NCBI RefSeq assembly: GCF_900637555.1
Contig: NZ_LR134378.1
Span: 2,986,001 to 3,050,000, forward strand
Source: Lautropia mirabilis
GTDB taxonomy: Bacteria; Pseudomonadota; Gammaproteobacteria; Burkholderiales; Burkholderiaceae_E
Length of the DNA stretch: 64,000 bases
Direction: 5' to 3'
Shown here: one piece after another, positions 1 through 64,000 of the stretch
How positions within the stretch are numbered: the stretch's first letter is position 1
Layout of the letters: each line of letters opens with the position of its first letter
Position numbers and translations under genes: made by a program
The notes under the pieces: generated by a model
The model's database searches: none
Told to the model about the DNA's origin: nothing
Seen by the model: the letters and a program-made list of their open reading frames with translations, nothing else

Positions 1-150
1 CGGATTGGCCGCCAGCCAGTCCAGCACATGCTGCAGACGCATCTTCAACGAATTGACATTCCATGTCGCCAACTGCATTCAGGCGCTCCTTAAATCCACT
101 CAAGAAAATAGAAAAGAATCACGAAACCTGGCCCGCCCCTCGTAAGCCCC

Positions 151-306
151 AAGGAGTCGGGCCGCAGAAGTATCCACCGACAGATCAGATGCTGGAACCC
201 AACTTTCCAACCCGCAGGCCGCAAGGAGCCGGGGCGCGGAGGTATCTGCCGACGAATCCCACCGCTTGCGGTTGTGAGGAGGTAGATGCCGCAGTGCCCC
301 GGCTCC
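151..306. repeat. Direct and inverted repeats in a gene-free stretch
   Basis: The first 373 bases hold no convincing gene. Within them a unit of about 30 bases at 151-181 recurs in diverged form at 223-252; both copies run AAGGAG-C/T-CGGG, then G-A/G-AG-GTAT, then CCGAC. The second copy (225-246) is also an imperfect inverted repeat of 284-306, so this RNA could fold into a long hairpin with a loop of about 40 bases. No T-run follows, so it is not an obvious intrinsic terminator. The short ORFs crossing this stretch show no recognisable protein. I see the repeats directly; their role is unknown. Confidence 0.5.
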
Positions 307-373
307 GTCCATGCAAGAACGGACCCCACCTCGCAGCCCCCCCCTCCCGCAAAACAGAAGCCCGATCCAGCCA

Positions 374-1417
374 TCACTCCCCCGGATACACCAACCCCCA
401 CTGCCGCCGCACCTCCGTCAGCACCGACATCACATCCCGGCTCAGCGTCAGCTGCCGCACCTCATCATCCGGCATCGGCGTCTCCACACCCGCCTCCCGC
501 AGCGATGGCGGCACCCCGTCGCCCTCACCCTGGCGAGTGTCAAGGTAATGCTGCATGTCCGCCACCTCGTAACACAGCGCATCCTCGCGCCGGCCCACGC
601 GGATCGTTTCCGAACGCGCCTCGTCCATCCAGTGCACCGTCGCCTCGTCGGCGCGCGGATACTCATTGATCTCGATATAGCCCTTCTCGCACACCACCAC
701 GCCCCGCTTGGGCTGCTTGGCCCGCAGGCTCAGCGCCATCACCACCAGCTGGTTCCGGTCGTTCTTCAGGATGATGCCCGACTGATCATCCACACCCGTT
801 GGCGCCATCTCCACCGTGGTCAGCACCTGGTGCGGTGCCGAATCCAGGAACCAGCGTGCAAAGGCCGTGGCATAGACGCCGATGTCCAGCAGCGCCCCGC
901 CAGCCAGATCCCGGCTGAAGAAGCGGCTCTGCGAATCCAGCACCCGCCAGCTGCCGAAGTTCACCTGCACCAGCCGCACCCTGCCCAGCGCCCCGGAATC
1001 CACAAGCGCCCGCAGCCGTCGGTACAGCGGCATGTGATAGATGGTCATCGCCTCGGCCACCACCACGCCCTGAGCGCGCGCCAGCAGCACCACCTCGGCC
1101 AGCTGCCGGGCGTTCAGCGTGATGGCCTTCTCGCACAGCACGTGCTTGCCGGCCTGAACGGCTGCCTTCATCCAGGCGTGGTGGGAGTCGTGCGGCGAGG
1201 CGATGTAGATCACGTCCAGGTCCGGATCCTGCAGCATGGCCTCGGGGCTGGCATGCACCCGGTCGATGCCGTAGCGCCCGGCCAGGGCCCGAGCCGTTTC
1301 CTCGCGGCGGCTGGCAATGGCCTGGATGCCCCCGTTGACGGCCTGCAGCGCCGCCGCCATGCCATTGGCCGCCGCCCCTGCGCCCAGAATGCCCCAGCGC
1401 CACGATCCCTGTGTCAT
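374..1417 (-). CDS. Gfo/Idh/MocA family NAD(P)-dependent oxidoreductase
   Basis: This 347-residue protein belongs to the Gfo/Idh/MocA family of NAD(P)-dependent sugar or trans-dihydrodiol dehydrogenases. The N-terminal Rossmann motif GAGAAA lies at residues 12-17. The family Glu-Lys pair (CEK, 95-97) carries the probable catalytic Lys and is followed by Ala instead of the usual Pro. The C-terminal domain has the GGALLDIGVY stretch near 173-182. I chose the ATG at 1417 because AGGAGG precedes it at good spacing; a longer reading from 1504 adds 29 unlikely residues. It is divergent from glyQ. The substrate cannot be told from sequence. Confidence 0.88.
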   Translation of the reverse strand: MTQGSWRWGILGAGAAANGMAAALQAVNGGIQAIASRREETARALAGRYGIDRVHASPEAMLQDPDLDVIYIASPHDSHHAWMKAAVQAGKHVLCEKAITLNARQLAEVVLLARAQGVVVAEAMTIYHMPLYRRLRALVDSGALGRVRLVQVNFGSWRVLDSQSRFFSRDLAGGALLDIGVYATAFARWFLDSAPHQVLTTVEMAPTGVDDQSGIILKNDRNQLVVMALSLRAKQPKRGVVVCEKGYIEINEYPRADEATVHWMDEARSETIRVGRREDALCYEVADMQHYLDTRQGEGDGVPPSLREAGVETPMPDDEVRQLTLSRDVMSVLTEVRRQWGLVYPGE

Positions 1418-1495
1418 GTCCGATGTCCTCCTGCAGGAAGGCCACGACCGGCCGACCCGACCGTCGTGGCGAAAGATGGATCCTCGTGATTCTGC

Positions 1496-1524
1496 CTGAA
1501 GCACCCCCTCCGGCGAGATAGAAT
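1496..1524 (+). promoter_or_regulatory. Possible promoter for glyQS
   Basis: A TAGAAT -10 hexamer lies at 1519-1524 with a weak CTGAAG -35 at 1496-1501 and 17 bases between. It sits in the divergent gap, 62 bases ahead of the chosen glyQ start. TAGAAT also occurs ahead of dusB (15985) and ybgC (21743). Confidence 0.4.
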
Positions 1525-1586
1525 CACCCCCGACCGTGATGGGGCCCGCCCCGGCGCCCGATCACCAACCCTGGATCAAACACCCC

Positions 1587-2489
1587 ATGCTGACCTTCCA
1601 ACAGATCATCCTGCGCCTGCAGGAATACTGGGACAAACAGGGCTGCGCCCTGCTGCAGCCCTACGACATGGAAGTGGGCGCCGGTACCTTCCATACCGCC
1701 ACCTTCCTGCGGGCCATCGGCCCCGAGCCCTGGCGCGCGGCCTACGTGCAGCCCTCGCGCCGTCCCAAGGATGGCCGCTACGGCGAGAACCCCAACCGCC
1801 TGCAGCATTACTACCAGTACCAGGTGGTGCTCAAGCCCGCGCCCCCCGACATCCTGGACCTGTACCTGGGATCGCTGAAGGCCCTGGGGCTCGACCCGCA
1901 GGCCAACGACATCCGCTTCGTCGAGGACGACTGGGAATCGCCCACGCTGGGCGCCTGGGGTCTGGGCTGGGAAGTCTGGCTCAACGGCATGGAGGTCACG
2001 CAGTTCACCTACTTCCAGGAAGTGGGCTCGCTCAAGTGCCTGCCCACCACCGGCGAGATCACCTACGGTCTGGAACGGCTGGCCATGTACCTGCAGAAGG
2101 TCGAGAACCTCTTCGACCTGCAGTGGGCACCCGGCATCACCTACCGTGACGTGTTCCACCAGAACGAGGTCGAGCAGTCCACCTACAACTTCACCCTGGC
2201 CGACACGAAGATGCTGTTCGCGCACTTCGACGACTACGAACGCGAGGCGCGCAACCTCATCGAGGCCAAGCTGGCGCTGCCCGCCTACGAGATGGTCATG
2301 AAGTGCTCGCACACCTTCAACCTGCTGGATGCGCGCGGCGCCATTTCCGTCACGGAACGGGCCGCCTACATCGGCCGGGTGCGTGCGCTGGCCCGTGGCG
2401 TGGCGCAGGCCTACTACGAATCGCGTGAGCGACTGGGTTTCCCGATGATCACCGCCGAAGACCACGCCAAGCTGGGAGCACGTCCATGA
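1587..2489 (+). CDS. glyQ: Glycine--tRNA ligase, alpha subunit
   Basis: GlyQ is the catalytic alpha subunit of the heterotetrameric bacterial glycyl-tRNA synthetase, which charges tRNA-Gly in the cytoplasm. The 300-residue length is typical. Conserved stretches are [13 protein letters not shown] at the N-terminus, [17 protein letters not shown]-like sequence at 24-40 (with HTATF here), and [19 protein letters not shown] at 55-73. The ATG at 1587 matches the usual start (MLTFQQ); an in-frame ATG at 1536 would add 17 residues outside the family. The stop overlaps the glyS start (ATGA), which indicates translational coupling of the two subunits. Confidence 0.97.
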
Positions 2490-4699
2490 ACCAGGCCACG
2501 AACCACCCCGCCCTGCTGGTCGAGCTGCTGACCGAAGAGCTGCCGCCGCACGCCCTCACCCGGCTGGCCGACAGCTTCGCCCAAGGCATCCGCACGCGGC
2601 TGGCCACCCGCCAGCTGCTGACCAACGAAGACGCTCACCCCGACATCTACGCCACCCCGCGACGGCTGGCCGTGCGCCTGCCCGGCGTTCGCGCCCAGGC
2701 CGATGCCCGCGAGATCCAGATCAAGGGGCCGTCGGTGGCCGTGGGCCTGGATGCCCAGGGCCAGCCCACCATGGCCCTGATCAAGTGGGCCGAGAAACAG
2801 GGCGCCGAGGTCTCGGCACTCACCCGTGGCCACGACGGCAAGCAGGACGTCTTCTACTGGAGCAGCACCCAGCCCGGTGCCGTGCTGGCCGATGTCATCG
2901 GCGAGATCATCGTCGAGACCCTGGCGCAGCTGCCCATTCCCAAGTTCATGACCTACCAGCTGGCCGACGGACTCACCACCGTCAGCTTCGTGCGTCCGGC
3001 CCACCGGCTGGTGGTACTGCACGGCGACACTGTGCTGCCCTGCACGATACTGGGGTTGGCAGCCGACCGCATCACCGATGGCCACCGCTTCCTGTCCAGC
3101 GGCCCCATCACGCTGGAAAACGCCGACAGCTACGCCCGTCAGCTGCGCGAGCAGGGCCATGTGGAACCCGAATATCAGGCGCGCCGCGTGATGATCGCCA
3201 ACGAGCTGGCCCACTCCAGCCAACAGAATGGCGGCATCCTGGCCGTCAACGACGAGGAGCAGCAGCAGGTCACGGCCCTGCTGGACGAAGTGGCGGCACT
3301 GGTGGAATGGCCGGCCGTCTACACCGGCCAGTTCGACCCGGCCTTCCTGGCCGTGCCGCAGGAATGCCTGATTCTCAGCATGCGCACCAACCAGCGCTAT
3401 TTCCCGCTGTTCGAGACCAACGGCAAGCTGAAGAACCAGTTCCTGATCGTCTCCAACATGCGCATCGACGATCCGTCCGGCATCATCGACGGCAACGAGC
3501 GCGTGGTGCGCCCGCGCCTGGCCGATGCCCAGTTCTTCTTCGACCAGGACCGGCGCGAAACGCTAGCCTCGCGGCTGCCGCAGCTGGCCCAGGTGGTCTA
3601 CCACGCCCGGCTGGGCACCCAGGCCGAGCGCAGCGAGCGCATCCGCCGGCTGGCAGCGGCCCTGGCACCCGCCACGGGCGCCTCGGTGGCCGATGCCGAA
3701 CGGGCCGCGCAGCTGGCCAAGACCGACCTGCTCACCGGCATGGTGGGCGAGTTCCCCGAGCTGCAAGGCACCATGGGCCGCTACTATGCGCGGCACGACG
3801 GTGAGAGCGAAGCCGTGGCCGATGCCATCGCCGAGCACTACCAGCCGCGCTTTGCCGGCGATGCCCTGCCCGCCTCGCCCACCGGCCTGGCGCTGGCACT
3901 GGCCGACAAGCTGGAAACGCTCGCCGGCATCTGGGGCATCGGTCAGCGCCCCACCGGCGACAAGGACCCGTTCGCACTGCGCCGGCATGCGCTGGGCGTC
4001 GTGCGCATCCTGATCGAAGGCAAGCTCACCCTGTCGCTGCCGGCCCTGCTGGAACAGGCGTTCTCGGTGTTCGACAAGCTGCCCGCCCCCGCTGCTGCCG
4101 ACACCGAGCCTTCCGACAAGGCCGCTGCAACCGGCAAGAAAGGTCGCAAGGAAGCTGTACCGCAACCCTTCACGGCCGATGTGCCGGGCCTCTCCGCCTT
4201 CGTCGCCGACCGACTGCGCAGCTACCTGCGTGACCGGGGCTTTGCCGGCACCGACATCGAGGCCGTGCTGGCCACCGGTCTGGATCGGCTGGACCTGCTG
4301 GAAGCCCGACTGGCTGCCCTGGCCGCCTTCCGCCGCCTGCCCGCCTTCGAGTCGCTCACCGCGGCCAACAAGCGCATCGGCAACATCCTGCGCAAGTCGG
4401 CCGGTGAAGGTGCAGCAGACGACAAGGCATCCGTGGATCCTGCCCTGCTGAAGGAAGCGGCCGAGCGCGATCTGAACGACGCTCTGGTCAAGCTGCAGCC
4501 CCAGGTGCAGGCCCACCTGCAGCAGCAGGACTTCACCGCCGCCCTGCAGGCGCTGGCGGCGCTGCAGGCACCCGTGGATGCCTTCTTCGAGCAGGTGATG
4601 GTGAACGCCGAGGATCCGGCGCTGCGCCGCAACCGCCTGGCACTGCTGGGTGGTCTGCATGCGCTGATGAACCGAGTCGCCGACCTGTCGCAACTGTAA
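2486..4699 (+). CDS. glyS: Glycine--tRNA ligase, beta subunit
   Basis: GlyS is the tRNA-recognising beta subunit that pairs with GlyQ. The 737-residue protein opens with [12 protein letters not shown], typical of the family, and contains the [12 protein letters not shown] region near residue 300. The C-terminal part resembles the DALR-type anticodon-binding domain. It is longer than the roughly 690-700 residues usual for GlyS. Part of the excess is an Ala/Lys/Pro-rich, low-complexity insert at about residues 530-565. gmhB, which I recall between glyS and plsC in Burkholderia relatives, is absent; plsC starts only 13 bases after the stop. Confidence 0.96.
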
Positions 4700-4712
4700 G
4701 AAGGACCCGATC

Positions 4713-5603
4713 ATGCTTGCCGCCATCCGCTCGGTGCTGTTCATCCTGATCATGGCCATCACCGTCACGATCTATGCCACCGCCACCGTGCTGTGCTTCT
4801 TCCTGCCGGTGAAGGTGCGCTATGCCATCGCTTCCAGCTGGCCACGCCTGATGCTGCAGGTGGGCCGCTGGCTGTGCGGCATGCGCTGGCGGGTCATCGG
4901 CACCGAGAACCTGCCCGACGGGCCGGCCATCGTGCTGGGCAAGCATCAGTCCACCTGGGAAACCTTCTTCCTGCTGTGCCACATGCCGCGTCCGGCAGCT
5001 TTCGTCTTCAAGCGAGAGCTGCTGTTCATCCCGTTCTTCGGCTGGGCCATAGGCATGCTGGACATGATGCACATCGACCGCCGCCATGGCCGGCGCGCCT
5101 TTGAATACATCGTCAAGAGCGCCGGCAAGCAGCTGCACAAATACGGTCGCTGGATCGTCATGTTCCCGGAAGGCACGCGCTCGAAGCCCGGTCAGCAGCA
5201 GCCCTACAAGTCGGGCGGCGCCCGGCTGGCGCTGAAGAACGACACGCCCATCGTGCCGGTAGCCGTCAATTCCGGTCGCTGCTGGCCCAAGAAGCCCTTC
5301 ATCAAGCAGCCAGGCCTGATCACCGTCTCGTGGGGGCCGGTCATTTCGGTGACGGGCAAGACGTCCGAGCAGCTCAACCAGGAAGTCGAGCTGTGGATCG
5401 AGACCGAGATGCGCCGCATCGACCCGGACAGCTACCCACCAGGTGACGTGCCGCCCATTGCACGGGAACTCGCCGAGGCCGCCCGGAAGAAGGCGTCCGC
5501 TGCGCATGACGTCCAGGGTGAAGCGTCCACCGTCGCCGGGCCGACAACCGACAACGCAGCTGTTGCCGGACAGCCCCGCGCAGAAGGCAGCCCATCGGCT
5601 TGA
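4713..5603 (+). CDS. plsC: 1-acyl-sn-glycerol-3-phosphate acyltransferase
   Basis: PlsC acylates lysophosphatidic acid to phosphatidic acid at the inner membrane. The 296-residue protein has an N-terminal membrane segment (about residues 5-30). The acyltransferase motif I is HQSTWE at 78-83, a His-X4-Glu form instead of the common His-X4-Asp that I recall as usual in betaproteobacterial PlsC. FPEGTR (151-156) binds the glycerol phosphate. The last 60 residues are Ala-rich and low in complexity, beyond the catalytic domain. AAGGA precedes the start at good spacing. It is probably co-transcribed with glyQS and ends at the terminator at 5633. Confidence 0.93.
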   Translation: MLAAIRSVLFILIMAITVTIYATATVLCFFLPVKVRYAIASSWPRLMLQVGRWLCGMRWRVIGTENLPDGPAIVLGKHQSTWETFFLLCHMPRPAAFVFKRELLFIPFFGWAIGMLDMMHIDRRHGRRAFEYIVKSAGKQLHKYGRWIVMFPEGTRSKPGQQQPYKSGGARLALKNDTPIVPVAVNSGRCWPKKPFIKQPGLITVSWGPVISVTGKTSEQLNQEVELWIETEMRRIDPDSYPPGDVPPIARELAEAARKKASAAHDVQGEASTVAGPTTDNAAVAGQPRAEGSPSA

Positions 5604-5632
5604 GAAGACCTCGCCACACCCCCACCTGTACA

Positions 5633-5660
5633 GGGCGCTCCATTGATGAGCGCCCTTTTT
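5633..5660 (+). terminator. Intrinsic terminator after plsC
   Basis: A perfect 8-base stem (GGGCGCTC, 5633-5640, with GAGCGCCC, 5648-5655) encloses a 7-base loop and is followed by five T residues. It would end the glyQ-glyS-plsC transcript. It lies only 22 bases before the next start, so that gene may depend on readthrough. Confidence 0.85.
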
Positions 5661-5682
5661 CCATCCGAGGAACGATTCATCC

Positions 5683-6513
5683 GTGGGCCTTTTCTCCCTG
5701 GGAAAATCCCCCTTTCCCAACCCCTTCCAGCGCCAGCCAACTGCCCAGCCACGGCATGAGGACGCCCCCGTCACGCCTCGTTCGCTGGTGCTCTCGGCCC
5801 ATGGCCAGACGCAGCGAGTCACGTATCGCGTGCGACGCTCGGCGCGTGCACGGCGCGTGGGCCTGCGGATCGACGCCGAAGGGCTGGAAGTGGTGCTGCC
5901 GCAGCGTGCACGACTGGACCAGACGGCCATCGAGCACACCATCCGTGAACACGAGGCATGGATCGTGCAGAAGCTGGCGCTCTGGCAGCAGCGCGCCTTG
6001 GCCCGCGAAGCAAGACGCCCCTGCTACACCGACGGCGGCATCATCCCGCTGCTGGGTGAGCCCATCACGCTGCGCACGCTTCCGCACAGCGGGCACCGAC
6101 GCAGTCAGGTGCGACAGATGGGGGCCGAGCTGTGGATCAGCGGCCCAGCAGCCCACGACGATGCGCTACTGAAGGCGGCCGTGCACGCCTGGCTGAAGAA
6201 ATTTGCGGCCGAGCTTTTTCACGAACGGATGCAGCCCTTCGTGCAGAAGCTGGGCCGCGCCCCCAGCCGCGTGAGTCTGAACGCCGCCCGCACCCGCTGG
6301 GGCAGCTGCAGCCGCGACGGCAGCATCCGTCTCAACTGGCGGCTGGTGCAGTATGCCCCCGAGCTGATCGACTACGTGATTGCCCACGAGCTGGCCCACC
6401 TGACGGAACTGAACCACAGCCCCCGCTTCTGGGCACAGCTGGAAGCACTGATGCCCGACTACCGCCAGTGGCAGCGCCAGCTGGCCGACACGCCGGATGC
6501 GCTGGTGGAGTGA
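5683..6513 (+). CDS. DUF45/YgjP-like zinc metallopeptidase
   Basis: This 276-residue protein belongs to the YgjP/DUF45 family of predicted zinc-dependent hydrolases related to SprT and WrbA-linked peptidases. The HELAH zinc motif is at 235-239, and a further His (LNH, 245) probably completes the site. The stretch ARTRWGSCSRDGSIRLNWRL about 40 residues earlier is characteristic of the family. The start is a GTG at 5683 with CCGAGG upstream. Placement after plsC matches other Burkholderiales. The physiological substrate is not known for this family. Confidence 0.88.
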   Translation: MGLFSLGKSPFPNPFQRQPTAQPRHEDAPVTPRSLVLSAHGQTQRVTYRVRRSARARRVGLRIDAEGLEVVLPQRARLDQTAIEHTIREHEAWIVQKLALWQQRALAREARRPCYTDGGIIPLLGEPITLRTLPHSGHRRSQVRQMGAELWISGPAAHDDALLKAAVHAWLKKFAAELFHERMQPFVQKLGRAPSRVSLNAARTRWGSCSRDGSIRLNWRLVQYAPELIDYVIAHELAHLTELNHSPRFWAQLEALMPDYRQWQRQLADTPDALVE

Positions 6514-6514
6514 A

Positions 6515-7096
6515 TCATCCGGCCGCAGGCGCCGGCATGCCTCCTGCGCCCAGCAGCTGCACCACCATCACCAGACCAACGATCAGGCCCATGATCGTCA
6601 CGATGGCCAGAATGCCACCGAGGATGATGCCGCCGATGCCGTAGCCAAGACTGGCTTTTGGAATGGCGCCGGACATGGCATTGGCGCCCACCCAGATGGC
6701 ATAGAACCATACCAGGGTGACAAGCGACTCGGGCACACCCAGCCCACTCAGCAGGAAGCCCAGCAGATCCACGACCAGCCAGGATGCAGCGATCAGGTTG
6801 AACAGATCTCCCTGTCCATCCCAGCGTCCGCCACGCTTCAACCACCAGCGGCAGAAGCCGTATATGACCCAGAAGGCCAGCCACATCGTCACCACACCAA
6901 TGCCGATCCGCCCCCACAGGGGCAGCGCGACCGGATGAGGGGTATCGGGGGCATTCCCCGCCATGTTCGGGTCCAGCCCGCTGCAGATGCCCAGCAGGGT
7001 AATGGCCACGACCGATTGCCAGCGCGCGAACCGGAATCGCTCGAACGGCTGTTCATGCAACAGGAACGCGAAGATGCTGGTCTGAATCACACCCAT
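6515..7096 (-). CDS. YIP1-like membrane protein, copy B
   Basis: This 193-residue protein has about five hydrophobic segments (near residues 26-41, 65-87, 98-121, 127-145 and 155-182), arranged as in the bacterial YIP1 family. A conserved N-terminus (FLLxEQPFERFRF-x-RWQS) and an ANAMSGAxPKAxLGY block are shared with the neighbouring gene at 7270-7851, so the two are tandem paralogues. A very strong ribosome binding site (AAAGGAGGAG) precedes the ATG. It converges with the DUF45 gene, leaving one base between stop codons. No function is established for this type of protein. Confidence 0.8.
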   Translation of the reverse strand: MGVIQTSIFAFLLHEQPFERFRFARWQSVVAITLLGICSGLDPNMAGNAPDTPHPVALPLWGRIGIGVVTMWLAFWVIYGFCRWWLKRGGRWDGQGDLFNLIAASWLVVDLLGFLLSGLGVPESLVTLVWFYAIWVGANAMSGAIPKASLGYGIGGIILGGILAIVTIMGLIVGLVMVVQLLGAGGMPAPAAG

Positions 7097-7269
7097 GAAG
7101 GTCTCCTCCTTTCATCTGGAATGCAGCACGTCCAGGCCTCTCCAAACAGGTCCCGCAAGCAGACGCGCCATAGAACGGAATGCAGGACACCTTCAAATAT
7201 ATCGAACCTCTTCATGCCTCCGTTCCTTCACCCACCCATGCTCGTCAGTTCTGCCTGCATCGGGATGAT

Positions 7270-7851
7270 TCAGCGTGCCGAAGAAGGCATCGCCCCTCCG
7301 GAATGAAGCACCAGCTTGATGAATGCCAGGACAATCGCCAGGCCGAAAAGCAGGACGTAGATCAGGGCAAGACCGTTGACGATGCCGGCGATGCTGTAAC
7401 CCAGAGTGGCTTTTGGAACCGCGCCGGACATGGCGTTCGCGTTGACCCAGATGGCATAAATCAGGATCGGGACAAGCAGGGTGCCGGGCACACCCAGTGC
7501 GTATAACCCGTAGAGGAGCGCGAAGGGGAGCAGCCATGAGGCAGCCATCAGGTTGAAAAGATCGTCCTTGCCATCCCAGCGCTCACCGCGCATCAACCAC
7601 CAGCGACAGGCACGATGGATGATGGGAAATGCCACCCACGTCGACAGCACGCCGAAGACCACCTTTCCCCACAGAGTGGGCAGCGCAAGGTCGGACGCCT
7701 TCAGGGCGTGAACATGCATGTGCATGGCCAGCCCTTGCAGGACGCCCAGCAACGTGATGACGAAGCGCGATTGCCAGCGTGAGAACCGGAAACGCTCGAA
7801 TGGCTGCTCACGCAACAGGAATGCAGAGACGCCCGCCCGAATCACGTCCAT
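7270..7851 (-). CDS. YIP1-like membrane protein, copy A
   Basis: This is the upstream paralogue of the gene at 6515-7096 and has the same 193-residue length. Both contain CRWWLxRGxRWDGxxDLFNLxAASWL in the middle and the ANAMSGA block before the last membrane segment. Differences are concentrated in the first loop, which here carries a His-rich patch (MHMHVH), and at the C-terminus. A GGGGGGA purine run precedes the ATG. The 173-base gap to copy B contains no gene I recognise. The clear divergence of the pair suggests an old duplication. Confidence 0.8.
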   Translation of the reverse strand: MDVIRAGVSAFLLREQPFERFRFSRWQSRFVITLLGVLQGLAMHMHVHALKASDLALPTLWGKVVFGVLSTWVAFPIIHRACRWWLMRGERWDGKDDLFNLMAASWLLPFALLYGLYALGVPGTLLVPILIYAIWVNANAMSGAVPKATLGYSIAGIVNGLALIYVLLFGLAIVLAFIKLVLHSGGAMPSSAR

Positions 7852-7928
7852 CAGAATCCCCCCTCACCCGAAATGGCCCATGAGGGGATTGTCCGATGAC
7901 GTGCTGGCACGGGTACGCTGTAATCAAC

Positions 7929-8777
7929 CTACCCGAGGGGTCTTGCCGCCAGCGCATCAGCCAGCGCATACCAGGCCGTGGCGGGAATCTGCTCGGGGCG
8001 CTGGCTCAGGTCCGTCAGCGGCACCAACCGTGCATCGTCGGCCGCCGCCTTGTCCAGATCAAAGGATGGATGTTGCTGGGCCAGCCAGCCCCCCAATGTC
8101 CGACGCAGCATCTTGCGGCGCTGCGCATAGGCTGCGGCCAGCGCGGCCTCCAGCTGGGCAATGGCGGTCGTGTGTGGCCTGGGCAGCGGCACCATGCGCA
8201 CCACGCTGGAATCCACCTTCGGTGGCGGGTCGAAGGCTTCCGGCGGCACGTCGAAGAGCTTTACCACCTGGTAATGGTTCTGCAGGAAGACGGTGAGTCG
8301 CCCCATGTCGCTGCCGGGACCGGCCACAATGCGGTCGACCACCTCTTTCTGCAGCATGAAGTGCTGGTCCCGCACACGGTCTGCCACGGCAATGAGATGC
8401 AGCAGCAGCGGGCTGGAGATGTTGTAGGGCAGATTGCCGACGATGCGCAGATTCTGGCCGAAACCGCTGAAATCGACCTGCAGCACGTCCTGCTGCACCA
8501 GGGTCAGTGCATCGCCATACTGCGCAGCCAGCCGGGGCCCGAGATCGCGGTCGATCTCAATGACGGTGATATGGCCCGTCTGGGCCACCAGCGGCGCGGT
8601 CAGTACGCCGGTGCCGGGGCCAATCTCGACAAGGTTGTCGCCGGACCGGGGAGCTATGGCCTGCACGATGGCATCGATGCAGGCACGGTCTGCCAGGAAG
8701 TGCTGGCCGAAGCGCTTGCGGGGAATGACGCCGGCCGGGCGCTTCTCGCGTCCGGCGTCATGTCGGTGGTTCGCCAT
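7929..8777 (-). CDS. rsmA: 16S rRNA (adenine(1518)-N6/adenine(1519)-N6)-dimethyltransferase
   Basis: RsmA (KsgA) dimethylates two adjacent adenines near the 3' end of 16S rRNA during small-subunit assembly. The 282-residue protein contains RKRFGQHFL at 20-28, the SAM-binding EIGPGTG at 51-57 and the catalytic NLPYN at 115-119. It lies 14 bases downstream of surA on the same strand. The usual order in relatives is lptD-surA-pdxA-ksgA; pdxA is missing here. No strong ribosome binding site precedes the ATG, so translation may depend on coupling to surA. Confidence 0.96.
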
Positions 8778-8791
8778 CGGGTCAGGATTCG

Positions 8792-10267
8792 TCAGTGCGT
8801 GGAGGCCGCGTCGGATTTCTGGCGGTATTCCACATAGGTGCGGTCACGCAGCTCGCGCAGCCACTGCTGGTAAGCCTCGCCGCCCTTGGCCTCGCGCAGC
8901 TTGGCACGGGCCGCATTGCGCAGCCGCTCGGGCGATTCGGTGTCGGTACGCCGGCCCAGCACCTGCACCAGATGCACGCCGAACTGGGTCTGCACCGGTT
9001 CGCTGATCTCGCCGTCATGCAGGGATTTCATGGCCTGCTCGAATTCGGGCACGGTGTCACCCGGATAGAGCCAGCCCAGATCGCCTCCCTTGGCGGCAGA
9101 ACCGTCAGAAGAGAATTCCTTGGCCAGCTTGGCAAAGTCGGCCTTGCCGGCCTCGATGTCACGGCGGAACAGCGACAGGCGCCGCTCGGCCTCGGCAGCC
9201 GTCTCGGGGCTGTTGGCCGGCAGCAGGATGTGACGGGCGTGAGTGAGCTCCACGGTCGTGGCCCCGCCGTCACGCCTGTCCTGCAGCTTCAGGATGTGAA
9301 AGCCCGCCGGGCTGCGCACCGGCGCACTGATCTCGCCGGGCTTGAGCTTGCGCACGGTGTCGGCGAACAGGCCCGGCAGGTCGTCGGCCTTGCGCCAGCC
9401 CATGCTCCCGCCGGTGGCGGCATCGCCGGCTTCGGAATTTTCCTGTGCCAGCGCGCCGAAGTCGGCCCCCTTGCGTGCCTTGGCCACCAGCTCGTCTGCC
9501 CGGGCCTTCTGGCGGGCGACTTCCTTCTGGTCGGCACCTTCGGGCAGCTTCAGCAGGATCTGACGGATGTCGTATTCCGGCTGGCTGACCTTGCCGCTCT
9601 TGGCCAGCTCGGCGTCGATCTCGCCCTCGGAGATGCTGACGTTGCTGGCGGTCTCGCGTTCGCGCAGGCGCGCCGAGACGATCTCGGCCACCAGCTGACG
9701 GCGGAAGGTGTCCAGCGAGACACCCTCATCCTTCAGACGTTCGGTGAGCTGCTGCGTGGACAGACCGTTGTTCTGGGCCACGTCGGCCACAGCACGGTCG
9801 ACCTCGGCATCGCTGGGCTTGAGACCATAGTCGGCGGCGTACTGCTCCTGCGCCAGCTGCAGGATCATCTGCTCCAGCACCTGCTTGCGCAGCTCGTCGG
9901 GCGGCGGCACCCCGGCTCCCGGGGTCTGGGCCGCACGCCCCTCGATCAGATGGATCTGGGCCTGCAGCTCGCTTTCGGTGATGACGCCCTGGTTGACGAC
10001 GGCCACGATGCGGTCAAGCGACTCGATACCCGGCTTGTCGGCATCCAGTGGCGACGTGCCTCCGCTGCGGGGCAGCTCGGGACCGTCCTGGCCGAAGGGA
10101 GAGGCCGAGGAATACGGGGAGCGCTCCTCGGTGCCGGGCAGGCGCAGGCCTTGCTGCGCCTGAGCGACCAGCGGCAGGCAGGCCATGGCACAGGCCAGCA
10201 ACAGGCCGATGGGGCTTCTGGCGGAAATGACGGTCGGGACCGGTTGCCCGGCAGCGTCTTTTTGCAT
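8792..10267 (-). CDS. surA: Periplasmic chaperone/peptidyl-prolyl isomerase SurA
   Basis: SurA escorts unfolded outer membrane proteins, including LptD, through the periplasm. The 491-residue protein starts with a signal peptide (about residues 18-38, ending AQAQ). It then has the SurA N-terminal domain ([20 protein letters not shown]) and two parvulin domains; one begins near [16 protein letters not shown] and the second near [15 protein letters not shown] short C-terminal segment follows. The protein is longer than E. coli SurA (about 430), mainly because of a Ser/Pro/Gly-rich linker after the signal peptide. It follows lptD by 9 bases. Confidence 0.94.
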
Positions 10268-10276
10268 GGTGATCGT

Positions 10277-12709
10277 TTACTCGTAGCCGTAGTAGCGTAC
10301 TGCCGGCGCCAGGTTGTTGTCGGGCAGGCTGTAGCCAGGAATGTTGCGCGTCAATATACCAAAGGGATCCTGGCCGAAGTGACCAAGCCCGCGCAGGTCG
10401 AACTGGACATAGCCGACGGTGGACGTCTGGCGCGTGGTGGTGACGAAGCGGTGTGCCACGACCCGCACGGCCCAGCAGTCGCGGGCATATTCCACGCCCA
10501 GCAGCCCCTCCACCAGGCCCGGCTTGACGTCGACCAGCTGTCCGGTGGTGAGGTCCTTCTTCAGGAAGGAATAGTTGATGCGCCCCAGCGCCGTCCAGTT
10601 GGCGGCAATGGGCCAGGCCAGCGAGGTGTCCCACTGGGCGTATTCCTTGGACTGGTAGCGCACGCCGGCGTTGAAGAGCTTGCGCCCGCCCGGACGGTAG
10701 CGGTAGCTGAGGTTCAGACGCGGCACGCGCTTGTCGCGGATGGCGTACTGCACGCCGGCGTTGAGGCTGTGCCCCCCCCGGAAGTCGCCGGATGCCGCGA
10801 ACAGCAGGTCGGAGCGGCGGTCGACGCGCACCGGCTGCCCGGGAATGGTGACATCCTGACTGGAGAAGTAGAAGCGCTGGGCCACGGCCAAGCGCAGGCG
10901 CTCGACACCGGTGGCCTGCTCGATCTGGCGTGAGACCAGCGCGGCCGTGAGGTGATCGGCGTCGGCGATGCGATCGTGACCGGTGAAGGAGTTCTCGCTG
11001 AAGAGCTGTGCAAAGCTCAGGTCGGTGGCCACGCTGTCAAAGACGGGGATGTCGCCCTGGTTGCGATAGGGGGTGCGCACATAGAAGAGCCGGGGCTCCA
11101 GTGTCTGCACCGAATCCTCGCCCAGCCAGCGGCTGTCACGCTCCAGCACCAGGCCGGAATCGATGGAGAAGGTAGGCAGCACGCGGGACATCGAACGGCC
11201 GCTTTCGGAATAGCGGTTGAGCGAATAGTGCGTGGCATGCAGACCCACCTTGGGCGTGAGGAACCAGCCGCCACTCTGCATGGGGTAGCTGACCTGCGGG
11301 TTCAGCACCAGTCGCGTGCCTTCCACGGCATTGGGGCGGGGGTTGGCAAACTGGGTCAGGTCCACCAGCGTGGTGACATCGAAGCCATGCAGGTCCACCT
11401 TGTTGTTGGTGAACTGCAGCTGCGGCACCTTCTCGTAGGGCGGCGACGTGCGCGCTTCCAGAATGTTCTGATAGCGGATGCCGCGCACCATCATGTTCCA
11501 GTCACCCACGCTGCGGGTGAAGTACAGCTCGCGCGGCAGCGAACGCTCGGAGGCGTCGATCAGGGTGTTGGAGTAATCGACGAAATAGTTGTCGTCCGAG
11601 ACCCCCTGCAGGTTCCAGGCACCGTTCCAGCCCAGCACGTTGGTGAAGAGGCCGTTGGAATCATAGGAGTGGCGGGAATGGTTGGTGTCGCTGTCGTGCG
11701 GAATGTAGTCGAGCTTGATGTTGCCCTGGGCCGGCCGCGTCAGGAAGCGGAATTCGTTGCCCAGCCGCAGGCCGCGCCGGGTGGTGAGCTGCGGCGTGAC
11801 GGTGAGGTCGTAGTTGGGCGCCAGGTTGAAGTAATACGGCGCGGTGACGCCCAGCCCCGAGCGCGAGTTGACGGACACGGTAGGAAACAGGAAGCCGCTC
11901 TGGCGGGCGTCGTTGAGCGGGAACATCACCACCGGCATGCGCAGCACGGTGTGATCACGCACCTTGAAGCGCGCAGCGCGCCCGTAGCCCTGCGAGCTTT
12001 CCAGGTCCAGATCCAGGCGCTTGGCCTCCAGTCGCCACGCCTCGTCGTCGGGCTTGCAGCTGGTGAAGCTGCCGTTGACAAGCTGCATGAAGCGGTTGCT
12101 GACGAAATCGATGCGATCGGCCTGCCCACGCACGCCCACGGTCGTCAGGTCGTAGGTGGGGGACTGGAACGATCCCCGCCCCGTGTCGAGCTGCAGCTGC
12201 AGGCGCGGCCCCACCACGCGGGTTCCCGCCTGCTCGATGGAGACATCGCCGGCAGCATCGATGCGCTGCTGCTGACGCCAGTATTCGATGCGGCTGGCCT
12301 TGAGCGACGTGCCGATCTTGCGCAGCTCGGCATCGCCCTCGAACACGGTGACCGGCCCCTGCGATGTGGGCTCGGTGGTCATGCGGTCGGCGCTGCCGAA
12401 GACCGGCAGCTCGCGATTTTCCTGCGAGGTGAGCGGCAGGTTGAGCGACGGCGCCAGCTGCAGGGGCACGGGTTCATCGGGCGGTACGGCGCCGAGGGAG
12501 CCGGCTGCCCCCTTGCGACTGCCAGCCGCGAGCGAAGTGGCTGGCCATGCGCCAGACAGTGCCGCCGACAGGGCAAGTGCCAGTGCGGTCAAACGGAAAG
12601 TGCGGTCTGGAAGCGACACGGACAGGGCGGCTCCGATGAGCGGCTGCCGGAATGGGCGGCCGGGTGGGCGGGATATGGGGCGAGATTGTCTATTATAGGG
12701 AGAGCTCAT
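10277..12709 (-). CDS. lptD: LPS-assembly protein LptD
   Basis: LptD is the outer membrane beta-barrel that inserts lipopolysaccharide into the outer leaflet. The 810-residue reading has a signal peptide (LTALALALSAALSGAWP region, cleaved near SLAAG), a periplasmic OstA domain (TVFEGDAELRKIGTSLKASRIEYW) and a C-terminal barrel ending in an aromatic residue. The start is uncertain. The ATG at 12709 overlaps the alternative ATG of the divergent amgK (shared CATG), and a TATAAT lies inside the reading. A GTG at 12619 preceded by GGAG would place the signal peptide close to the N-terminus and may be the true start. Confidence 0.93.
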   Translation of the reverse strand: MSSPYNRQSRPISRPPGRPFRQPLIGAALSVSLPDRTFRLTALALALSAALSGAWPATSLAAGSRKGAAGSLGAVPPDEPVPLQLAPSLNLPLTSQENRELPVFGSADRMTTEPTSQGPVTVFEGDAELRKIGTSLKASRIEYWRQQQRIDAAGDVSIEQAGTRVVGPRLQLQLDTGRGSFQSPTYDLTTVGVRGQADRIDFVSNRFMQLVNGSFTSCKPDDEAWRLEAKRLDLDLESSQGYGRAARFKVRDHTVLRMPVVMFPLNDARQSGFLFPTVSVNSRSGLGVTAPYYFNLAPNYDLTVTPQLTTRRGLRLGNEFRFLTRPAQGNIKLDYIPHDSDTNHSRHSYDSNGLFTNVLGWNGAWNLQGVSDDNYFVDYSNTLIDASERSLPRELYFTRSVGDWNMMVRGIRYQNILEARTSPPYEKVPQLQFTNNKVDLHGFDVTTLVDLTQFANPRPNAVEGTRLVLNPQVSYPMQSGGWFLTPKVGLHATHYSLNRYSESGRSMSRVLPTFSIDSGLVLERDSRWLGEDSVQTLEPRLFYVRTPYRNQGDIPVFDSVATDLSFAQLFSENSFTGHDRIADADHLTAALVSRQIEQATGVERLRLAVAQRFYFSSQDVTIPGQPVRVDRRSDLLFAASGDFRGGHSLNAGVQYAIRDKRVPRLNLSYRYRPGGRKLFNAGVRYQSKEYAQWDTSLAWPIAANWTALGRINYSFLKKDLTTGQLVDVKPGLVEGLLGVEYARDCWAVRVVAHRFVTTTRQTSTVGYVQFDLRGLGHFGQDPFGILTRNIPGYSLPDNNLAPAVRYYGYE
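12691..12697. promoter_or_regulatory. Possible bidirectional -10 element between lptD and amgK
   Basis: The bases TATTATA read as TATAAT on the minus strand (12697-12692) and TATTAT on the plus strand (12691-12696). Either could serve as a -10 hexamer. I find no good -35 at the standard distance on either strand, so this rests on the -10 alone. Confidence 0.35.
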
Positions 12710-12785
12710 GCGCTCCGTGCCGCCCGCTACGGCCTGCTGTCGCTTCCTTCATCACCCCGCCCTTCGGAATTTTCCGGTTTCCACG

Positions 12786-13871
12786 ATGCCTGCCGAACAC
12801 GCCTCCCCCGCCCCCACGCCCGCCGCCCCTGCTGCTGCCCGGGACGATGCCCGGCTGGAAGAACTGAAGACATGGCTTGCCAGCCTGCCGGAAAGCCATG
12901 CCCTGGATGTTGCCACGCTGGCCCCGGCATCGAGTGACGCAAGCTTTCGCCGCTATTTCCGGCTGAAGGCCACCCTGCCTCAGGCGGTCGGCACGGGCAC
13001 CGCCATCGTGATGGACGCGCCGCCCCCGCAGGAAGACTGCCGGCCCTTCGTGCACGCGGCCGAGATCATGGGTGCCGCGGGCCTGACGGTCCCCCGGGTG
13101 CACGCCGCTGATCTGGAGCGGGGCTTCCTGCTGCTGGACGACCTGGGCAACCGCACCTACCTGGCCGAGCTGGACGCAAAGACCGCCCCCAGCCTGTACG
13201 CCGCAGCCAGCGAGGCGCTGGTGAAACTGCAACGCGCCAGCCAGCCCGGCGTGTTTCCCGAGTACGACCGTGAACTGCTGCTGCGCGAGCTGATGCTGTA
13301 CCCGGACTGGTACATTGCCCGACACAAGGGCGTGACGCTGTCCGAGAAGGAAACCCAGGTGCTGCAGCAGGGTTTCGAGAAGATCCTGGCCAACGTGCTG
13401 GCCCAGCCGCGCGGCTACGTGCACCGTGACTATCACAGCCGCAACCTGATGATCCTGGAAGCGCCCCGGCTGCCGGGCGTGCTGGATTTCCAGGACGCCG
13501 TGCATGGCCCGCTCACCTATGACCTGGTTTCGCTGCTGCGCGATGCCTACATCCAGTGGGACGAGGAACAGGTGCTGGACTGGACCATCCGCCACTGGGA
13601 GCGCGCCCGTGCCGCCAAGCTGCCGGTACCGGCCGATTTCAGCGATTTCTATCGGGACTTCGAGTGGATGGGCATCCAGCGCCACCTGAAGGTGCTGGGC
13701 ATCTTCGCCCGCCTCTGGCACCGTGACGGCAAGGACGGCTACCTGAAGGACATGCCGCTGGTGGCACACTATGTGCACGCTGCCCTCAAGCGCTATGACG
13801 AGCTGGCCCCGCTGTGCCGGCTGTTCGAACGCATCGAGGGCATCGACGCCCAGCACCGCTACACGTTCTGA
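12786..13871 (+). CDS. amgK: N-acetylmuramate/N-acetylglucosamine anomeric kinase AmgK-like
   Basis: AmgK phosphorylates the anomeric carbon of MurNAc or GlcNAc recovered from the cell wall. MurU then makes UDP-MurNAc, bypassing de novo synthesis. The 361-residue protein has the aminoglycoside phosphotransferase fold: a HRDYHSRN catalytic loop at 213-220 and the metal-binding DFQDA at 234-238. Its adjacency to murU supports the assignment over a generic phosphotransferase. The start is uncertain: 12786 has no clear ribosome binding site, while the ATG at 12708 has AGGGAGAG ahead of it but adds 26 atypical residues. Confidence 0.85.
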   Translation: MPAEHASPAPTPAAPAAARDDARLEELKTWLASLPESHALDVATLAPASSDASFRRYFRLKATLPQAVGTGTAIVMDAPPPQEDCRPFVHAAEIMGAAGLTVPRVHAADLERGFLLLDDLGNRTYLAELDAKTAPSLYAAASEALVKLQRASQPGVFPEYDRELLLRELMLYPDWYIARHKGVTLSEKETQVLQQGFEKILANVLAQPRGYVHRDYHSRNLMILEAPRLPGVLDFQDAVHGPLTYDLVSLLRDAYIQWDEEQVLDWTIRHWERARAAKLPVPADFSDFYRDFEWMGIQRHLKVLGIFARLWHRDGKDGYLKDMPLVAHYVHAALKRYDELAPLCRLFERIEGIDAQHRYTF

Positions 13872-13940
13872 GCGCGCGTTGCCCAGGCCATTCCGCCTTT
13901 TTCCGAGCCACCTTCCCACGCCCACCTTTCGAGTCATCCC

Positions 13941-15857
13941 ATGAAAGCCATGCTGCTGGCCGCCGGACGCGGCGAACGGATGCGGCCGCTGACCGACCGC
14001 ACCCCCAAACCCCTGCTGGTGGCCGGTGGCAAGCCCCTGATCGTCTGGCACCTGGAAAAGCTGGCGGCCGCCGGCATCACCGAGGTCATCATCAACCACG
14101 CCTGGCTGGGTGAGCAGATTCCGGCTGCCCTGGGCGATGGCAGCGCCTACGGCGTGCACATCACCTACTCGGCCGAGGGTGAGGCGCTGGAAACGGCCGG
14201 CGGCATTGCACGCGCCCTGCCGCTGCTTACCCAAGGCGAACCTGACAACGCGCCGTTCGCGGTCATCAGCAGCGACGCCTGGAGCGATCTGGACTACGCA
14301 CGGCTGACCGAGGTGGCGCAACGTCTGGCCGCCGGCGAAGGCGACTGCTGGTGCCTGATGGTGGACAACCCCGGACACCACCGGGGCGGGGACTTCGCGC
14401 TGGACAACGGCCACCTGAAACCCGCTGGCACGGCGCACAAGGCAAGCGCGGGAAACAACACGCAGACCGCCACAAACCCGGAAGAAGCCGACACCCTCAC
14501 CTACGCCGGCATCGGTGTCTTCACGCCCGCCATGTTCCGAGACATTGCCGACGGCACACGTGCACCGCTGCGCCCCTGGCTGGAGCGTTCCATCACGGCA
14601 GGCAGGGCCCTGGGTGATCATCATCGGGGGCGGTGGTTCGACATCGGCACGCCGGCCCGCCTGAAAGATCTGGACAGGCTGCTGACGGCCCCCGCCCACG
14701 ACGGTCTGACGGTGCGCATTGACGGCACCGGCCCCGTGGCACTGGCCACGGCGCTCTGGCTGGTGCGTGCCGGCATCCCCCCGGCCTGCATCGCGCTGCC
14801 GCTGGACCGGCCCGCCACCAGCATCCTGCCGAAGGATGCTCCGCGACGGGCCATCGCATTGTCCGAGGGATCGCGGCAGATCCTGGCCCGGCTGATCACG
14901 CTGCCGGCCTCCGGGCGCATCGACTCGGTGGAGATCGTGCAGGCCGGCACGGACGGTCACACCCGCATCGATCGCGAAGACTTTCCGCTGCCGGCGCTGG
15001 GCTGGGTCGTGGTGTGGGAAGACCTCATTGCACAGCTGCACCAGGCCGCCGAGAAGCTGCCCTTTGCCCGGCCGGACGACCCGGCCTTCGCCGATCCCGC
15101 CCTGGTGATCCATGCCGGCGGCATGCCCCCGGCACAATCTCGGGACGACACCGACTTCGACACCCATGACAGCGGCCAGGCCGGCCTGCTGCTCGAGGTG
15201 GCCGTGACCGGCACGGCCGACACCGCCTTCGAGTGCTTCCGCCCTGGCGGCCCGCTGGCCCTGCTGCCCGCCCCGGCTCTGCCCGATGGCCCGCGCTACA
15301 CCGTGGTCTGGAGCGATGCCGCCGAGGCCAGCCGCCGGCGTGCCGCACTGCCGGCCGATGCCCTGGGCCAGGAACTGCGAGAAGCCCTGCGTGCCGCCCT
15401 GGGCCCCCGCCATTGGGGCCGCCATGCCGGACACTTCGGTCCGCTGCGGGTGTGCACACCGGCCGTGGCCGTGCCGCTGCCCCGCGTCCGCCGCCGGCAG
15501 ACCACGACGTCCGGCCAGGTCTGGATCGGCAACGCGGCGCAGATGCTGCATCCGGTTGCGGGCCAGGGGCTCAACCTGGGGCTGCGCGATGCCTTCGTCC
15601 TGGCCCGGGAACTGGGCGATGCCGTCTTCGATACCGGCCTGCCCGGGCCGCACGCCCGCGTGGCACGGGCCCTGGAGGCCCACGCCCGCGCCCGCCTGAC
15701 CGATCGCTGGCTGACCATCCACGGCACCGATCTGCTGTCGACCGCCTTCAGCTGGCCGGCGGCAAGGACGCTGCCGCCGATGCTGCTGAACGCCATGCAT
15801 GTTGCCAGGCCCCTGCGCCTGCCACTGGCGCGCGCGCTGGTGTTCGGGCACCGTTGA
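13941..15857 (+). CDS. Fusion of MurU nucleotidyltransferase and UbiH-family FAD monooxygenase
   Basis: A single 638-residue reading joins two enzymes. Residues 1-250 are a MurU-type uridylyltransferase (LAAGRGERMRPLTDRTPKPL at 6-25; SSDAW at 110-114 with the probable metal-binding Asp) that makes UDP-MurNAc in cell wall recycling. Residues 256-638 resemble UbiH/UbiF ubiquinone hydroxylases, with RAIALSEGS near 303 and GNAAQMLHPVAGQG near 530. The flavin motif GTGPVA (262-267) lacks the last Gly of GxGxxG. In relatives I recall murU and ubiH as separate genes with pepP between them; here pepP is absent and no stop codon separates the domains. Confidence 0.88.
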   Translation: MKAMLLAAGRGERMRPLTDRTPKPLLVAGGKPLIVWHLEKLAAAGITEVIINHAWLGEQIPAALGDGSAYGVHITYSAEGEALETAGGIARALPLLTQGEPDNAPFAVISSDAWSDLDYARLTEVAQRLAAGEGDCWCLMVDNPGHHRGGDFALDNGHLKPAGTAHKASAGNNTQTATNPEEADTLTYAGIGVFTPAMFRDIADGTRAPLRPWLERSITAGRALGDHHRGRWFDIGTPARLKDLDRLLTAPAHDGLTVRIDGTGPVALATALWLVRAGIPPACIALPLDRPATSILPKDAPRRAIALSEGSRQILARLITLPASGRIDSVEIVQAGTDGHTRIDREDFPLPALGWVVVWEDLIAQLHQAAEKLPFARPDDPAFADPALVIHAGGMPPAQSRDDTDFDTHDSGQAGLLLEVAVTGTADTAFECFRPGGPLALLPAPALPDGPRYTVVWSDAAEASRRRAALPADALGQELREALRAALGPRHWGRHAGHFGPLRVCTPAVAVPLPRVRRRQTTTSGQVWIGNAAQMLHPVAGQGLNLGLRDAFVLARELGDAVFDTGLPGPHARVARALEAHARARLTDRWLTIHGTDLLSTAFSWPAARTLPPMLLNAMHVARPLRLPLARALVFGHR

Positions 15858-16153
15858 AGCCCGCCGCCGGACAACGGCCACACCTTCTGGCAGGACGGCG
15901 CGTGCTCACCGCCGGGAGGACAGGCCCCCTGTCCTCCTGTTTCCGGGATGGAACGGACATGGCCGGCCCTGCGCTCTGCGCGCTAGAATGACGATCCCGG
16001 CCGCCGGGAATTCCAGAGCGTGTCGTCGTGTCGACCGGGACAAGCCCGTGGCTTGCGGTATCATCGCGCCCCCGCACCGCCGCCACCGGCGCAATGGTGG
16101 ATCGCTCCACCATCTGCCCGCTCCCGCGTCATCCCTTCGCACTGCCGTCCGCA

Positions 16154-17230
16154 ATGCCCGCCTCCGCCGCCCCGCCCGCCCCCAGTCAGCCCGCGCTGCT
16201 GAGAATCGGTCCGTATGCGCTGCCGCATCGGGCCCTGGTGGCGCCCATGGCCGGCGTCACCGATCGCCCCTACCGGCAGCTGTGCAAGCGCCTGGGCGCC
16301 GGCTATGCCGTCTCCGAAATGGCGGCCTCCAACCCGCGGCTCTGGAACAGCGTCAAGACCTCGCGCCGCATCGACCATGCCGGCGAGATCGAGCCCAAGG
16401 CCGTTCAGATCGCCGGCGCCGACCCCGCCATGATGGCCGAGGCCGCCCGCTTCAACGTCGAACGCGGCGCGCAGATCATCGACATCAACATGGGGTGTCC
16501 GGTCAAGAAGGTCTGCAACGTCTACGCCGGCTCCGCCCTGATGGGGAACGAGCCGCTGGCCATCGAGATCATCGAGCGCGTGGTCAAGGCCGTGCCGGTG
16601 CCGGTCACCGTCAAGATGCGTACCGGCATCGACCCTGACCATCGCAATGCAGTGGCGCTGGCGCGTGCCGCCGAGGCGGCCGGTGCCGTGATGATCACCG
16701 TGCATGGCCGCAGCCGCGCCTGCCGCTACCACGGCCCGGTCGACTACACCACCATTGCCGAGGTGAAGGCCGCCGTGGGCATTCCGGTCGTGGCCAACGG
16801 CAACATCGATTCCCCCGAGAAGGCACGGGACGTCCTGGCGCAGACGGGCGCCGACGCGGTGATGATCGGCCGAGCCGCCCAGGGACGGCCCTGGATCTTC
16901 CGCGAGGTGGATCACTATCTGGCCCACGGCACCCGCTTGCCAGCCCCCACCTGGCGGGAGGTGCGAGACCTGCTGCTGGAGCACCTGAACGACCACTACC
17001 GCTTCTACGGTGAGTTCACCGGCGTGCGCACTGCCCGCAAGCACATCGGCTGGTACCTGCAGGCACTCTGCGGCGACCGACAACCGGACGAAGCCACCGA
17101 GGCGCTTCGACACGCCATCAATGACTGTGAGCAGGCCGACGGACAGGTCCGCCTGCTGGAACGCTACTTCGCCGATCGGGCGTCCCTGCTGGACACCGGC
17201 ATCGATCAGGGAGGAACCCAACCATCATGA
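16154..17230 (+). CDS. dusB: tRNA-dihydrouridine synthase B
   Basis: DusB reduces a uridine in the tRNA D-loop to dihydrouridine, using FMN. The 358-residue protein contains PMAGVTDRPYR near the N-terminus, INMGCPVKKV with the probable catalytic Cys115, and VHGRSRACRYHGPVDY. The ATG at 16154 gives the best fit to the family; in-frame ATGs at 16094 and 16028 would add unlikely sequence, and none has a good ribosome binding site. A TAGAAT hexamer at 15985-15990 may be a -10. The stop overlaps the fis start (ATGA), which gives the common dusB-fis operon. Confidence 0.93.
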   Translation: MPASAAPPAPSQPALLRIGPYALPHRALVAPMAGVTDRPYRQLCKRLGAGYAVSEMAASNPRLWNSVKTSRRIDHAGEIEPKAVQIAGADPAMMAEAARFNVERGAQIIDINMGCPVKKVCNVYAGSALMGNEPLAIEIIERVVKAVPVPVTVKMRTGIDPDHRNAVALARAAEAAGAVMITVHGRSRACRYHGPVDYTTIAEVKAAVGIPVVANGNIDSPEKARDVLAQTGADAVMIGRAAQGRPWIFREVDHYLAHGTRLPAPTWREVRDLLLEHLNDHYRFYGEFTGVRTARKHIGWYLQALCGDRQPDEATEALRHAINDCEQADGQVRLLERYFADRASLLDTGIDQGGTQPS

Positions 17231-17484
17231 CCAAGCCTCCGATGACTCTTCAGGAAGCCGTGACCAGCAATCTGGAAAAGTACTTCGAGGACCTGGACAA
17301 CACCCAGCCTGGCCTGATCTACGACATGGTGCTGTCGGCCGTGGAAAAGCCGATGCTGGAAGTGGTGATGCGCCACGCCGGCGGCAATCAGCTGCGCGCC
17401 TCGGCCATGCTCGGCATCAACCGCAATACGCTTCGCAAGAAACTCACGACCTACGGTCTGCTCAATAATCAAGGAGGAAACTGA
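17227..17484 (+). CDS. fis: Fis family nucleoid-associated DNA-binding protein
   Basis: This 85-residue protein is a small Fis, a DNA-bending regulator of rRNA and growth genes. The C-terminal helix-turn-helix ([22 protein letters not shown], residues 52-73) is highly conserved, and the N-terminal half is the dimerisation helix. It is shorter than E. coli Fis (98), as is usual in betaproteobacteria. It is translationally coupled to dusB, and purH follows after one base. Confidence 0.95.
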
Positions 17485-17485
17485 C

Positions 17486-19096
17486 ATGTCGATCACGGTT
17501 CATGCCAGCGGGGTGAACAAACCCGCGGATCTGCCCCCGGCGCCGGTCACCCGGGCCCTGATCAGCGTTTTCGACAAGACGGGCGTTCTGGAGTTCGCAC
17601 GCGGGCTGCACGCCCTGGGCGTGGAGATCCTGTCCACGGGAGGAACGGCCCGGATGCTGGCCGAGGCCGGTGTGCCCGTCATCGAGGTTTCCGACTACAC
17701 CGGCTTTCCGGAGATGCTGGATGGCCGGGTGAAGACCCTGCATCCGAAGGTGCACGGCGGCCTGCTGGCCCGGCGTGACCTGCCCGCGCACATGGCGGCC
17801 CTTGAGCAGCACGGCATTGGCCGCATCGATCTGCTGGCCGTCAACCTGTATCCGTTCCAGCAGACGGTGGCCCGCCCGGGCGTGACGCTTGATGAAGCCA
17901 TCGAGAACATCGACATCGGGGGTCCGGCCATGCTGCGCGCGGCGGCCAAGAACCACGCCGGCGTCACCGTCATCGTCGATCCGGCCGACTATCAGCCGGT
18001 ACTGCAGCAGCTGCAGACGCAGAAGGCCGTCTCCGGACCCACCCGCTTCAACCTGGCGGTGAAGGCCTTCGGCCATACCGCCCAGTACGACGGCGCTGTG
18101 GCCAACCACCTGTCGGCCATTGCCGAAGACGGCAGCAAGGCACCGCTGCCCGCCACGCTCACGCTGCAGTTCGAGCGCGTGCAGCCCATGCGCTATGGCG
18201 AGAACCCGCACCAGTTCGCCGCCTTCTACCGCGAGGCGCAGCCCGCCCCGGGCACGCTGGCCACCTACCAGCAACTGCAGGGCAAGGAGCTGTCCTACAA
18301 CAACATCGCCGATGCCGACGCCGCCTGGGAATGCGTGAAGGCCTTCGAGCAGCCGGCCTGCGTCATCATCAAGCACGCCAACCCCTGTGGCGTGGCCATC
18401 GGTGACGGCCCGCTGCAGGCCTACCGGCGTGCCTTCGCGACCGACCCCACCTCGGCCTTCGGCGGCATCATCGCCTTCAACCGCCCGGTCGACGGCGACA
18501 CTGCCCAGGCCGTGTCCAAGCAGTTCGTCGAAGTGCTGCTGGCTCCCGGCTTCGGCGAGGACGCCCTGGCCATCATGAAGGACAAGCCCAATGTGCGCCT
18601 GCTGGAGGTGCCGATGGCCCAGGGCGGCAACCGGCTGGACCTGAAGCGCGTGGGCGGCGGCCTGCTGGTGCAGAGCCCCGACGAGCATCGCCTGACGGCC
18701 AGCGCCCTGAAGGTCGTCACGAAGCGTCAGCCCACGCCGCAGCAGCTGGCCGACCTGCTGTTTGCCTGGCAGGTGGCCCACTACGTCAAGTCCAATGCCA
18801 TCGTCTATTGCGGCAACGGCCAGACACTGGGCATTGGCGCCGGGCAGATGAGCCGGGTGGATTCGGCCCGCATCGCGTCCATCAAGGCCGCCAATGCCGG
18901 TCTGGACCTGCAGGGCTCGGTTGTGGCGTCGGACGCCTTCTTCCCGTTCCGCGACGGCCTGGACGTGGTGGTCGATGCCGGCGCTACCGCCGTCATCCAG
19001 CCCGGTGGCTCGATGCGCGACCAGGAAGTGATCGACGCGGCCAACGAACGCGACGTGTGCATGGTGTTCACGGGCGTGCGCCACTTCCGCCACTGA
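17486..19096 (+). CDS. purH: Bifunctional AICAR formyltransferase/IMP cyclohydrolase
   Basis: PurH carries out the last two steps of purine synthesis: formylation of AICAR and ring closure to IMP. The 536 residues contain an N-terminal IMP cyclohydrolase (MGS-like) domain beginning [18 protein letters not shown] and including STGGTARML and [17 protein letters not shown]. The C-terminal formyltransferase domain has RYGENPHQ and [25 protein letters not shown] ahead of the ATG is a strong ribosome binding site. It follows fis directly and is probably in the same transcript. Confidence 0.97.
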
Positions 19097-19202
19097 TGCA
19101 CCACCCCCCTGTCGCAGCCTGTCCGGCCCTGCTGGATGCACGGCCACGCCTGCCCAGCCTTCCCGCCGGGCAGGCCTCCCCCTTTGCCACGTCTCTGCCC
19201 CC

Positions 19203-19715
19203 ATGCGCATCCTTGGCATAGATCCCGGGCTGCGCACCACCGGTTTCGGGCTCATCGACACCCGGGGTGACGCCATGCGCTACGTCGCCAGCGGCGTCAT
19301 CCGCTCCGGTGAAGGCCAGCTGCCCGAACGTCTGGGGCGACTGCATCAGGGCATCATCGAGCTGGTGAAGGAATACCGTCCCACCGTGGCCGTCTGCGAG
19401 ATCGTCTTCGTCAACGTCAATCCCAAGTCCACGCTGCTGCTGGGCCAGGCGCGCGGCGCCGCCATCGGTGCGATGGTCAGCACCGGGCTGCCCGTCCACG
19501 AATACACGGCCCTGCAGATCAAGCAGGCCGTGGTGGGCTATGGCCGCGCCACCAAGGAACAGGTGCAGGAGATGGTCAAGCGGATCCTGACGCTGCCCGG
19601 CCTGCCCAGCACCGACGCCGCCGACGCACTGGCCTGCGCCATCTGCCACAACCACGGCGGTCCCGTCATCGGCAGCCTGGGCCGACGCCTGCGTGCGGGG
19701 CGGGTGCTGGGCTGA
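19203..19715 (+). CDS. ruvC: Crossover junction endodeoxyribonuclease RuvC
   Basis: RuvC resolves Holliday junctions after RuvAB branch migration. The 170-residue protein has the RNase H-like acidic active site: Asp7 in [12 protein letters not shown], Glu66, and Asp139 and Asp142 in STDAADALA. The motif [15 protein letters not shown] is also conserved. The ATG at 19203 gives the family N-terminus MRILGIDPG. It is separated from ruvA by 228 bases containing a possible promoter. Confidence 0.96.
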
Positions 19716-19881
19716 ACGGATCGGCCCGACGGACCGGCAGGCTGCCTGGCCCGCCTGATGTCCCGACGGTGGCGCATCGGCGGCACCTTCCATCCACAGG
19801 CCGCGCATCGACCATTCGTCAGCAACCTGCTTCCTTGGCCACGGATGACGGACCAATCCCGCCACAGGCAGCAGGCCCGCA

Positions 19882-19910
19882 CTTTCCGTTGACCCGATAC
19901 TGTGTAAAAT
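19882..19910 (+). promoter_or_regulatory. Possible promoter for ruvAB
   Basis: A TAAAAT hexamer at 19905-19910 lies 33 bases before the ruvA start. The position 17 bases further upstream (19882-19887) reads CTTTCC, a poor -35. A better-looking TTGACC at 19889 is only 10 bases from the -10, too close for a sigma-70 pair. The 228-base ruvC-ruvA gap otherwise shows nothing clear. Confidence 0.35.
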
Positions 19911-19943
19911 CCCAGTATCTTCACGCGCCCAGCCCCCTCGCCC

Positions 19944-20531
19944 ATGATCGGTCGCATCCACGGCACCCTGGTCCTTGCCAATCCCCCTGAAATCCTTGTC
20001 GATGCTCATGGGGTCGGCTATGAAATCTCCGTGCCGATGAGCACGCTCTATGAACTGCCCCCACCCGGCCAGACCGTCACGCTCTGGACCCATCTGGTGG
20101 TGCGCGAGGACGCCCAGCTGCTCTACGGCTTTCTGACCGAGAGCGAGCGCACGGCCTTCCGGGCGATGATCCGCGTCTCGGGCATCGGGCCGCGCATGGC
20201 TCTGGCCGTGCTGTCGGGACTCAGCGTGGACGATCTGTCACGTGCCGTGGCCGAGCAGGAAACGGGCCGCCTCACCCGGGTGCCCGGCGTCGGCAAGAAG
20301 ACAGCCGAGCGCCTGCTGCTGGAACTGAAAGGCAAGCTGGCCCTGGCCTCCAGCGGCATCCAGATCAATGATCAGGCGCTCTTTTCCAGTGGCGACGACA
20401 TCCTGCGTGCCCTGCTGGCGCTGGGCTATTCCGAGAAGGAATCCAATGCCGCCATTGCGAAGCTGCCCGAGGGCGTCAACGTCAACGACGGCATCCGCCA
20501 GGCACTGAAGCTGCTGGTGCGTGCCGGCTGA
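19944..20531 (+). CDS. ruvA: Holliday junction DNA helicase RuvA
   Basis: RuvA binds four-way junctions as a tetramer and loads the RuvB motor. The 195-residue protein has the N-terminal OB-fold start ([10 protein letters not shown], then DAHGVGYEI), helix-hairpin-helix motifs in the central domain ([16 protein letters not shown]-like and [16 protein letters not shown]), and a C-terminal UBA-like domain ([16 protein letters not shown]) that contacts RuvB. It ends 10 bases before the chosen ruvB start. Confidence 0.96.
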
Positions 20532-20541
20532 GGAACACGCC

Positions 20542-21582
<1,041 letters not shown>

Positions 21583-21742
21583 CACCTCCCGTCGCCAGCC
21601 CATGGAGCCCGGGCTACAGTGAGGCCGCCGGCGGCAAGCCGCCCGACAGCCCGGACGGCCTGCTTTCCGGCCATCCGCGCACCGGTGGCACCGAAACCAC
21701 AGAACCACACTGGCAAGCCCGGCACGCCCTTGGCCTGCCAGT

Positions 21743-21748
21743 TAGAAT
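21743..21748 (+). promoter_or_regulatory. Possible -10 element for the ybgC-tol-pal operon
   Basis: TAGAAT ends 7 bases before the GTG start of ybgC, so the predicted transcript would begin at or next to the start codon. No -35 is evident at the standard distance. Confidence 0.4.
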
Positions 21749-21754
21749 CGTGTC

Positions 21755-22204
21755 GTGATACAGCTCCATACGATCGATGTCCGTGTCTACTACGAAGATA
21801 CGGACGCGGGTGGCATCGTCTACTACGCAAACTACCTGAAGTTCTTCGAGCGCTCGCGCAGCGACTGGCTGCGCGCGCTTGGTGTCGACCACCAGCGCCT
21901 GGCCACCTTGGGCACCGCGTTGGTCGTGCGCAACTGCAGCATCGAGTACCACCGCCCTGCCCGACTCGACGACCTGCTGGCCGTCGACACCGGTCTGAAC
22001 GATCCCAGACTGGACATCCGCCGTGCCTCCATCCGGCTGCTGCACCGCGCCCGCAACCAGGCCGACGGCGCCCTGCTTGCCGAAGGTGCAGTCAAGGTTG
22101 CCTGCATCGAGCCGGCTACCGGCCGCCCGGTACCCCTGCCCGACGACGTGTTCGAGCGGCTTCGGCAGTGCGTGCCGCCCGCATCGGACGCCGACGCCCC
22201 CTGA
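21755..22204 (+). CDS. ybgC: Tol-Pal associated acyl-CoA thioesterase YbgC
   Basis: YbgC is a hotdog-fold thioesterase usually encoded at the head of tol-pal operons. The 149-residue protein carries the signature [24 protein letters not shown] at residues 12-35, with probable catalytic Asp17. The start is a GTG with no visible ribosome binding site, and a TAGAAT hexamer sits immediately upstream, so the message could be leaderless. The rest of the Tol-Pal system follows after a gap of 105 bases. Confidence 0.93.
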
Positions 22205-22309
22205 TCCCCGTTTTCCGGCCTGGCCGATCCATGTCGGCCATTCCCGCAGCTCAGCCGTTCCTAGCCTGCAAAAGACTGAGCTTCCCACAGGACCAACCCG
22301 ATTCCCGCG

Positions 22310-23002
22310 ATGAACGCCCACGACCTCTCGATCCTGTCCATGATCTCCGATGCCAGCCTGCTGGCACAGGCCGTCATGGCCCTGCTGCTGGTGATCTCCC
22401 TGGTGTCCTGGACCATCATCTTCCGCAAGCTGTTCGCCATCAAGGCGGCCCAGCGCGCCACCAACCGCTTCGAGGAAAAATTCTGGCAGGGCGCCGAACT
22501 CAATGCGCTCTACCAGGAGGTCTCGCACGCCAGCAAGGACCCTGGCCCCATGGCCCGCATCTTCGAAGCCGGCATGAAGGAATTCCGCCGCGCCCGCCAG
22601 AACGGCATCACGGGCAACGGTGGCCCGGAGAGCAGCAACATCGTGCTGGCCCCCGCCTCGCGGGCCATGCGTGCCGCCTTCCAGCGTGAAATGGACGCCC
22701 TCGAATCCTCGCTGGCCTTTCTGGCCTCGGCCGGCTCGGTCAGCCCCTACATCGGCCTGTTCGGCACCGTCTGGGGCATCATGAACGCCTTCCGCGGCCT
22801 GGCCGACGTGCAGCAGGCCACCCTGGCCTCCGTGGCCCCCGGCATCGCCGAGGCCCTGGTCGCCACCGCCATCGGCCTCTTTGCCGCCATCCCTGCCGTC
22901 GTCGCCTACAACCGCTACGCCTACGAGATCGAGCGTCTGGCCAACCGCTTCGAGACCTTCATCGACGAGTTCTCGAACATCCTCGACCGACACGCCCGCT
23001 GA
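22310..23002 (+). CDS. tolQ: Tol-Pal system proton-channel subunit TolQ
   Basis: TolQ forms the inner membrane stator with TolR and uses the proton gradient to energise TolA during cell constriction. The 230-residue protein has three membrane segments: about residues 15-40, the [20 protein letters not shown] region near 143-165, and [20 protein letters not shown] near 185-205. The second and third line the proton path, as in ExbB and MotA. tolR starts 4 bases after the stop. Confidence 0.96.
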
Positions 23003-23006
23003 CATC

Positions 23007-23480
23007 ATGCCCGCCTCCGCCCCCCGCCGTCGTGGCCGCGGCAAGCGCCTGGTCAGCGACATCAACGTGGTCCCCTACATCGACGTGATGCTGGTGCTGC
23101 TGGTGATCTTCATGGTCACCGCCCCCTTTGTGCCCGCCAGCACCATCGACCTGCCCGCCGTCGACGCCACCCCGCGCCAGCCCGAGCCCTATATCGAGGT
23201 GCAGGTGACCGCCGACGGCAAGCTCACGCTGCAGACACGCAACCAGCCCAAGCCACAGGAAATCCAGGTCACCCGTGAACGACTGCCCGATGAGCTGAAA
23301 CAGCTGCTCACCGCCCTCGCGGCCGACGGCAAGGGGCCGCAGCCCGTCGTCATCAGCGGCGACAAGCAGGTACGCTACGAGACCATCCTCGACGTCATGG
23401 GCGACATCAAGCAGCAGGGCGTCGCCCGCGTCGGCCTCATGGTCAAGCCCCGGCCCACCGCCCCGGCTCGTTCCTCCTGA
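23007..23480 (+). CDS. tolR: Tol-Pal system protein TolR
   Basis: TolR is the ExbD-like partner of TolQ. The 157-residue protein begins with a basic cytoplasmic stretch ([11 protein letters not shown]). A single membrane helix follows with the essential Asp in [19 protein letters not shown], then a periplasmic domain. The ATG at 23007 is the sensible start; a longer reading from 22881 overlaps tolQ and looks non-coding. Confidence 0.95.
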
Positions 23481-23501
23481 CCTCCGCCCCCGTTTGCGCG
23501 C

Positions 23502-24641
23502 ATGGCCAACCCGCACGCCGATCCCTCCGCCCAAGGCAGCAGCGCCAGCCGTCTGCTGTCCTTCCTGCTTGCCCTGCTGATGCACGTGGGGCTGGGCACG
23601 CTGCTGTTCGTCGGCATCGACTGGCAGAAGCCCCAGCCCGAAGTCGTGCAGGCCGAGCTGTGGATCCCCATGGAGGACCTGCCGGCCCCCGAAGAGGCAC
23701 CCGAGGCACCCGCGCCCGAACCTGAGCCGCAGCCGGCCCCCGAGCCGCCGCCACCGCCGCCCAAGCCTGCCCCGGCGCCGGAACCCGAGCCCGTGAAGGC
23801 CGAGCAGCCGGACCCGGCCATTGCCATCGCCAAGGCGAAGGAAGAAGCCGAGCGCAAGGCCGAGGAAGAACGTCGCCGCGAAGAAGAGAAGCGCCGCCTG
23901 GCCGAGGAAGAGAAGAAACGCCAGGAAGCCGAGGCGCGCGAGCGTGAGCGTGCCCGCCAGGCCGAGCTGGAGCGTCAGCGCGCCGAAGAGAAGCGCCAAC
24001 GCGAGGAAGCCCAGCGCAAGGAACAGGAACGCAAGGCCGAGGAAGCACGCAAGGAAGCCGAGCGCAAGGCTGCCGAAGAGAAGAAGCGCCAGGAAGAAGA
24101 GAAGAAGCGCGAAGAGCAGAAGAAGCAGGAAGAGGCGCGTCAGCGCAAGCTGGCTCAGGAAAAGGCCGAGAAGGAAAAAGCCGAGAAAGAAAAGGCTGAG
24201 AAAGAGAAAGCTGAAAAGGCTGAGAAGGCGGCTGCCCAGAAAGCTGCCGCCGAGAAGGCCGCCGCCCAGCGCCAGGCCGCCGAGGCTCGCCGCAAGGCTG
24301 CCGTCAGCGCCCTGCTCAGCCAGGCCGGTGATGCCGACAGCACCGCCATCCACGGCAGTACCAGCGGTGCCCGCGATGCCGGCTATGCGGCCCGTGTCAG
24401 CTCGGCCATCCGCAACAACACCACCTTCTTCCAGCAGATCAGCGGCAATCCGAAGGCAGTCTTCGACGTGCGGCTTGATCGTGACGGCCGGATCCAGGAC
24501 GTGCGCCTGAAGCAGTCCAGCGGCAATGCTGCCTGGGACAGTGCCGCCGAGCGCGCCATCCGGCGCACCGACCCCTTCCCCTGCCCCCGTTCCGGCAGCT
24601 GCGAGAGCACGCTGGAAATCCATCATGGCCCACAGGATTGA
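23502..24641 (+). CDS. tolA: Cell envelope protein TolA
   Basis: TolA links the inner membrane TolQR motor to TolB and Pal. The 379-residue protein has an N-terminal membrane anchor (about residues 13-35) and a Pro/Glu-rich stretch (about 55-105). A very long Ala/Glu/Lys/Arg coiled coil follows (about 105-270), then the C-terminal domain III (YAARVSSAIRNNTTFFQQISGNPKAVFDVRLDRDG). The coiled coil includes in-frame 15-base tandem repeats at 24168-24212, a site prone to length variation. tolB starts just past the stop. Confidence 0.94.
   Translation: MANPHADPSAQGSSASRLLSFLLALLMHVGLGTLLFVGIDWQKPQPEVVQAELWIPMEDLPAPEEAPEAPAPEPEPQPAPEPPPPPPKPAPAPEPEPVKAEQPDPAIAIAKAKEEAERKAEEERRREEEKRRLAEEEKKRQEAEARERERARQAELERQRAEEKRQREEAQRKEQERKAEEARKEAERKAAEEKKRQEEEKKREEQKKQEEARQRKLAQEKAEKEKAEKEKAEKEKAEKAEKAAAQKAAAEKAAAQRQAAEARRKAAVSALLSQAGDADSTAIHGSTSGARDAGYAARVSSAIRNNTTFFQQISGNPKAVFDVRLDRDGRIQDVRLKQSSGNAAWDSAAERAIRRTDPFPCPRSGSCESTLEIHHGPQD
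24168..24230 (+). repeat. 15-base tandem repeats in the tolA coiled coil
   Basis: Three 15-base units (24168-24182, 24183-24197 and 24198-24212) each encode Glu-Lys-Glu-Lys-Ala, followed by shorter Glu-Lys-Ala units to about 24230. Unit number could change by slippage without breaking the frame. Confidence 0.8.
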
Positions 24642-24655
24642 GTCATAATCAGATC

Positions 24656-25933
24656 ATGAAAAGACGCGCGTTCCACCTTGGCATCCTTGCCTCCGCCCTC
24701 TTCATGGCGGGTTCCCTGTCGGCCCAGTCGATGCGCATCGACGTGAGCGGCGTTGGTGCACGCCAGGTTCCGCTGGCCCTGGCCCCCTTCAACGGCGCCG
24801 GCCAGGCTCCCCAGCAGCTTGACGTCGTCATCCAGGAAGACCTGCAGCGCAGCGGCATGTTCCGGCTGGTCAACCTCACCGAGACCCTCAGCGAAAACTC
24901 GCCGCTGGACATGTCGGCCCTGCGCGGTCAGGGCGCCGACTCGGTACTGGTGGGCTCGGTGCAGCCCGTGGCCAACGCCCGACTGGAATTCCGCTACAAG
25001 CTGGCCGACACCGTGCGCCAGTCCGTCATCACCGAAGCCACCATGACGGCCGGTGAGTCCGACGTGCGCCTGGCCGGTCATCGCATCGCGGACATCGTCT
25101 ACGAGAAGCTCACCGGCATCAAGGGCATCTTCTCCACCCGCATCGCCTTCGTCACCAAGCAGGGCAACCGCTATCGGCTCAACGTGGCCGACTGGGACGG
25201 CCAGAACGTGCAGACCGCACTCAATGCCGGCGAACCCATCATCTCGCCTGCCTGGTCGCCTGACGGCAAGCGGCTGGCCTACGTCTCCTTCGAGACGAAG
25301 AAGCCCGTCGTCTACGTCCACGACCTGGCCAGCGGCCAGCGCAAGGCCGTTGCCAAGTTCAAGGGCAGCAACAGTGCTCCGGCCTGGTCGCATGACGGCC
25401 GCAGCCTGGCTGTCACCCTCACCCGTGACGGCGGCTCCCAGATCTACCAGGTCAGCGCCGATGGCGGCGAAAGCGCCCGGCGTCTCACCCAGTCCAGCAG
25501 CATCGACACCGAACCCGTCTACTCACCTGACGGCAAGTTCCTCTACTTCACGTCCGACCGTGGCGGTGCACCGCAGATCTACCGCATGCCCAGCAACGGC
25601 GGCGCTGCCTCCCGGGTCACCTTCGGCTCGTCCTACAACGTGTCGCCGCGCATCAGTCCCGACGGCCAGCAGATGGCCTATGTCACCCAGCGCAACGGAC
25701 GCTTTCTCATCGCCCTGAAGGATCTTCAGTCCGGCGACGAGACGCTCCTCACTGACACCGGCGAAGAGGAGTCCCCCAGCTTCGCGCCCAATGGCCAGTG
25801 GGTCATGTACACCACCCGCGCCGGCGGTCGCGAATACCTGATGGCCGTCTCCACCGATGGCCGGGTCAAGCAGCGCCTGTCCAGCAGCACCAGCAGCGTG
25901 CGCGAGCCCGCCTGGGGACCGTACACCTGGTAA
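24656..25933 (+). CDS. tolB: Tol-Pal system periplasmic beta-propeller TolB
   Basis: TolB is the periplasmic partner of Pal and TolA. The 425-residue protein has a signal peptide (MKRRAFHLGILASALFMAG, cleaved near LSAQS), an N-terminal domain (LQRSGMFRLVNLTE) and a C-terminal beta-propeller. The propeller repeats carry motifs such as SPAWSPDGKRLAYVSFE, SAPAWSHDGRSL and EPVYSPDGKFLYFTSDRGG. I chose the ATG at 24656; a TTG at 24638 overlapping the tolA stop would add six residues ahead of the signal peptide. Confidence 0.95.
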   Translation: MKRRAFHLGILASALFMAGSLSAQSMRIDVSGVGARQVPLALAPFNGAGQAPQQLDVVIQEDLQRSGMFRLVNLTETLSENSPLDMSALRGQGADSVLVGSVQPVANARLEFRYKLADTVRQSVITEATMTAGESDVRLAGHRIADIVYEKLTGIKGIFSTRIAFVTKQGNRYRLNVADWDGQNVQTALNAGEPIISPAWSPDGKRLAYVSFETKKPVVYVHDLASGQRKAVAKFKGSNSAPAWSHDGRSLAVTLTRDGGSQIYQVSADGGESARRLTQSSSIDTEPVYSPDGKFLYFTSDRGGAPQIYRMPSNGGAASRVTFGSSYNVSPRISPDGQQMAYVTQRNGRFLIALKDLQSGDETLLTDTGEEESPSFAPNGQWVMYTTRAGGREYLMAVSTDGRVKQRLSSSTSSVREPAWGPYTW

Positions 25934-26080
25934 CGCCCGGCCGCCCGAGCACGCCCATGCCCGGTACGGCCGGCCTGCCTTTGGGCGCTCCGGCCGCCAG
26001 AACCGCTATAGTGTCGTCAAGTGACCACCAAGAATTCACGACATCCAGAGCATCACGATTCAAGCAATAGGAGCCTTCCG

Positions 26081-26650
26081 ATGTTTTCCACCCTGTCCAA
26101 ACGTCGTCTGCTCAGTCTCGGGCTGGGCCTTGCCATCCTGAGCGGCTGTACCTCGGTCGACCTCGGTGAGTCCGACGAGCACGCCGTCAGTGCCACCGAC
26201 GAAGCCACTCAGGGCCAGGAAGGTCAAGGCCAGGACGGCAACCTCGACAGCGGCCACGACATCACCCCCGTCCAGCCGCAGGACGAGGCCACCGACCCCC
26301 TGCAGGATCCCAACAGCCCGCTGGCCAAGCGCGAGGTCTTCTTCGAGTTCGACAGCTTCGCCATCCTGCCCGAATACCAGCCCATCATCGAAGCCCACGC
26401 CAACTACCTGTCCGCCCATCGTGACAAGCACATCGTGCTGGAAGGCAACACCGACGAGTTCGGCAGCCGCGAGTACAACCTGGCCCTGGGTCAGAAGCGT
26501 GCCGACGCCGTGCGCCGCGCCCTCAGCACACTGGGCGTCGACGAGAACCAGATGGAATCCATCAGCTACGGCGAGGAGAAACCCCGCGCCTCCGGCACCG
26601 ACGAGTCGTCCCGTTCGCAGAACCGCCGGGTCGACATCAACTACCGCTGA
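26081..26650 (+). CDS. pal: Peptidoglycan-associated lipoprotein Pal
   Basis: Pal is the outer membrane lipoprotein that anchors the Tol system to peptidoglycan. The 189-residue protein starts with a lipoprotein signal peptide ending in the lipobox LSGC (Cys at about residue 23). A Glu/Asp/Gln-rich linker follows, then an OmpA-like domain (VFFEFDSFAI, LEGNTDEFGSREYNLALGQKRADAV, NRRVDINY). AGGAG precedes the ATG at 26081; the longer reading from 26021 is not credible. TATAGT at 26007-26012 could be an internal -10. Confidence 0.96.
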   Translation: MFSTLSKRRLLSLGLGLAILSGCTSVDLGESDEHAVSATDEATQGQEGQGQDGNLDSGHDITPVQPQDEATDPLQDPNSPLAKREVFFEFDSFAILPEYQPIIEAHANYLSAHRDKHIVLEGNTDEFGSREYNLALGQKRADAVRRALSTLGVDENQMESISYGEEKPRASGTDESSRSQNRRVDINYR

Positions 26651-26674
26651 TCCATCCTGCCCGGATGACCTGAC

Positions 26675-27496
26675 ATGATCCTGCGTCTTCGCCCTGTCTT
26701 CCTCAAAGCCCCGCTGCTGGCCGCCCTGCTGGGCGCCGGCCTGCAGCTGGCCAGCCCTCCGGCCCAGGCCGCCCTGTTCGGTGACGACGAGGCCCGCCAG
26801 GCGGTGCTCAACCTGCGCACCAAGGTCGACACCCTGCAGCGTGACCTCTCCCGCCAGCTCAACGACCTTGCCAGCCGGCAGACCGACATCGAGCAGCGCC
26901 TGGGACGGCTGGAAGTCAGCCAGAAGGCCAGCCTCTCGCGCCAGAACGACATCGACAGCCTGCGCCAGGAAGTGGCCCAGCTGCGCGGCCAGCTCGAAGA
27001 CACCCTGAACCAGCTGCAGCAGGCCCAGAAGAGCCAGCAGGACATGTCCGCCGACATGGATTCGCGCCTGAAGCGCTTCGAGCCCACACAGGTCACCATC
27101 GACGGCCGCCAGTTCAGCGTCGAGCAGGCCGAGAAGAACGAGTTCGAAGCCGCACTCGCCCTCTTCCGCAAGAGCAACTTCAAGGCCGCCGACCAGGCCT
27201 TCGCCAAGTTTGCCAAGACCTACCCGGAAAGCCCCTACCTGCCTACTGCGCTGTACTGGCAGGGCGGGGCCCAGTACGCCCAGGGCAATTACAACGGCGC
27301 GGTCAACACCCTGCAGTCGCTCATCCAGCGCTTCCCCGACAGCGCCCGCAAGGCCGACGCCCTGCTGCTGATCGGCAATGCCCAGGTCGACGCTGGCAAC
27401 GACAAGGCGGCCCGCCAGACCTTCATCCGCATCGGCAAGGAGCACCCCAACACCCCGGCGGCCAACGCCGCGCGTGAGCGTCTGAAAGCCATGTAA
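26675..27496 (+). CDS. cpoB: Cell division coordinator CpoB
   Basis: CpoB (YbgF) is the periplasmic factor that couples Tol-Pal to peptidoglycan synthesis at the septum. The 273-residue protein has a signal peptide (cleaved near PPAQA), an N-terminal coiled coil for trimerisation (about residues 45-130, rich in Gln, Leu and Asp) and three tetratricopeptide repeats (EFEAALALFRKSNFKAADQAF, ALYWQGGAQYAQGNYNGAV, ALLLIGNAQVDAGNDKAARQ). It ends the ybgC-tolQRAB-pal-cpoB operon. Confidence 0.94.
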   Translation: MILRLRPVFLKAPLLAALLGAGLQLASPPAQAALFGDDEARQAVLNLRTKVDTLQRDLSRQLNDLASRQTDIEQRLGRLEVSQKASLSRQNDIDSLRQEVAQLRGQLEDTLNQLQQAQKSQQDMSADMDSRLKRFEPTQVTIDGRQFSVEQAEKNEFEAALALFRKSNFKAADQAFAKFAKTYPESPYLPTALYWQGGAQYAQGNYNGAVNTLQSLIQRFPDSARKADALLLIGNAQVDAGNDKAARQTFIRIGKEHPNTPAANAARERLKAM

Positions 27497-27594
27497 GCTC
27501 GTCAGCAAGTGGAGGCGCCCCCGTGATGCAGGCCCCATGCAGTGCAATCCGCCCCATGCAGCAAGGCCCCATCAAAAAAATTTCGCCCACCCAC

Positions 27595-27623
27595 TTGCAA
27601 AGCTGAAAAAGCGCTGATATCAT
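27595..27623 (+). promoter_or_regulatory. Sigma-70 type promoter for tRNA-Lys
   Basis: TTGCAA (27595-27600) and TATCAT (27618-27623) are separated by exactly 17 bases, and transcription would start near 27630, about 55 bases before the tRNA. The -35 overlaps the right arm of an 8-base inverted repeat (GCAAGTGG at 27505-27512 with CCACTTGC at 27591-27598) spanning most of the gap after cpoB. Confidence 0.7.
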
Positions 27624-27685
27624 GCTGTTTCTTCAGTGATGCAGCGCACCGCAACACTGAATGACCTGACAGACAGGTTAAATCT

Positions 27686-27761
27686 GGGTCGTTAGCTCAG
27701 TTGGTAGAGCAGCGGACTTTTAATCCGTTGGTCGTAGGTTCGAGCCCTACACGACCCACCA
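27686..27761 (+). tRNA. tRNA-Lys (anticodon TTT)
   Basis: The 76-base gene folds as a complete cloverleaf. The acceptor stem pairs 27686-27692 with 27751-27757, the D-arm is GCTC/GAGC, and the anticodon loop CTTTTAA has TTT at 27719-27721. The T-arm is GTAGG-TTCGAGC-CCTAC, and CCA is encoded at the 3' end. It has its own promoter and an intrinsic terminator. Confidence 0.98.
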
Positions 27762-27768
27762 GTTTCTC

Positions 27769-27796
27769 AAAAGCCCGGCCTTGTGCCGGGCTTTTT
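27769..27796 (+). terminator. Intrinsic terminator after tRNA-Lys
   Basis: An 8-base GC-rich stem (AGCCCGGC, 27772-27779, with GCCGGGCT, 27785-27792) closes a 5-base loop. It has four A residues before it and five T residues at its end, so it may work in both directions. Confidence 0.9.
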
Positions 27797-27837
27797 CATT
27801 TCCGCTCAGATCATTTTTCATCAGCCGCACGGCTTCC

Positions 27838-28406
27838 ATGCTGTGCGGCGTCCTCGTTGCCCTGTGCTGCTCCGTATTCGTCATGCCATCGGCCTTTGCC
27901 AAAGATCTGATCGTCTACCTGAGCCGCAGCCACAACACCGAGGCCGTGGCACGCATGATCCAGACGGAAACTGGCGGAGAACTGGTGGCCCTGGAACTGC
28001 AGAAGCCCTACCCCGAAAATTGTCGGGCCACCGTAGCGCAGGTGCAGATGGAGGATGAAAGCGGCTATCGCCTCCTCTCAGAACCCGCCTCGACAACCTG
28101 CAGCAGTTCAACCGGGTATTCATTGGTTTTCCCACCTGGGGCATGCAGCTGCCGCCACCGATCCGCAGCTTTCTGGCCAGCCATGATCTGAAGGGCAAGA
28201 CCGTGGCACCCTTCAAAACCCATGCCGGCTACGGCGTGGGCAGCGGCTTCGAAGAGATCAACCGCCTGTGTAAGGGCTGTCGTGTGACTCCGGGTCTGTC
28301 CCTTCAGGGCGGGCGCGAGCGCGATGGCATCCTGTTCGTCATGGAAGGCACAAAAGCCGAGGAAAGCCGCGCACAGGTCCGGCAATGGCTGTCCAGACTG
28401 AAGTGA
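27838..28406 (+). pseudogene. Flavodoxin-like protein, frameshifted
   Basis: A flavodoxin-type FMN protein with a signal peptide (MLCGVLVALCCSVFVMPSAFA) is split by a frameshift. The first frame (27838 to about 28070) holds the FMN phosphate loop IVYLSRSHNTEAVARMI and the family stretch ending QMEDESGY. The second frame resumes at about 28072 with PPLRTRLDNLQQFNRVFIGFPTWGMQLPPP and runs to 28406 (THAGYGVGSGF, then CKGC). The shift fits a one-base loss near 28065-28072. The parts together make a normal-length protein. This is either a recent pseudogene or a sequencing error. Confidence 0.75.
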
Positions 28407-28462
28407 CATCAATGGATACGGGCCGAAGCTCATGCTATCTTGCCCCGTATATCCGGCGAGCG

Positions 28463-28481
28463 TCCACAGGCAACCTGTGGA
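28463..28481 (+). other. Hairpin in the leader of the CMD-cupin pair
   Basis: TCCACAGG and CCTGTGGA form a perfect 8-base stem with a 3-base loop, 82 bases ahead of the CMD start. There is no T-run, so it does not look like an intrinsic terminator. Its role is unknown. Confidence 0.4.
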
Positions 28482-28562
28482 GACCCGTTGCAACCCAAAA
28501 GCGAAGCGGGCACCCAGAAACATCTGCAAGCCCAGCTCCCCAATCCCATGGAGGAAAGCCTC

Positions 28563-28898
28563 ATGCCCCAGAAACAAACGGCTGGCCGCGACCGGCTGGG
28601 TGACTTCGCCCCCAAGTTCGCCGAACTGAACGATGATGTCCTGTTCGGACAGGTCTGGTCGCGCGAGCAGGAGCTGGCGCCCCGCACGCGCAGTCTCATC
28701 ACCATTTCCGCACTGATTTCGGGCGGCAATTTCGAACAGATCCCCGCCCACCTGCGCATCGGCAGGCAAAATGGCATCACCCAGGCAGAAATTGCCGAGG
28801 TCATTACCCATCTGGCCTTCTACGTGGGCTGGCCCAAAGCCTGGTCGGCCTTCAATCTGGCCAAACAGATCTATACGGACAAGGAGGAACAGCCATGA
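28563..28898 (+). CDS. Carboxymuconolactone decarboxylase family protein
   Basis: This 111-residue protein is an all-helical CMD-family member (LNDDVLFGQVWSREQELAPRTRSLITISALISGGNF, then HLRIGRQNGITQAEIAEVITHLAFYVGWPKAWSAF). It lacks the CxxC of AhpD peroxidase partners, so a redox role like AhpD's is unlikely. The ATG at 28563 is preceded by GGAGG; longer readings are not supported. It overlaps the cupin gene start (ATGA). The arrangement flavodoxin-CMD-cupin with a LysR regulator recurs in many bacteria, often with oxidoreductases, but the substrate is unknown. Confidence 0.88.
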   Translation: MPQKQTAGRDRLGDFAPKFAELNDDVLFGQVWSREQELAPRTRSLITISALISGGNFEQIPAHLRIGRQNGITQAEIAEVITHLAFYVGWPKAWSAFNLAKQIYTDKEEQP

Positions 28899-29305
28899 AC
28901 AGCGAGCAACAGGTCAAACACGGCATATTCCCGTTTGGCGAGAAGAACGACAAATACGCCCGCTCCTTCGTGGGACAAAGCTACCTGAGCATGCTGGCTG
29001 CCAACCCGGACATTCCGGTCGCCGTGGCCAATGTCAGCTTCGAGCCGGGCTGTCGCAACAACTGGCATGTGCATACCGATGGTTACCAGATCCTGATCGC
29101 CGTTGCCGGCGAAGGGTGGTATCAGGAAGAAGGCCAGCCAGCCCGGGCGATGAAACCAGGCGATGTGGTCATCACACCCAAAGGCGTGAAGAACTGGCAC
29201 GGCGCCACGAAGGACAGCTGGTTCAGCCACGTGGCCATCACGGCCGGGGCCACCGAGTTCTTCGAAGCGGTGCCCATGGCCGACTATGATGCACTGCCGG
29301 GCTGA
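28895..29305 (+). CDS. Cupin-domain protein
   Basis: This 136-residue single-domain cupin has the first motif GCRNNWHVHTDGYQILIAVAGEG and the second motif PGDVVITPKGVKNWHGA, with the two His of WHVH and the later His as probable metal ligands. It is translationally coupled to the CMD gene. Such pairs are often linked to stress or quinone-type metabolism, but nothing here fixes the reaction. Its 3' end overlaps the stop codon of the membrane-protein fragment on the other strand. Confidence 0.85.
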   Translation: MNSEQQVKHGIFPFGEKNDKYARSFVGQSYLSMLAANPDIPVAVANVSFEPGCRNNWHVHTDGYQILIAVAGEGWYQEEGQPARAMKPGDVVITPKGVKNWHGATKDSWFSHVAITAGATEFFEAVPMADYDALPG

Positions 29306-29490
29306 GCGGCAACGTATCGGCGCTCAAAACGGACAATGCTCGCGGCCATCGCCACCGTCATGATGGCCGTAACCAGAAGCACCAGCCGGCCATTGCCGGC
29401 ATCATCCACAGCCCATACCACCAGCGCACCAGGCAGGAACACAGCCACCTGCTCCAGCAGAAAGCGTCCCGGACAACGAAACTCCTACGA
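29284..29490 (-). pseudogene. C-terminal fragment of a membrane protein
   Basis: On the minus strand about 65 codons run open to a TAG at 29286-29284 and encode two hydrophobic segments (VAVFLPGALVVWAV and LVLLVTAIMTVAMAAS) followed by a short charged tail. An in-frame TAG at about 29490 and the lack of a start codon show that the 5' part is missing. I cannot name the family. The adjoining bases up to 29574 hold no gene; a plus-strand stretch near 29534 encodes LLIRHFSPDD, which resembles a GNAT acetyltransferase N-terminus, but it is too short to call. Confidence 0.45.
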
Positions 29491-29574
29491 TGGCAAGCGC
29501 TGCTCCTGAAAGGATTCATGGACCGTCGGCCAGTTGCTGATCCGCCACTTCAGCCCAGATGACTGCTTTCTGAA

Positions 29575-30078
29575 TCAGTCAGGATTCTGCGCGTTTTCCT
29601 TCATGAAATCGATGAACGCCCGGGTTCTGGCCGGCAGCAGCCGCGTGGCCGTCAGCGCATGAACGGGCACCGTACTGCCAGCCCAGTCCGGCAGCACACG
29701 CTGCAGCCGACCTGCCTCTACGTCCTTGCGTACGCCAATTTCCGGCAGCATCTCACCCAGCCGGGTGAATTCCGTCATGTCGTGCACGGACATGTCATAG
29801 GCGGTCTGTTCCAGCGCCTTGCCGGTCATGCCCTGCGCCCGTGCATGGGCCAGGGCCTTTTCGCCCAGCCCTTCCACGCCAGCCAGACGGGACCATTCCT
29901 TGTGCACGCCGATCATGTAGGAAGAGAATAACTCGAAGCCCCTCTCGACATCACGCCCCAGATGAATCATCAGGGCAGAGGGCATGTCCGGACTGTCGGC
30001 CATGGCCGACCAGCCGCTGGCGCTGAAGGTGAAGTTCATTTTCTGCATGGTTTCGGCGCTCCCCGGCAGCATCGGCAA
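29575..30078 (-). CDS. Short protein with LysR-like C-terminus, probably chimeric or degenerate
   Basis: This is an open 167-residue reading. The last 55 residues (RKDVEAGRLQRVLPDW, then PARTRAFIDFMKE) match the end of the LysR-type effector-binding domain. The first 110 residues do not look like LysR; they include FELFSSYMIGVHKEWSRL, a helical stretch I do not recognise. There is no helix-turn-helix, so it cannot act as a LysR regulator. It may come from a deletion that fused two genes. It starts 11 bases after the binding-protein gene at 30090 and could be co-transcribed with it. Confidence 0.5.
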   Translation of the reverse strand: MPMLPGSAETMQKMNFTFSASGWSAMADSPDMPSALMIHLGRDVERGFELFSSYMIGVHKEWSRLAGVEGLGEKALAHARAQGMTGKALEQTAYDMSVHDMTEFTRLGEMLPEIGVRKDVEAGRLQRVLPDWAGSTVPVHALTATRLLPARTRAFIDFMKENAQNPD

Positions 30079-30089
30079 CCGATTTCATC

Positions 30090-31205
30090 TCATGCAGTCA
30101 GCAGTTCCCGCCGCTGTGCTGCGGAAAGCGCCTTGCCATAGAACAGCTGATAGAAACTCTGCACCATGTCATCCAGCGACGATGCCGTGCGCCAGACTAC
30201 ATGGTCAGGATGCAGCCGCTGCAGCAACCAGCGCAGCCCCATCAGGCGGTTCATTCCGGGTGGCCCGTCCAGCCAGCCAAAGGGCAGAGCGGGTGCCAGC
30301 AGGACCCGCCCCTCACGCACCGCACGGACAGATCGCCAGTCCCTGTCATGACGCACGCTGCTCGCAAAGCCGGCATCCTGGGTGAGAATCACGGCCGGAT
30401 CCCAGCGCAACAGCTGCTCCAGCGACACACGCATCAATCCACCCCGACCACTCTCGACCGCCACATTGCGGCCTCCGGCGAGCTCGATCACCTCTGCATT
30501 GATGGCGCCGATCCGCGCGGTCTCAAGGCCCGCCACGCCACGTGCCAGGTACACCCTGGGACGTTGTTCCGCTGACACGTCCCGTGTCACCTGAGCCGCC
30601 AGCCTCAGCACCTCATCGGCAAAAGCCGCCAGGCGCTCGACGCGTGCTGATTCTCCCAGTAGCGCCCCAACGGCCCGCAGCTGGCGGGCCGAATCCGCCA
30701 GCCCACCCTGCACCAGCACACAGGGCAACCCCGTCTGCCGATGCAGCCTCTCAGTCCCTGACAGGTAGGTGGCATCCACCGTACCGGAATCCAGCACCAA
30801 GTCCGGCTGCAGCTCCAGCAGAGCCTCCAGCGGCATCGTGCTGCCTCGCCCCGCCAGCCGCCCCAGGTACGGCAAATCGGCCAGTGGCTCGCCCATCCAG
30901 GCTCGGGCCTGGGCCGGCAGCTTCATGGGCCATCCCAGCAGTTTCTGTGGCGCCACGGCCGCCAGCAGCACGCCGGCCGGAGGTCCGGCCGCGAACACCC
31001 GGCGTACCTCTCCGTTCGCTGGCAGAGCGCCAAAGCGTGCCACCAGCCCATCCAGCTCGGCTGCAGCGGCAGGGGCGGCTGCGACAGTAGCGACAGCAGC
31101 ATCGGCACTCACGCCAACACCTGGCCACACGGCCAGAGCCGTCGTTTCCGCCACGCCGGCCAGCCAGCGACGGCGCCCGGCGTCGAAGCGACCATCCCGC
31201 ACCAT
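30090..31205 (-). CDS. Class III periplasmic metal-complex binding protein (TroA/FepB/MolA-like)
   Basis: This 371-residue protein belongs to the helical-backbone (TroA/BtuF/FepB) binding proteins that deliver metals or metal chelates to FecCD-type ABC importers. A twin-arginine-like RRRWLAG (residues 11-17) precedes a hydrophobic export segment. The core has LPYLGRL, LLELQPDLVLDSG and, near the C-terminus, PFGWLDGPPGMNRLMGLRWL. It is the third gene of an operon with a TonB receptor and a DUF2478 protein, 17 bases downstream of the latter. No permease or ATPase accompanies it. The ModE-like operator upstream suggests molybdate or tungstate, which is inference; iron chelate or heme remain possible. 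Confidence 0.78.
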   Translation of the reverse strand: MVRDGRFDAGRRRWLAGVAETTALAVWPGVGVSADAAVATVAAAPAAAAELDGLVARFGALPANGEVRRVFAAGPPAGVLLAAVAPQKLLGWPMKLPAQARAWMGEPLADLPYLGRLAGRGSTMPLEALLELQPDLVLDSGTVDATYLSGTERLHRQTGLPCVLVQGGLADSARQLRAVGALLGESARVERLAAFADEVLRLAAQVTRDVSAEQRPRVYLARGVAGLETARIGAINAEVIELAGGRNVAVESGRGGLMRVSLEQLLRWDPAVILTQDAGFASSVRHDRDWRSVRAVREGRVLLAPALPFGWLDGPPGMNRLMGLRWLLQRLHPDHVVWRTASSLDDMVQSFYQLFYGKALSAAQRRELLTA

Positions 31206-31222
31206 ACGCTGTATCCCGACGT

Positions 31223-31870
31223 TCAGGCCAGCGCCGGGTGCTGTCCCGGGGTCCGGACCCTATCCTCACCGGCTCCGGCATCGCCCCCCGTCTGGGGCGG
31301 TACGTCAGCTTTGGCACTGACGGGTACGGTGCCATCTGCTCCTCGCCGTGCCAGCTGGGCCCGGCACCAGGCCATCAGCGCCTCCTCGTCTGTAGGCAAT
31401 GCCACGTGCAGCCCGCCCGTGAAACGCTGCCAGCCGGACTGGTGGCGTGCAGCCACCGCCGTCAGCACCGGAATGCCGGCCTCGATGAAATCGGCAAACT
31501 CCATGACAAAGCCACCGCCCTCGGCCTCCACGCCGCCGAAGCGGTTGATCACCACCAGATCGACACCATCGGCCAGTGCCTGACGCAGCACAGCACTGGC
31601 CTCGCCCAACGCCTGCGGGTTCAGGTTGCAGGCCACCGATGCGCCCCCCAGATCCTGTGACAGCTCGAACGAGCGATCTGACCGCAGATCAAAGAGCACC
31701 ATCCGTTTGCTGCCACTGGGGTAGTCATCCACCCGGTGCACCAGACCGCCCACATGGGCGCCCTCGGCCTGCAGGCGCCTGGCCACCCGTTCCAGCACGT
31801 CCTCCATGTCATGCTCGTCATCGGCATGCTCCAGCGCTGCCAGAGGCAGATCCCCTTGCCCGTTCCCCAT
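31223..31870 (-). CDS. DUF2478 family protein
   Basis: This 215-residue protein matches the DUF2478 pattern: ARRLQAEGAHVGGLVHRV at the N-terminus, FELSQDLGGASVACNLNPQAL, DLVVINRFGGVEAEGGGF, and a final AGIPVLTAV block. From memory, the family is usually encoded beside molybdenum transport genes; its reaction is unknown, although it resembles nucleotide-binding proteins such as THEP1. About 40 low-complexity residues extend past the domain. CAGGAG lies well placed before the ATG. It sits between the TonB receptor and the binding protein. Confidence 0.82.
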   Translation of the reverse strand: MGNGQGDLPLAALEHADDEHDMEDVLERVARRLQAEGAHVGGLVHRVDDYPSGSKRMVLFDLRSDRSFELSQDLGGASVACNLNPQALGEASAVLRQALADGVDLVVINRFGGVEAEGGGFVMEFADFIEAGIPVLTAVAARHQSGWQRFTGGLHVALPTDEEALMAWCRAQLARRGADGTVPVSAKADVPPQTGGDAGAGEDRVRTPGQHPALA

Positions 31871-31985
31871 GTCCCGTTCTCCTGTGCAAACGCCGGTCCT
31901 CTACAAGTGGATTCCGGCCTGGCACCGGGGCCCGAAGGCCGACTGCCAACAGGACCATGACCGATGCCTCATGCCGGGTTCCGGC

Positions 31986-34010
31986 TCAGAACCGATACCC
32001 CACATTCAGATAATAACTGCGCCCGGGCATCGGATAACCATCCGAGAACTGATACCACTTGTCGCCCAGGTTGCTCACGCCCACATCGACATCCAGCGCA
32101 CGCGTGGCCTGGTAACGGGCAGCCAGCCCCACCACGCCGTAGCCACCCAGGGCCAGCGCCTGCCGACTGCCAGAGAACTGCACCTTGCGCCCCTGCTCGG
32201 CCTCCACGTCGGCACGCAGCGTCCAGCGCTCCTGCGGCTGCCATTGCACCCCGGCCAGCAATCGGTGTCGGGGCGTATCAGTCAGCTGGATGCTGCGATC
32301 ACTCAGATTGGTCCGATGCAGCAGCGTATATCCCAGGTTCAGCGCCCACTGCCGTTCCAGCTGCTGCACCAGCGACAGCTCCAGCCCCTGATTGCGGGTA
32401 CGCCCCACGTTCTGCTCCTGGTTGCAGGTCGTGCCGCCGCAGGACGAGGAATTCACCGTCATGGTCTGGATCTGGTCGCGCACCCGGCTGTAGAAGATGG
32501 CTGCCTGCCCCTGGGCGCCCTGCCAGAGTGCCCCCTGCACGCCCAGCTCCAGATGATGAGCCAGCTCGGGCTTCAGGTCGGGATTGGGCAGCGCCCGCCC
32601 CAACCGTGCCGAGTAGCGATCCTTGATGGTGGGAAAGCGCGTGCGCTGCGCCACCAGCACATAGGCCTCGTCACCCGATGCGCCCAGGATCTGGCCAAAG
32701 CGGATCAGCCCGTTCGTGGCATCCGTCTTGCCGGTCGGCCACTGGTAGACCTCCTTCGCATCCCGCTGGTCATGGCTCAGCTCCAGCGTCAGCCTCTGCC
32801 GGTCATTCAGTGCAATGTCATCGGCCGCCACCAGCGAAGTCGTCACGTCCCGATAGCGTCGTCCCTCGTCGTCATGCCGATCCACCTTGTAGTGTGCCGC
32901 CAGGCGCAGCGCATGCGCGGCAAACGCATGGTTTTCCCACGTCGCGCTCAGGCCAAGGCTCATGTCCTTGTAGCTGCTGGTAGGGTCATGCGCGGCGTAA
33001 CTGGCGTTGCGATACATGTCCAGCCCGTTCTTGTACGTGTCGTGGTAGAGACGCGTCTTCAGCACATTGCCTGCATCCAGCCGGGTGGATGTCAGCACAT
33101 ACACACTGTCCTTGTCCCAGTACGGCCAGCGCCAGTAGCGCGTCGCATTGCGCGCCGTGGAAGTGCCCGTATAGACCGGGTTGCCCTTCTCGCCTCGCTG
33201 GCGCACATAGCCCACGGCGTACTCGTCCGACGCATTGGGCATCAGCCCCAGCTTGAACGACAGGCGCCGGTCCTTGCGGTCGGCATTCGACCGATATTTG
33301 CCAGTATCGGTGGGTTGACGCTTGAAATCCTTGAACCCCTTGGGCAGCCGGAAATGATCGGACTCCAGCAGCGAGGCACCCACCTGGTAATACCAGAGGT
33401 CCTGCTTGCCTCCCAGGTTCAGCGCCGCCTTGCGTCCTCCTCCAGTGGCCAGCCCCAGGCGCACATCGCCTTCGAAGGGCTGCGTCGGCCGGCGCGTCAC
33501 CAGGTTGACCGCACCACCCAGCGTGTTGGGGCCGTACAGCAGAGAAGCACCTGCCTTGGCCACACTCACTTGTGCCAGATCGAAGGCCGTGAAGCGGTCG
33601 AAGTCCGCATAGCCGTCATAAGGCACATACAACGGGATGCCGTCCACGTACACCGGCACCTGTCGGGAATCGAAGCCGCGCACGTTCAGCATCGTCTCGT
33701 TGCGGCCGTTCACCGTCAGGCTCACCCCCGGCAGATGGCGTACCGCGTCCGACACCGTATCGACCCGGGCAGCTGTCAGCAAGCTTCCGCCCAGCTTCAG
33801 CACATCCGGCTGCACAGGTGCACGTGCCCTCACCTCGACAGTGCCCAGCTCGAATACGCCAGGCTCCTCGCCCGAAGCCGGGGAAGACTGCTGGGCCGCT
33901 GCGGTCGAAACGGCCAGAGCCCCGAGCACCAGCATCATGAGCCTGCTGCGGTACAGGCAGGGCAAGGAATGTGAAGACGAAGCCATCAATGCAGCAGCCG
34001 AAACGTCCAT
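31986..34010 (-). CDS. TonB-dependent outer membrane receptor (candidate metal-oxyanion uptake)
   Basis: This 674-residue TonB receptor has a signal peptide (LMMLVLGALAVSTAAAQ, about residues 24-40). A plug domain follows with TVEVRAR, GVSLTVNGRNETMLNVRGFDSRQVPVYVDG and GASLLYGPNTLGGAVNLVTRRP, then a 22-strand-type barrel ending in LNVGYRF with a terminal Phe. A loop near residue 480 contains a short Cys pair (SSCGGTTCN). GGGGAG precedes the ATG at good spacing. It heads the operon with DUF2478 and a binding protein. The ligand is not visible from sequence, but the context and the ModE-like site suggest molybdate, tungstate or a chelate. Confidence 0.88.
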   Translation of the reverse strand: MDVSAAALMASSSHSLPCLYRSRLMMLVLGALAVSTAAAQQSSPASGEEPGVFELGTVEVRARAPVQPDVLKLGGSLLTAARVDTVSDAVRHLPGVSLTVNGRNETMLNVRGFDSRQVPVYVDGIPLYVPYDGYADFDRFTAFDLAQVSVAKAGASLLYGPNTLGGAVNLVTRRPTQPFEGDVRLGLATGGGRKAALNLGGKQDLWYYQVGASLLESDHFRLPKGFKDFKRQPTDTGKYRSNADRKDRRLSFKLGLMPNASDEYAVGYVRQRGEKGNPVYTGTSTARNATRYWRWPYWDKDSVYVLTSTRLDAGNVLKTRLYHDTYKNGLDMYRNASYAAHDPTSSYKDMSLGLSATWENHAFAAHALRLAAHYKVDRHDDEGRRYRDVTTSLVAADDIALNDRQRLTLELSHDQRDAKEVYQWPTGKTDATNGLIRFGQILGASGDEAYVLVAQRTRFPTIKDRYSARLGRALPNPDLKPELAHHLELGVQGALWQGAQGQAAIFYSRVRDQIQTMTVNSSSCGGTTCNQEQNVGRTRNQGLELSLVQQLERQWALNLGYTLLHRTNLSDRSIQLTDTPRHRLLAGVQWQPQERWTLRADVEAEQGRKVQFSGSRQALALGGYGVVGLAARYQATRALDVDVGVSNLGDKWYQFSDGYPMPGRSYYLNVGYRF

Positions 34011-34056
34011 GAACGGTCTCCCCTACAAGGAGCTGGAATGTCACACGGTCCAAAGC

Positions 34057-34102
34057 CGTTATATAACCATGTAATAACGACTGAAAACACGATCTGGGTC
34101 AA
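34057..34102 (-). promoter_or_regulatory. ModE-like operator with adjoining -35 element
   Basis: An inverted repeat CGTTAT-11 bases-ATAACG lies at 34057-34079, 47 bases upstream of the TonB receptor start. The E. coli modA operator, as I recall it, has the same CGTTAT and ATAACG arms with 12 bases between. A minus-strand TTGACC (34102-34097) abuts it, so the repeat covers where the -10 would be (GTTATT or TATTAC at 18-20 base spacing). Repression by metal-bound ModE would fit this geometry. Confidence 0.55.
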
Positions 34103-34405
34103 GACTCAGGGAGCCTTGTCACGCAAACAGCGTCATGTCAGCCCCCCTGATCACATGAAAGCCCCTGGAAAAGGAGCAGGTTTCAGACTGGCGATGCAAC
34201 CTGCCATCCACACGCGGCCGCACCATATACAGAAACCGAATGTCTTTCCCCGAAAGCCTTCGTTCCTGCACACCGGGGGTTTCCTTATCTTTGGATCCAG
34301 TTCGCAGGGTCCATCCGGACGCAGATGACATCAGGCTCGTTCTCAGGAAGAACACATGCCAGTACCCGGAAAGACCCGTTCAGCCCCTTTCTTTCCGCGT
34401 GCACG
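34103..34405. other. Intergenic stretch upstream of cysJ
   Basis: No gene is apparent in these 300 bases between the divergent TonB receptor and cysJ. They contain a hairpin with a 7-base stem (GCAGGTT at 34176-34182 with AACCTGC at 34198-34204) and a looser CCCCG/CGGGG pairing near 34245-34288. I find no convincing promoter or riboswitch for cysJ. A 78-codon minus-strand reading from 34355 has no recognisable features. Confidence 0.4.
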
Positions 34406-36424
34406 ATGAATCCCGGCATTCCGCTCCCTCCAGAACTGATCCTCCAGCTTGGCAGCCTCAGCCCGATCCAGCTGGCCTGGCTGTCGGGCTACTGCTGGTC
34501 CCAATGCCAGCAGCCGGCCGCACAGGCCTTTCCTGGTCAATCCGGTGCCATAGGTGCCGTCACAGGACAGCCCGGTGGCGCACTCACAGTTCCCGGTGCA
34601 GTCGTCGGAGGCTCAGCCGGCCAGACATCCACTGCCACAGGAACCGCACCGGCAGCCACGCGCCGCATCACCATCCTGTCCGCCTCACAGACGGGCAACG
34701 CGCGCCGTGTGGCCTCGCAACTGGCAGACAGCCTGAAAAAGGCAGGCCTGCAGCCCAGACTGACGAGTGCCGCCGACTTCAAGAGCAAGACACTGCCCGG
34801 TGAAGACATCCTGCTGCTGGTCAGCTCCACCCAGGGCGAGGGCGAGCCCCCCGAAGAGGCACTGCCCCTGCACAAGTTCCTGTTCGGCAAGAAGGCCCCC
34901 AAGCTGGACACGCTGCATTTTGCCGTGCTGGGACTGGGCGACTCTTCGTACCCGAAGTTCTGTCAGGCAGGTCGCGATTTTGATGCACGACTGGCCGAGC
35001 TAGGCGCACACCGACTGCATGACCGCGGTGACTGCGATCTGGATTTCCAGGCCACTGCCACCGCATGGATCGACGCCATCACGCCGGTACTGAAGAAGCT
35101 GTGCGGAGACAATGCAGGACCCGCCTCGGGTGGTGTTCAGCCCGCCGCCGGCAACAGCCCGGGCACGACGGGGGCCTTTCCGGGAGCATTCCCGGGCGCG
35201 TTTCCGCTGGCTAGCACCCCGGGAACCTTGAACACGGCCGGCAACCTGGGAAGCTTCCCCCAGCCTGCTGATGCCGCCGTGGCAACCGCCGAGGCCCCGG
35301 CTGCACAGGTCTGGACGCGAGAGCAGCCTTTCACCGCCAGCCTGTCGGTACGCCAGAAGATCACCTCGCGCAACGCCGAAAAGGATGTCGAACACATCGA
35401 GATCGATCTGTCGGACTCCGGCATCCGGTACCAGCCCGGCGATGCATTGGGCGTGTGGCCGGTCAACGCACCGGACCTGGTCAGCGAGATCCTGTCCCTG
35501 CACCGCCTGAAAGGCGACGAAACGGTGCAACTGGCCGACGGCACATCCACCGACATCCGTCATGCACTCACTCATCACGTCGATATCACGCAGAACACGC
35601 CTTCCTTCGTGCAGGCCTATGCTGCCCACAGCGGAAAGCGTGAGCTGCAGGAAATCGTCGAGAACGCCGAAGCGCTGGATGTCTACCTGGCCAGCACACC
35701 ACCCGTGGGCGTATTTGCCGAGCACCCGCATCCACTGCCAGCGCAGGAGCTTCTGAAACTGTTCCGTCCCCAGGCACCACGGCTCTATTCCATTGCTTCA
35801 TCACAGGACGACGTGGGCGATGAAGTGCACCTCACCGTCGGTGTCGTGCAGTTCCGTCACCACGGCCAGCATTACACCGGCGCTGCTTCCGGCTACCTGG
35901 GCCACCTGCTGGAAGAAGGCGATGGGGTGCGTGTCTTTGTCGAGCCCAACCCTCACTTCCGCCTGCCAGCCGATGGCGACACATCGATCATCATGATCGG
36001 CGCCGGTACCGGCATCGCCCCCTTCCGCGCCTTCATGCAGCAACGCGAGGCGCAGGGTGATACAGGCCGGAACTGGCTCATCTTCGGGAACCAGCGTTTC
36101 ACTGACGACTTTCTCTACCAGGCCGAATGGCTGCAATACCGCAAGAGCGGTCTGCTCACCCGCGCGGACCTGGCCTGGTCCCGCCAGGGCAAGGAAAAGG
36201 TCTACGTGCAGCACCGTCTGGCACAGGCGGGAGCCGATGTCTGGCAGTGGCTGCAAGAAGGCGCACACCTCTATGTCTGCGGTGATGCCAACCGCATGGC
36301 ACGTGACGTGGAGCGCGCCCTGAAAGAGATCGTCATGACCCACGGCGGCATGTCCGAAGACGATGCCGACGACTATCTGAACGACCTGCGTGAGGACCGT
36401 CGCTACCAGCGGGATGTCTACTGA
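34406..36424 (+). CDS. cysJ: Sulfite reductase (NADPH) flavoprotein alpha-component
   Basis: CysJ passes electrons from NADPH through FAD and FMN to CysI for reduction of sulfite to sulfide. The 672-residue protein has an N-terminal stretch [25 protein letters not shown], a flavodoxin domain ([36 protein letters not shown]) and a ferredoxin-reductase domain ([24 protein letters not shown], a C-terminal [13 protein letters not shown] and a final Tyr). Two linkers are unusually long and low in complexity, at about residues 38-90 and 235-300; the second encodes Gly-Ala-Phe-Pro three times (35171-35206). The ATG at 34406 gives the family N-terminus. Confidence 0.93.
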
Positions 36425-36509
36425 AGGCACACGCTTCTTCCGTGACACCCCAAAGGCATTAGATGCCTGCGCATCACGATTGAACAACCCGAGATTCCAG
36501 AGAAACACC

Positions 36510-38288
36510 ATGTCGAACGCCGTACTGGACAAACGCGCCAAGCTGCCTGATGCGCCCTTGGCCGACAATGAACGCCTGAAAGGCAACAGCCATTACCTGA
36601 AGGGAACCATCCGTGAAGATCTGGGTGACGGACTCACCGGTGGGTTCAACGGAGACAATTTCCAGCTGATCCGCTTCCACGGCATGTACGAGCAGGATGA
36701 CCGCGACATCCGTGCCGAGCGCGTGGGTCAGAAGCTGGAGCCGCTGAAGAACGTCATGCTGCGCTGTCGCCTGCCAGGCGGCATCATCCAGCCGCAGCAA
36801 TGGCTGGGCATCGACAAGTTCGCTACCGAACAGACGCTCTACGGCAGCATCCGGCTCACCAACCGACAGACCTTCCAGTTTCATGGCGTGCTGAAAGAGA
36901 ACATCAAGCCCATGCACCAGTGGCTCAACCAGCTGGGCCTGGACAGCATCGCCACTGCGGGTGACGTGAACCGCAACGTGCTGTGTACCAGCAACCCGGT
37001 GGAATCGTCACTGCACCGTGAAGCCTGGGAATGGGCCAAGAAGATCTCCGAGCATCTGCTGCCTCGCACCCGGGCCTACGCGGAGATCTGGCTGGACGGG
37101 CAGAAGGTGCAATCCACCGAGAACTTCTTCGGCACCCCGGTCATCGACAAGGCCAAAAGCGGCGACGACACCGAACCCGTGCTGGGCAAGAGCTATCTGC
37201 CGCGCAAGTTCAAGACCACGGTGGTCATCCCGCCGCACAACGACGTGGACCTGCACGCCAACGACCTGAACTTCGTGGCCATCGGTGACGGCAAGCATCT
37301 CGTCGGCTTCAACGTGCTGGTGGGCGGCGGCCTGTCGATGGAACACGGCAATACCCGCACCTATCCCAACGTGGCGCGCGAATTCGGCTTCCTGCCGCTG
37401 GACAAGGTGCTCGACTGCGCTGCTGCCATCGTGTCGGTGCAGCGTGACTGGGGCAACCGCAGCGACCGCAAGAATGCCAAGACCCGCTACACGCTGGAGC
37501 GCGTTGGCACCGACGTGTTCATCGCCGAAGTGGAAAACCGCATGGGCGCGAAGTTCGAGCCCATCCGCCCCTATGAATTCACCACTCGGGGCGACCGCAT
37601 CGGCTGGGTGCAGGGCGAGGAAGGCAACTGGCACCTGACGCTGTTCATCGAGAACGGCCGTCTGGTGGACCGCCCGGGCAAACCGCTGAAGACTGGCATG
37701 CGCGAGATTGCCAAGGTTCACAAGGGTGATTTCCGGCTGACGGCCAACCAGAACCTGATCGTGGCCAATGTGCGCCCCGAGGACAAGGAGCAGATCGAAC
37801 GCCTTGCCCGCGACCATGGGCTGATGAGTGATCGCGTGACGCCGCAGCGCGAGAACTCCATGGCCTGCGTCTCGCTGCCCACATGCCCGCTGGCCATGGC
37901 GGAATCCGAACGCTTCCTGCCGCAGTTCTCCGACCGCATGGACGAACTGATGGCGCGGCACGGCCTGTCCGAAGAGCACGTGGTGCTGCGCGTGACGGGC
38001 TGCCCCAACGGCTGCGGCCGTTCGATGCTGGCCGAGATCGGCCTGGTGGGCAAGGCCATCGGCCGCTACAACCTGTACGTGGGCGGCAATCGCGAAGGCA
38101 CCCGCATCCCGCGCCTCTTCAAGGAGAACATCGTGCAGGAAGAGATTCTGGAAATCATCGACGGCTGGCTGGGTGCCTGGGCCCAGGGGCGCCAGGGCGA
38201 GGAAGGCTTTGGCGACTTTGCGGTACGCACCGGCATCATTGCCCCGGTTCTGGACGCCCCGCGCGATTTCTGGACTGTCGCTGCCTGA
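36510..38288 (+). CDS. cysI: Sulfite reductase (NADPH) hemoprotein beta-component
   Basis: CysI holds the siroheme and [4Fe-4S] centre that reduce sulfite by six electrons. The 592-residue protein has [21 protein letters not shown] near residue 47. The cluster and siroheme Cys motifs are CVSLPTC and, about 40 residues later, CPNGC. The ATG at 36510 lies 86 bases after cysJ. The siroheme cofactor should be supplied by the next gene, cysG, whose methyltransferase half is degenerate. Confidence 0.95.
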
Positions 38289-38360
38289 ACACCATCCGGA
38301 TGCCTCCGGGAACACATCCCGGCAGCAACCTCCCTGCCCTACGGACCAAGGACCCCCATC

Positions 38361-39593
38361 ATGCAGTACTTCCCCCTCTTTGCCGACCTGAAAGGTCGTG
38401 CCGTGTTGCTGGTGGGTGCAGGCGAGGTGGCCACCCGCAAGGCCGATAGCCTGCTTCAGGCCGGCGCCGACATCCGCGTGGTGGCCCGCGAACTGGCGCC
38501 AGCCTTTCTGGACTGGCAGAACGAAGGGCGCATCCAGTGGCTGGCGCGCGAATTCCACCCCGAGCACCTGCAGGACGTCTTCCTGGTGGTCTCGGCCACC
38601 GGCGATGCCGAAGTGGACAGCCAGGTGTTCAAGGCCGCCCAGGCCCGCCACCTGCTGTGCAACACGGTGGACGATCCGCAGCGCTGCTCCTTCATCACCC
38701 CGGCCGTCATCGACCGCAGCCCCATCCAGGTGGCCATTTCCTCATCCGGCACGTCGCCCGTGCTGATCCGGCACTGGCGTCAACGCATCGAGGCCCTGCT
38801 GCCGCAGCACACCGGCACCCTGGCCAACATCGCTGGCCGCTGGCGCACCCGGGTGCAGGAGAAGCTGGGTACCGTGCGCGAACGACGCCACTTCTGGGAA
38901 ACCCTGTTTGCCAGCCGCTTCGACGCCCTGGTGGCCCAGGGAGACATTGCAGCGGCCGAGGCTGAGCTGGCCCGCCAGCTGGATGGCCAGGCCGCCCGAC
39001 AAGGCGAGGTCGTCGTGGTGCATGCCGACCCCGACGACCCGGGCCTTCTGACCCTGCACGCCCTGCGCGCCCTGCAGGCCGCCGACCTGGTGCTGTACGA
39101 GGCCCGCGTCTCCGAGCCGGTCCGTCAGCAGATCCGCAAGGATGCCGAACGCAGTTGCCTGGCCCCGGCACTGGCTCCCCATGACCAGTTCGATGGCACG
39201 GGCAGTCAGCATGTGGCCCGCGTTGCCACCCGCCTGCGCGACGAAGCCCGCCAGGGCAAGCGTGTGGTCTGGCTGCGCTGCGCCCCACAGACCCCCTCCG
39301 ATGATTCGACCTGTGCACAGATCCTGACCTCTGCCCATGTTCCGCTGCGAATCATTCCCGGTGTCCCTGTTTCCGGTCCCGATTCGCGGTCAGACGGATC
39401 CCGTCATCGGCAGCCTGCCCCGGCGGCCACCCTGCCGATCCCGGTGTCGCTCCAGGCCGTACCCACCGTCATGTCTCCCGTCCGACGGCTGCGCGTTGCC
39501 CCCCCACAACACCTGCACCGCCTCTACCGGCGCAAACATCGACACGACACCACCCTTCGTCATTTCCAAGCGTCACAAAACCGCAAGATTTAG
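38361..39593 (+). CDS. cysG: Siroheme synthase-like CysG with degenerate methyltransferase domain
   Basis: Residues 1-210 are a good precorrin-2 dehydrogenase/ferrochelatase domain: VLLVGAGEVATRKA at 15-28, LLCNTVDDPQRCSFITPAVIDRSP and SSSGTSPVLIRHWRQRIEALLP. From residue 215 the protein aligns by pattern with SUMT-type uroporphyrinogen III methyltransferases (DPGLLTLHALRALQAADLVLYE). The SAM loop GAGPGDP is replaced by HADPDDP at 221-227, and the domain stops making sense after IIPGV (330-335). The last 70 residues are Arg/Pro/His-rich. The total of 410 residues is below the usual 460. Methylation is therefore probably done by another enzyme. Confidence 0.82.
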   Translation: MQYFPLFADLKGRAVLLVGAGEVATRKADSLLQAGADIRVVARELAPAFLDWQNEGRIQWLAREFHPEHLQDVFLVVSATGDAEVDSQVFKAAQARHLLCNTVDDPQRCSFITPAVIDRSPIQVAISSSGTSPVLIRHWRQRIEALLPQHTGTLANIAGRWRTRVQEKLGTVRERRHFWETLFASRFDALVAQGDIAAAEAELARQLDGQAARQGEVVVVHADPDDPGLLTLHALRALQAADLVLYEARVSEPVRQQIRKDAERSCLAPALAPHDQFDGTGSQHVARVATRLRDEARQGKRVVWLRCAPQTPSDDSTCAQILTSAHVPLRIIPGVPVSGPDSRSDGSRHRQPAPAATLPIPVSLQAVPTVMSPVRRLRVAPPQHLHRLYRRKHRHDTTLRHFQASQNRKI

Positions 39594-39604
39594 TAACGGC
39601 TTCC

Positions 39605-39610
39605 TATAAT
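39605..39610 (+). promoter_or_regulatory. -10 element for the GMC oxidoreductase gene
   Basis: A perfect TATAAT lies 33 bases ahead of the ATG at 39644, just past the end of cysG. The -35 position (39582-39587) reads CGCAAG, a poor match. Confidence 0.5.
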
Positions 39611-39643
39611 GGTCGCTTCCCCGACGGCCATGGAAAGCCCACG

Positions 39644-41338
39644 ATGCTTGTCTCCCCACACTCCATCCCTGATCAGCAGACGTTGAACACCGACGTCTGC
39701 ATCATCGGGGCCGGCCCTGCCGGCCTTGCTGCTGCCCAGGAACTGCTGGACAGTGGCCTCGATGTCATCCTGCTGGAATCCGGCGGCGAAGAACCTGACG
39801 CAGCCACCCAGCAACTGGCGGCCGGCGTCTCCGAAGACACGCCCGACCTCTACCCCGACATCGTCTGGTCGCATGACCGGCGCTTCGGCGGCACCTCGGT
39901 GCAATGGGACGTGCAGGTCCATGGCACGAAGAACTGCCACCTGGCCACCTTCGATCCCATCGACTTCAAGAAGCGCGACTGGATGCCTCACAGTGGCTGG
40001 CCCATCGATTACGACACGATGCACCCGTACTATCTGCGGGCGCTCAAGCTGTGGGAAACCGGCATCGACTCGCTGGAGATGGCTCCGTGGGTCTCCGACG
40101 AACGCAAGCTGCTGGACTTCAAGGACAACACCCTGGAGACCAAGCTGTACATGACCGGCTCGCAGGCCGCGCTCACCGAAGGCATCGGCGGCCGGATCAA
40201 GCAGAGCCAGAACATGCGGCTCATCATGAAGGCCAACGCGGTCGAGCTGGACACCAATGAGGATGCCAGCACCGTCACCGGCGTGAAGGTGGCCTGCCTG
40301 GACGGGCGCCGCTTCACCATTGCGGCCAAGCAGGTGATCCTCGCCCAGGGTGGCTTCCAGGTGCCCCGCCTGCTGCTGGCCTCCGATCGTGTGGCCAAAA
40401 ATGGTCTGGGCAACGACAACGGGCTGGTCGGCCGCTTCCTGATGGACCGCCAGATCGTCAAGACCGGTACGCTGTTCCCCAACCAGCCCATCTCGGCCTT
40501 CGGTCTCTATGACCTGCAGCACCGCGGCCTCTCGCACGTGCTGGGCAAGCTGGCCATCCCGCAGAAGACGCTGGAAGAGCGCCACCTGATGAACACCTCC
40601 ATCGGGCTCAACGCGCAGCCGGCGTTCTCGCGCGTGAGGCTCGCACAGCGCCTGTTCGGCCGCGGCACCACCTTCCGTTCGCCGGCCTACTATTCGCTGC
40701 GCAAGATCGTGCGCGACCTGCGTGCCCGCCAGATGCCCGAGCGCCCGCTGCACCACCTGCTGAAGGTGCTGGGCGGCATCGACGACCTGGTGTTCATCAA
40801 GGTGGCCCGCGCGCCCTGGCTGCAGATCCCGTACAACCGCGACAGCGGCGGCTGGTACGAGGCACCGCACCGAGACCAGTTCTTCAAGGTCATCGATCTA
40901 TACCAGATCGCCGAGCAGTCGCCCGATCCGGACAACCGCATCACCCTCAGCGACGAGCGCGACGCCACCGGCATGCGCAAGCCGAAGGTGGAATTCCGCT
41001 GGCGCGACTTCGACATCCGCAGTGCCCTGGGCACGCAGGACATCGTGCAGAAGGCCTTCGAGCAGTCCGGCATCGGCCGGCTGCGTGTCGAGCGCCGTGA
41101 TGGCCTGCCCCTGGTCACCCAGATGACGGCCCACCACCCCGCCGGCACGGCCCGCATGGCCGATGATCCGAAGCAGGGCGTGGTCGACCGTAACTGCCGC
41201 GTGCATGGTGTCTCCAACCTGTACGTGGCCAGCAGCGCCGTCTTCACCACCGGCGGCTGCGCGCCCCCGACGCTGACCATCGTCGCCATGGCCGTGCGCG
41301 TGGTCGACGCCGTCAAGCAGCAGCTGGGCAAGGGCTGA
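39644..41338 (+). CDS. GMC family FAD-dependent oxidoreductase
   Basis: This 564-residue flavoprotein belongs to the glucose-methanol-choline family, possibly the branch with membrane-associated sugar or alcohol dehydrogenases. The FAD loop IIGAGPAGLAAAQELL is at about 20-35 and the acidic residue LLESGGEEPD follows. The GMC C-terminal catalytic region has HHPAGTARMADDPKQGVVD, with the expected His, and VFTTGGCAPPTLTIVAMAVRV. A good terminator follows at 41359. No cytochrome or gamma subunit is adjacent. The substrate cannot be inferred; sequence quality and length suggest a functional enzyme. Confidence 0.87.
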   Translation: MLVSPHSIPDQQTLNTDVCIIGAGPAGLAAAQELLDSGLDVILLESGGEEPDAATQQLAAGVSEDTPDLYPDIVWSHDRRFGGTSVQWDVQVHGTKNCHLATFDPIDFKKRDWMPHSGWPIDYDTMHPYYLRALKLWETGIDSLEMAPWVSDERKLLDFKDNTLETKLYMTGSQAALTEGIGGRIKQSQNMRLIMKANAVELDTNEDASTVTGVKVACLDGRRFTIAAKQVILAQGGFQVPRLLLASDRVAKNGLGNDNGLVGRFLMDRQIVKTGTLFPNQPISAFGLYDLQHRGLSHVLGKLAIPQKTLEERHLMNTSIGLNAQPAFSRVRLAQRLFGRGTTFRSPAYYSLRKIVRDLRARQMPERPLHHLLKVLGGIDDLVFIKVARAPWLQIPYNRDSGGWYEAPHRDQFFKVIDLYQIAEQSPDPDNRITLSDERDATGMRKPKVEFRWRDFDIRSALGTQDIVQKAFEQSGIGRLRVERRDGLPLVTQMTAHHPAGTARMADDPKQGVVDRNCRVHGVSNLYVASSAVFTTGGCAPPTLTIVAMAVRVVDAVKQQLGKG

Positions 41339-41358
41339 TCCCCTCCTCAGCCTGCACG

Positions 41359-41382
41359 AAGGCCGCCATTCGGCGGCCTTTT
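41359..41382 (+). terminator. Intrinsic terminator after the GMC oxidoreductase
   Basis: A 9-base stem (AAGGCCGCC with GGCGGCCTT) closes a 4-base loop and is followed by a T-run. It isolates the GMC gene from the TonB receptor downstream. Confidence 0.9.
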
Positions 41383-41477
41383 CATTTATCCGTTCGTATC
41401 GTGGACATGACGGATGTTGCGAAGCATATCGATTACCATACCGCTGTTGCATTTCCAGCACATACCTTTCATAACTC

Positions 41478-43634
41478 ATGATCTCCACCTGCCCCCACAC
41501 CCTGCGCCGGCTGCCGCTGATGCTGGCCCTGGCCCTTGCTGCCCCCCTGGCCCATGCCCAGGAAGTCATCGTTGCCGCCGAAAGCGCTGAAAGCGCCCCC
41601 TCCGGCAAGGACGACGCCACACTGCAGGCCGTGCATGTCACCGCCGTGCGCTCCGAAGGCTTCAAGCCCGTCACCGTCAAGGCCGGCACCTTCCGCGGCG
41701 CTGACGTGATGGACGTGCCCTCCACCATCAACGTCGTCACCAGCAAGGTGCTGGAAGCACAGGCTGCCGAAGGCCTTTACGACGCCGTGCGCAACACGGC
41801 CGGTGTCACCCGCCAGCAGAACGGCGGCGACACCTGGGACCAGCTGGTCATTCGCGGCGTGGAAGTGCAGAACCGCACCAACTACCGCCTCAACGGTTCC
41901 ATGCCCATCATGAACTTCTCGCAGGTGCCCATGGAGAACAAGGCCCGTGTGGAAGTGCTGAAAGGCGCCTCGGCCCTGTACTACGGCTTCACCGCACCGT
42001 CGGGCATCGTGAACTACGTCACCAAGCGTGCCGGCCTTCACCCCGTCACCAGCGTGGGGCTGCGCTTCGACACCAACGGCACCCTCCTGGCGCATGCCGA
42101 CGTGGGGCGCCGCTTCGGCGATGAAGACCAGTACGCGCTGCGCCTGAACGTGGCCGGCGGCCAGCTGGGCAACTACCTGGATGGCGTGGACGAAGGCAAC
42201 CGCAGCTTCGCCTCGGCCGCCTTCGACTGGCGTGTGACCAGCCGCCTGGTGCTGGCACTGGATCTGGAATACGACCGCCGCCGCACCGTCGAGCAGGCAG
42301 GGGTGGCCCTGCCCGCCGCCGTCAACGGCACCATCACCCTGCCCCGCGCTGTCGATCCGAAGAAACTCGTGGGCCCGGACTGGGCCACCTTCCGTGCCGA
42401 GACCACCAACATCCAGGCACGGGCCGACTACTCGCTGTCGGACAACTGGGCGCTGACCGTTGAAGCCGGCCGCTCCAAGGTGGACCGTGACCGCACGCTG
42501 CCCATCTTCCAGTTCACCAACGCGGCCGCCGTGGCCACGGGGGCCGGCCGCATCCGCGGCAACATGCAGAACAACGTCAACACGTCCGATCTGCTGCGTG
42601 GCGAGCTTGCCGGAACCTTCGACACCGCCGGCGTCACGCACAACCTGACGGCTGGCGTGGCCCGTGCCGAGAAGAAGCAGGACCCGGTCTACCAGCGCAA
42701 CTACACGGTGGCCAGCCAGAACCTGTACAACCCGGTGGCCATCACCAACTACACGCTCGGTACCCGGCCAGCCAATCCCACCTCGCCGCTGCTGGAAACC
42801 TCCGACCTGGGGGTTTACGCCATCGACCGCGTGGACCTGAACCCGCAGTGGCAGGTCATCGGCGGCCTGCGCTACAGCAAGTACAAGAGCGACCAGGGCA
42901 CCAACCACTATGACGCCACCAAGACCACGCCCATGGCCTCGGTGGTCTACAAGCCCGATGACACCCTGTCCTTCTACGGCTCGTATGGCAAGGCCCTGGA
43001 AGAAGGCGAGGCCGCACCGGCCGGCACGGCCAACCAGAACGAACGGCTGCGCCCGGGCGTGAGCGACCAGTACGAGATCGGCGCACGCTGGCAGATCCCC
43101 AACGGCACGCTGCTGTCGGCCGCCGTCTTCGACATCAACCGCCCCGGCTACTACACCAACGCCAACAACGTCTACACGGCCGATGGCGAACAGCGCTACC
43201 GCGGTCTGGAACTGTCGGCCCAGGGCACGCTCACCCGTCAGCTGTCCTGGCAGTCGTCGGCACTGTGGCTGGATCCGAAGTTCCGCAAGATCAACGACAC
43301 CTACAACGGCAAGCGCCCCGAGAACGCCGCCAGGTACACCGGCAGCCTGTTCCTGTCGTATGCGCTGGATGACTTTGCCCCGGGTCTGTCCGTCAACGGC
43401 GGCGCCTATTACACGGGCCGTCGGCCGGTCAACGACCTGAACCAGGCCTGGCTGGGTGGTGTCACGCTCTACAGCGCTGGCGTCCAGTACCAGCACCACC
43501 TGTTCGGCAAGCAGACCACCTGGCAGCTCAACGTCGACAATCTGGCCGACAAGCGGTACTGGGCCGGTGGCGGCAACCGCCTGGCCGCCGGTTCACCCCG
43601 CGTCATCAAGCTGGGCGTGAAGGTGGACCTGTAA
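41478..43634 (+). CDS. TonB-dependent siderophore receptor
   Basis: This 718-residue receptor has a signal peptide (LPLMLALALAAPLAHAQ, about residues 12-28) and a siderophore-type plug (VHVTAVRSEGFKPVTVKAGTF, MDVPSTINVVTSKVLEAQ, QLVIRGVEVQNRTNYRLNG, VEVLKGASALYYGF). The C-terminal barrel contains YEIGARWQIPNGTLLSAAVFDI and ends in KLGVKVDL. The TVKAGTF-DVPSTINVV pattern is typical of FhuA/FpvA-type receptors for ferric siderophores. No strong ribosome binding site or convincing Fur box is visible upstream. It may share a transcript with crcB, 9 bases downstream. Confidence 0.9.
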   Translation: MISTCPHTLRRLPLMLALALAAPLAHAQEVIVAAESAESAPSGKDDATLQAVHVTAVRSEGFKPVTVKAGTFRGADVMDVPSTINVVTSKVLEAQAAEGLYDAVRNTAGVTRQQNGGDTWDQLVIRGVEVQNRTNYRLNGSMPIMNFSQVPMENKARVEVLKGASALYYGFTAPSGIVNYVTKRAGLHPVTSVGLRFDTNGTLLAHADVGRRFGDEDQYALRLNVAGGQLGNYLDGVDEGNRSFASAAFDWRVTSRLVLALDLEYDRRRTVEQAGVALPAAVNGTITLPRAVDPKKLVGPDWATFRAETTNIQARADYSLSDNWALTVEAGRSKVDRDRTLPIFQFTNAAAVATGAGRIRGNMQNNVNTSDLLRGELAGTFDTAGVTHNLTAGVARAEKKQDPVYQRNYTVASQNLYNPVAITNYTLGTRPANPTSPLLETSDLGVYAIDRVDLNPQWQVIGGLRYSKYKSDQGTNHYDATKTTPMASVVYKPDDTLSFYGSYGKALEEGEAAPAGTANQNERLRPGVSDQYEIGARWQIPNGTLLSAAVFDINRPGYYTNANNVYTADGEQRYRGLELSAQGTLTRQLSWQSSALWLDPKFRKINDTYNGKRPENAARYTGSLFLSYALDDFAPGLSVNGGAYYTGRRPVNDLNQAWLGGVTLYSAGVQYQHHLFGKQTTWQLNVDNLADKRYWAGGGNRLAAGSPRVIKLGVKVDL

Positions 43635-43643
43635 AATGGCGGG

Positions 43644-44027
43644 ATGATCAAGCAACTGCTTGCCATCTCGGCCGGAGCCAGCGCCGGCGCCTGCCTGCGC
43701 TGGCTGCTGGGTCAGGGACTCAACGCCCTGTTTCCCGCCATCCCGCCCGGCACGCTGGTCGCCAACCTGCTGGGTGGCTATCTCATCGGCGTGGCGCTGG
43801 GCTTCTTTGGCCAGCACGTGGGCCTGGCCCCGGAATGGAAGCTGCTGATCATCACCGGCTTCCTGGGCGGGCTCACCACCTTCTCCACCTTCTCGGCCGA
43901 GGTCACCGCTCACCTGCAGGACGGGCGCCTGGCCTGGGCCGTGGGCGCCGTCGGCATCCACGTCATCGGCTCGCTGGCCATGACGATGCTGGGGCTGGCG
44001 ACCATGGGGGCCTGGGCCCGGGGGTGA
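43644..44027 (+). CDS. crcB: Fluoride ion exporter CrcB/Fluc
   Basis: CrcB is a small dual-topology fluoride channel that protects against fluoride. The 127-residue protein has four membrane segments and the conserved [23 protein letters not shown] and [15 protein letters not shown] motifs. It begins 9 bases after the TonB receptor stop and has only a weak GGCGGG ribosome binding site, so it may be read from the receptor transcript. No fluoride riboswitch is visible upstream. Confidence 0.93.
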
Positions 44028-44085
44028 GCACGCTGCTCTCACGGAACCGGCGGCGGTCAACCGGCGGGAACCATCCTGCCAGGAG

Positions 44086-44110
44086 GGCTGGCCACGCAAG
44101 GTGGCCAGCC
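44086..44110. terminator. Perfect hairpin between convergent genes
   Basis: GGCTGGCCAC and GTGGCCAGCC form a perfect 10-base stem with a 5-base loop in the 150-base gap between crcB and the convergent TonB receptor. There is no T-run, so it may act with other factors or protect 3' ends. Confidence 0.5.
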
Positions 44111-44178
44111 AGGCGAATCAGCATTCCTATACGGGCCTCACGCCATCCAGACCATTCCAGGTCGGTGCGTGCCAGACT

Positions 44179-46341
44179 TCAGAACGTCACCTTCACCCCC
44201 ACTCCATACATCCGGGGTTCCAGCACGTCGGACACGATGACAATGCCACCGGCACTGCGGTCATCGAATTTCCAGGTGGGCTTGCGGGTGTCGAACAGGT
44301 TGTCCACATAGGCGTAGAACTGCCACGTCCGGTCCATCTGGTACGAGAGACGCGCATTGGCCACGGTGTAGGCCTGCACGTCATAGCCCGGCAGGTTGTT
44401 GTCGCTGGAGTGATAGCCGTCGGTGCGGTGCACATTGGCATTCAGCGCCAGCTGATCAGTGATGTTCCAGTTCACGTCCAGACCCGCCATGTACCGCGGT
44501 GAACGGCCAAACTCATTGCCCTCGAAGGACACGCCATCCGGATCGGAGAAGCGGTGAATCTTCGTGCGCAGCAGGCCGGCGCTGGCACGGATGTCAAGGC
44601 TGTCCAGCGCCTTGTAGTCCGCCGACACCTCCAGACCATAGGAGCGCGATTCATCGGCATTGCGCACCACGTTGCCCATCAGCCTGCCGTTCACGTAGTC
44701 GGGCACATCGACCTGCGAATCCTTGCGGTCATCCCAGAACAGGTTGGCGTTCACCACCAGCCGGTCGCCCAGCGTGTCGATGCGGGTGAAGAGCTCATAG
44801 TTCCACATCGTTTCCGGGTTGAACTTGTAGAACGAGCCGTTGGCCGTTCGCAACCCCGCACCACCAGGGTTGTAGCCACGGCTCACCAGCGCTCCCACCG
44901 TCCAGTCAGGTGACACGTCATAGGCCAGGGAGACCTTGGGCAGCAGCTTGTGATAGGTCTCGTCGAAGGCCAATGGCATGCGCGCAACGCTGGAGGTCCC
45001 GTTGCGCTTGACGCTGTCGTGCTGATAGCGCAGGCCGCCGGTCAACGACCATTGCGGCGCAAGGCGCCAGCTCAACTCGGTGAAAACCCCCAGACTGTCC
45101 TTCTTGTCGTGGAAGGACGACGTGCCACGCAGGTACAGCAGGTCATCGGCATCCACGTTGTTGTAGTAGACGCCCGCCATGCCACTGAGGCTGTTGTCGG
45201 GCGCCTTGAAGCTGGCACGCAACTCCTCTGAGAAATCACGCGAATCCATGTGGGCACCGCCGTTGCTCATCGGAACGGATACCCGTTCGGTGTTTCTGCG
45301 GCTGTACTGCAACTGGTTGTCCAGCCGAACCCCGCTGCCCAGGTCATAGGCCAGATCATGCACCCCTGTCCACCCATGGGTGTTGAAAGTGGGCATGGTC
45401 GGCGTGGCATTGTTCAACTGGTCATGAGGATCATTGGCCGCCTCGGACGTGGGCAGGTTGCCGCGCAGATAGGAAAGCGTCAGTTTCGATTCCAGGCCCG
45501 GCAGCGCACCGGGCGTCCACAGCAACTTGATGCGGCCGTTGATGTTCTCGGGGCTGGTATCGGTATTCCCCTTGGAATAGGTGGGATTGACGTAATTGAT
45601 GTAGGTGTCGCGGCTGCTGTAGTCCAGCGCAATGCGTGCTGCCAGTTCCTCGTCCACCAGCGGCCGCGACAGCATCACCGAGGCACGTCGGGCCTTGCGA
45701 CTGCCCAGCTGCAGCTGCGCCGCACCTTCCGGCTTGAAGGTGGGATCCTTGGTGTTGACAATGACCGAACCGGCAATGCTGTTGGCACCCAGCGCCGCCG
45801 TCTGCGGACCGCGATAGACCTCGACGGAATCCACATCCCAGATGGACGTGGTGCCATAGGCGGTTTCCCAGAAGTTCAGGTTGTGGCCGTCGACATTGAC
45901 ACGGGCCCGTGGCACCGTACCTCCAAAGAAGGCGCCTGCGCCGGAACTGGCCCCCTGGCCATCGACGCCCCGGATGACGGGCGCACTGCCAGGCCCGGTA
46001 TACAGCACGTTGGGGATGTTGCGCGTCACATCACGCACCGCGGCCGCCTCGGGCTGCTCCTGCAGGTGACGGTTGCCGATGACGGCCACCGAACTGGCGG
46101 TTTCCTTGACCGTGCGGCGCACCTTCTCGCCGGTGACGACCACACTGTCCAGCGTGGTGACTTCGCGGATATCGGCCCGCAGGCCCTGGGCCTGTGCAAA
46201 TGCTGCCGGGGCGGGAAGAACGGCAGCAAGGGCCAGAGCGGTGGCCGTCAGTCTGCCCGGAGCCCCCCTCCTGCATGAGAAGCAGCCTTCTCTTTGCTGC
46301 TTCCCCTTCGACAAGGACTGTCTGCGCTCGGTATTCGGCAT
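44179..46341 (-). CDS. TonB-dependent receptor, divergent from the DHB biosynthesis genes
   Basis: This 720-residue TonB receptor has a basic N-terminus and a signal peptide (TATALALAAVLPAPAAFAQ, about residues 32-50). The plug contains TLDSVVVTGEKVRRTVKETASSVAVIG, NVLYTGPGSAPVIRGVDGQG, RARVNVDGHNLNFWE and SVEVYRGPQTAALGANSIAGSVIV, and the barrel ends MYGVGVKVTF. The plug style resembles xenosiderophore or catecholate receptors. AGGAG precedes the ATG. It is transcribed away from isochorismate synthase, and a Fur-like palindrome lies between them, so uptake of ferric 2,3-dihydroxybenzoate or a related catechol is likely but inferred. Confidence 0.89.
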   Translation of the reverse strand: MPNTERRQSLSKGKQQREGCFSCRRGAPGRLTATALALAAVLPAPAAFAQAQGLRADIREVTTLDSVVVTGEKVRRTVKETASSVAVIGNRHLQEQPEAAAVRDVTRNIPNVLYTGPGSAPVIRGVDGQGASSGAGAFFGGTVPRARVNVDGHNLNFWETAYGTTSIWDVDSVEVYRGPQTAALGANSIAGSVIVNTKDPTFKPEGAAQLQLGSRKARRASVMLSRPLVDEELAARIALDYSSRDTYINYVNPTYSKGNTDTSPENINGRIKLLWTPGALPGLESKLTLSYLRGNLPTSEAANDPHDQLNNATPTMPTFNTHGWTGVHDLAYDLGSGVRLDNQLQYSRRNTERVSVPMSNGGAHMDSRDFSEELRASFKAPDNSLSGMAGVYYNNVDADDLLYLRGTSSFHDKKDSLGVFTELSWRLAPQWSLTGGLRYQHDSVKRNGTSSVARMPLAFDETYHKLLPKVSLAYDVSPDWTVGALVSRGYNPGGAGLRTANGSFYKFNPETMWNYELFTRIDTLGDRLVVNANLFWDDRKDSQVDVPDYVNGRLMGNVVRNADESRSYGLEVSADYKALDSLDIRASAGLLRTKIHRFSDPDGVSFEGNEFGRSPRYMAGLDVNWNITDQLALNANVHRTDGYHSSDNNLPGYDVQAYTVANARLSYQMDRTWQFYAYVDNLFDTRKPTWKFDDRSAGGIVIVSDVLEPRMYGVGVKVTF

Positions 46342-46432
46342 CTCGTATTCCTCCCTCCGTCTGGCATGGGCGGCCGCGCCCCGGGGCTCCCAGGACTCCT
46401 TTGAACGGGCCCTCGCGGATGTGGCCTTTCAA

Positions 46433-46451
46433 GCTATTATTCAAGAATAGC
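46433..46451. promoter_or_regulatory. Fur-like palindrome in a divergent promoter region
   Basis: The 19-base sequence GCTATTATTCAAGAATAGC is a near-perfect palindrome (mismatched at one symmetric pair plus the centre). It has the length and symmetry of a Fur box and matches the classical consensus at 10 of 19 bases by my count. It lies 35 bases before isochorismate synthase and 92 bases before the TonB receptor start. Confidence 0.5.
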
Positions 46452-46485
46452 AAACAATTCCCACTATCAAGTCATCCTTCATTCC

Positions 46486-47673
46486 ATGACTACCTCGACG
46501 TCGAGCACGCAGGCCATGCCGGTCCGTGCGGAGTTCATCTTTTCCAGCGGCAGCCGCGAGCTGCATGCCCACGGCGTCCGCGAGACCATCACGGTGCCTG
46601 CCGTCAACGGGGATGCAGCCGACAGCCCACTGCAGCAGCAGGTAAGGGCCGCCTTCGATCGTGCCCGGAAGGCAGGGATGGAAAACCCGGTCGTCGTCGG
46701 GGCCATTCCCTTCGACGTGAACCAGCCCAGCCAGCTGTACGTACCAGAGACCGCGGCCTGGCAAGAGGCCGACCCATCCACCCATGCGCAGGCCATGCCC
46801 ATGCCCGCCCTGCGTTCCATGGATACGGTGCCGGATCAGCACGGCTTTCAGCAGGGGGTAGCCAACGCCATCGCTGCATTTCCCGCCGAAGGCATCCACA
46901 AGGTGGTGCTCTCCATCACCAGCCGCCTTCACTTCACCGAGGCGGTACCTGTGGCGGCGCTGCGCACCAATCTGCGCCGGCTCAATCCGTCGGGTTATCT
47001 GTTTCAGGTCCCGCTGCCCGGCAACATCCACCTGGTAGGCGTCAGCCCCGAGCTGCTGATCGAGAAGCACGGTGCCACGGTCCAGTCCAACCCGCTGGCG
47101 GGCTCCGCCCGTCGCCAGGCCGACCCCGCCGAAGACCAGGCCACGGCCGAGAGGCTCGCGGCCTCAGGCAAGGACCATCACGAGCACCAGTTCGTGACCG
47201 CAGACATCCAGGCTCGGCTGGCGCCGCTGTGTACAGCACTGGACGTGCCCGCCCGCCCCTCCCTCATCAACACGGCGGCCCTGTGGCATCTTTCCACCCG
47301 CATTCGTGGTGAGCTGCAGGATCCGCAGACCAATGCGCTGCAGCTGGCCTGCTGCATCCACCCCACCCCCGCGGTCTGCGGCACACCGCGTGATGCCGCG
47401 CATGCACTGATCCGGCGCATCGAGCCCTATGACCGCGGCCTGTTCACCGGCATCGTGGGCTGGATGGATGCGCAAGGCAACGGTGAATGGGTGGTGACGA
47501 TCCGCTGCGGCGTGCTGCATGACAAGTGGCTGCAGATCTATGCCGGCGCCGGCATCGTTGATGCGTCCGATCCGCAGTCCGAATGGAACGAGGTCCAGAC
47601 CAAGCAGGGCACCATGTTGCGTGCCTGCGGACTGGGTGAAGAACAGGCCGCCCCCATCCCGACCGCAGCCTGA
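46486..47673 (+). CDS. entC: Isochorismate synthase (siderophore type)
   Basis: EntC/DhbC converts chorismate to isochorismate, the first committed step to 2,3-dihydroxybenzoate. The 395-residue protein has the chorismate-binding fold with [24 protein letters not shown], the DHHEHQFV block carrying active-site acids, the [10 protein letters not shown] loop and [14 protein letters not shown]. The first 90 residues are less conserved. It has no clear ribosome binding site. It heads entC-entB-entA on the plus strand, just after a Fur-like palindrome. Confidence 0.93.
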
Positions 47674-47789
47674 CAGCACGTCCTGGGGTCAGCTTGCCAG
47701 CTTCGGCTGGCACTGCCACACCCACTCCATGTCCCATCCCGGTCAGCCCCCTTTCAACATCCCTTTTCTTGCTTTCCCGGCATTTCATC

Positions 47790-48428
47790 ATGGCCATTCC
47801 CTTCATCCGCAGCTACCCCATGCCCGCGCCCGACAGCTTTCCGGTCAACAAGGTGGCGTGGAAGCTGGATCCCTCACGCACAGCGCTGCTCATCCACGAC
47901 ATGCAGCGCTATTTCCTTCGCTTCTATGAAACCGACTCCGGGTTGCTGCAGACACTGATCGGCAACATTGCCACGCTGAAACGCTGGGCCGCTGCACATG
48001 ACGTTCCGGTTTTCTACACGGCACAGCCGCACGATCAGCCGGCATCCGACCGTGCGCTGCTCAACGACATGTGGGGGCCGGGCCTGACGAAGGCCGATCC
48101 TGCCCAGCAGGCCGTGGTACCGGAAATTGCCCCCGTCGAGGGGGACGTGGTGCTGACGAAGTGGCGCTACAGCGCCTTTCAGCGCAGCGACCTGGATACG
48201 CGGATGAAGGCGCTGAAGCGCGACCAGCTGATCATTGTCGGCGTCTATGCACACATCGGCTGCATGATCACGGCCGTGGAAGCCTTCATGAAGGACATCC
48301 AGCCCTTCATGGTGGGGGATGCCGTGGCGGACTTCTCGGAAGAGGAACACCGCATGGCCCTGAAATACGTGGCCACCCGCTGCGGGGTCGTAACAAGCTG
48401 CCAGGAAATCACGGACATTCAGCCATGA
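47790..48428 (+). CDS. Isochorismatase, single-domain
   Basis: Isochorismatase hydrolyses isochorismate to 2,3-dihydro-2,3-dihydroxybenzoate and pyruvate. The 212-residue protein matches EntB/DhbB N-terminal domains: [49 protein letters not shown], then [19 protein letters not shown] and [13 protein letters not shown]. The C-terminal aryl carrier domain of EntB (about 75 residues) is absent, so it cannot tether dihydroxybenzoate for NRPS assembly. The ATG at 47790 fits the family; upstream sequence to 47694 does not. The stop overlaps the next start (ATGA). Confidence 0.92.
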
Positions 48429-49231
48429 GCGACATTCAGAAACAGGACAGGATTTCGGACGACAACCGGTTCGTTGGAAAACGCGTTCTCGTTACCGGCA
48501 CGGCGCAGGGCATTGGTCAGCGCATCGCACAGCGTTTCGTGCAAGCGGGCGCCGAAGTCATCGGACTGGACCGGCAGCCCACGGCAGCCGCGGGCGGCGG
48601 CACGGGCGATGCGCCCACCTTCGAGCAGATCCAGCTGGACGTGACGGACACGAAGGCCATCGTGCAGGTGTGCGATCAGCTGAAGGCACGCTGGCGGACG
48701 CTGGACGTGCTGGTGAACGCCGCAGGCGTGCTGCGCATCGGTGGGCTGGACACGCTGACAGCCGAGGACTGGAATGCCTGTCTGGACGTGAACGTGACCG
48801 GCCCCTTCCACCTCATCCAGCAATGGGCGCCGGTGTTCAAGGCGCAGCGCCGGGGCGCCATCGTCAACATCGCGTCCAATGCGGCGGTGGTGCCGCGCAT
48901 CGGCATGCTGGCCTATTGCACGTCCAAGGCAGCCATGGCGGCCATGAGTCAGACAGTGGCGCTGGAACTGGCGCCCTTTGGTGTGCGCTGCAACATCGTG
49001 TCGCCCGGCTCCACCGACACACCGATGCTGGCCGGCATGCTGGGGGACCCGGCCGGACAGCGCCGCCTGGTGGAGGGACTGCCGGAGCAGTACAAGCTGG
49101 GCATTCCGCTGGGCAAGATCGGCCGGCCGGACGATATCGCCGACGCGGTGCTGTTCCTGGCTTCAGATCAGGCCGGCCACATCACGATGCAGCAGATCGT
49201 GATCGACGGCGGGGCCACGCTGGGGGCCTGA
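48425..49231 (+). CDS. entA: 2,3-dihydro-2,3-dihydroxybenzoate dehydrogenase
   Basis: EntA oxidises dihydro-dihydroxybenzoate to 2,3-dihydroxybenzoate with NAD. The 268-residue short-chain dehydrogenase has VLVTGTAQGIGQRIAQ for cofactor binding, NAAGVLRIG, the catalytic Ser in VNIASNAAVVPR and the YCTSK pair, followed by IVSPGSTDTPML. The ITMQQIVIDGGATLG ending is typical. It is translationally coupled to the isochorismatase gene and completes the three-step pathway; an entE-like ligase does not follow. Confidence 0.93.
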   Translation: MSDIQKQDRISDDNRFVGKRVLVTGTAQGIGQRIAQRFVQAGAEVIGLDRQPTAAAGGGTGDAPTFEQIQLDVTDTKAIVQVCDQLKARWRTLDVLVNAAGVLRIGGLDTLTAEDWNACLDVNVTGPFHLIQQWAPVFKAQRRGAIVNIASNAAVVPRIGMLAYCTSKAAMAAMSQTVALELAPFGVRCNIVSPGSTDTPMLAGMLGDPAGQRRLVEGLPEQYKLGIPLGKIGRPDDIADAVLFLASDQAGHITMQQIVIDGGATLGA

Positions 49232-49333
49232 GCATCCGGGCCCGCGACGCCTGCGCCTGCCTCGGCGGGTCGGGGCGGTGCCGGCGGTGCGTGTTCCAAC
49301 GTGTGCTTTCTGTCCTGTCGGGAGCTGAACCCG

Positions 49334-50593
49334 TTACCGCCCCCGAGAGGCCACCCGCAGGATGCCCAGCGCCACCATGGCGATGAGTGCGGCGATGGCA
49401 ACGACGCCGAAGATGTCGGGCAGACTCATCTGGCGGGCCGTGAGATCGGCCACCAGGAAGGAGCCGGCGATGCCGCCAAAGCGGCCGATGCCCAGCATCC
49501 AGGCCACGCCGGTGGCACGGCCTTCGGTGGGGTAGAAGCCTGCGGCCAGCGCCGGCATCGAGGCCTGGGCGGCGTTCATCACCAGGCCAGCCACGAAGAC
49601 CACGGCCATCAACACGCCATGGCCGCCAATGGCCTGCCCGATGGCCCAGACGGACAGCGCCGTGGCGCCGTAACCCAGCGCCAGCACGCTGCTGCCGTCG
49701 AAGCGGTCCATCAGCCAGCCCAGGGCAATGGCGCCCACGCCGCCCAGCGGGAACAGCGCCGTGATCAGCGATGCGGTGCGCGGATCCATGCCGCTTTCGC
49801 GGAACAGCACGGGCATCCAGTTGATGAGGGCATAGAAGACCACCAGCCCCATGAAGTAGGCCAGCCACAGCATCAGCGAGCCCAGCCGGAACGGGCGCGA
49901 GAGCACCAGGGCAATGCTGCGGGGGGCCTGCGCCTGGGCACGATCGTGCCCGTCCTGGCGGGTCTGCAGGTAACGCAATGATTCGGGCAGCCAGATTGCC
50001 AGGGCCGGCAGTAGGACAAGCGGTGCGACGCCGCCCAGCTGCAGCACGCTGCGCCAGCCCAGTGCAGGAATCATCCAGCCGGCCAGAAAGCCGCCCAGCG
50101 CTGCTCCCAGGGGAAAGCCACAGAACATGGCATTGGTGATGAAGGCGCGCCGTGCCGGGGGGCTGCATTCACTGACCAGCGTGACGGCGTTGGGCATGGC
50201 CGCCCCCAGTCCCACGCCGGTGATGAAGCGCAGCGCCGTGAGCGTGGTCAGATCCGGCGAGAAGGCCGAAGCCAGGCAGGCGGCGCCGAACACCGCCACC
50301 GAACCGATGAGCGCCAGGCGCCGTCCCCAGCGATCGGCCAGCGGCCCCGCCATCAGGGCACCAGCAGCCAGGCCGAACAGTGCCGCACTGAGCACGGGGG
50401 CCAGGGCCGGCTTGGCCACGCCCCAGTCCTGCATCAGCGAGGGGGCAATGTAGCCGATGGCGGCCGTGTCGAAGCCGTCGAACAGCACCACCAGAAAACA
50501 CATCAGGAAGACGCGCCAGCGGACGGCATCCACAGGCTGGCTGTCGGAAACGTGCTGCGGCCGTGCTGTCGGCCGGATCTTGGAATCGGGCAT
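49334..50593 (-). CDS. MFS transporter, aromatic acid:H+ symporter (AAHS) type
   Basis: This 419-residue protein has 12 predicted membrane segments and the AAHS-family pattern: LFDGFDTAAIGYIAPSLMQDW in the first segment, GPLADRWGRRLAL between segments 2 and 3, and ALGWLMDRFDGSSVL in the central loop. PcaK, BenK and MhpT-type permeases share these features. It converges with entA. A role in import or export of dihydroxybenzoate or another aromatic acid would fit its location but is inferred. Confidence 0.87.
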   Translation of the reverse strand: MPDSKIRPTARPQHVSDSQPVDAVRWRVFLMCFLVVLFDGFDTAAIGYIAPSLMQDWGVAKPALAPVLSAALFGLAAGALMAGPLADRWGRRLALIGSVAVFGAACLASAFSPDLTTLTALRFITGVGLGAAMPNAVTLVSECSPPARRAFITNAMFCGFPLGAALGGFLAGWMIPALGWRSVLQLGGVAPLVLLPALAIWLPESLRYLQTRQDGHDRAQAQAPRSIALVLSRPFRLGSLMLWLAYFMGLVVFYALINWMPVLFRESGMDPRTASLITALFPLGGVGAIALGWLMDRFDGSSVLALGYGATALSVWAIGQAIGGHGVLMAVVFVAGLVMNAAQASMPALAAGFYPTEGRATGVAWMLGIGRFGGIAGSFLVADLTARQMSLPDIFGVVAIAALIAMVALGILRVASRGR

Positions 50594-50802
50594 GTTGAGG
50601 ATCTTCTGGCGTCGTGTCCGATGGCTCAGGAGGACTTGGGCAAAATCGGGCGCTTTCAGGGCGGGAGGTGGGCATCAGCCCCGACCGCCGGCCAGGGCCC
50701 GGCACGGTCGCCTGATGGATGGACTGAAACACGCTATGGTAGCTGGTAGCGATTCCTTGACGCGGGCGTGCCTTTCCGGAAGCGGGCAGCGCTGGCCATC
50801 AT

Positions 50803-50831
50803 TTGACGCTGGCAAGGTGCTTGCGTAGACT
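50803..50831 (+). promoter_or_regulatory. Sigma-70 type promoter for the cobalamin operon
   Basis: TTGACG (50803-50808) and TAGACT (50826-50831) are exactly 17 bases apart. Transcription would start near 50838, giving a leader of about 640 bases. A strong hairpin (50852-50880; GGGAA/TTCCC over GTCTG/CAGAC) lies at the head of that leader. The rest of the gap from 50594 shows nothing clear. Confidence 0.65.
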
Positions 50832-50956
50832 GTAGATGCTTTGGTTCCGCAGGGAAAGTCTGCAAATCTCAGACGTTCCCGGGGTCTGCATCACCCGTCT
50901 TTCGGCGTCACCACGCGCCATTAAAAGGGCTTCGAGGCAGATCCCACGGAAGTTGC

Positions 50957-51180
50957 CCGGGTGCTGTCGTCTGCCATCCACTGCACCCCGGCCACATAGG
51001 GAATCCAGCCGACATCCGGACATTGATGCCCGGCGCGGCACGAAATGGAACTGCCCCCGCAACTGTAGGCATGGAGCCTGTCCTCTCAGGACCACTGGAC
51101 CCCGCTTCGGGTCCGGGAAGGCGAGGATCGGCGATGAAGTGCCAGTCAGGAGACCTGCCAAGGCAAGCTGTTGTTCATGG
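50957..51180 (+). ncRNA. Cobalamin (adenosylcobalamin) riboswitch
   Basis: The core ACTGCCCCCGCAACTGTAGG (51050-51069) and the B12 box GCCAGTCAGGAGACCTGCC (51141-51159) are hallmarks of class I cobalamin riboswitches. Between them a GACCCCGCTTCGGGTC-type stem is evident. The 5' part begins with a CCGGGTGC hairpin near 50957. It lies upstream of a BtuF-like binding protein on the same strand, as expected for control of cobalamin uptake. Confidence 0.92.
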
Positions 51181-51417
51181 CCGGCGGGGTGTCCGGAGCA
51201 GTGAGCGATCCTTCTTGCACTCGGCGTTCCGGGGCTTTCCCGACTCCATGCCTTCCTGGCACCGTGCCATGGATTCCCGGTCATGCGTTCCGGGTTTCCT
51301 GCCTGCGATGTCCGGTGGGTGTACCGCCCTGATGATTCAGGCAGCGGGATGCCGGACACGCTTGCACGGCGCATGGTGGTCGTCACGACCGCCTGCCCAT
51401 CGGCAGACACGCAAAAA

Positions 51418-51480
51418 GGTTCTCGCACCGCTCTTCCCTTCGACGGCCACAACCGTCACGACATCGAAGGAGCGAGAACC
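51418..51480 (+). promoter_or_regulatory. Hairpin that could sequester the btuF ribosome binding site
   Basis: GGTTCTCGC (51418-51426) pairs perfectly with GCGAGAACC (51472-51480), the nine bases just before the ATG. Within it CCTTCGA (51437-51443) pairs with TCGAAGG (51464-51470), which covers most of the AAGGAG ribosome binding site (51467-51472). An inner ACGG/CCGT pair extends the fold. This has the form of a translational expression platform, about 260 bases past the B12 box. Confidence 0.65.
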
Positions 51481-52500
51481 ATGTCGACCCGTCATCACAT
51501 TGCAGCCGCCTTGCTGGCCCTGGGGCTGGGCGGTCTTTCCCTGGGCGCACACGCCACCCACTATCCACTGAAGGTGGACAACTGCGGCTATACGCTGGAA
51601 TTTTCCAAGGCACCGGGCTCGGTCATCACCGTGGGCCAGGCCGGTACCGAGATGCTGTATGCGCTGGGTCTGGGCAGCAAAGTGGCCGGCACGTCGGTAT
51701 GGTTCAACCCGGTCCTGCCGAAGTTCAAGGACATCAATGCCAAGGTGCCGCGCCTGGCCGACAACGACCCGAGCTTCGAGGCCGTGGTGGAGAAGCGCCC
51801 GGGGCTGGTGGTCTCCCAGTTCGAGTGGCAGATCGGCAAGGAAGGCGTGGTGGCCACGCGCGAGCAGTTTCATGACCTGAAGATCCCCACCTACCTGATG
51901 CCATCGGACTGCGAGGGCAAGGACAATCTGATGGGCGCCGACGGCACGCGCATGAAGCCCTATGACATCGCGGCGCTGTACAAGAGCATTTCGCAACTGG
52001 CCGAGATCTTCGATGTGGAAGCAAACGGTCAGGCCCTGGTGGATGATCTGAAGGCACGCCAGAGCGTGGCCGTGCAGAAGGTGAAGGACTCGGGCATCAA
52101 GGATCTGTCGGCCGCCGTGTGGTTCTCCAGCGCCGACATGGACGTGGATCCCTACATGGCCGGCCAGCAGGGCGTGGCCGGCTACATGCTGAAGGAACTG
52201 GGTCTGCGCAACGTGGTGACCTCGGCCGAGGAGTGGCCGACCGTGGGCTGGGAAACCATCGCCAAAGCCAATCCCACCATTCTGGTGATTGCGCGCATGG
52301 ACCGTCGGCGTTTCCCGGCGGATGACTACGAGAAGAAGCTGGAATTCCTGAAGAGTGATCCGGTGACGAAGCATATGGACGCCGTGAAGAACGGCCGCAT
52401 CGCCATTGTCGATGCCGACGCACTGCAGGCCTCGATCCGTATTGCTGACGGCATGGAGGCGATTGCCGATGCCGTGGTGAAGGCCGGCGCGGCGCACTGA
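51481..52500 (+). CDS. btuF: Periplasmic binding protein of a cobalamin-type ABC importer
   Basis: This 339-residue class III binding protein has a signal peptide (HHIAAALLALGLGGLSLGAHA, cleaved near residue 25) and the TroA/BtuF fold: VITVGQAGTEMLYALGLGSKVAGTS, FEAVVEKRPGLVVSQFEWQ, then WPTVGWETIAKANPTILVIA. Family members bind cobalamin, heme or ferric siderophores. The riboswitch upstream makes cobalamin or a cobinamide the likely cargo. AAGGAG precedes the ATG, inside a possible sequestering hairpin. btuC follows within 8 bases. Confidence 0.85.
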   Translation: MSTRHHIAAALLALGLGGLSLGAHATHYPLKVDNCGYTLEFSKAPGSVITVGQAGTEMLYALGLGSKVAGTSVWFNPVLPKFKDINAKVPRLADNDPSFEAVVEKRPGLVVSQFEWQIGKEGVVATREQFHDLKIPTYLMPSDCEGKDNLMGADGTRMKPYDIAALYKSISQLAEIFDVEANGQALVDDLKARQSVAVQKVKDSGIKDLSAAVWFSSADMDVDPYMAGQQGVAGYMLKELGLRNVVTSAEEWPTVGWETIAKANPTILVIARMDRRRFPADDYEKKLEFLKSDPVTKHMDAVKNGRIAIVDADALQASIRIADGMEAIADAVVKAGAAH

Positions 52501-52507
52501 GGTGAGC

Positions 52508-53554
52508 ATGCCCCCTGCCCTGGCGCGAGGATGGCTGCGCCGTCTGCTGCTGGCTCTCGTGGCACTGGTGCTGCTGCTGCCGGTGATGCTGCTGTGCATG
52601 TGGGCCGGCGAGATCCGCATGCCGGCCGGCACCATCGGTGACGTGCTGGCCAACCACCTGCTGGGTGCCGGCATCGAGGTCGATCCCATCGATGACGGCA
52701 TTGTCTGGAACTATCGACTGACCCGCGCCATCGTGGCGGCCTGCTGCGGCGCGGGGCTGGCAGTGTCCGGCGTGGTGCTGCAGACGCTCCTGCGCAATAC
52801 GCTGGCCGACCCCTACCTGCTGGGCATCTCGGCCGGCGCCTCCACGGGTGCCGTGCTGGTGGCAGTGGCCGGTGTGGGCGGCGGCGTGGTGTCGATGACG
52901 GTCGGCGCCTTCGCCGGCGCGGTGACGGCCTTTGCGCTGGTGGCGCTGCTGGCCCAGGCAGCCGGTGGCGGCGGACTGCGCAACAGCGGGCAGATCATTC
53001 TGGCTGGCATTGCGGGGTCGCAACTCTTCAATGCGCTCACTTCGCTGATCATCACCAAGTCGGGCAGTGCCGAACAGGCGCGCGGCATCATGTTCTGGCT
53101 GCTGGGCAGCCTGAGCGGCGTGCGCTGGCCGGATGTGCCCATCACGACCGTGGTGGCGGCGCTGGGGCTGGTGGTCTGCCTGCTGCATGCCCGGGCGCTG
53201 GATGCCTTCACCTTCGGGGCCGAGGCAGCGGCGGCGCTGGGCATCGGCGTGCGCCGGGTGCAGGCAGTGCTGCTGCTGACGGCTGCGCTGGTGACGGCCG
53301 TGATGGTGTCGGTGGTGGGTGCCATCGGCTTCGTGGGGCTGGTGATTCCGCACGTGGCGCGGTTGCTGGTGGGCGTTCGCCACCACCGGCTGCTGCCGGC
53401 CAGTGCGCTGATCGGTGCCCTCTTCCTGATGCTGGCGGATGTCTGCTCGCGCATCCTGCTGAAGGGCCAGGTACTGCCCATCGGCGTGGTGACGGCACTG
53501 GTGGGCGCGCCGGTGTTCGCGATCATCCTGCTGGGACGTCGGCAACAGCCATGA
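52508..53554 (+). CDS. btuC: FecCD/BtuC-type ABC permease
   Basis: This 348-residue permease has about ten membrane helices and the FecCD family motifs YRLTRAIVAACCGAGLAVSGVVLQTLLRNTLADPYLLGISAGAS, LAGIAGSQLFNAL and VGAIGFVGLVIPHVARLLVG. The last helices include GALFLMLADVCSRILL. It forms the channel of the importer with the ATPase at 53571. I chose the ATG at 52508, preceded by GAGGTG; a GTG at 52502 is also possible. Control by the cobalamin riboswitch is expected. Confidence 0.9.
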   Translation: MPPALARGWLRRLLLALVALVLLLPVMLLCMWAGEIRMPAGTIGDVLANHLLGAGIEVDPIDDGIVWNYRLTRAIVAACCGAGLAVSGVVLQTLLRNTLADPYLLGISAGASTGAVLVAVAGVGGGVVSMTVGAFAGAVTAFALVALLAQAAGGGGLRNSGQIILAGIAGSQLFNALTSLIITKSGSAEQARGIMFWLLGSLSGVRWPDVPITTVVAALGLVVCLLHARALDAFTFGAEAAAALGIGVRRVQAVLLLTAALVTAVMVSVVGAIGFVGLVIPHVARLLVGVRHHRLLPASALIGALFLMLADVCSRILLKGQVLPIGVVTALVGAPVFAIILLGRRQQP

Positions 53555-53570
53555 AGCACCGGAGTCAGGA

Positions 53571-54407
53571 ATGATCACGACACAACAGGAATTCGCCGAG
53601 GTGCGTGAGGTGCCCGCCCTGGAAATGAACGGGGTGAGCTGGCACGCGGGACGGCACAAGGTGCTGTCGGACGTGTCGCTGGCCGTGAAGCCGGGCGAGC
53701 TGCTGGGGTTGATCGGCCCAAACGGGTCGGGGAAATCCAGCGTGCTGCGCATTCTGGCGGGCATTCATGCGCCCACGCAGGGCACCGTTCACCTGCAGGG
53801 CCACAGCCTGCGTGCCATGGGGCGCCGGCAGGTGGCCCAGCACCTGGCCATGGTGGCGCAGACGGCCGATACACTGGATGCGATCACCGCGCGGGATGCC
53901 GTGGAGCTGGGCCGCACGCCATGGCTGTCGGCGCTGCAGAGCTGGTCCGCGCGCGATGACGAGATCGTCTCCGAGGCGCTGAACTGCGTGGGCATGCACG
54001 ACCGTCAGCAGCGCCTGTGGGGGCAGCTTTCCGGCGGGGAACGCCAGCGCATCCACATTGCACGGGCGCTGGCCCAGCAGCCGCAGATCCTGCTGATGGA
54101 CGAACCCACCAATCACCTGGACATCCACCAGCAGCTGGCACTGATGGACCTGGTGCTGGCGCTGCCGATCACCAAGGTGATGGCCATTCACGACCTGAAT
54201 CAGGCGATGCGCTGCGACCGGCTGGCGGTGATGCACCAGGGCCGGCTGCATGCCATCGGCAAGCCGGCGGCGATCCTGCAGGCGCCGCTGCTGAAGGAGA
54301 TCTTTCAGGTGCGTGCCACCGAGCTGTTCGACCCGGCCGACGGGGCGCGGATTCTGCGCTTCGGTGCGCTGGCTCAGGGCGGCATTTCCGAAAAACCCGT
54401 TCACTGA
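53571..54407 (+). CDS. btuD: ABC transporter ATPase, BtuD/FecE type
   Basis: This 278-residue ATPase powers the BtuC-like permease. It has Walker A GPNGSGKSS near residue 44, a Q-loop in AMVAQT, the LSGGERQRIHIARAL signature, Walker B ILLMDEPTNHLD and a switch His in AIHDLNQ. CAGGA lies ahead of the ATG. It follows btuC by 16 bases. The pattern LGRTPWLS and the ending KEIFQV fit siderophore and B12-type importers. Confidence 0.91.
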   Translation: MITTQQEFAEVREVPALEMNGVSWHAGRHKVLSDVSLAVKPGELLGLIGPNGSGKSSVLRILAGIHAPTQGTVHLQGHSLRAMGRRQVAQHLAMVAQTADTLDAITARDAVELGRTPWLSALQSWSARDDEIVSEALNCVGMHDRQQRLWGQLSGGERQRIHIARALAQQPQILLMDEPTNHLDIHQQLALMDLVLALPITKVMAIHDLNQAMRCDRLAVMHQGRLHAIGKPAAILQAPLLKEIFQVRATELFDPADGARILRFGALAQGGISEKPVH

Positions 54408-54432
54408 CCTGCCTGGAGCAGGTCCATTCATC

Positions 54433-54897
54433 ATGATGTCGACTTCATTCCCTCTTTCCCGTCTGGGCGGGCTGGCCCTGTCTGCCACCTTGCTGCTGGC
54501 TGCGCTGCCAGCGCAGGCCGAAACCTTCCAGGTAAAGATGCTGAACCGCAACAGCACCGGCCCGATGGTGTACGAACCGGAGTTCCTGAAGGTGAAGCCC
54601 GGCGACACGGTGAAGTTCCTGGCCACGACCAGCGGCCACAATGCCGCCTCCATCGACGGGATGCTGCCGGCGGGCGCCCAGCCCTTCAAGGGCAAGATCA
54701 ACGAGGAAATCGAGGTGACGTTCACCGAATCCGGGCTGTACGGCGTGAAATGCCTGCCGCACTATGCCATGGGCATGGTGATGCTGATTCAGGTGGGCGA
54801 TGCCGATCCGTCCCGGATGCAGGTGCCCGATGCGGTGCCGGCGCGAGCGAAGAAGCGCTTTGCCGAGATCGTGACGCGGGCTCAGGCATCCCACTGA
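54433..54897 (+). CDS. Pseudoazurin (type 1 copper protein)
   Basis: Pseudoazurin is a periplasmic electron carrier that donates to nitrite reductase or other partners. The 154-residue precursor has a signal peptide (LGGLALSATLLLAALPAQA, about residues 11-29). The copper ligands are the His of SGHNAAS and the Cys, His and Met of YGVKCLPHYAMGM. The GPMVYEPEFLKVKPGDTVKF stretch is characteristic. It starts 25 bases after the btuD gene, on the same strand, so may be co-transcribed with the cobalamin importer. No denitrification genes are in the window. Confidence 0.92.
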   Translation: MMSTSFPLSRLGGLALSATLLLAALPAQAETFQVKMLNRNSTGPMVYEPEFLKVKPGDTVKFLATTSGHNAASIDGMLPAGAQPFKGKINEEIEVTFTESGLYGVKCLPHYAMGMVMLIQVGDADPSRMQVPDAVPARAKKRFAEIVTRAQASH

Positions 54898-55009
54898 TCG
54901 TGCGATGGCTGTTCACCGGAGCAGCCCGGCAGACTGCCCCAGGATGCCGGCCTGCGGCAACCGTGCAGGCACGGGCGCCTTACTCATGAGCGAAGCTTCT
55001 GCGCGACGT

Positions 55010-56497
55010 TCATTTTGCCGTGCGCCCCTCCCCCCGGTAATGCAGGTACTTCATGGCCAGCAGGGCGGCGATGAGCACGGCCGGCACGGCCAGGGCGGCA
55101 GTGACGGCAGCCAGGCTCCAGCCGGCATTCAGCATCCAGGCGCCGGCAAAGGCCGAGATGACCGCCCCGATGCGGCCGAGGCCGTGCATCCAGCCGTTGC
55201 CGGTGGCACGCGCCGGCAGCGGGAAGAAGTGGCTGGACAGGGCGTTCATGCCAGTACCGCCCCCATTGAGCCCGGCACCGATGACGAAGGCAACGGCACA
55301 CATCAGTGCATAGTGGCCACCGACGTAGCCGAGCAGCACCAGGGCAGCGCCTCCCAGCAGGTAGGCGCCAGCCAGCACGTGGTGTGCCTCATGGCGGTCC
55401 ATCAGCCAACCCAGCATGATGGAGCCCAGCGGTCCACCCAGCTGGAACATGGCGCTGACGATGGCGGCCTGCTGCAGATCCATGCCGGCGTCCTTCAGCA
55501 TGGTGGGCAGCCAGCTGCCCAGCAGGTAGACCAGGAACAGGTGCAGGAAATAGATGCTCCACAGCATGAAGCTGCCGGCACGGTAGTGGCGGTTGAGCAC
55601 GATCTGCACGGGGCGCTCGTGACTTTCCACCCGGGACTGCGCCGGCAGCACGAAGACGGTGTCTTCCGAGGTGCTGCCCGGGGCACAGCGCTCGACAATC
55701 CGGCGGATGCGCGCCTGGCTGCCCTGGCGATGCACGAGGTAGGTGAGCGATTCCGGCATCAGCGCCGCCATGACCAGCGACAGCACCATGGGCACCACGC
55801 CGCCAAAGACAAAGACGCTCTGCCAGCCCCAGTGCGGCACCAGCCAGGCTGCTAGGAAGCCGCCACCGGCGGCCCCCACGGTGAAACCGGCAAAGACGAT
55901 GGTGACCAGCAGCGAGCGCCGGGCACGCGGCGCGTATTCGGTGGCCAGTGTGGCCGCCATGGGCATGATGCCGCCCATGGCCAGCCCGGCAATGAAACGG
56001 TAGGCGATGAAATGCCACTGATCCGTGGCGGTGGCCACCAGCAGCGTGAAGAGGCCGAACATCATCACGCCGACGCACAGGACGCGACGCCTGCCGAAGA
56101 GATCGCCCAGCGGGCCTGCCACCATGGCACCGAGGGTGAGGCCGGCCAGCGCTGCACTCAGCACCGGCGCAAGGTCGTCATTGCTCCAGTGCCAGGCGGC
56201 CTTCAGCGCCGGCCCCACGAAGCCCATGATGACGACATCGAAGCCATCCATGACCACGACCAGGAAGCACAGCGCGATGATCCACTGCTGGTAGCGGCTG
56301 ACGCCCCGCCCATCCAGCAGCGTGCGCACATCCAGGGTGGGAGTACCCGGGGCGTGTCCCGCCGTCGGCGGGACGGCATCCGCCGTGCGGATGTCTGATG
56401 CGGTGGATGGTGTGGAATGCTGCATCGGATCCTGCATGTCCATGTTGACGATGGGACGGAAGACGACGGGATGGTCGATGGTACGGGACACGACCAT
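55010..56497 (-). CDS. MFS transporter, AAHS type, downstream of an aroE-like gene
   Basis: This 495-residue protein has 12 predicted membrane segments and AAHS features: VVMDGFDVVIMGFVGPALK, GPLGDLFGRRRVL and LGWLMDRHEAHHVL. The N-terminus is extended by about 70 residues of low complexity before the first helix. GGAAGGCGGGA precedes the ATG at 56497, although ATGs at 56443 and 56437 are alternatives. It lies 81 bases downstream of the shikimate dehydrogenase-like gene on the same strand, so shikimate, quinate or a related acid is a reasonable guess for its substrate. Confidence 0.85.
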   Translation of the reverse strand: MVVSRTIDHPVVFRPIVNMDMQDPMQHSTPSTASDIRTADAVPPTAGHAPGTPTLDVRTLLDGRGVSRYQQWIIALCFLVVVMDGFDVVIMGFVGPALKAAWHWSNDDLAPVLSAALAGLTLGAMVAGPLGDLFGRRRVLCVGVMMFGLFTLLVATATDQWHFIAYRFIAGLAMGGIMPMAATLATEYAPRARRSLLVTIVFAGFTVGAAGGGFLAAWLVPHWGWQSVFVFGGVVPMVLSLVMAALMPESLTYLVHRQGSQARIRRIVERCAPGSTSEDTVFVLPAQSRVESHERPVQIVLNRHYRAGSFMLWSIYFLHLFLVYLLGSWLPTMLKDAGMDLQQAAIVSAMFQLGGPLGSIMLGWLMDRHEAHHVLAGAYLLGGAALVLLGYVGGHYALMCAVAFVIGAGLNGGGTGMNALSSHFFPLPARATGNGWMHGLGRIGAVISAFAGAWMLNAGWSLAAVTAALAVPAVLIAALLAMKYLHYRGEGRTAK

Positions 56498-56578
56498 TCC
56501 CGCCTTCCGACGACCCTGCCATGCCCGGGGTGAGCGCGGCGCCCCTGATGGGGTGGTACGCCCGGCCCGGGGAAAGCG

Positions 56579-57412
56579 TCAGGCCATCGGGTTGGCCAGT
56601 GCGCGCAGTTGCCCGGGCGTGGCCACCGGAAGACCGAAGTATGCCAAGTACGCGGGAATCTGCTCATAGAGCATGTCCAGCCCACCCTGCCCCTGGCAGC
56701 CACGCGCCCGGGCAGCGGCCAGAAAGGGGGTGACCTCGGCACTGAGCACCACTTCCCCCACATAGGCATGCGGCGGGATGCGCTCGACATTGATGGGCAG
56801 GGGGTCACCGGCCTTCATGCCCAGCGGCGTGGCGTTGACCACGATGTCGAAGCCGGCCGGGTCGGCACTGCCGGTGACGACCTCCAGCGTCGGGTAGTGC
56901 TGTCGCAGCCGTCCGGCCAGCGCCTGCATGACGGGCTCACGAACATCGAAAAGCGCCAGTCGCGCCACTCCAGCGGCGGCCAGCGACGCGGCAATGGCCG
57001 AGCCCACGCCGCCACTGCCCACCACCAGCGCCGAGCAGCCTCGGGCGCTCACGCCGTTGCGCTGCATGCCGAGCACGAAGCCTTCGCCATCGAACATGTC
57101 GCCTTCCAGGCTGCCGTCAGGCGCGCGTCGCACGGCGTTGCAGGCACCGGCGATGCGTGCGGCGACCGAGACACGGTCGAGCAGCGCCGGCGTGGTGCTC
57201 TTGTGCGGCATGGTGATGAGCGCTCCCACGACGTTGCCCGTGTCAAAGAGTGCTCGCAGCAACGCCGGGTAACTGTCGGGCTGCGAGGCGAAAGGCACGA
57301 CCACCACGTCCTCGCCCACGTGGGCAAACCAGGGGTTGTAGATCATCGGAGACCGAAAGGTCTGGGTGGGATAGCCGATGTGGGCGAGCAGGCGTGTGTT
57401 GCCGGTGATCAT
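56579..57412 (-). CDS. Shikimate dehydrogenase-like protein (AroE family)
   Basis: This 277-residue protein has the AroE fold. An N-terminal substrate domain carries ITMPHKSTTPALLD with the catalytic Lys and GDMFDGEGFVLGM with the conserved Asp. A Rossmann domain with VVGSGGVGSAIAASLAAAG follows. The usual housekeeping AroE reads VTVPFK; ITMPHK is more typical of the AroE-like branch in quinate/shikimate use or aminoshikimate pathways. The ATG at 57412 gives the expected N-terminus; upstream His-rich sequence to 57511 is unlikely. It appears to be co-transcribed with the MFS gene at 55010. Confidence 0.85.
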   Translation of the reverse strand: MITGNTRLLAHIGYPTQTFRSPMIYNPWFAHVGEDVVVVPFASQPDSYPALLRALFDTGNVVGALITMPHKSTTPALLDRVSVAARIAGACNAVRRAPDGSLEGDMFDGEGFVLGMQRNGVSARGCSALVVGSGGVGSAIAASLAAAGVARLALFDVREPVMQALAGRLRQHYPTLEVVTGSADPAGFDIVVNATPLGMKAGDPLPINVERIPPHAYVGEVVLSAEVTPFLAAARARGCQGQGGLDMLYEQIPAYLAYFGLPVATPGQLRALANPMA

Positions 57413-57635
57413 GCCGCGGTGTTCCGGATGAGGGGTTGCCAGGGGAAACGCGCCGGACGGGAAGGCGCCGAACAGGTGGGCTGCATGATGATGAGCATGC
57501 GGAATGGGCATGAGGCCATGGGGTGTTGCAGATTGTCCTCAGGAAAAACCATTAACATGTAGCCTCTGCGACAGGCGCCAGGTCTGTCGCGCGACTCGGT
57601 CGACCCCGACTGCGCACGACGACAAGGAGTAAAGC

Positions 57636-58430
57636 ATGGGTCTGAACGCTCTCTTTCTGGGATATGGTCGCATGGGCGCAGCCCTGGGCGAGGCCTGGCT
57701 GGGTGCCGGGCTGGTGGACGGCATTGATGCAGTGGATCCGATCCGTGCCCAGGATGTGCAGGCCCGCCTGTATCGCCAGGCGGCCGATCTGCCGGACACC
57801 CCCTATGACCTGGTGGTGATGGCCGTGAAACCGGTGATGGCACGCGAGGCACTGAGTGCGCTGCCGGCCAGCCAGCTGCAGAACGCCACGATCATCTCGG
57901 TGATGGCCGGTGTGCCGCTTCGGACACTGCGCGCCTCGCTGCCGCTGGAACGGCCCGTGGTGCGCAGCATGCCCAACACGGCCGTGATGGTGCGCCAGGG
58001 CTGCGTGGGGCTGTATGCCGACGAGGACGTGTCACCGGCGCTGCGCCAGACGATCTCGCGGCTCTTCGATGCCGTGGGCCGTTCGTTCTGGGTGGATGAC
58101 GAGGCCCAGCTGCATGCCGTCACGGCCATCAGCGGCAGCGGCCCAGCCTACTACCACCTGTTTTCCGAGGCGCTGGCTGACGCCGGCGTGAACCTGGGCC
58201 TGCCGCGCGAGCTGGCCAAGCAGCTGGCGGCACAGACGGCGCTGGGGGCAGCCACGCTGCAGACGCAGTACGACGCCGATTTCGTGGCGCTGCGTCAGGC
58301 CGTCACGTCACCCAACGGCACCACGCATGCCGCCATCGAGGAGTTCGAGCAGGGTCAGGCGCTGCGCCGACTGGTGGATGTGGCGGCGGCCAAGGCCGGA
58401 CAGCGTTCGGTCGAACTGTCGGGCGGCTGA
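57636..58430 (+). CDS. proC: Pyrroline-5-carboxylate reductase
   Basis: ProC reduces pyrroline-5-carboxylate to proline with NAD(P)H. The 264-residue protein has the cofactor motif FLGYGRMGAALGEAW (with GYGRMG), VVMAVKP, SVMAGVPL, RSMPNTAVMV, SGSGPAYYHLFSEAL, and VTSPNGTTHAAIEEF near the C-terminus. AAGGAG precedes the ATG at good spacing. It stands alone on the plus strand and converges with the betaine-type ABC genes; both relate to osmotic adaptation, but no operon link exists. Confidence 0.95.
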   Translation: MGLNALFLGYGRMGAALGEAWLGAGLVDGIDAVDPIRAQDVQARLYRQAADLPDTPYDLVVMAVKPVMAREALSALPASQLQNATIISVMAGVPLRTLRASLPLERPVVRSMPNTAVMVRQGCVGLYADEDVSPALRQTISRLFDAVGRSFWVDDEAQLHAVTAISGSGPAYYHLFSEALADAGVNLGLPRELAKQLAAQTALGAATLQTQYDADFVALRQAVTSPNGTTHAAIEEFEQGQALRRLVDVAAAKAGQRSVELSGG

Positions 58431-58475
58431 GCTTCCTGCCCTGGCCCTCCGGCGGATAAAGGCGCAGAGGGCGCA

Positions 58476-58563
58476 TCAGCGGGTCCCTTCAACGGGCCCC
58501 GGCCCCCACCTCAGCCGGTGCCCCTCAGCGGCCCCTTTCAGCCGTTCCCTTCAGCAGGCACTG
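58476..58563. repeat. Imperfect 13-14 base tandem repeats at a gene 3' end
   Basis: Units of the form TCAGC-C/G-G-x-CCCTT begin at 58476, 58511, 58525, 58538 and 58551. The last TCA is the stop codon (TGA on the minus strand) of the ABC ATPase gene, so the array looks like serial duplication of the gene end. Confidence 0.55.
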
Positions 58564-59384
58564 CCGGGGTGACGGGCCGTGCGCATGAACTCGGCCACGT
58601 AGTCGTTGGCCGGATGGTCGAGCAGTTCCTGCGGGGTGCCGACCTGAACCAGCTCGCCGGCGTTGAGGATGGCCAGGCGGCTGCCCATCTTCAACGCCTC
58701 GTCGATGTCGTGGGTGATGAAGACGATGGTCTTGCCCAGCCGCTGCTGCAGGGCCAGCACGGTGTCCTGCAGCCGGATGCGGATGAGCGGATCAAGGGCC
58801 GAGAAGGCTTCGTCCATCAGGATGATGTCAGTATCGGCCGTCAGCGCCCGCGCCAGCCCCACGCGCTGGCGCATGCCGCCCGAGAGCTGTTCCGGATAGC
58901 TGTCGGCCATGTCGGCCAGTTCCATCTCGCGCAGCCAGTAGTAGGCACGCTCGCGCTGCTCCTTGGCTGACAGGCCCCGCACACGCAGGCCGAAGCAGGT
59001 GTTCTGCATCACCGTCAGGTGCGGCAGCAGTCCGAAGTGCTGGAACACCATGCTGACCCGGGCACGCCGGAATTCGCGCAGGCCCCGCGCATCCAGGGCC
59101 GTGACATCGATGTCGCAGGCCTGGATGCGGCCGCAGGAGGGCTCGATGAGCCGGTTGATGTGGCGCACCAGCGTGGACTTGCCCGAGCCGGACAGGCCGA
59201 TGACGCAGAAGATGCCGCCTGAGGGAATCTCCAGGCTGATGTGACGCAGCCCGACACGGCAGCCGGTACGCGCAAAGATCTCGTCGCTGGGCACGTTCTG
59301 GTGCAGCAGGGCCATGGCCTCCTGCACCTGGCGGGGCCGGTCGCCGTAGATCTTGCTGACATCCTCGAACACGATGCGGGTCAT
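58551..59384 (-). CDS. Glycine betaine/proline-type ABC transporter ATPase
   Basis: This 277-residue ATPase resembles ProV/OpuAA. It has Walker A GLSGSGKST near residue 63, a Q-loop in MVFQHFGLLPHLTV, the LSGGMRQRVGLARAL signature, Walker B IILMDEAFSALDPLIR and a switch His in ITHDIDEALKMG. The C-terminal CBS domains of ProV, which sense ionic strength, are absent. The start ATG overlaps the stop of the upstream fused permease gene (59381-59384), so the pair is translationally coupled. Confidence 0.9.
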   Translation of the reverse strand: MTRIVFEDVSKIYGDRPRQVQEAMALLHQNVPSDEIFARTGCRVGLRHISLEIPSGGIFCVIGLSGSGKSTLVRHINRLIEPSCGRIQACDIDVTALDARGLREFRRARVSMVFQHFGLLPHLTVMQNTCFGLRVRGLSAKEQRERAYYWLREMELADMADSYPEQLSGGMRQRVGLARALTADTDIILMDEAFSALDPLIRIRLQDTVLALQQRLGKTIVFITHDIDEALKMGSRLAILNAGELVQVGTPQELLDHPANDYVAEFMRTARHPGSAC

Positions 59385-61324
59385 CTGTTCCCCCTCCGTC
59401 CGTAGGCCTGGGTGATGCGATCGATGACGATGGCCAGGATGACGATGGCGGCACCGGCCTGCACGCCCCGGCCGATGTCCAGCGTCTGGATGGCCTGCAG
59501 CACGTTCTCGCCCAGACCGCGCGCACCGATCATCGAGGCCACCACCACCATGCCCAGCGACATCATGACGGCCTGGTTGATGCCGGCCAGGATGGCGGGC
59601 CGCGCCTGCGGCAGCAGCACCCAGAACAGGAGCTGGGTGCGGGTGCAGCCGAAGGATTCGGCCGACTCGACCATCCGGGCGTCAACCTCGCGGATGCCCA
59701 GAGCGGTGAGACGCACCAGCGGAGCGGTGGCGTAGACCACGGTGGCAAACAGCGCCGGAATGCGGCCGATGCCGAAGAGCATCAGCACCGGAATGAGATA
59801 GACGAAGCTGGGCATGGTCTGGATGATGTCCAGCACAGGCGAGAGCCACCGATGCAGCCAGCGGCTGCGCGCCATCAGGATGCCCAGCGGGAAGCCGATC
59901 ACCAGAATGAAGAGGAAGGCCGCAACCAGCAGCGCCAGGGTCTGCAAGAGCGGCGTCCACAGGCCCAGCCCTCCGATGAGGTAGAAGCCGGCCGCACTGA
60001 AGGCGGCCGACCCAAGGCTGCCCGTGGCGTGCCAGGCCAGGCCGGCCAGCAGCGCCAGCAGCAGCCAGGGCGGCACCGCCGCCAGCGCACGCTCCAGCGG
60101 CAGCAGCAGGCCATGCAGCAGCGACTGGCTGAAGGCGCGGAAGGTCTCGCCATGGTTGGAAACGAGTCGGGCCAGGCTGTCGTTGAGCCAGTCGGCCACC
60201 GACCAGGCGGGGAAGAAGGCTTCCGGACCAGAGGCTTCCGCTCTGTCCGAAGCAGCAGGCGCTTCCGTAGCGCCCTTCTGCCCCGGCAGGCGTGCCGTGT
60301 CGATGCCCAGCCGGCGGGCGACACGCTGGGCGGCCTCGGCCGGCAGCCAGGGTGCCCACAGCTCGGGACGCTGCTGCAGGAAGAGGCGCGCCTGAGCGGG
60401 GCCGTCACGGCGGTTCTCGGTCATGTCGAGAATGAGCCGGTCGAGCACCTCGGGCGACAGCTGGAGTTTCCGGATGAGCGCGATCACCTGCGGATACTGC
60501 TTCTGCAGCGAATCCGAGACGGCCATGGCCAGCCGGGACACCGGAAAGCCCGAGACGCAGCGATCACGGGAAGCCGGGTTCATCAGCTCGGGCCAGCAGC
60601 GGGCGTCGTAGTCGGGGAACGCGATGGGCACCAGGTCGTACTTGGCCATGAGGCCGGCCGGGTGCCAATAGTAGAAGAGCAAGGGCTCGCGGCGGGCAAT
60701 GGCCGAGGCGATCTCGGCATCCAGCGCCGCACCGGTGCCGGGATGGACGTTGGCGTAGCGCGTGGAGAGCCCGGTGTTGGCCAGCAGCCGGGTGTTGAAG
60801 GTCTCGCATGCCCAGCCGGCCGGGCAGTTCAGGAAGCGTGCCTGGCCGGGCTGTTCGGGATTGGGGAACAGATGGGCATGGCTGGCCAGATCATCCACCG
60901 ACTTCAGGTCGGGGTGCTGCTCCTGCACGTAACGGGGCACGTACCAGCCCTGCACGGCACCGCCGGTGAGCGTGTCCCCCAGAATGGCGACCTTCTTGTC
61001 GGCCACGGCCTTCTCGATGCCGGGCGAGCGACCAACCCATTGTTCGGCAATGATCTGGATGTCGTCCTGGATGAGGGCCGATTCCAGACTGGGCACTGAG
61101 CCGGGCACCACCTCGGTGCGGCAACCCAGGCCCTCGCGCAGCAGCAGGTCCAGCAGCGCCGTGGTGATCTGACCGCTTTCCCAGTCCAGCCCGCCCAGGC
61201 GGATGGGGTCCTGGGCAGCACAGTCGGCATGCGCCGGTGCCGGCGCATCCGCAGCGGCTCGGGTCGCAGCCGGCATCAGGGCCACGACCAGGGCAAACAG
61301 CAAGGTGTACAGCTGGATGGCCAA
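59381..61324 (-). CDS. Fused binding protein-permease of a glycine betaine-type ABC importer
   Basis: The 647-residue protein joins two subunits. Residues 25-330 are an OpuAC/ProX-type binding protein (GGLDWESGQI, EQWVGRSPGIEKAV, YYWHPAGLMAKYDLVPIAFP), with Trp residues that usually cage the quaternary ammonium. Residues 400-647 are a ProW-type permease with the EAA-like loop (LGIREVDARMVESAESFGCT and VLLPQARPAILAGINQAVM). A signal peptide opens the chain. Known OpuABC/EgtU fusions, as I recall them, place the permease first; here the binding domain is N-terminal. Substrate could be betaine, choline or ergothioneine-like. Confidence 0.89.
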   Translation of the reverse strand: MAIQLYTLLFALVVALMPAATRAAADAPAPAHADCAAQDPIRLGGLDWESGQITTALLDLLLREGLGCRTEVVPGSVPSLESALIQDDIQIIAEQWVGRSPGIEKAVADKKVAILGDTLTGGAVQGWYVPRYVQEQHPDLKSVDDLASHAHLFPNPEQPGQARFLNCPAGWACETFNTRLLANTGLSTRYANVHPGTGAALDAEIASAIARREPLLFYYWHPAGLMAKYDLVPIAFPDYDARCWPELMNPASRDRCVSGFPVSRLAMAVSDSLQKQYPQVIALIRKLQLSPEVLDRLILDMTENRRDGPAQARLFLQQRPELWAPWLPAEAAQRVARRLGIDTARLPGQKGATEAPAASDRAEASGPEAFFPAWSVADWLNDSLARLVSNHGETFRAFSQSLLHGLLLPLERALAAVPPWLLLALLAGLAWHATGSLGSAAFSAAGFYLIGGLGLWTPLLQTLALLVAAFLFILVIGFPLGILMARSRWLHRWLSPVLDIIQTMPSFVYLIPVLMLFGIGRIPALFATVVYATAPLVRLTALGIREVDARMVESAESFGCTRTQLLFWVLLPQARPAILAGINQAVMMSLGMVVVASMIGARGLGENVLQAIQTLDIGRGVQAGAAIVILAIVIDRITQAYGRRGNR

Positions 61325-61346
61325 GGGCGCCTCCTGTGGGGAAGTG

Positions 61347-61406
61347 GATCAGCCGGGGCGGCCGATCAGCCGGAATGGTCGATCAACCGGGGTGGCCGAT
61401 CAACCG
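61347..61406. repeat. 17-base tandem repeats at the nrdJ 3' end
   Basis: GATCAGCCGGGGCGGCC (61347-61363) is repeated with a few changes at 61364-61380 and 61381-61397, and half a unit follows to 61406. The TCA of the last unit is the nrdJ stop codon read on the minus strand. The array fills the gap between nrdJ and the ABC genes. Confidence 0.8.
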
Positions 61407-63889
61407 CAGCTGCCGAGCATGCCGCACTGGGTGCAGTAGTCGCAGCCATCTTTCCGGATCATCGCATAGGCACCACACTCGCTGCATTTTTTCCCGGCCA
61501 TGATGCCCGAGGATTCGGGGGCAGCCTGCACGGCCGGCTCGACCGACGGCAGCTCGCCCGGCTCGAACAGCGAGGCCTGCACGGCCTCCTGGCGCTTGGC
61601 GATGAGGTTCTGAATGGCGTAGGCGATGGCGGCGACTTCACTGTCGTGCCAGCGCGGCACGTGGGTGCCATCGGCCTTCACATAGGTGCCCAGACGCACC
61701 GGGCCACGGTCCCAGGTGACCTTGCGCATGTCGGACAGTGCACGGTCGAGGAAGCCGCCACGGGCCGCCAGGCTGAGCATCCGCATGGTGGCGGTGATCC
61801 ACTGCTGCGATTCGCCGCTCTGGCCCACGGGCATGAAGAACTCGATGGCGCGCTCGACGGTACGACCATCGGTGCCCTCGACCGGCAGGAAGGAGACGAT
61901 GAGGTAGAGCCGCTGCTGGCCTTCGTGCGTCCAGTACTCGATCTTCTCGGCCACGGCGTTGAGCGCACCCTGCGGACGGCGCTCGATCACCTTGCGCATC
62001 GGATCCTGCTCGTGCTGCTGCGCGGCGGCCTCGGCCTTGTCGGCAGGCTTCTCTTCCTTCTTGGCAGGCTCGGCTTCCAGCACGGCGCCCAGGATGGGAT
62101 TGGGCCGGTAGGTGGCCAGACCCTTCAGGCGGGCCTTCCAGGCCTGCTGGTACAGGTCCTTGAAGTCTTCGTACGGGTAGTCGGCCGGGACGTTGACGGT
62201 CTTGGAGATGGAGGTGTCGACGTAGGGCTGCACGGCCTCCATCATCGCCACGTGTTCCTGGGCCGTCATGGCCAGGGCGTTGACGAAGTAGTCGGGCAGG
62301 TTGTCCACGTCGCCGCCCTGCGACTTGAACAGCCGCCAGGCGTGATCCTCGACCACGTATTCGCTGCGGCTGCCGTCGGCCTCGCGCTTGCGACGCGTGT
62401 AGGTCCAGGAGAACGGCGGCTCGATGCCGTTGCTGGCGTTGTCGGCAAAGGCCAGGCTGACCGTGCCGGTAGGCGCGATGGACAGCAGGTGGCTGTTGCG
62501 GATGCCGTACTTGCGGATGTCGGCCTTGATGTCGTCAGGCAGGCGAGAGGCAAAGCTGCCCTCACCCTTCTTGCTGCCCTTGCCCAGGTAGCGATCGGCG
62601 TCGAACTGCGGGAAGGCGCCCTTCTCCTTGGCCAGCTCGACCGAGGCACGGTAAGCGGCGTTGCGCATGGTCTCGGCAATGCGGGCGGCCATGGCGCGGC
62701 CCTCGGCGCGGTCGTAGCGCAGCTTCAGCATGGCCAGCGTGTTGCCCAGGCCGGTGAAGCCCACGCCGATGCGGCGCTTGGCGGCGGCTTCGGCGCGCTG
62801 CTTGTCCAGCGGCCAGAAGGTCACGTCCAGCACGTTGTCGAGAGCGCGCACCTGGATGGCCACCACGTCCTCGAAGGCGGCGAAGTCGAAGGTCGGCTCG
62901 CCGCCATGCCCGAAGGCGTTGCGCACGAAGCGGGTCAGGATGATGGGACCCAGGTCGCAGCAGCCGTAGGGCGGCAGCGGCTGCTCGCCACAGGGGTTGG
63001 TGGCCTCGATGGTCTCGCAGTAGTTGAGGTTGTTGTCGCGGCCGATGGCGTCGAGGAACAGGATGCCGGGCTCGGCGAAGTCGTAGGTGGACTTCATGAT
63101 CGTGTCCCACAGCTGCCGGGCCGGCACGCGGCGGTAGACCCACTTGCCGTCGTCACGCTGATAGGCGCCTGCGGCCATGACCTTGCGGCCGGGGCGGGCG
63201 CGGTGCACCAGCTCCCAGTCGGCGTTGTCCTGCAGGGCCTTCATGAAGGCGTCGGTGACGCCGACCGAGACGTTGAAGTTGTTCCAGCGGCCCGGGGTGC
63301 GCTTGGCGGTGATGAAGTCCAGCACGTCCGGATGATCGATGCGCAGCACGCCCATCTGGGCGCCACGGCGGCTGCCGGCGCTCTCGACGGTGGCGCAGCT
63401 CTGGTCGAAGACGTTGATGTAGCTGCACGGGCCGGAGGCGATGGAGTGCGTGCCCTTGACCTCGGCGCCGTTGGGGCGGATGCGGGAGAAGTCGTAGCCG
63501 ACGCCACCGCCGCGACGCATGGTTTCGGCCGCCTCGCGCAGGGCCTCGTAGATGCCGGGGTAGCCCTGGTCGTCGTAGCCCTGGATGCAGTCGCCCACGG
63601 GCTGCACGAAACAGTTGATGAGGGTGGCCTGGATATCGGTACCGGCTGCGCTCATGATGCGGCCCGCACCGATGGCACCGGCATGCAGGTTGCCCAGGAA
63701 CTTTGCTTCCCACTCGTCACGGATCTCGGGCTTCTCGACCGAGGCCAGCGCGCGCGCCACCCGGGCAAACAGCTCGGCTTCGGTCTTCTCACCGTCCTTC
63801 AGGTACTTCTCGGCCAGCACATCCTGGCTGATGGGCTGGACGGGCAGCGCCGACGAGGTGTGGGCGGCAGGCAGGACATCACGTTTCAT
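61400..63889 (-). CDS. nrdJ: Adenosylcobalamin-dependent (class II) ribonucleotide reductase
   Basis: NrdJ makes deoxyribonucleotides with a radical generated from adenosylcobalamin, independent of oxygen. The 829-residue protein starts with PISQDVLAEKYLKDGEKTEAELF. It contains GGGVGYDFSRIRP, the active-site NPCGEQPL, SIAPTGTVSLAFADNASNGIEPPF, and a C-terminal zinc/redox tail with paired Cys (KCSECGAY and CDYCTQCGMLGSC). I chose the ATG at 63889 (MKRDVLP); an upstream ATG at 63928 adds 13 residues. The 111 bases upstream to the window end show no riboswitch. Its cofactor need explains the cobalamin importer at 51481. Confidence 0.94.
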   Translation of the reverse strand: MKRDVLPAAHTSSALPVQPISQDVLAEKYLKDGEKTEAELFARVARALASVEKPEIRDEWEAKFLGNLHAGAIGAGRIMSAAGTDIQATLINCFVQPVGDCIQGYDDQGYPGIYEALREAAETMRRGGGVGYDFSRIRPNGAEVKGTHSIASGPCSYINVFDQSCATVESAGSRRGAQMGVLRIDHPDVLDFITAKRTPGRWNNFNVSVGVTDAFMKALQDNADWELVHRARPGRKVMAAGAYQRDDGKWVYRRVPARQLWDTIMKSTYDFAEPGILFLDAIGRDNNLNYCETIEATNPCGEQPLPPYGCCDLGPIILTRFVRNAFGHGGEPTFDFAAFEDVVAIQVRALDNVLDVTFWPLDKQRAEAAAKRRIGVGFTGLGNTLAMLKLRYDRAEGRAMAARIAETMRNAAYRASVELAKEKGAFPQFDADRYLGKGSKKGEGSFASRLPDDIKADIRKYGIRNSHLLSIAPTGTVSLAFADNASNGIEPPFSWTYTRRKREADGSRSEYVVEDHAWRLFKSQGGDVDNLPDYFVNALAMTAQEHVAMMEAVQPYVDTSISKTVNVPADYPYEDFKDLYQQAWKARLKGLATYRPNPILGAVLEAEPAKKEEKPADKAEAAAQQHEQDPMRKVIERRPQGALNAVAEKIEYWTHEGQQRLYLIVSFLPVEGTDGRTVERAIEFFMPVGQSGESQQWITATMRMLSLAARGGFLDRALSDMRKVTWDRGPVRLGTYVKADGTHVPRWHDSEVAAIAYAIQNLIAKRQEAVQASLFEPGELPSVEPAVQAAPESSGIMAGKKCSECGAYAMIRKDGCDYCTQCGMLGSCG

Positions 63890-64000
63890 AGGGCGTACAT
63901 TCCAGAACGACAGGGCGCAACGGGCCATCCGGCCCGGTTTGCCAGAAAAACGAAAACGGCCGAAGGCCGCATGAAGACGAAGGCGCCACCGTCAGGCTGG

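Follow-up and report, generated by a model that had tools for sequence, protein, structure and literature searches.

In Lautropia mirabilis, murU and a ubiH-like gene are read as one continuous open reading frame. We regard this as a genuine and recent fusion, at the level of the species or strain, that arose by deletion and whose halves have no functional link (probability about 0.7). The fusion is probably a local accident and not a new system.

The window analysed here is a stretch of 64,000 nucleotides, positions 2,986,001 to 3,050,000 of a genome assembled as a single contig of 3,172,010 bases (99.87% complete). The uninterrupted 638-codon frame joining MurU to a UbiH-type monooxygenase, as described in the initial annotation, was recovered in the window and in the whole-genome copy as the same single, stop-free frame (Table 1), and profile matches supported the naming of both halves in outline. 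Judged from the sequence, two conserved enzymes sharing one frame is beyond chance, and the short junction is the only chance element. An AlphaFold prediction for the fused protein (pLDDT 76, pTM 0.56) was good for MurU; in the UbiH half many blocks lay at 45–70, too weak for reading FAD binding or how the domains face each other. A search of viral contigs found no relative.

Table 1. Features of the fused gene and its surroundings. Positions are those of the window except in the last row, where they refer to other loci of the same genome.
Feature	Position	Strand	Basis or remark
Fused gene murU-ubiH-like	13941..15857	+	638 aa, ATG to TGA, no internal stop
MurU half (predicted N-acetylmuramate alpha-1-phosphate uridylyltransferase), residues 1-249	13941..14687	+	NF045761, structures, motifs
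Junction, residues 250-257	14688..14711	+	Stop codon and 47-286 nt spacer here in relatives
GTG codon 258	14712..14714	+	The one common start codon directly at the beginning of the UbiH half
UbiH/UbiF-type flavoprotein monooxygenase-like half, residues 258-638	14712..15854	+	Profiles; 7mwa, 4k22
GxGxx[GA] FAD-binding motif, GTGPVA	14724..14741	+	Agrees with class A monooxygenase N-terminal motif
DG-motif site, IHAGG, Asp absent	15108..15122	+	Alignment
C-terminal UbiH signature GNAAQMLHPVAGQGLNLGLRDA, intact	15528..15593	+	18/18 aligned
amgK (APH-family kinase, MurU partner enzyme), upstream neighbour	12708..13871	+	Pfam PF01636, 127 bits; collinear in relatives
dusB, downstream neighbour	16028..17230	+	Pfam PF01207, 325 bits; collinear in relatives
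Two additional hydroxylases of the UbiH family (one is a UbiM)	L002:1306-2682; L004:943-2160	-; +	Own genome

The N-terminal half is, by sequence and predicted fold, a complete MurU domain with predicted activity. NCBIfam NF045761 (MurU) matched residues 1–246 with 285.7 bits, above its cut-off of 250; phmmer matched the MurU structures 4y7t (E = 1e-62) and 8hhd (E = 7e-61), and Foldseek aligned the predicted fold with 4y7u at a TMt of 0.90. The nucleotidyltransferase landmarks AAGRGERMRPLT, PKPLL, LETAGGI, GDF and WxD[IV]GT, which we picked from the alignment, were present in all 17 aligned sequences, including the fused gene. AmgK and MurU jointly yield UDP-MurNAc in a salvage route known from Pseudomonas, as described in sections of PMC5371407. 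The half thus resembles known MurU (4y7t, 8hhd) in its full-length domain, its score above the cut-off, its fold (TMt about 0.90) and its adjoining amgK; it differs in bearing a C-terminal flavoprotein and in an insert at about residues 163–184, of low predicted confidence, which some Lautropia relatives also have. Such inserts are of low complexity, rich in Ala, Pro and Thr and variable in length in the MurU proteins of G003, G006 and the fused gene, and a similar one lies inside the conserved enzyme encoded by the G001 ubiH (L037:3096-4508).

The C-terminal half is best described, from its profile matches and motifs, as a divergent UbiH/UbiF-type flavoprotein. Its nearest solved relatives by sequence were UbiH 7mwa from A. 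baumannii (E = 2e-13) and UbiI 4k22 from E. coli; Foldseek matched both, at a TMt of only about 0.42 from a weak model. With UbiH and PRK06996 hydroxylases it shares the GxGPV and GNAAQ-LHPVAGQGLNLGLRDA signatures, and with the UbiH of sister genera the same locus adjoining dusB; unlike them it lacks a start codon of its own and the DG-motif Asp, and its scores miss each of the curated NCBIfam cut-offs (NF005421, 194 versus 450 bits; TIGR01984, 156 versus 392; TIGR01988, 154 versus 224.65). Pfam FAD_binding_3 was passed narrowly, over the C-terminal motif (25.6 versus 22 bits). Unfused Lautropia UbiH proteins also miss the TIGR01988 cut-off, and this model matches most of the genus, the fused half included, in two pieces that leave the middle unmatched.

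GTGPVA had been read in the initial annotation as an altered flavin motif. An alteration tied to the fusion was not borne out, since G-x-G-P-V-[AGS] is kept in 18/18 aligned family members, fused or unfused, and the exact GTGPVA occurs in five unfused Lautropia genomes. The later UbiH motifs are intact, as had been claimed: the GD-type C-terminal motif is present in its UbiH form, and GNAAQ.LHPV..QG[LM]NLG[LF]RDA is kept in 18/18. Class A flavoprotein monooxygenases are defined partly by a DG motif with Asp, in place of which the fused protein has the I/V-H-A-G-G form. The residue is A or G in seven other Lautropia, G in G023 and D or E in the remaining 9 of the 18; among the nine Lautropia UbiH sequences, G or A replaces Asp in eight, and only G005 has D. 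Most Lautropia UbiH proteins have lost this Asp and leave the TIGR01988 middle unmatched, yet fully keep the C-terminal FAD signature. On these sequence features, the Lautropia UbiH branch may be a hydroxylase whose function has shifted, irrespective of the fusion.

A suspected decay of the oxygenase half found no support in the trees of eight Lautropia genomes. The terminal branch of the fused-gene UbiH (0.172) was the third shortest of the eight, its mean identity was mid-range (Lautropia UbiH mean identities, 58–66%, a level at which saturation of synonymous sites is expected), and the MurU branch (0.206) was mid-range or shorter; no accelerated divergence was seen in either half. Because GTGPVA is ordinary for the family and the UbiH half shows no such acceleration, decay linked to the fusion is unsupported, and because the departures of the UbiH half are common to unfused Lautropia, they predate it.

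The seven other Lautropia loci with both genes keep the order lptD(-), amgK, murU, ubiH-like, dusB, as do most of the sister-genus loci examined, where a gap parts murU from ubiH; the more distant G043 and G050 were partial within the stretch taken. The names lptD, fis and purH at this locus are presumed by us, from recall, on the basis of sequence. The sister-genus gap measures about 1.4 kb, and its ORFs carry AMP_N plus Peptidase_M24 (aminopeptidase P) in 8 of 9 cases, with AMP_N also in the ninth gap (L052, G014). AMP_N was found in 54/74 family genomes and in 0/9 Lautropia genomes. The placing of pepP between murU and ubiH in relatives, also stated in the initial annotation, therefore holds for the family and fails for the genus, and it is through the loss of pepP that the two genes are adjacent in Lautropia.

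Among the nine Lautropia genomes, this one carries the fusion, seven have both genes apart, and G005 could not be judged, its contig having no murU and only about 0.4 kb ahead of the ubiH match. Between the stop codon of murU and the R[IV][DE]G motif, which is conserved, lie 170 nt in G001, 47 in G002, 286 in G003, 227 in G004, 106 in G006, 183 in G007 and 214 in G008, and all three relative frames of murU and ubiH occur across these seven. G007 was considered as a second fusion on account of a listed 745-aa open frame for both pieces, and was rejected because a TAA lies between them in the DNA. Separate genes at this junction in relatives had been named beforehand as evidence against the fusion; they were found in 7/7 Lautropia holding both genes, and here they limit the fusion to this species or strain without refuting it. 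A search of genome contigs for an independent copy gave 20 loci, four of them Lautropia (G004, G003, G007 and G006) and none of the same species; this genome and its close neighbours may have been excluded from that search.

The loss of pepP is not confined to Lautropia. In G428, from another genus of the family, AMP_N is absent, and a murU of 233 aa is followed by one TGA, a short stretch and then ubiH in the same frame, a state close to the same fusion that, read from sequence, shows the route. Three further family genomes (G009, G024 and G430; L088, L089 and L090) have neither AMP_N nor ubiH at the locus, where murU is followed by dusB, and the g9 genomes G016 and G035 lack pepP and keep murU and ubiH separate. 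This comparison indicates that pepP loss recurs and that fusion is its rare end state. No other stop-free match over both halves was found among the matches listed for the 74 family genomes, among those listed (down to E = 3e-60) for 399 genomes of the order, with three candidates scored per genome, or at E ≤ 1e-66 among 369 genomes of the class.

The fusion could also be real with its UbiH half riding on MurU as a passenger, either inactive or repurposed, which agrees with our reading as to the fusion itself and which we consider possible, if clearly the less probable of the two. The missing DG-motif Asp, the unmatched TIGR01988 middle and the scores below the TIGR01988 cut-off throughout the genus speak for it. 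From the missed curated cut-offs and the three family genomes without ubiH between murU and dusB, the UbiH half may be dispensable, and the ubiH-like gene may be so in part of the family. Another ubiH in the genome, a question raised in the initial annotation, was sought, and two other UbiH-family proteins were found, which also favour a passenger: a UbiM, at 521.8 bits against a cut-off of 420, and a hydroxylase resembling PRK07608, which scored 310.6 bits to TIGR01988 (cut-off 224.65). Coq7, sought as an alternative hydroxylase, was found in 0/9 Lautropia genomes. The UbiM of Neisseria meningitidis, expressed in E. coli, hydroxylates all three positions according to portions of PMC5069965, and with UbiM and a second hydroxylase encoded elsewhere, the divergent UbiH half may be partly redundant in this genome. 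Against a passenger stand the GxGPV and C-terminal signatures kept in 18/18, the open frame without an accelerated branch, and changes that precede the fusion and are common to unfused Lautropia. E. coli UbiH acts within a soluble assembly that comprises five Ubi enzymes together with UbiJ and UbiK, as parts of PMC8854274 describe. An added domain at the N-terminus would not necessarily block function in such a complex.

A sequencing or assembly error, by which a wrong base near a C-run joined two closely spaced, separate genes on paper, is unlikely. The linker between the two domains is eight residues with no spacer. A run of five C lies at about 14689–14693, and both other frames carry stops at or close to the junction, so that one miscalled base at this point would split the frame into two genes; their separation in 7/7 Lautropia relatives also fits an error. 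However, no true frame break was found where 92 ORFs of relatives cover 42,125 bases of conserved coding sequence in the 64,000-nucleotide window, despite 142 homopolymer runs of five or more, in a scan whose codon-GC filter could mask a true break in a gene whose composition is unusual. The first scan flagged 38 pairs, 34 with a frame change, most of which looked like out-of-frame shadow matches at gene borders. Filtering by codon-position GC gave 126 coding-like ORFs, of which 92 were used, and left three pairs; one proved to be in the same frame, and the other two were a neighbouring gene matched out of frame (second-piece GC3 0.36 and 0.34). By the rule of three, our arithmetic gives an error rate below about 7e-5 per base, or below about 0.4% per 60-nt junction. 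The completeness of the single-contig genome argues against an error as well. So does the start that a split UbiH half would have: after residue 252 the first ATG comes only at codon 395, and no purine-rich site was found upstream of GTG 258, for which reason separate translation of UbiH from an internal start was also dropped. The junction may carry a strain-specific change, limited to the one genome read.

That the fusion is functional, coupling or co-localising cell-wall sugar salvage with ubiquinone synthesis, is very improbable. Loss of pepP was followed by murU and ubiH coming together in at least two lineages, but the genes are still separate in all such cases but one, the listed matches from family and order and the class search at E ≤ 1e-66 held no other stop-free fusion, and some relatives keep murU without ubiH at the locus. 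To our knowledge, no biochemical step joins the activities of MurU and UbiH, and we know of no substrate that they share. We give still less credence to the UbiH-family domain, with its lost DG Asp and diverged middle, being a redox-sensing or FAD-binding regulator of MurU that links peptidoglycan recycling to the respiratory state.

Under the preferred reading of an accidental fusion, a Lautropia ancestor would have lost pepP from the order amgK-murU-pepP-ubiH-dusB-fis-purH, the step that the comparison of loci displays, leaving murU and ubiH adjacent and in one direction. A further small deletion would then have taken the murU stop, the spacer and the ubiH start, producing the in-frame join. 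The product would be a single polypeptide of about 68–70 kDa, in which the N-terminal MurU would uridylate MurNAc-1-phosphate from the upstream AmgK and a tether of about eight residues would hold the UbiH-like flavoprotein. Each half most likely folds and works on its own, and the tether would have no metabolic meaning. A ubiquinone precursor may still be hydroxylated by the UbiH half; this is the least certain step, because the half falls within a divergent Lautropia branch and two other UbiH-family proteins are encoded in the genome. Same-strand neighbours can fuse by losing the stop and spacer between them, and the present case resembles such fusions in its conserved gene order and its in-frame join after loss of the intervening gene; it differs in that the pair is metabolically unrelated and occurs in one genome only.

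A literature search on the murU-ubiH pair, covering fusions and the pepP-ubiH operon, found nothing, and the only study found to name both MurU and UbiH is reportedly a transposon screen (PMC7038268); the fusion is probably undescribed. It offers a small and clear case in which the loss of an operon gene lets its neighbours fuse by chance, with one family showing all states: pepP present, pepP lost with the genes apart, both genes in the same frame with one stop between, and the genes fused. It also cautions that a fusion alone is not ground for inferring a functional link. If expression is confirmed, the fused gene would test whether UbiH, with a 27-kDa domain at its N-terminus, can function inside the complex that makes ubiquinone.

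Follow-up and report, generated by a model that had tools for sequence, protein, structure and literature searches.

Porins are the generally assumed route of molybdate across the outer membrane, and class III binding proteins, the type to which MolA belongs, also serve siderophores, haem and B12. Among the closest described systems is MolABC of Haemophilus influenzae (HI1470-1472), in which a class III binding protein is combined with a FecCD-type permease and an ATPase for molybdate/tungstate. MolABC is a low-affinity molybdate system (PMC4031551), and its MolA binds bare molybdate at only ~100 µM (PMC3928620), an affinity that would be poor for scavenging the bare oxyanion. The ModE consensus of the E. 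coli type, CGNTATATA-N6-TATATANCG, extends over 24 bp (PMC545781). Molybdophores, for their part, are known as compounds, for instance from Azotobacter (PMC3440940).

Here we consider an operon in a stretch of 64,000 nucleotides from Lautropia mirabilis (the window), which a first-pass annotation had singled out as a candidate TonB-dependent molybdate/tungstate uptake operon under a ModE-like operator. We find it very probable that the operon is a ModE-controlled, TonB-dependent molybdenum/tungsten scavenging system; no binding, transcription or uptake data are available. The proposal is based on the gene content, the conservation of the operator, the presence of ModE and MolBC in the genome, and a linkage to molybdenum genes that crosses phyla. 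The parts are known; what appears to be new is their combination to form a route for molybdenum across the outer membrane.

The operon and its putative operator

The features of the locus are as follows.

31986-34010, minus strand: TonB-dependent outer-membrane receptor, 674 aa, with a plug (PF07715) and a barrel (PF00593)
31223-31870, minus strand: DUF2478 protein, 215 aa, predicted to be cytoplasmic (PF10649)
30090-31205, minus strand: MolA-like class III periplasmic binding protein, 371 aa (PF01497)
34057-34079, no strand: putative ModE-type operator CGTTATATAACCATGTAATAACG, 23 bp, an exact inverted repeat CGTTAT-N11-ATAACG
29575-30078, minus strand: small ORF in which a fragment of a DAPG hydrolase is fused to a fragment of a LysR substrate domain (partial matches to PF18089 and PF03466)

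The three genes form a compact minus-strand operon, with only 17 bp between the DUF2478 gene and that of the binding protein, and the ORFs are those that had been claimed. As also claimed, no permease or ATPase is found locally; both are encoded elsewhere in the genome. Directly downstream of the window molA, where relatives have molBC, stands the fused ORF 29575-30078, which is possibly a deletion scar and lies outside the system.

The identity of the binding protein as MolA-like rests on PF01497 and on a profile search of the PDB, in which H. influenzae MolA (HI_1472) is matched at 3e-28 and BtuF at 6e-15. MolA is thus the nearest structure with a characterised ligand; 4pag (2e-80) and 4ovk are closer still, and we know of no ligand assigned to either. 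The protein is 33-59% identical to the binding proteins of related receptor operons. The AF2 model of the receptor (pLDDT 87.5) has TonB receptors as its fold neighbours, with OprC the best match and PfeA and BtuB also present. Since BtuB and BtuF are among the partial NCBIfam matches, one might suppose a BtuB-BtuF-like operon for cobalamin/corrinoid uptake. With the BtuB model, however, only 110 bits are reached where the cut-off is 599.7, and with that of BtuF 27.8 where it is 234; MolA stands above BtuF in the profile search; the subfamily is linked to ModE, as described below; and no cobalamin riboswitch was found near the operon. With both models under their cut-offs and no riboswitch, we rejected the cobalamin reading, which retains hardly any credibility.

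The DUF2478 assignment is secure, with 168.8 bits for PF10649 against a gathering cut-off of 22.3. The family is rare: of the 399 genomes searched in the order, 14 have a match above the cut-off, L. mirabilis included. It has reportedly been named in a paper on Methanoperedens plasmids. Its AF2 model (pLDDT 87.5) matches THEP1/NTPCR nucleoside triphosphatases (Z 14.3 and 13.6) far above any other fold, the THEP1 match extending over 154 residues at 12% identity. Invariant residues exist among the 29 DUF2478 members compared, and the Walker A motif (GKT/S) is absent from all 29. Because of this absence and the low identity to THEP1/NTPCR, NTPase activity is not expected; we interpret the model as a P-loop-like fold that has probably lost nucleotide hydrolysis.

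The inverted repeat at 34057-34079, located 47-69 bp upstream of the first ATG of the receptor gene, is exact, as had been noted. Its overlap with a promoter, which had also been suggested, remains unconfirmed, as a sigma-70 scan of positions 33950-34400 gave no promoter. Taken by itself the repeat is weak and unspecific evidence. With up to two mismatches, 0.29 matches per window are expected by chance, and exact copies of CGTTAT-N8-14-ATAACG occur three times in the 3.17-Mb genome, where the other two sit in apparently coding DNA, one within narX and one apparently within another gene. The weight of the window repeat therefore comes from its conservation and context. Compared with the E. coli ModE consensus, it has 13 of 16 matches and three mismatches, and its spacing gives a length of 23 bp instead of 24 bp, both of which count against the ModE reading. 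A matrix built from sites of other species scores it at 26.8; the best unexplained sequence in ~184 kb reaches 12.8. We propose that 34057-34079 looks like a ModE-type operator; no ModE-binding data exist.

ModE and predicted ModE-type sites in the genome

The absence of ModE from the genome would have refuted the original suggestion. A ModE is in fact encoded at 1.072 Mb, with a TIGR00637 domain over the cut-off and two Mop/TOBE domains, and its surroundings at 1.07 Mb consist of narGHJI, narXL, modE, a 168-aa gene and modCBA. The 168-aa protein, between modC and modE (L017:11473-11979), has no NCBIfam match; a relative of it precedes a ModE/Mop gene in genome G235 (L037:13883). At 1.076 Mb, a gene for a BtuB-like TonB receptor (L017:14396-16360) is divergent from modA, and the two share the intergenic region that contains the modA ModE-type site. 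This receptor is a candidate for a third molybdenum-linked receptor, or else a cobalamin receptor placed there by chance; its molybdenum link is not conserved in the loci compared.

Genome-wide, only two 24-mers (N6 spacing) have at most one mismatch to the consensus: one is upstream of modA, and the other precedes molB, at 437 kb, by 31 bp. The 23-mers (N5 spacing) with up to three mismatches number four in 3.17 Mb: one is the window site, and the other three precede molybdoenzyme operons, namely fdnG, which encodes formate dehydrogenase-N, torC-torD-torA, and the gene of a TorA-like reductase that carries a Tat-type signal. All six of the best sites in the genome, the window site among them, are placed ahead of molybdenum genes, and for this reason the 23-bp form of the operator can be regarded as normal in this genome. 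The six score 26-32 with the matrix, the site inside narX 19.7, and the best other sequence as given above; part of the ~184 kb scored had been chosen for its sites. Two weaker N6 sites with three mismatches, located at 240 and at 250 kb, lack a molybdenum-gene explanation of their own. Away from the three molybdenum-linked loci, the genome has 13 further TonB receptors, whose ModE scores are 10 or less. Two of the molybdoenzyme genes show peculiarities: that for the formate dehydrogenase-N alpha subunit (L139:7847-10987, 1.324 Mb), whose ModE-type 23-mer lies ~0.4 kb upstream, appears as two ORFs, with a stop codon close to where selenocysteine would be expected, and a TorA/BisC-like reductase gene (L138:6479-9214, 0.25 Mb), with its 23-mer ~0.2 kb upstream, is broken by one in-frame stop.

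ModE-type sites are also found ahead of molybdoenzyme operons, so that control by ModE is not enough to identify the ligand. The operon could import a molybdoenzyme substrate or some compound linked to molybdenum status, such as a pterin or a redox cofactor, rather than the metal itself, and the 23-bp spacing of the window operator is indeed that of the molybdoenzyme operons and not the 24-bp spacing of modA and molBC. Against this, MolA and MolBC, joined in Comamonadaceae by a TupA-like oxyanion-binding protein, share one operon in relatives, and we give the substrate or cofactor proposal very little chance of being correct. It is nonetheless conceivable that the 23-bp spacing class, common to the window and to the molybdoenzyme operons, might reflect a different mode of action of ModE.

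It had been suspected that, without a local permease and ATPase, the system would either borrow them or be incomplete. A molBC pair encoded in trans, with a ModE-type operator of its own, offers an answer, in which the pairing is inferred. It belongs to an operon molB-molC-TonB2-SBP2 at ~431.5-437.1 kb (L128:4499-10062), ~0.6 Mb from the window on the circular map. In a two-strand search, MolB (435-437 kb, with MolC adjoining) has 77% identity over 310 aa to the operonic MolB of Oryzisolibacter (L091). The ModE-type operator CGCTATATACTGTCTGATATAACG is directly upstream of molB, and molBC is followed by a second TonB receptor (TonB2, 752 aa, of the siderophore-receptor type) and then by a second class III binding protein (SBP2), both of which are apparently also under ModE. 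A second Lautropia genome (G009) lacks the window receptor and keeps the molBC-TonB2-SBP2 operon, 64-70% identical and with a perfect 16/16 operator, CGTTATATAAAAAATTATATAACG. It appears that what relatives encode in a single operon has been split in Lautropia.

Relatives of the receptor and their neighbourhoods

When 84,980 genomes were scanned for the receptor alone, with its neighbours disregarded, 80 loci were obtained. The plug and barrel domains (PF07715 and PF00593) are both present in all 42 family members scanned, the motifs RYWRWPYWDKDS and VPYDGY are conserved in the subfamily, and a conserved VFxLGxVxV segment is visible close to the N terminus of the mature protein. Comparison of the neighbourhoods, which had been suggested for TonB-DUF2478 pairs, supports the molybdenum connection: 70 of the 80 receptor loci have MolA, MolBC, DUF2478, ModE, ModABC or NarG no more than 8 kb away, and 59 have DUF2478, ModE, ModABC or NarG within that distance. 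The full TonB-DUF2478-MolA-MolB-MolC set is found in 32 loci; operons of this composition turn up repeatedly in Burkholderiales, Xanthomonadales and Pseudomonas, frequently accompanied by modE or modABC. The linkage between receptor and molybdenum genes reaches these three groups and Desulfuromonadia, and Mucilaginibacter through an adjacent ModE-type gene. Within Lautropia the receptor is found in only two of the nine genomes sampled, which counts against the proposal, and no plasmid copy was found in PLSDB at E 1e-100. In one of these relatives, Lautropia dentalis, no DUF2478 match is present between the receptor and MolA (L055:11928-12300), and a stop codon falls within a low-complexity stretch in the N-terminal region of MolA.

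DUF2478, like the receptor subfamily, has a strong link to molybdenum genes. Several DUF2478 loci contain TonB-MolA, mostly with MolBC too, and others adjoin nitrate reductase or formate dehydrogenase genes; the rest have no obvious molybdenum neighbour. Many Comamonadaceae operons have an additional gene between the receptor and DUF2478, whose product resembles the tungstate-binding protein TupA, for which a solved structure is available (3lr1, 5e-12). This TupA-like gene (L048, L053, L118 and others, in a receptor-DUF2478 interval of ~900 bp) is not recognised by Pfam or NCBIfam, and a search of the L. mirabilis genome gave no match to it.

ModE-type sites are also conserved ahead of the orthologous operons, and their absence there would have refuted the original suggestion. 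Of 84 receptor genes, 44 have an upstream site with a score of at least 13/16, a level reached by no dinucleotide shuffle out of 1,680 and by ~0.6% of control windows; when clusters at 70% identity are counted once each, 19 of 34 have such a site. Examples are CGCTATATATTGTTTTATATAGCG (G235, 16/16), CGTTATATAAGTCGATATATAACG (Pandoraea) and CGTTATATAACCTCGAACATAACG (L. dentalis). The operator in Comamonas has the 23-bp form of the window operator, and other relatives have perfect 24-mers. Counting against the ModE interpretation, the Xanthomonadaceae members with an adjacent ModE have no good ModE-type site.

This conservation also bears on the possibility that the operon takes up a siderophore, that is, imports a ferric complex, the ModE-like repeat being a coincidence or a Fur site. 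FecCD-type permeases usually do serve siderophores, haem or B12, and the window receptor reaches 148 bits with TIGR01783, the general model for siderophore receptors. This score is, however, below the cut-off of 223.5; no Fur box stands out ahead of the window operon, and in the subfamily as a whole the upstream Fur scores are the same as in control windows, whereas another receptor of the same genome shows a Fur-like site (16/19); and what is conserved is the ModE-type sites and the molybdenum neighbours. We rejected the siderophore reading on the TIGR01783 score and the background Fur score, and we consider iron uptake very unlikely. On induction by iron or cobalamin limitation, which would have spoken against the original suggestion, the lack of a Fur box and of a cobalamin riboswitch gives only an indirect answer.

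A broader proposal is that the TonB-driven import of Mo/W chelates (molybdophores) under ModE is the dedicated function of a whole receptor subfamily, which extends from Betaproteobacteria to Desulfuromonadia and Bacteroidota. We put this forward tentatively, as it could well be right and could slightly more easily be wrong. No report of a ModE-linked or ModE-regulated TonB receptor was found in 5.39 million open-access papers, subscription papers and databases such as RegPrecise being outside the scope of the search.

Proposed uptake route and comparison with known systems

The preferred reading, molybdenum/tungsten scavenging under ModE, suggests the following pathway. When molybdate is scarce, ModE would leave the operator at 34057-34079 and the operon would be expressed; this direction of regulation is inferred. 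The receptor, energised by TonB-ExbBD, would let a molybdenum or tungsten species into the periplasm, where the MolA-like protein would bind it and hand it to MolBC (435-437 kb), a partnership between distantly encoded proteins that is likewise an inference. Alternatively, molybdate might be released to ModABC. DUF2478 is probably a cytoplasmic accessory in molybdenum handling, and perhaps handles the imported metal; its exact role, too, is inferred.

What is the ligand of this system? There are no ligand data, the question is not settled by sequence, and any identification is by inference. A chelate is slightly more likely than the bare oxyanion, because the transporter type serves large complexes, because H. 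influenzae MolA binds bare molybdate weakly (~100 µM, PMC3928620), and because a small oxyanion can use porins. Two points favour the bare oxyanion, namely the TupA-like protein in the same operon in Comamonadaceae and the fact that OprC, a copper receptor, is the closest fold.

If the broader proposal on the receptor subfamily is true, this would be a molybdenum counterpart of Fur-controlled siderophore uptake, and some genomes, such as that of Lautropia, would field two or three receptors for different chelates. A ModE-linked receptor subfamily would show that some bacteria spend energy on the entry of molybdenum, as it is for iron and B12. Molybdophores would gain an uptake route that can be tested genetically, and DUF2478 a physiological context. 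In addition, the weak binding of bare molybdate by H. influenzae MolA could be explained, since the natural ligand may be a complex.

Each component of the system has a described relative, from which it differs in one or more respects. The window receptor has the same plug and barrel architecture as OprC (copper), BtuB and PfeA (siderophore); it is only ~16% identical to them, has distinct invariant motifs, and is linked to ModE rather than to Fur or riboswitches. DUF2478 has its fold in common with THEP1/NTPCR, but not the Walker A motif, and little of the sequence. The tungstate-binding TupA proteins have a counterpart inside the orthologous operons of Comamonadaceae, whereas none is present in the window. 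As in the ModE-regulated modABC of the E. coli type, this genome has a ModE with a pair of TOBE domains and 24-bp sites of the type CGNTATATA-N6-TATATANCG; here, however, the predicted regulon takes in TonB receptors, and some of the predicted operators are 23 bp long. Finally, H. influenzae MolABC, which was thought to act at high external molybdate, has neither a dedicated outer-membrane receptor nor a DUF2478 protein described in the open-access accounts of it, and in L. mirabilis, unlike in that system, the binding protein and MolBC are encoded in separate loci, each marked by a ModE-type operator.
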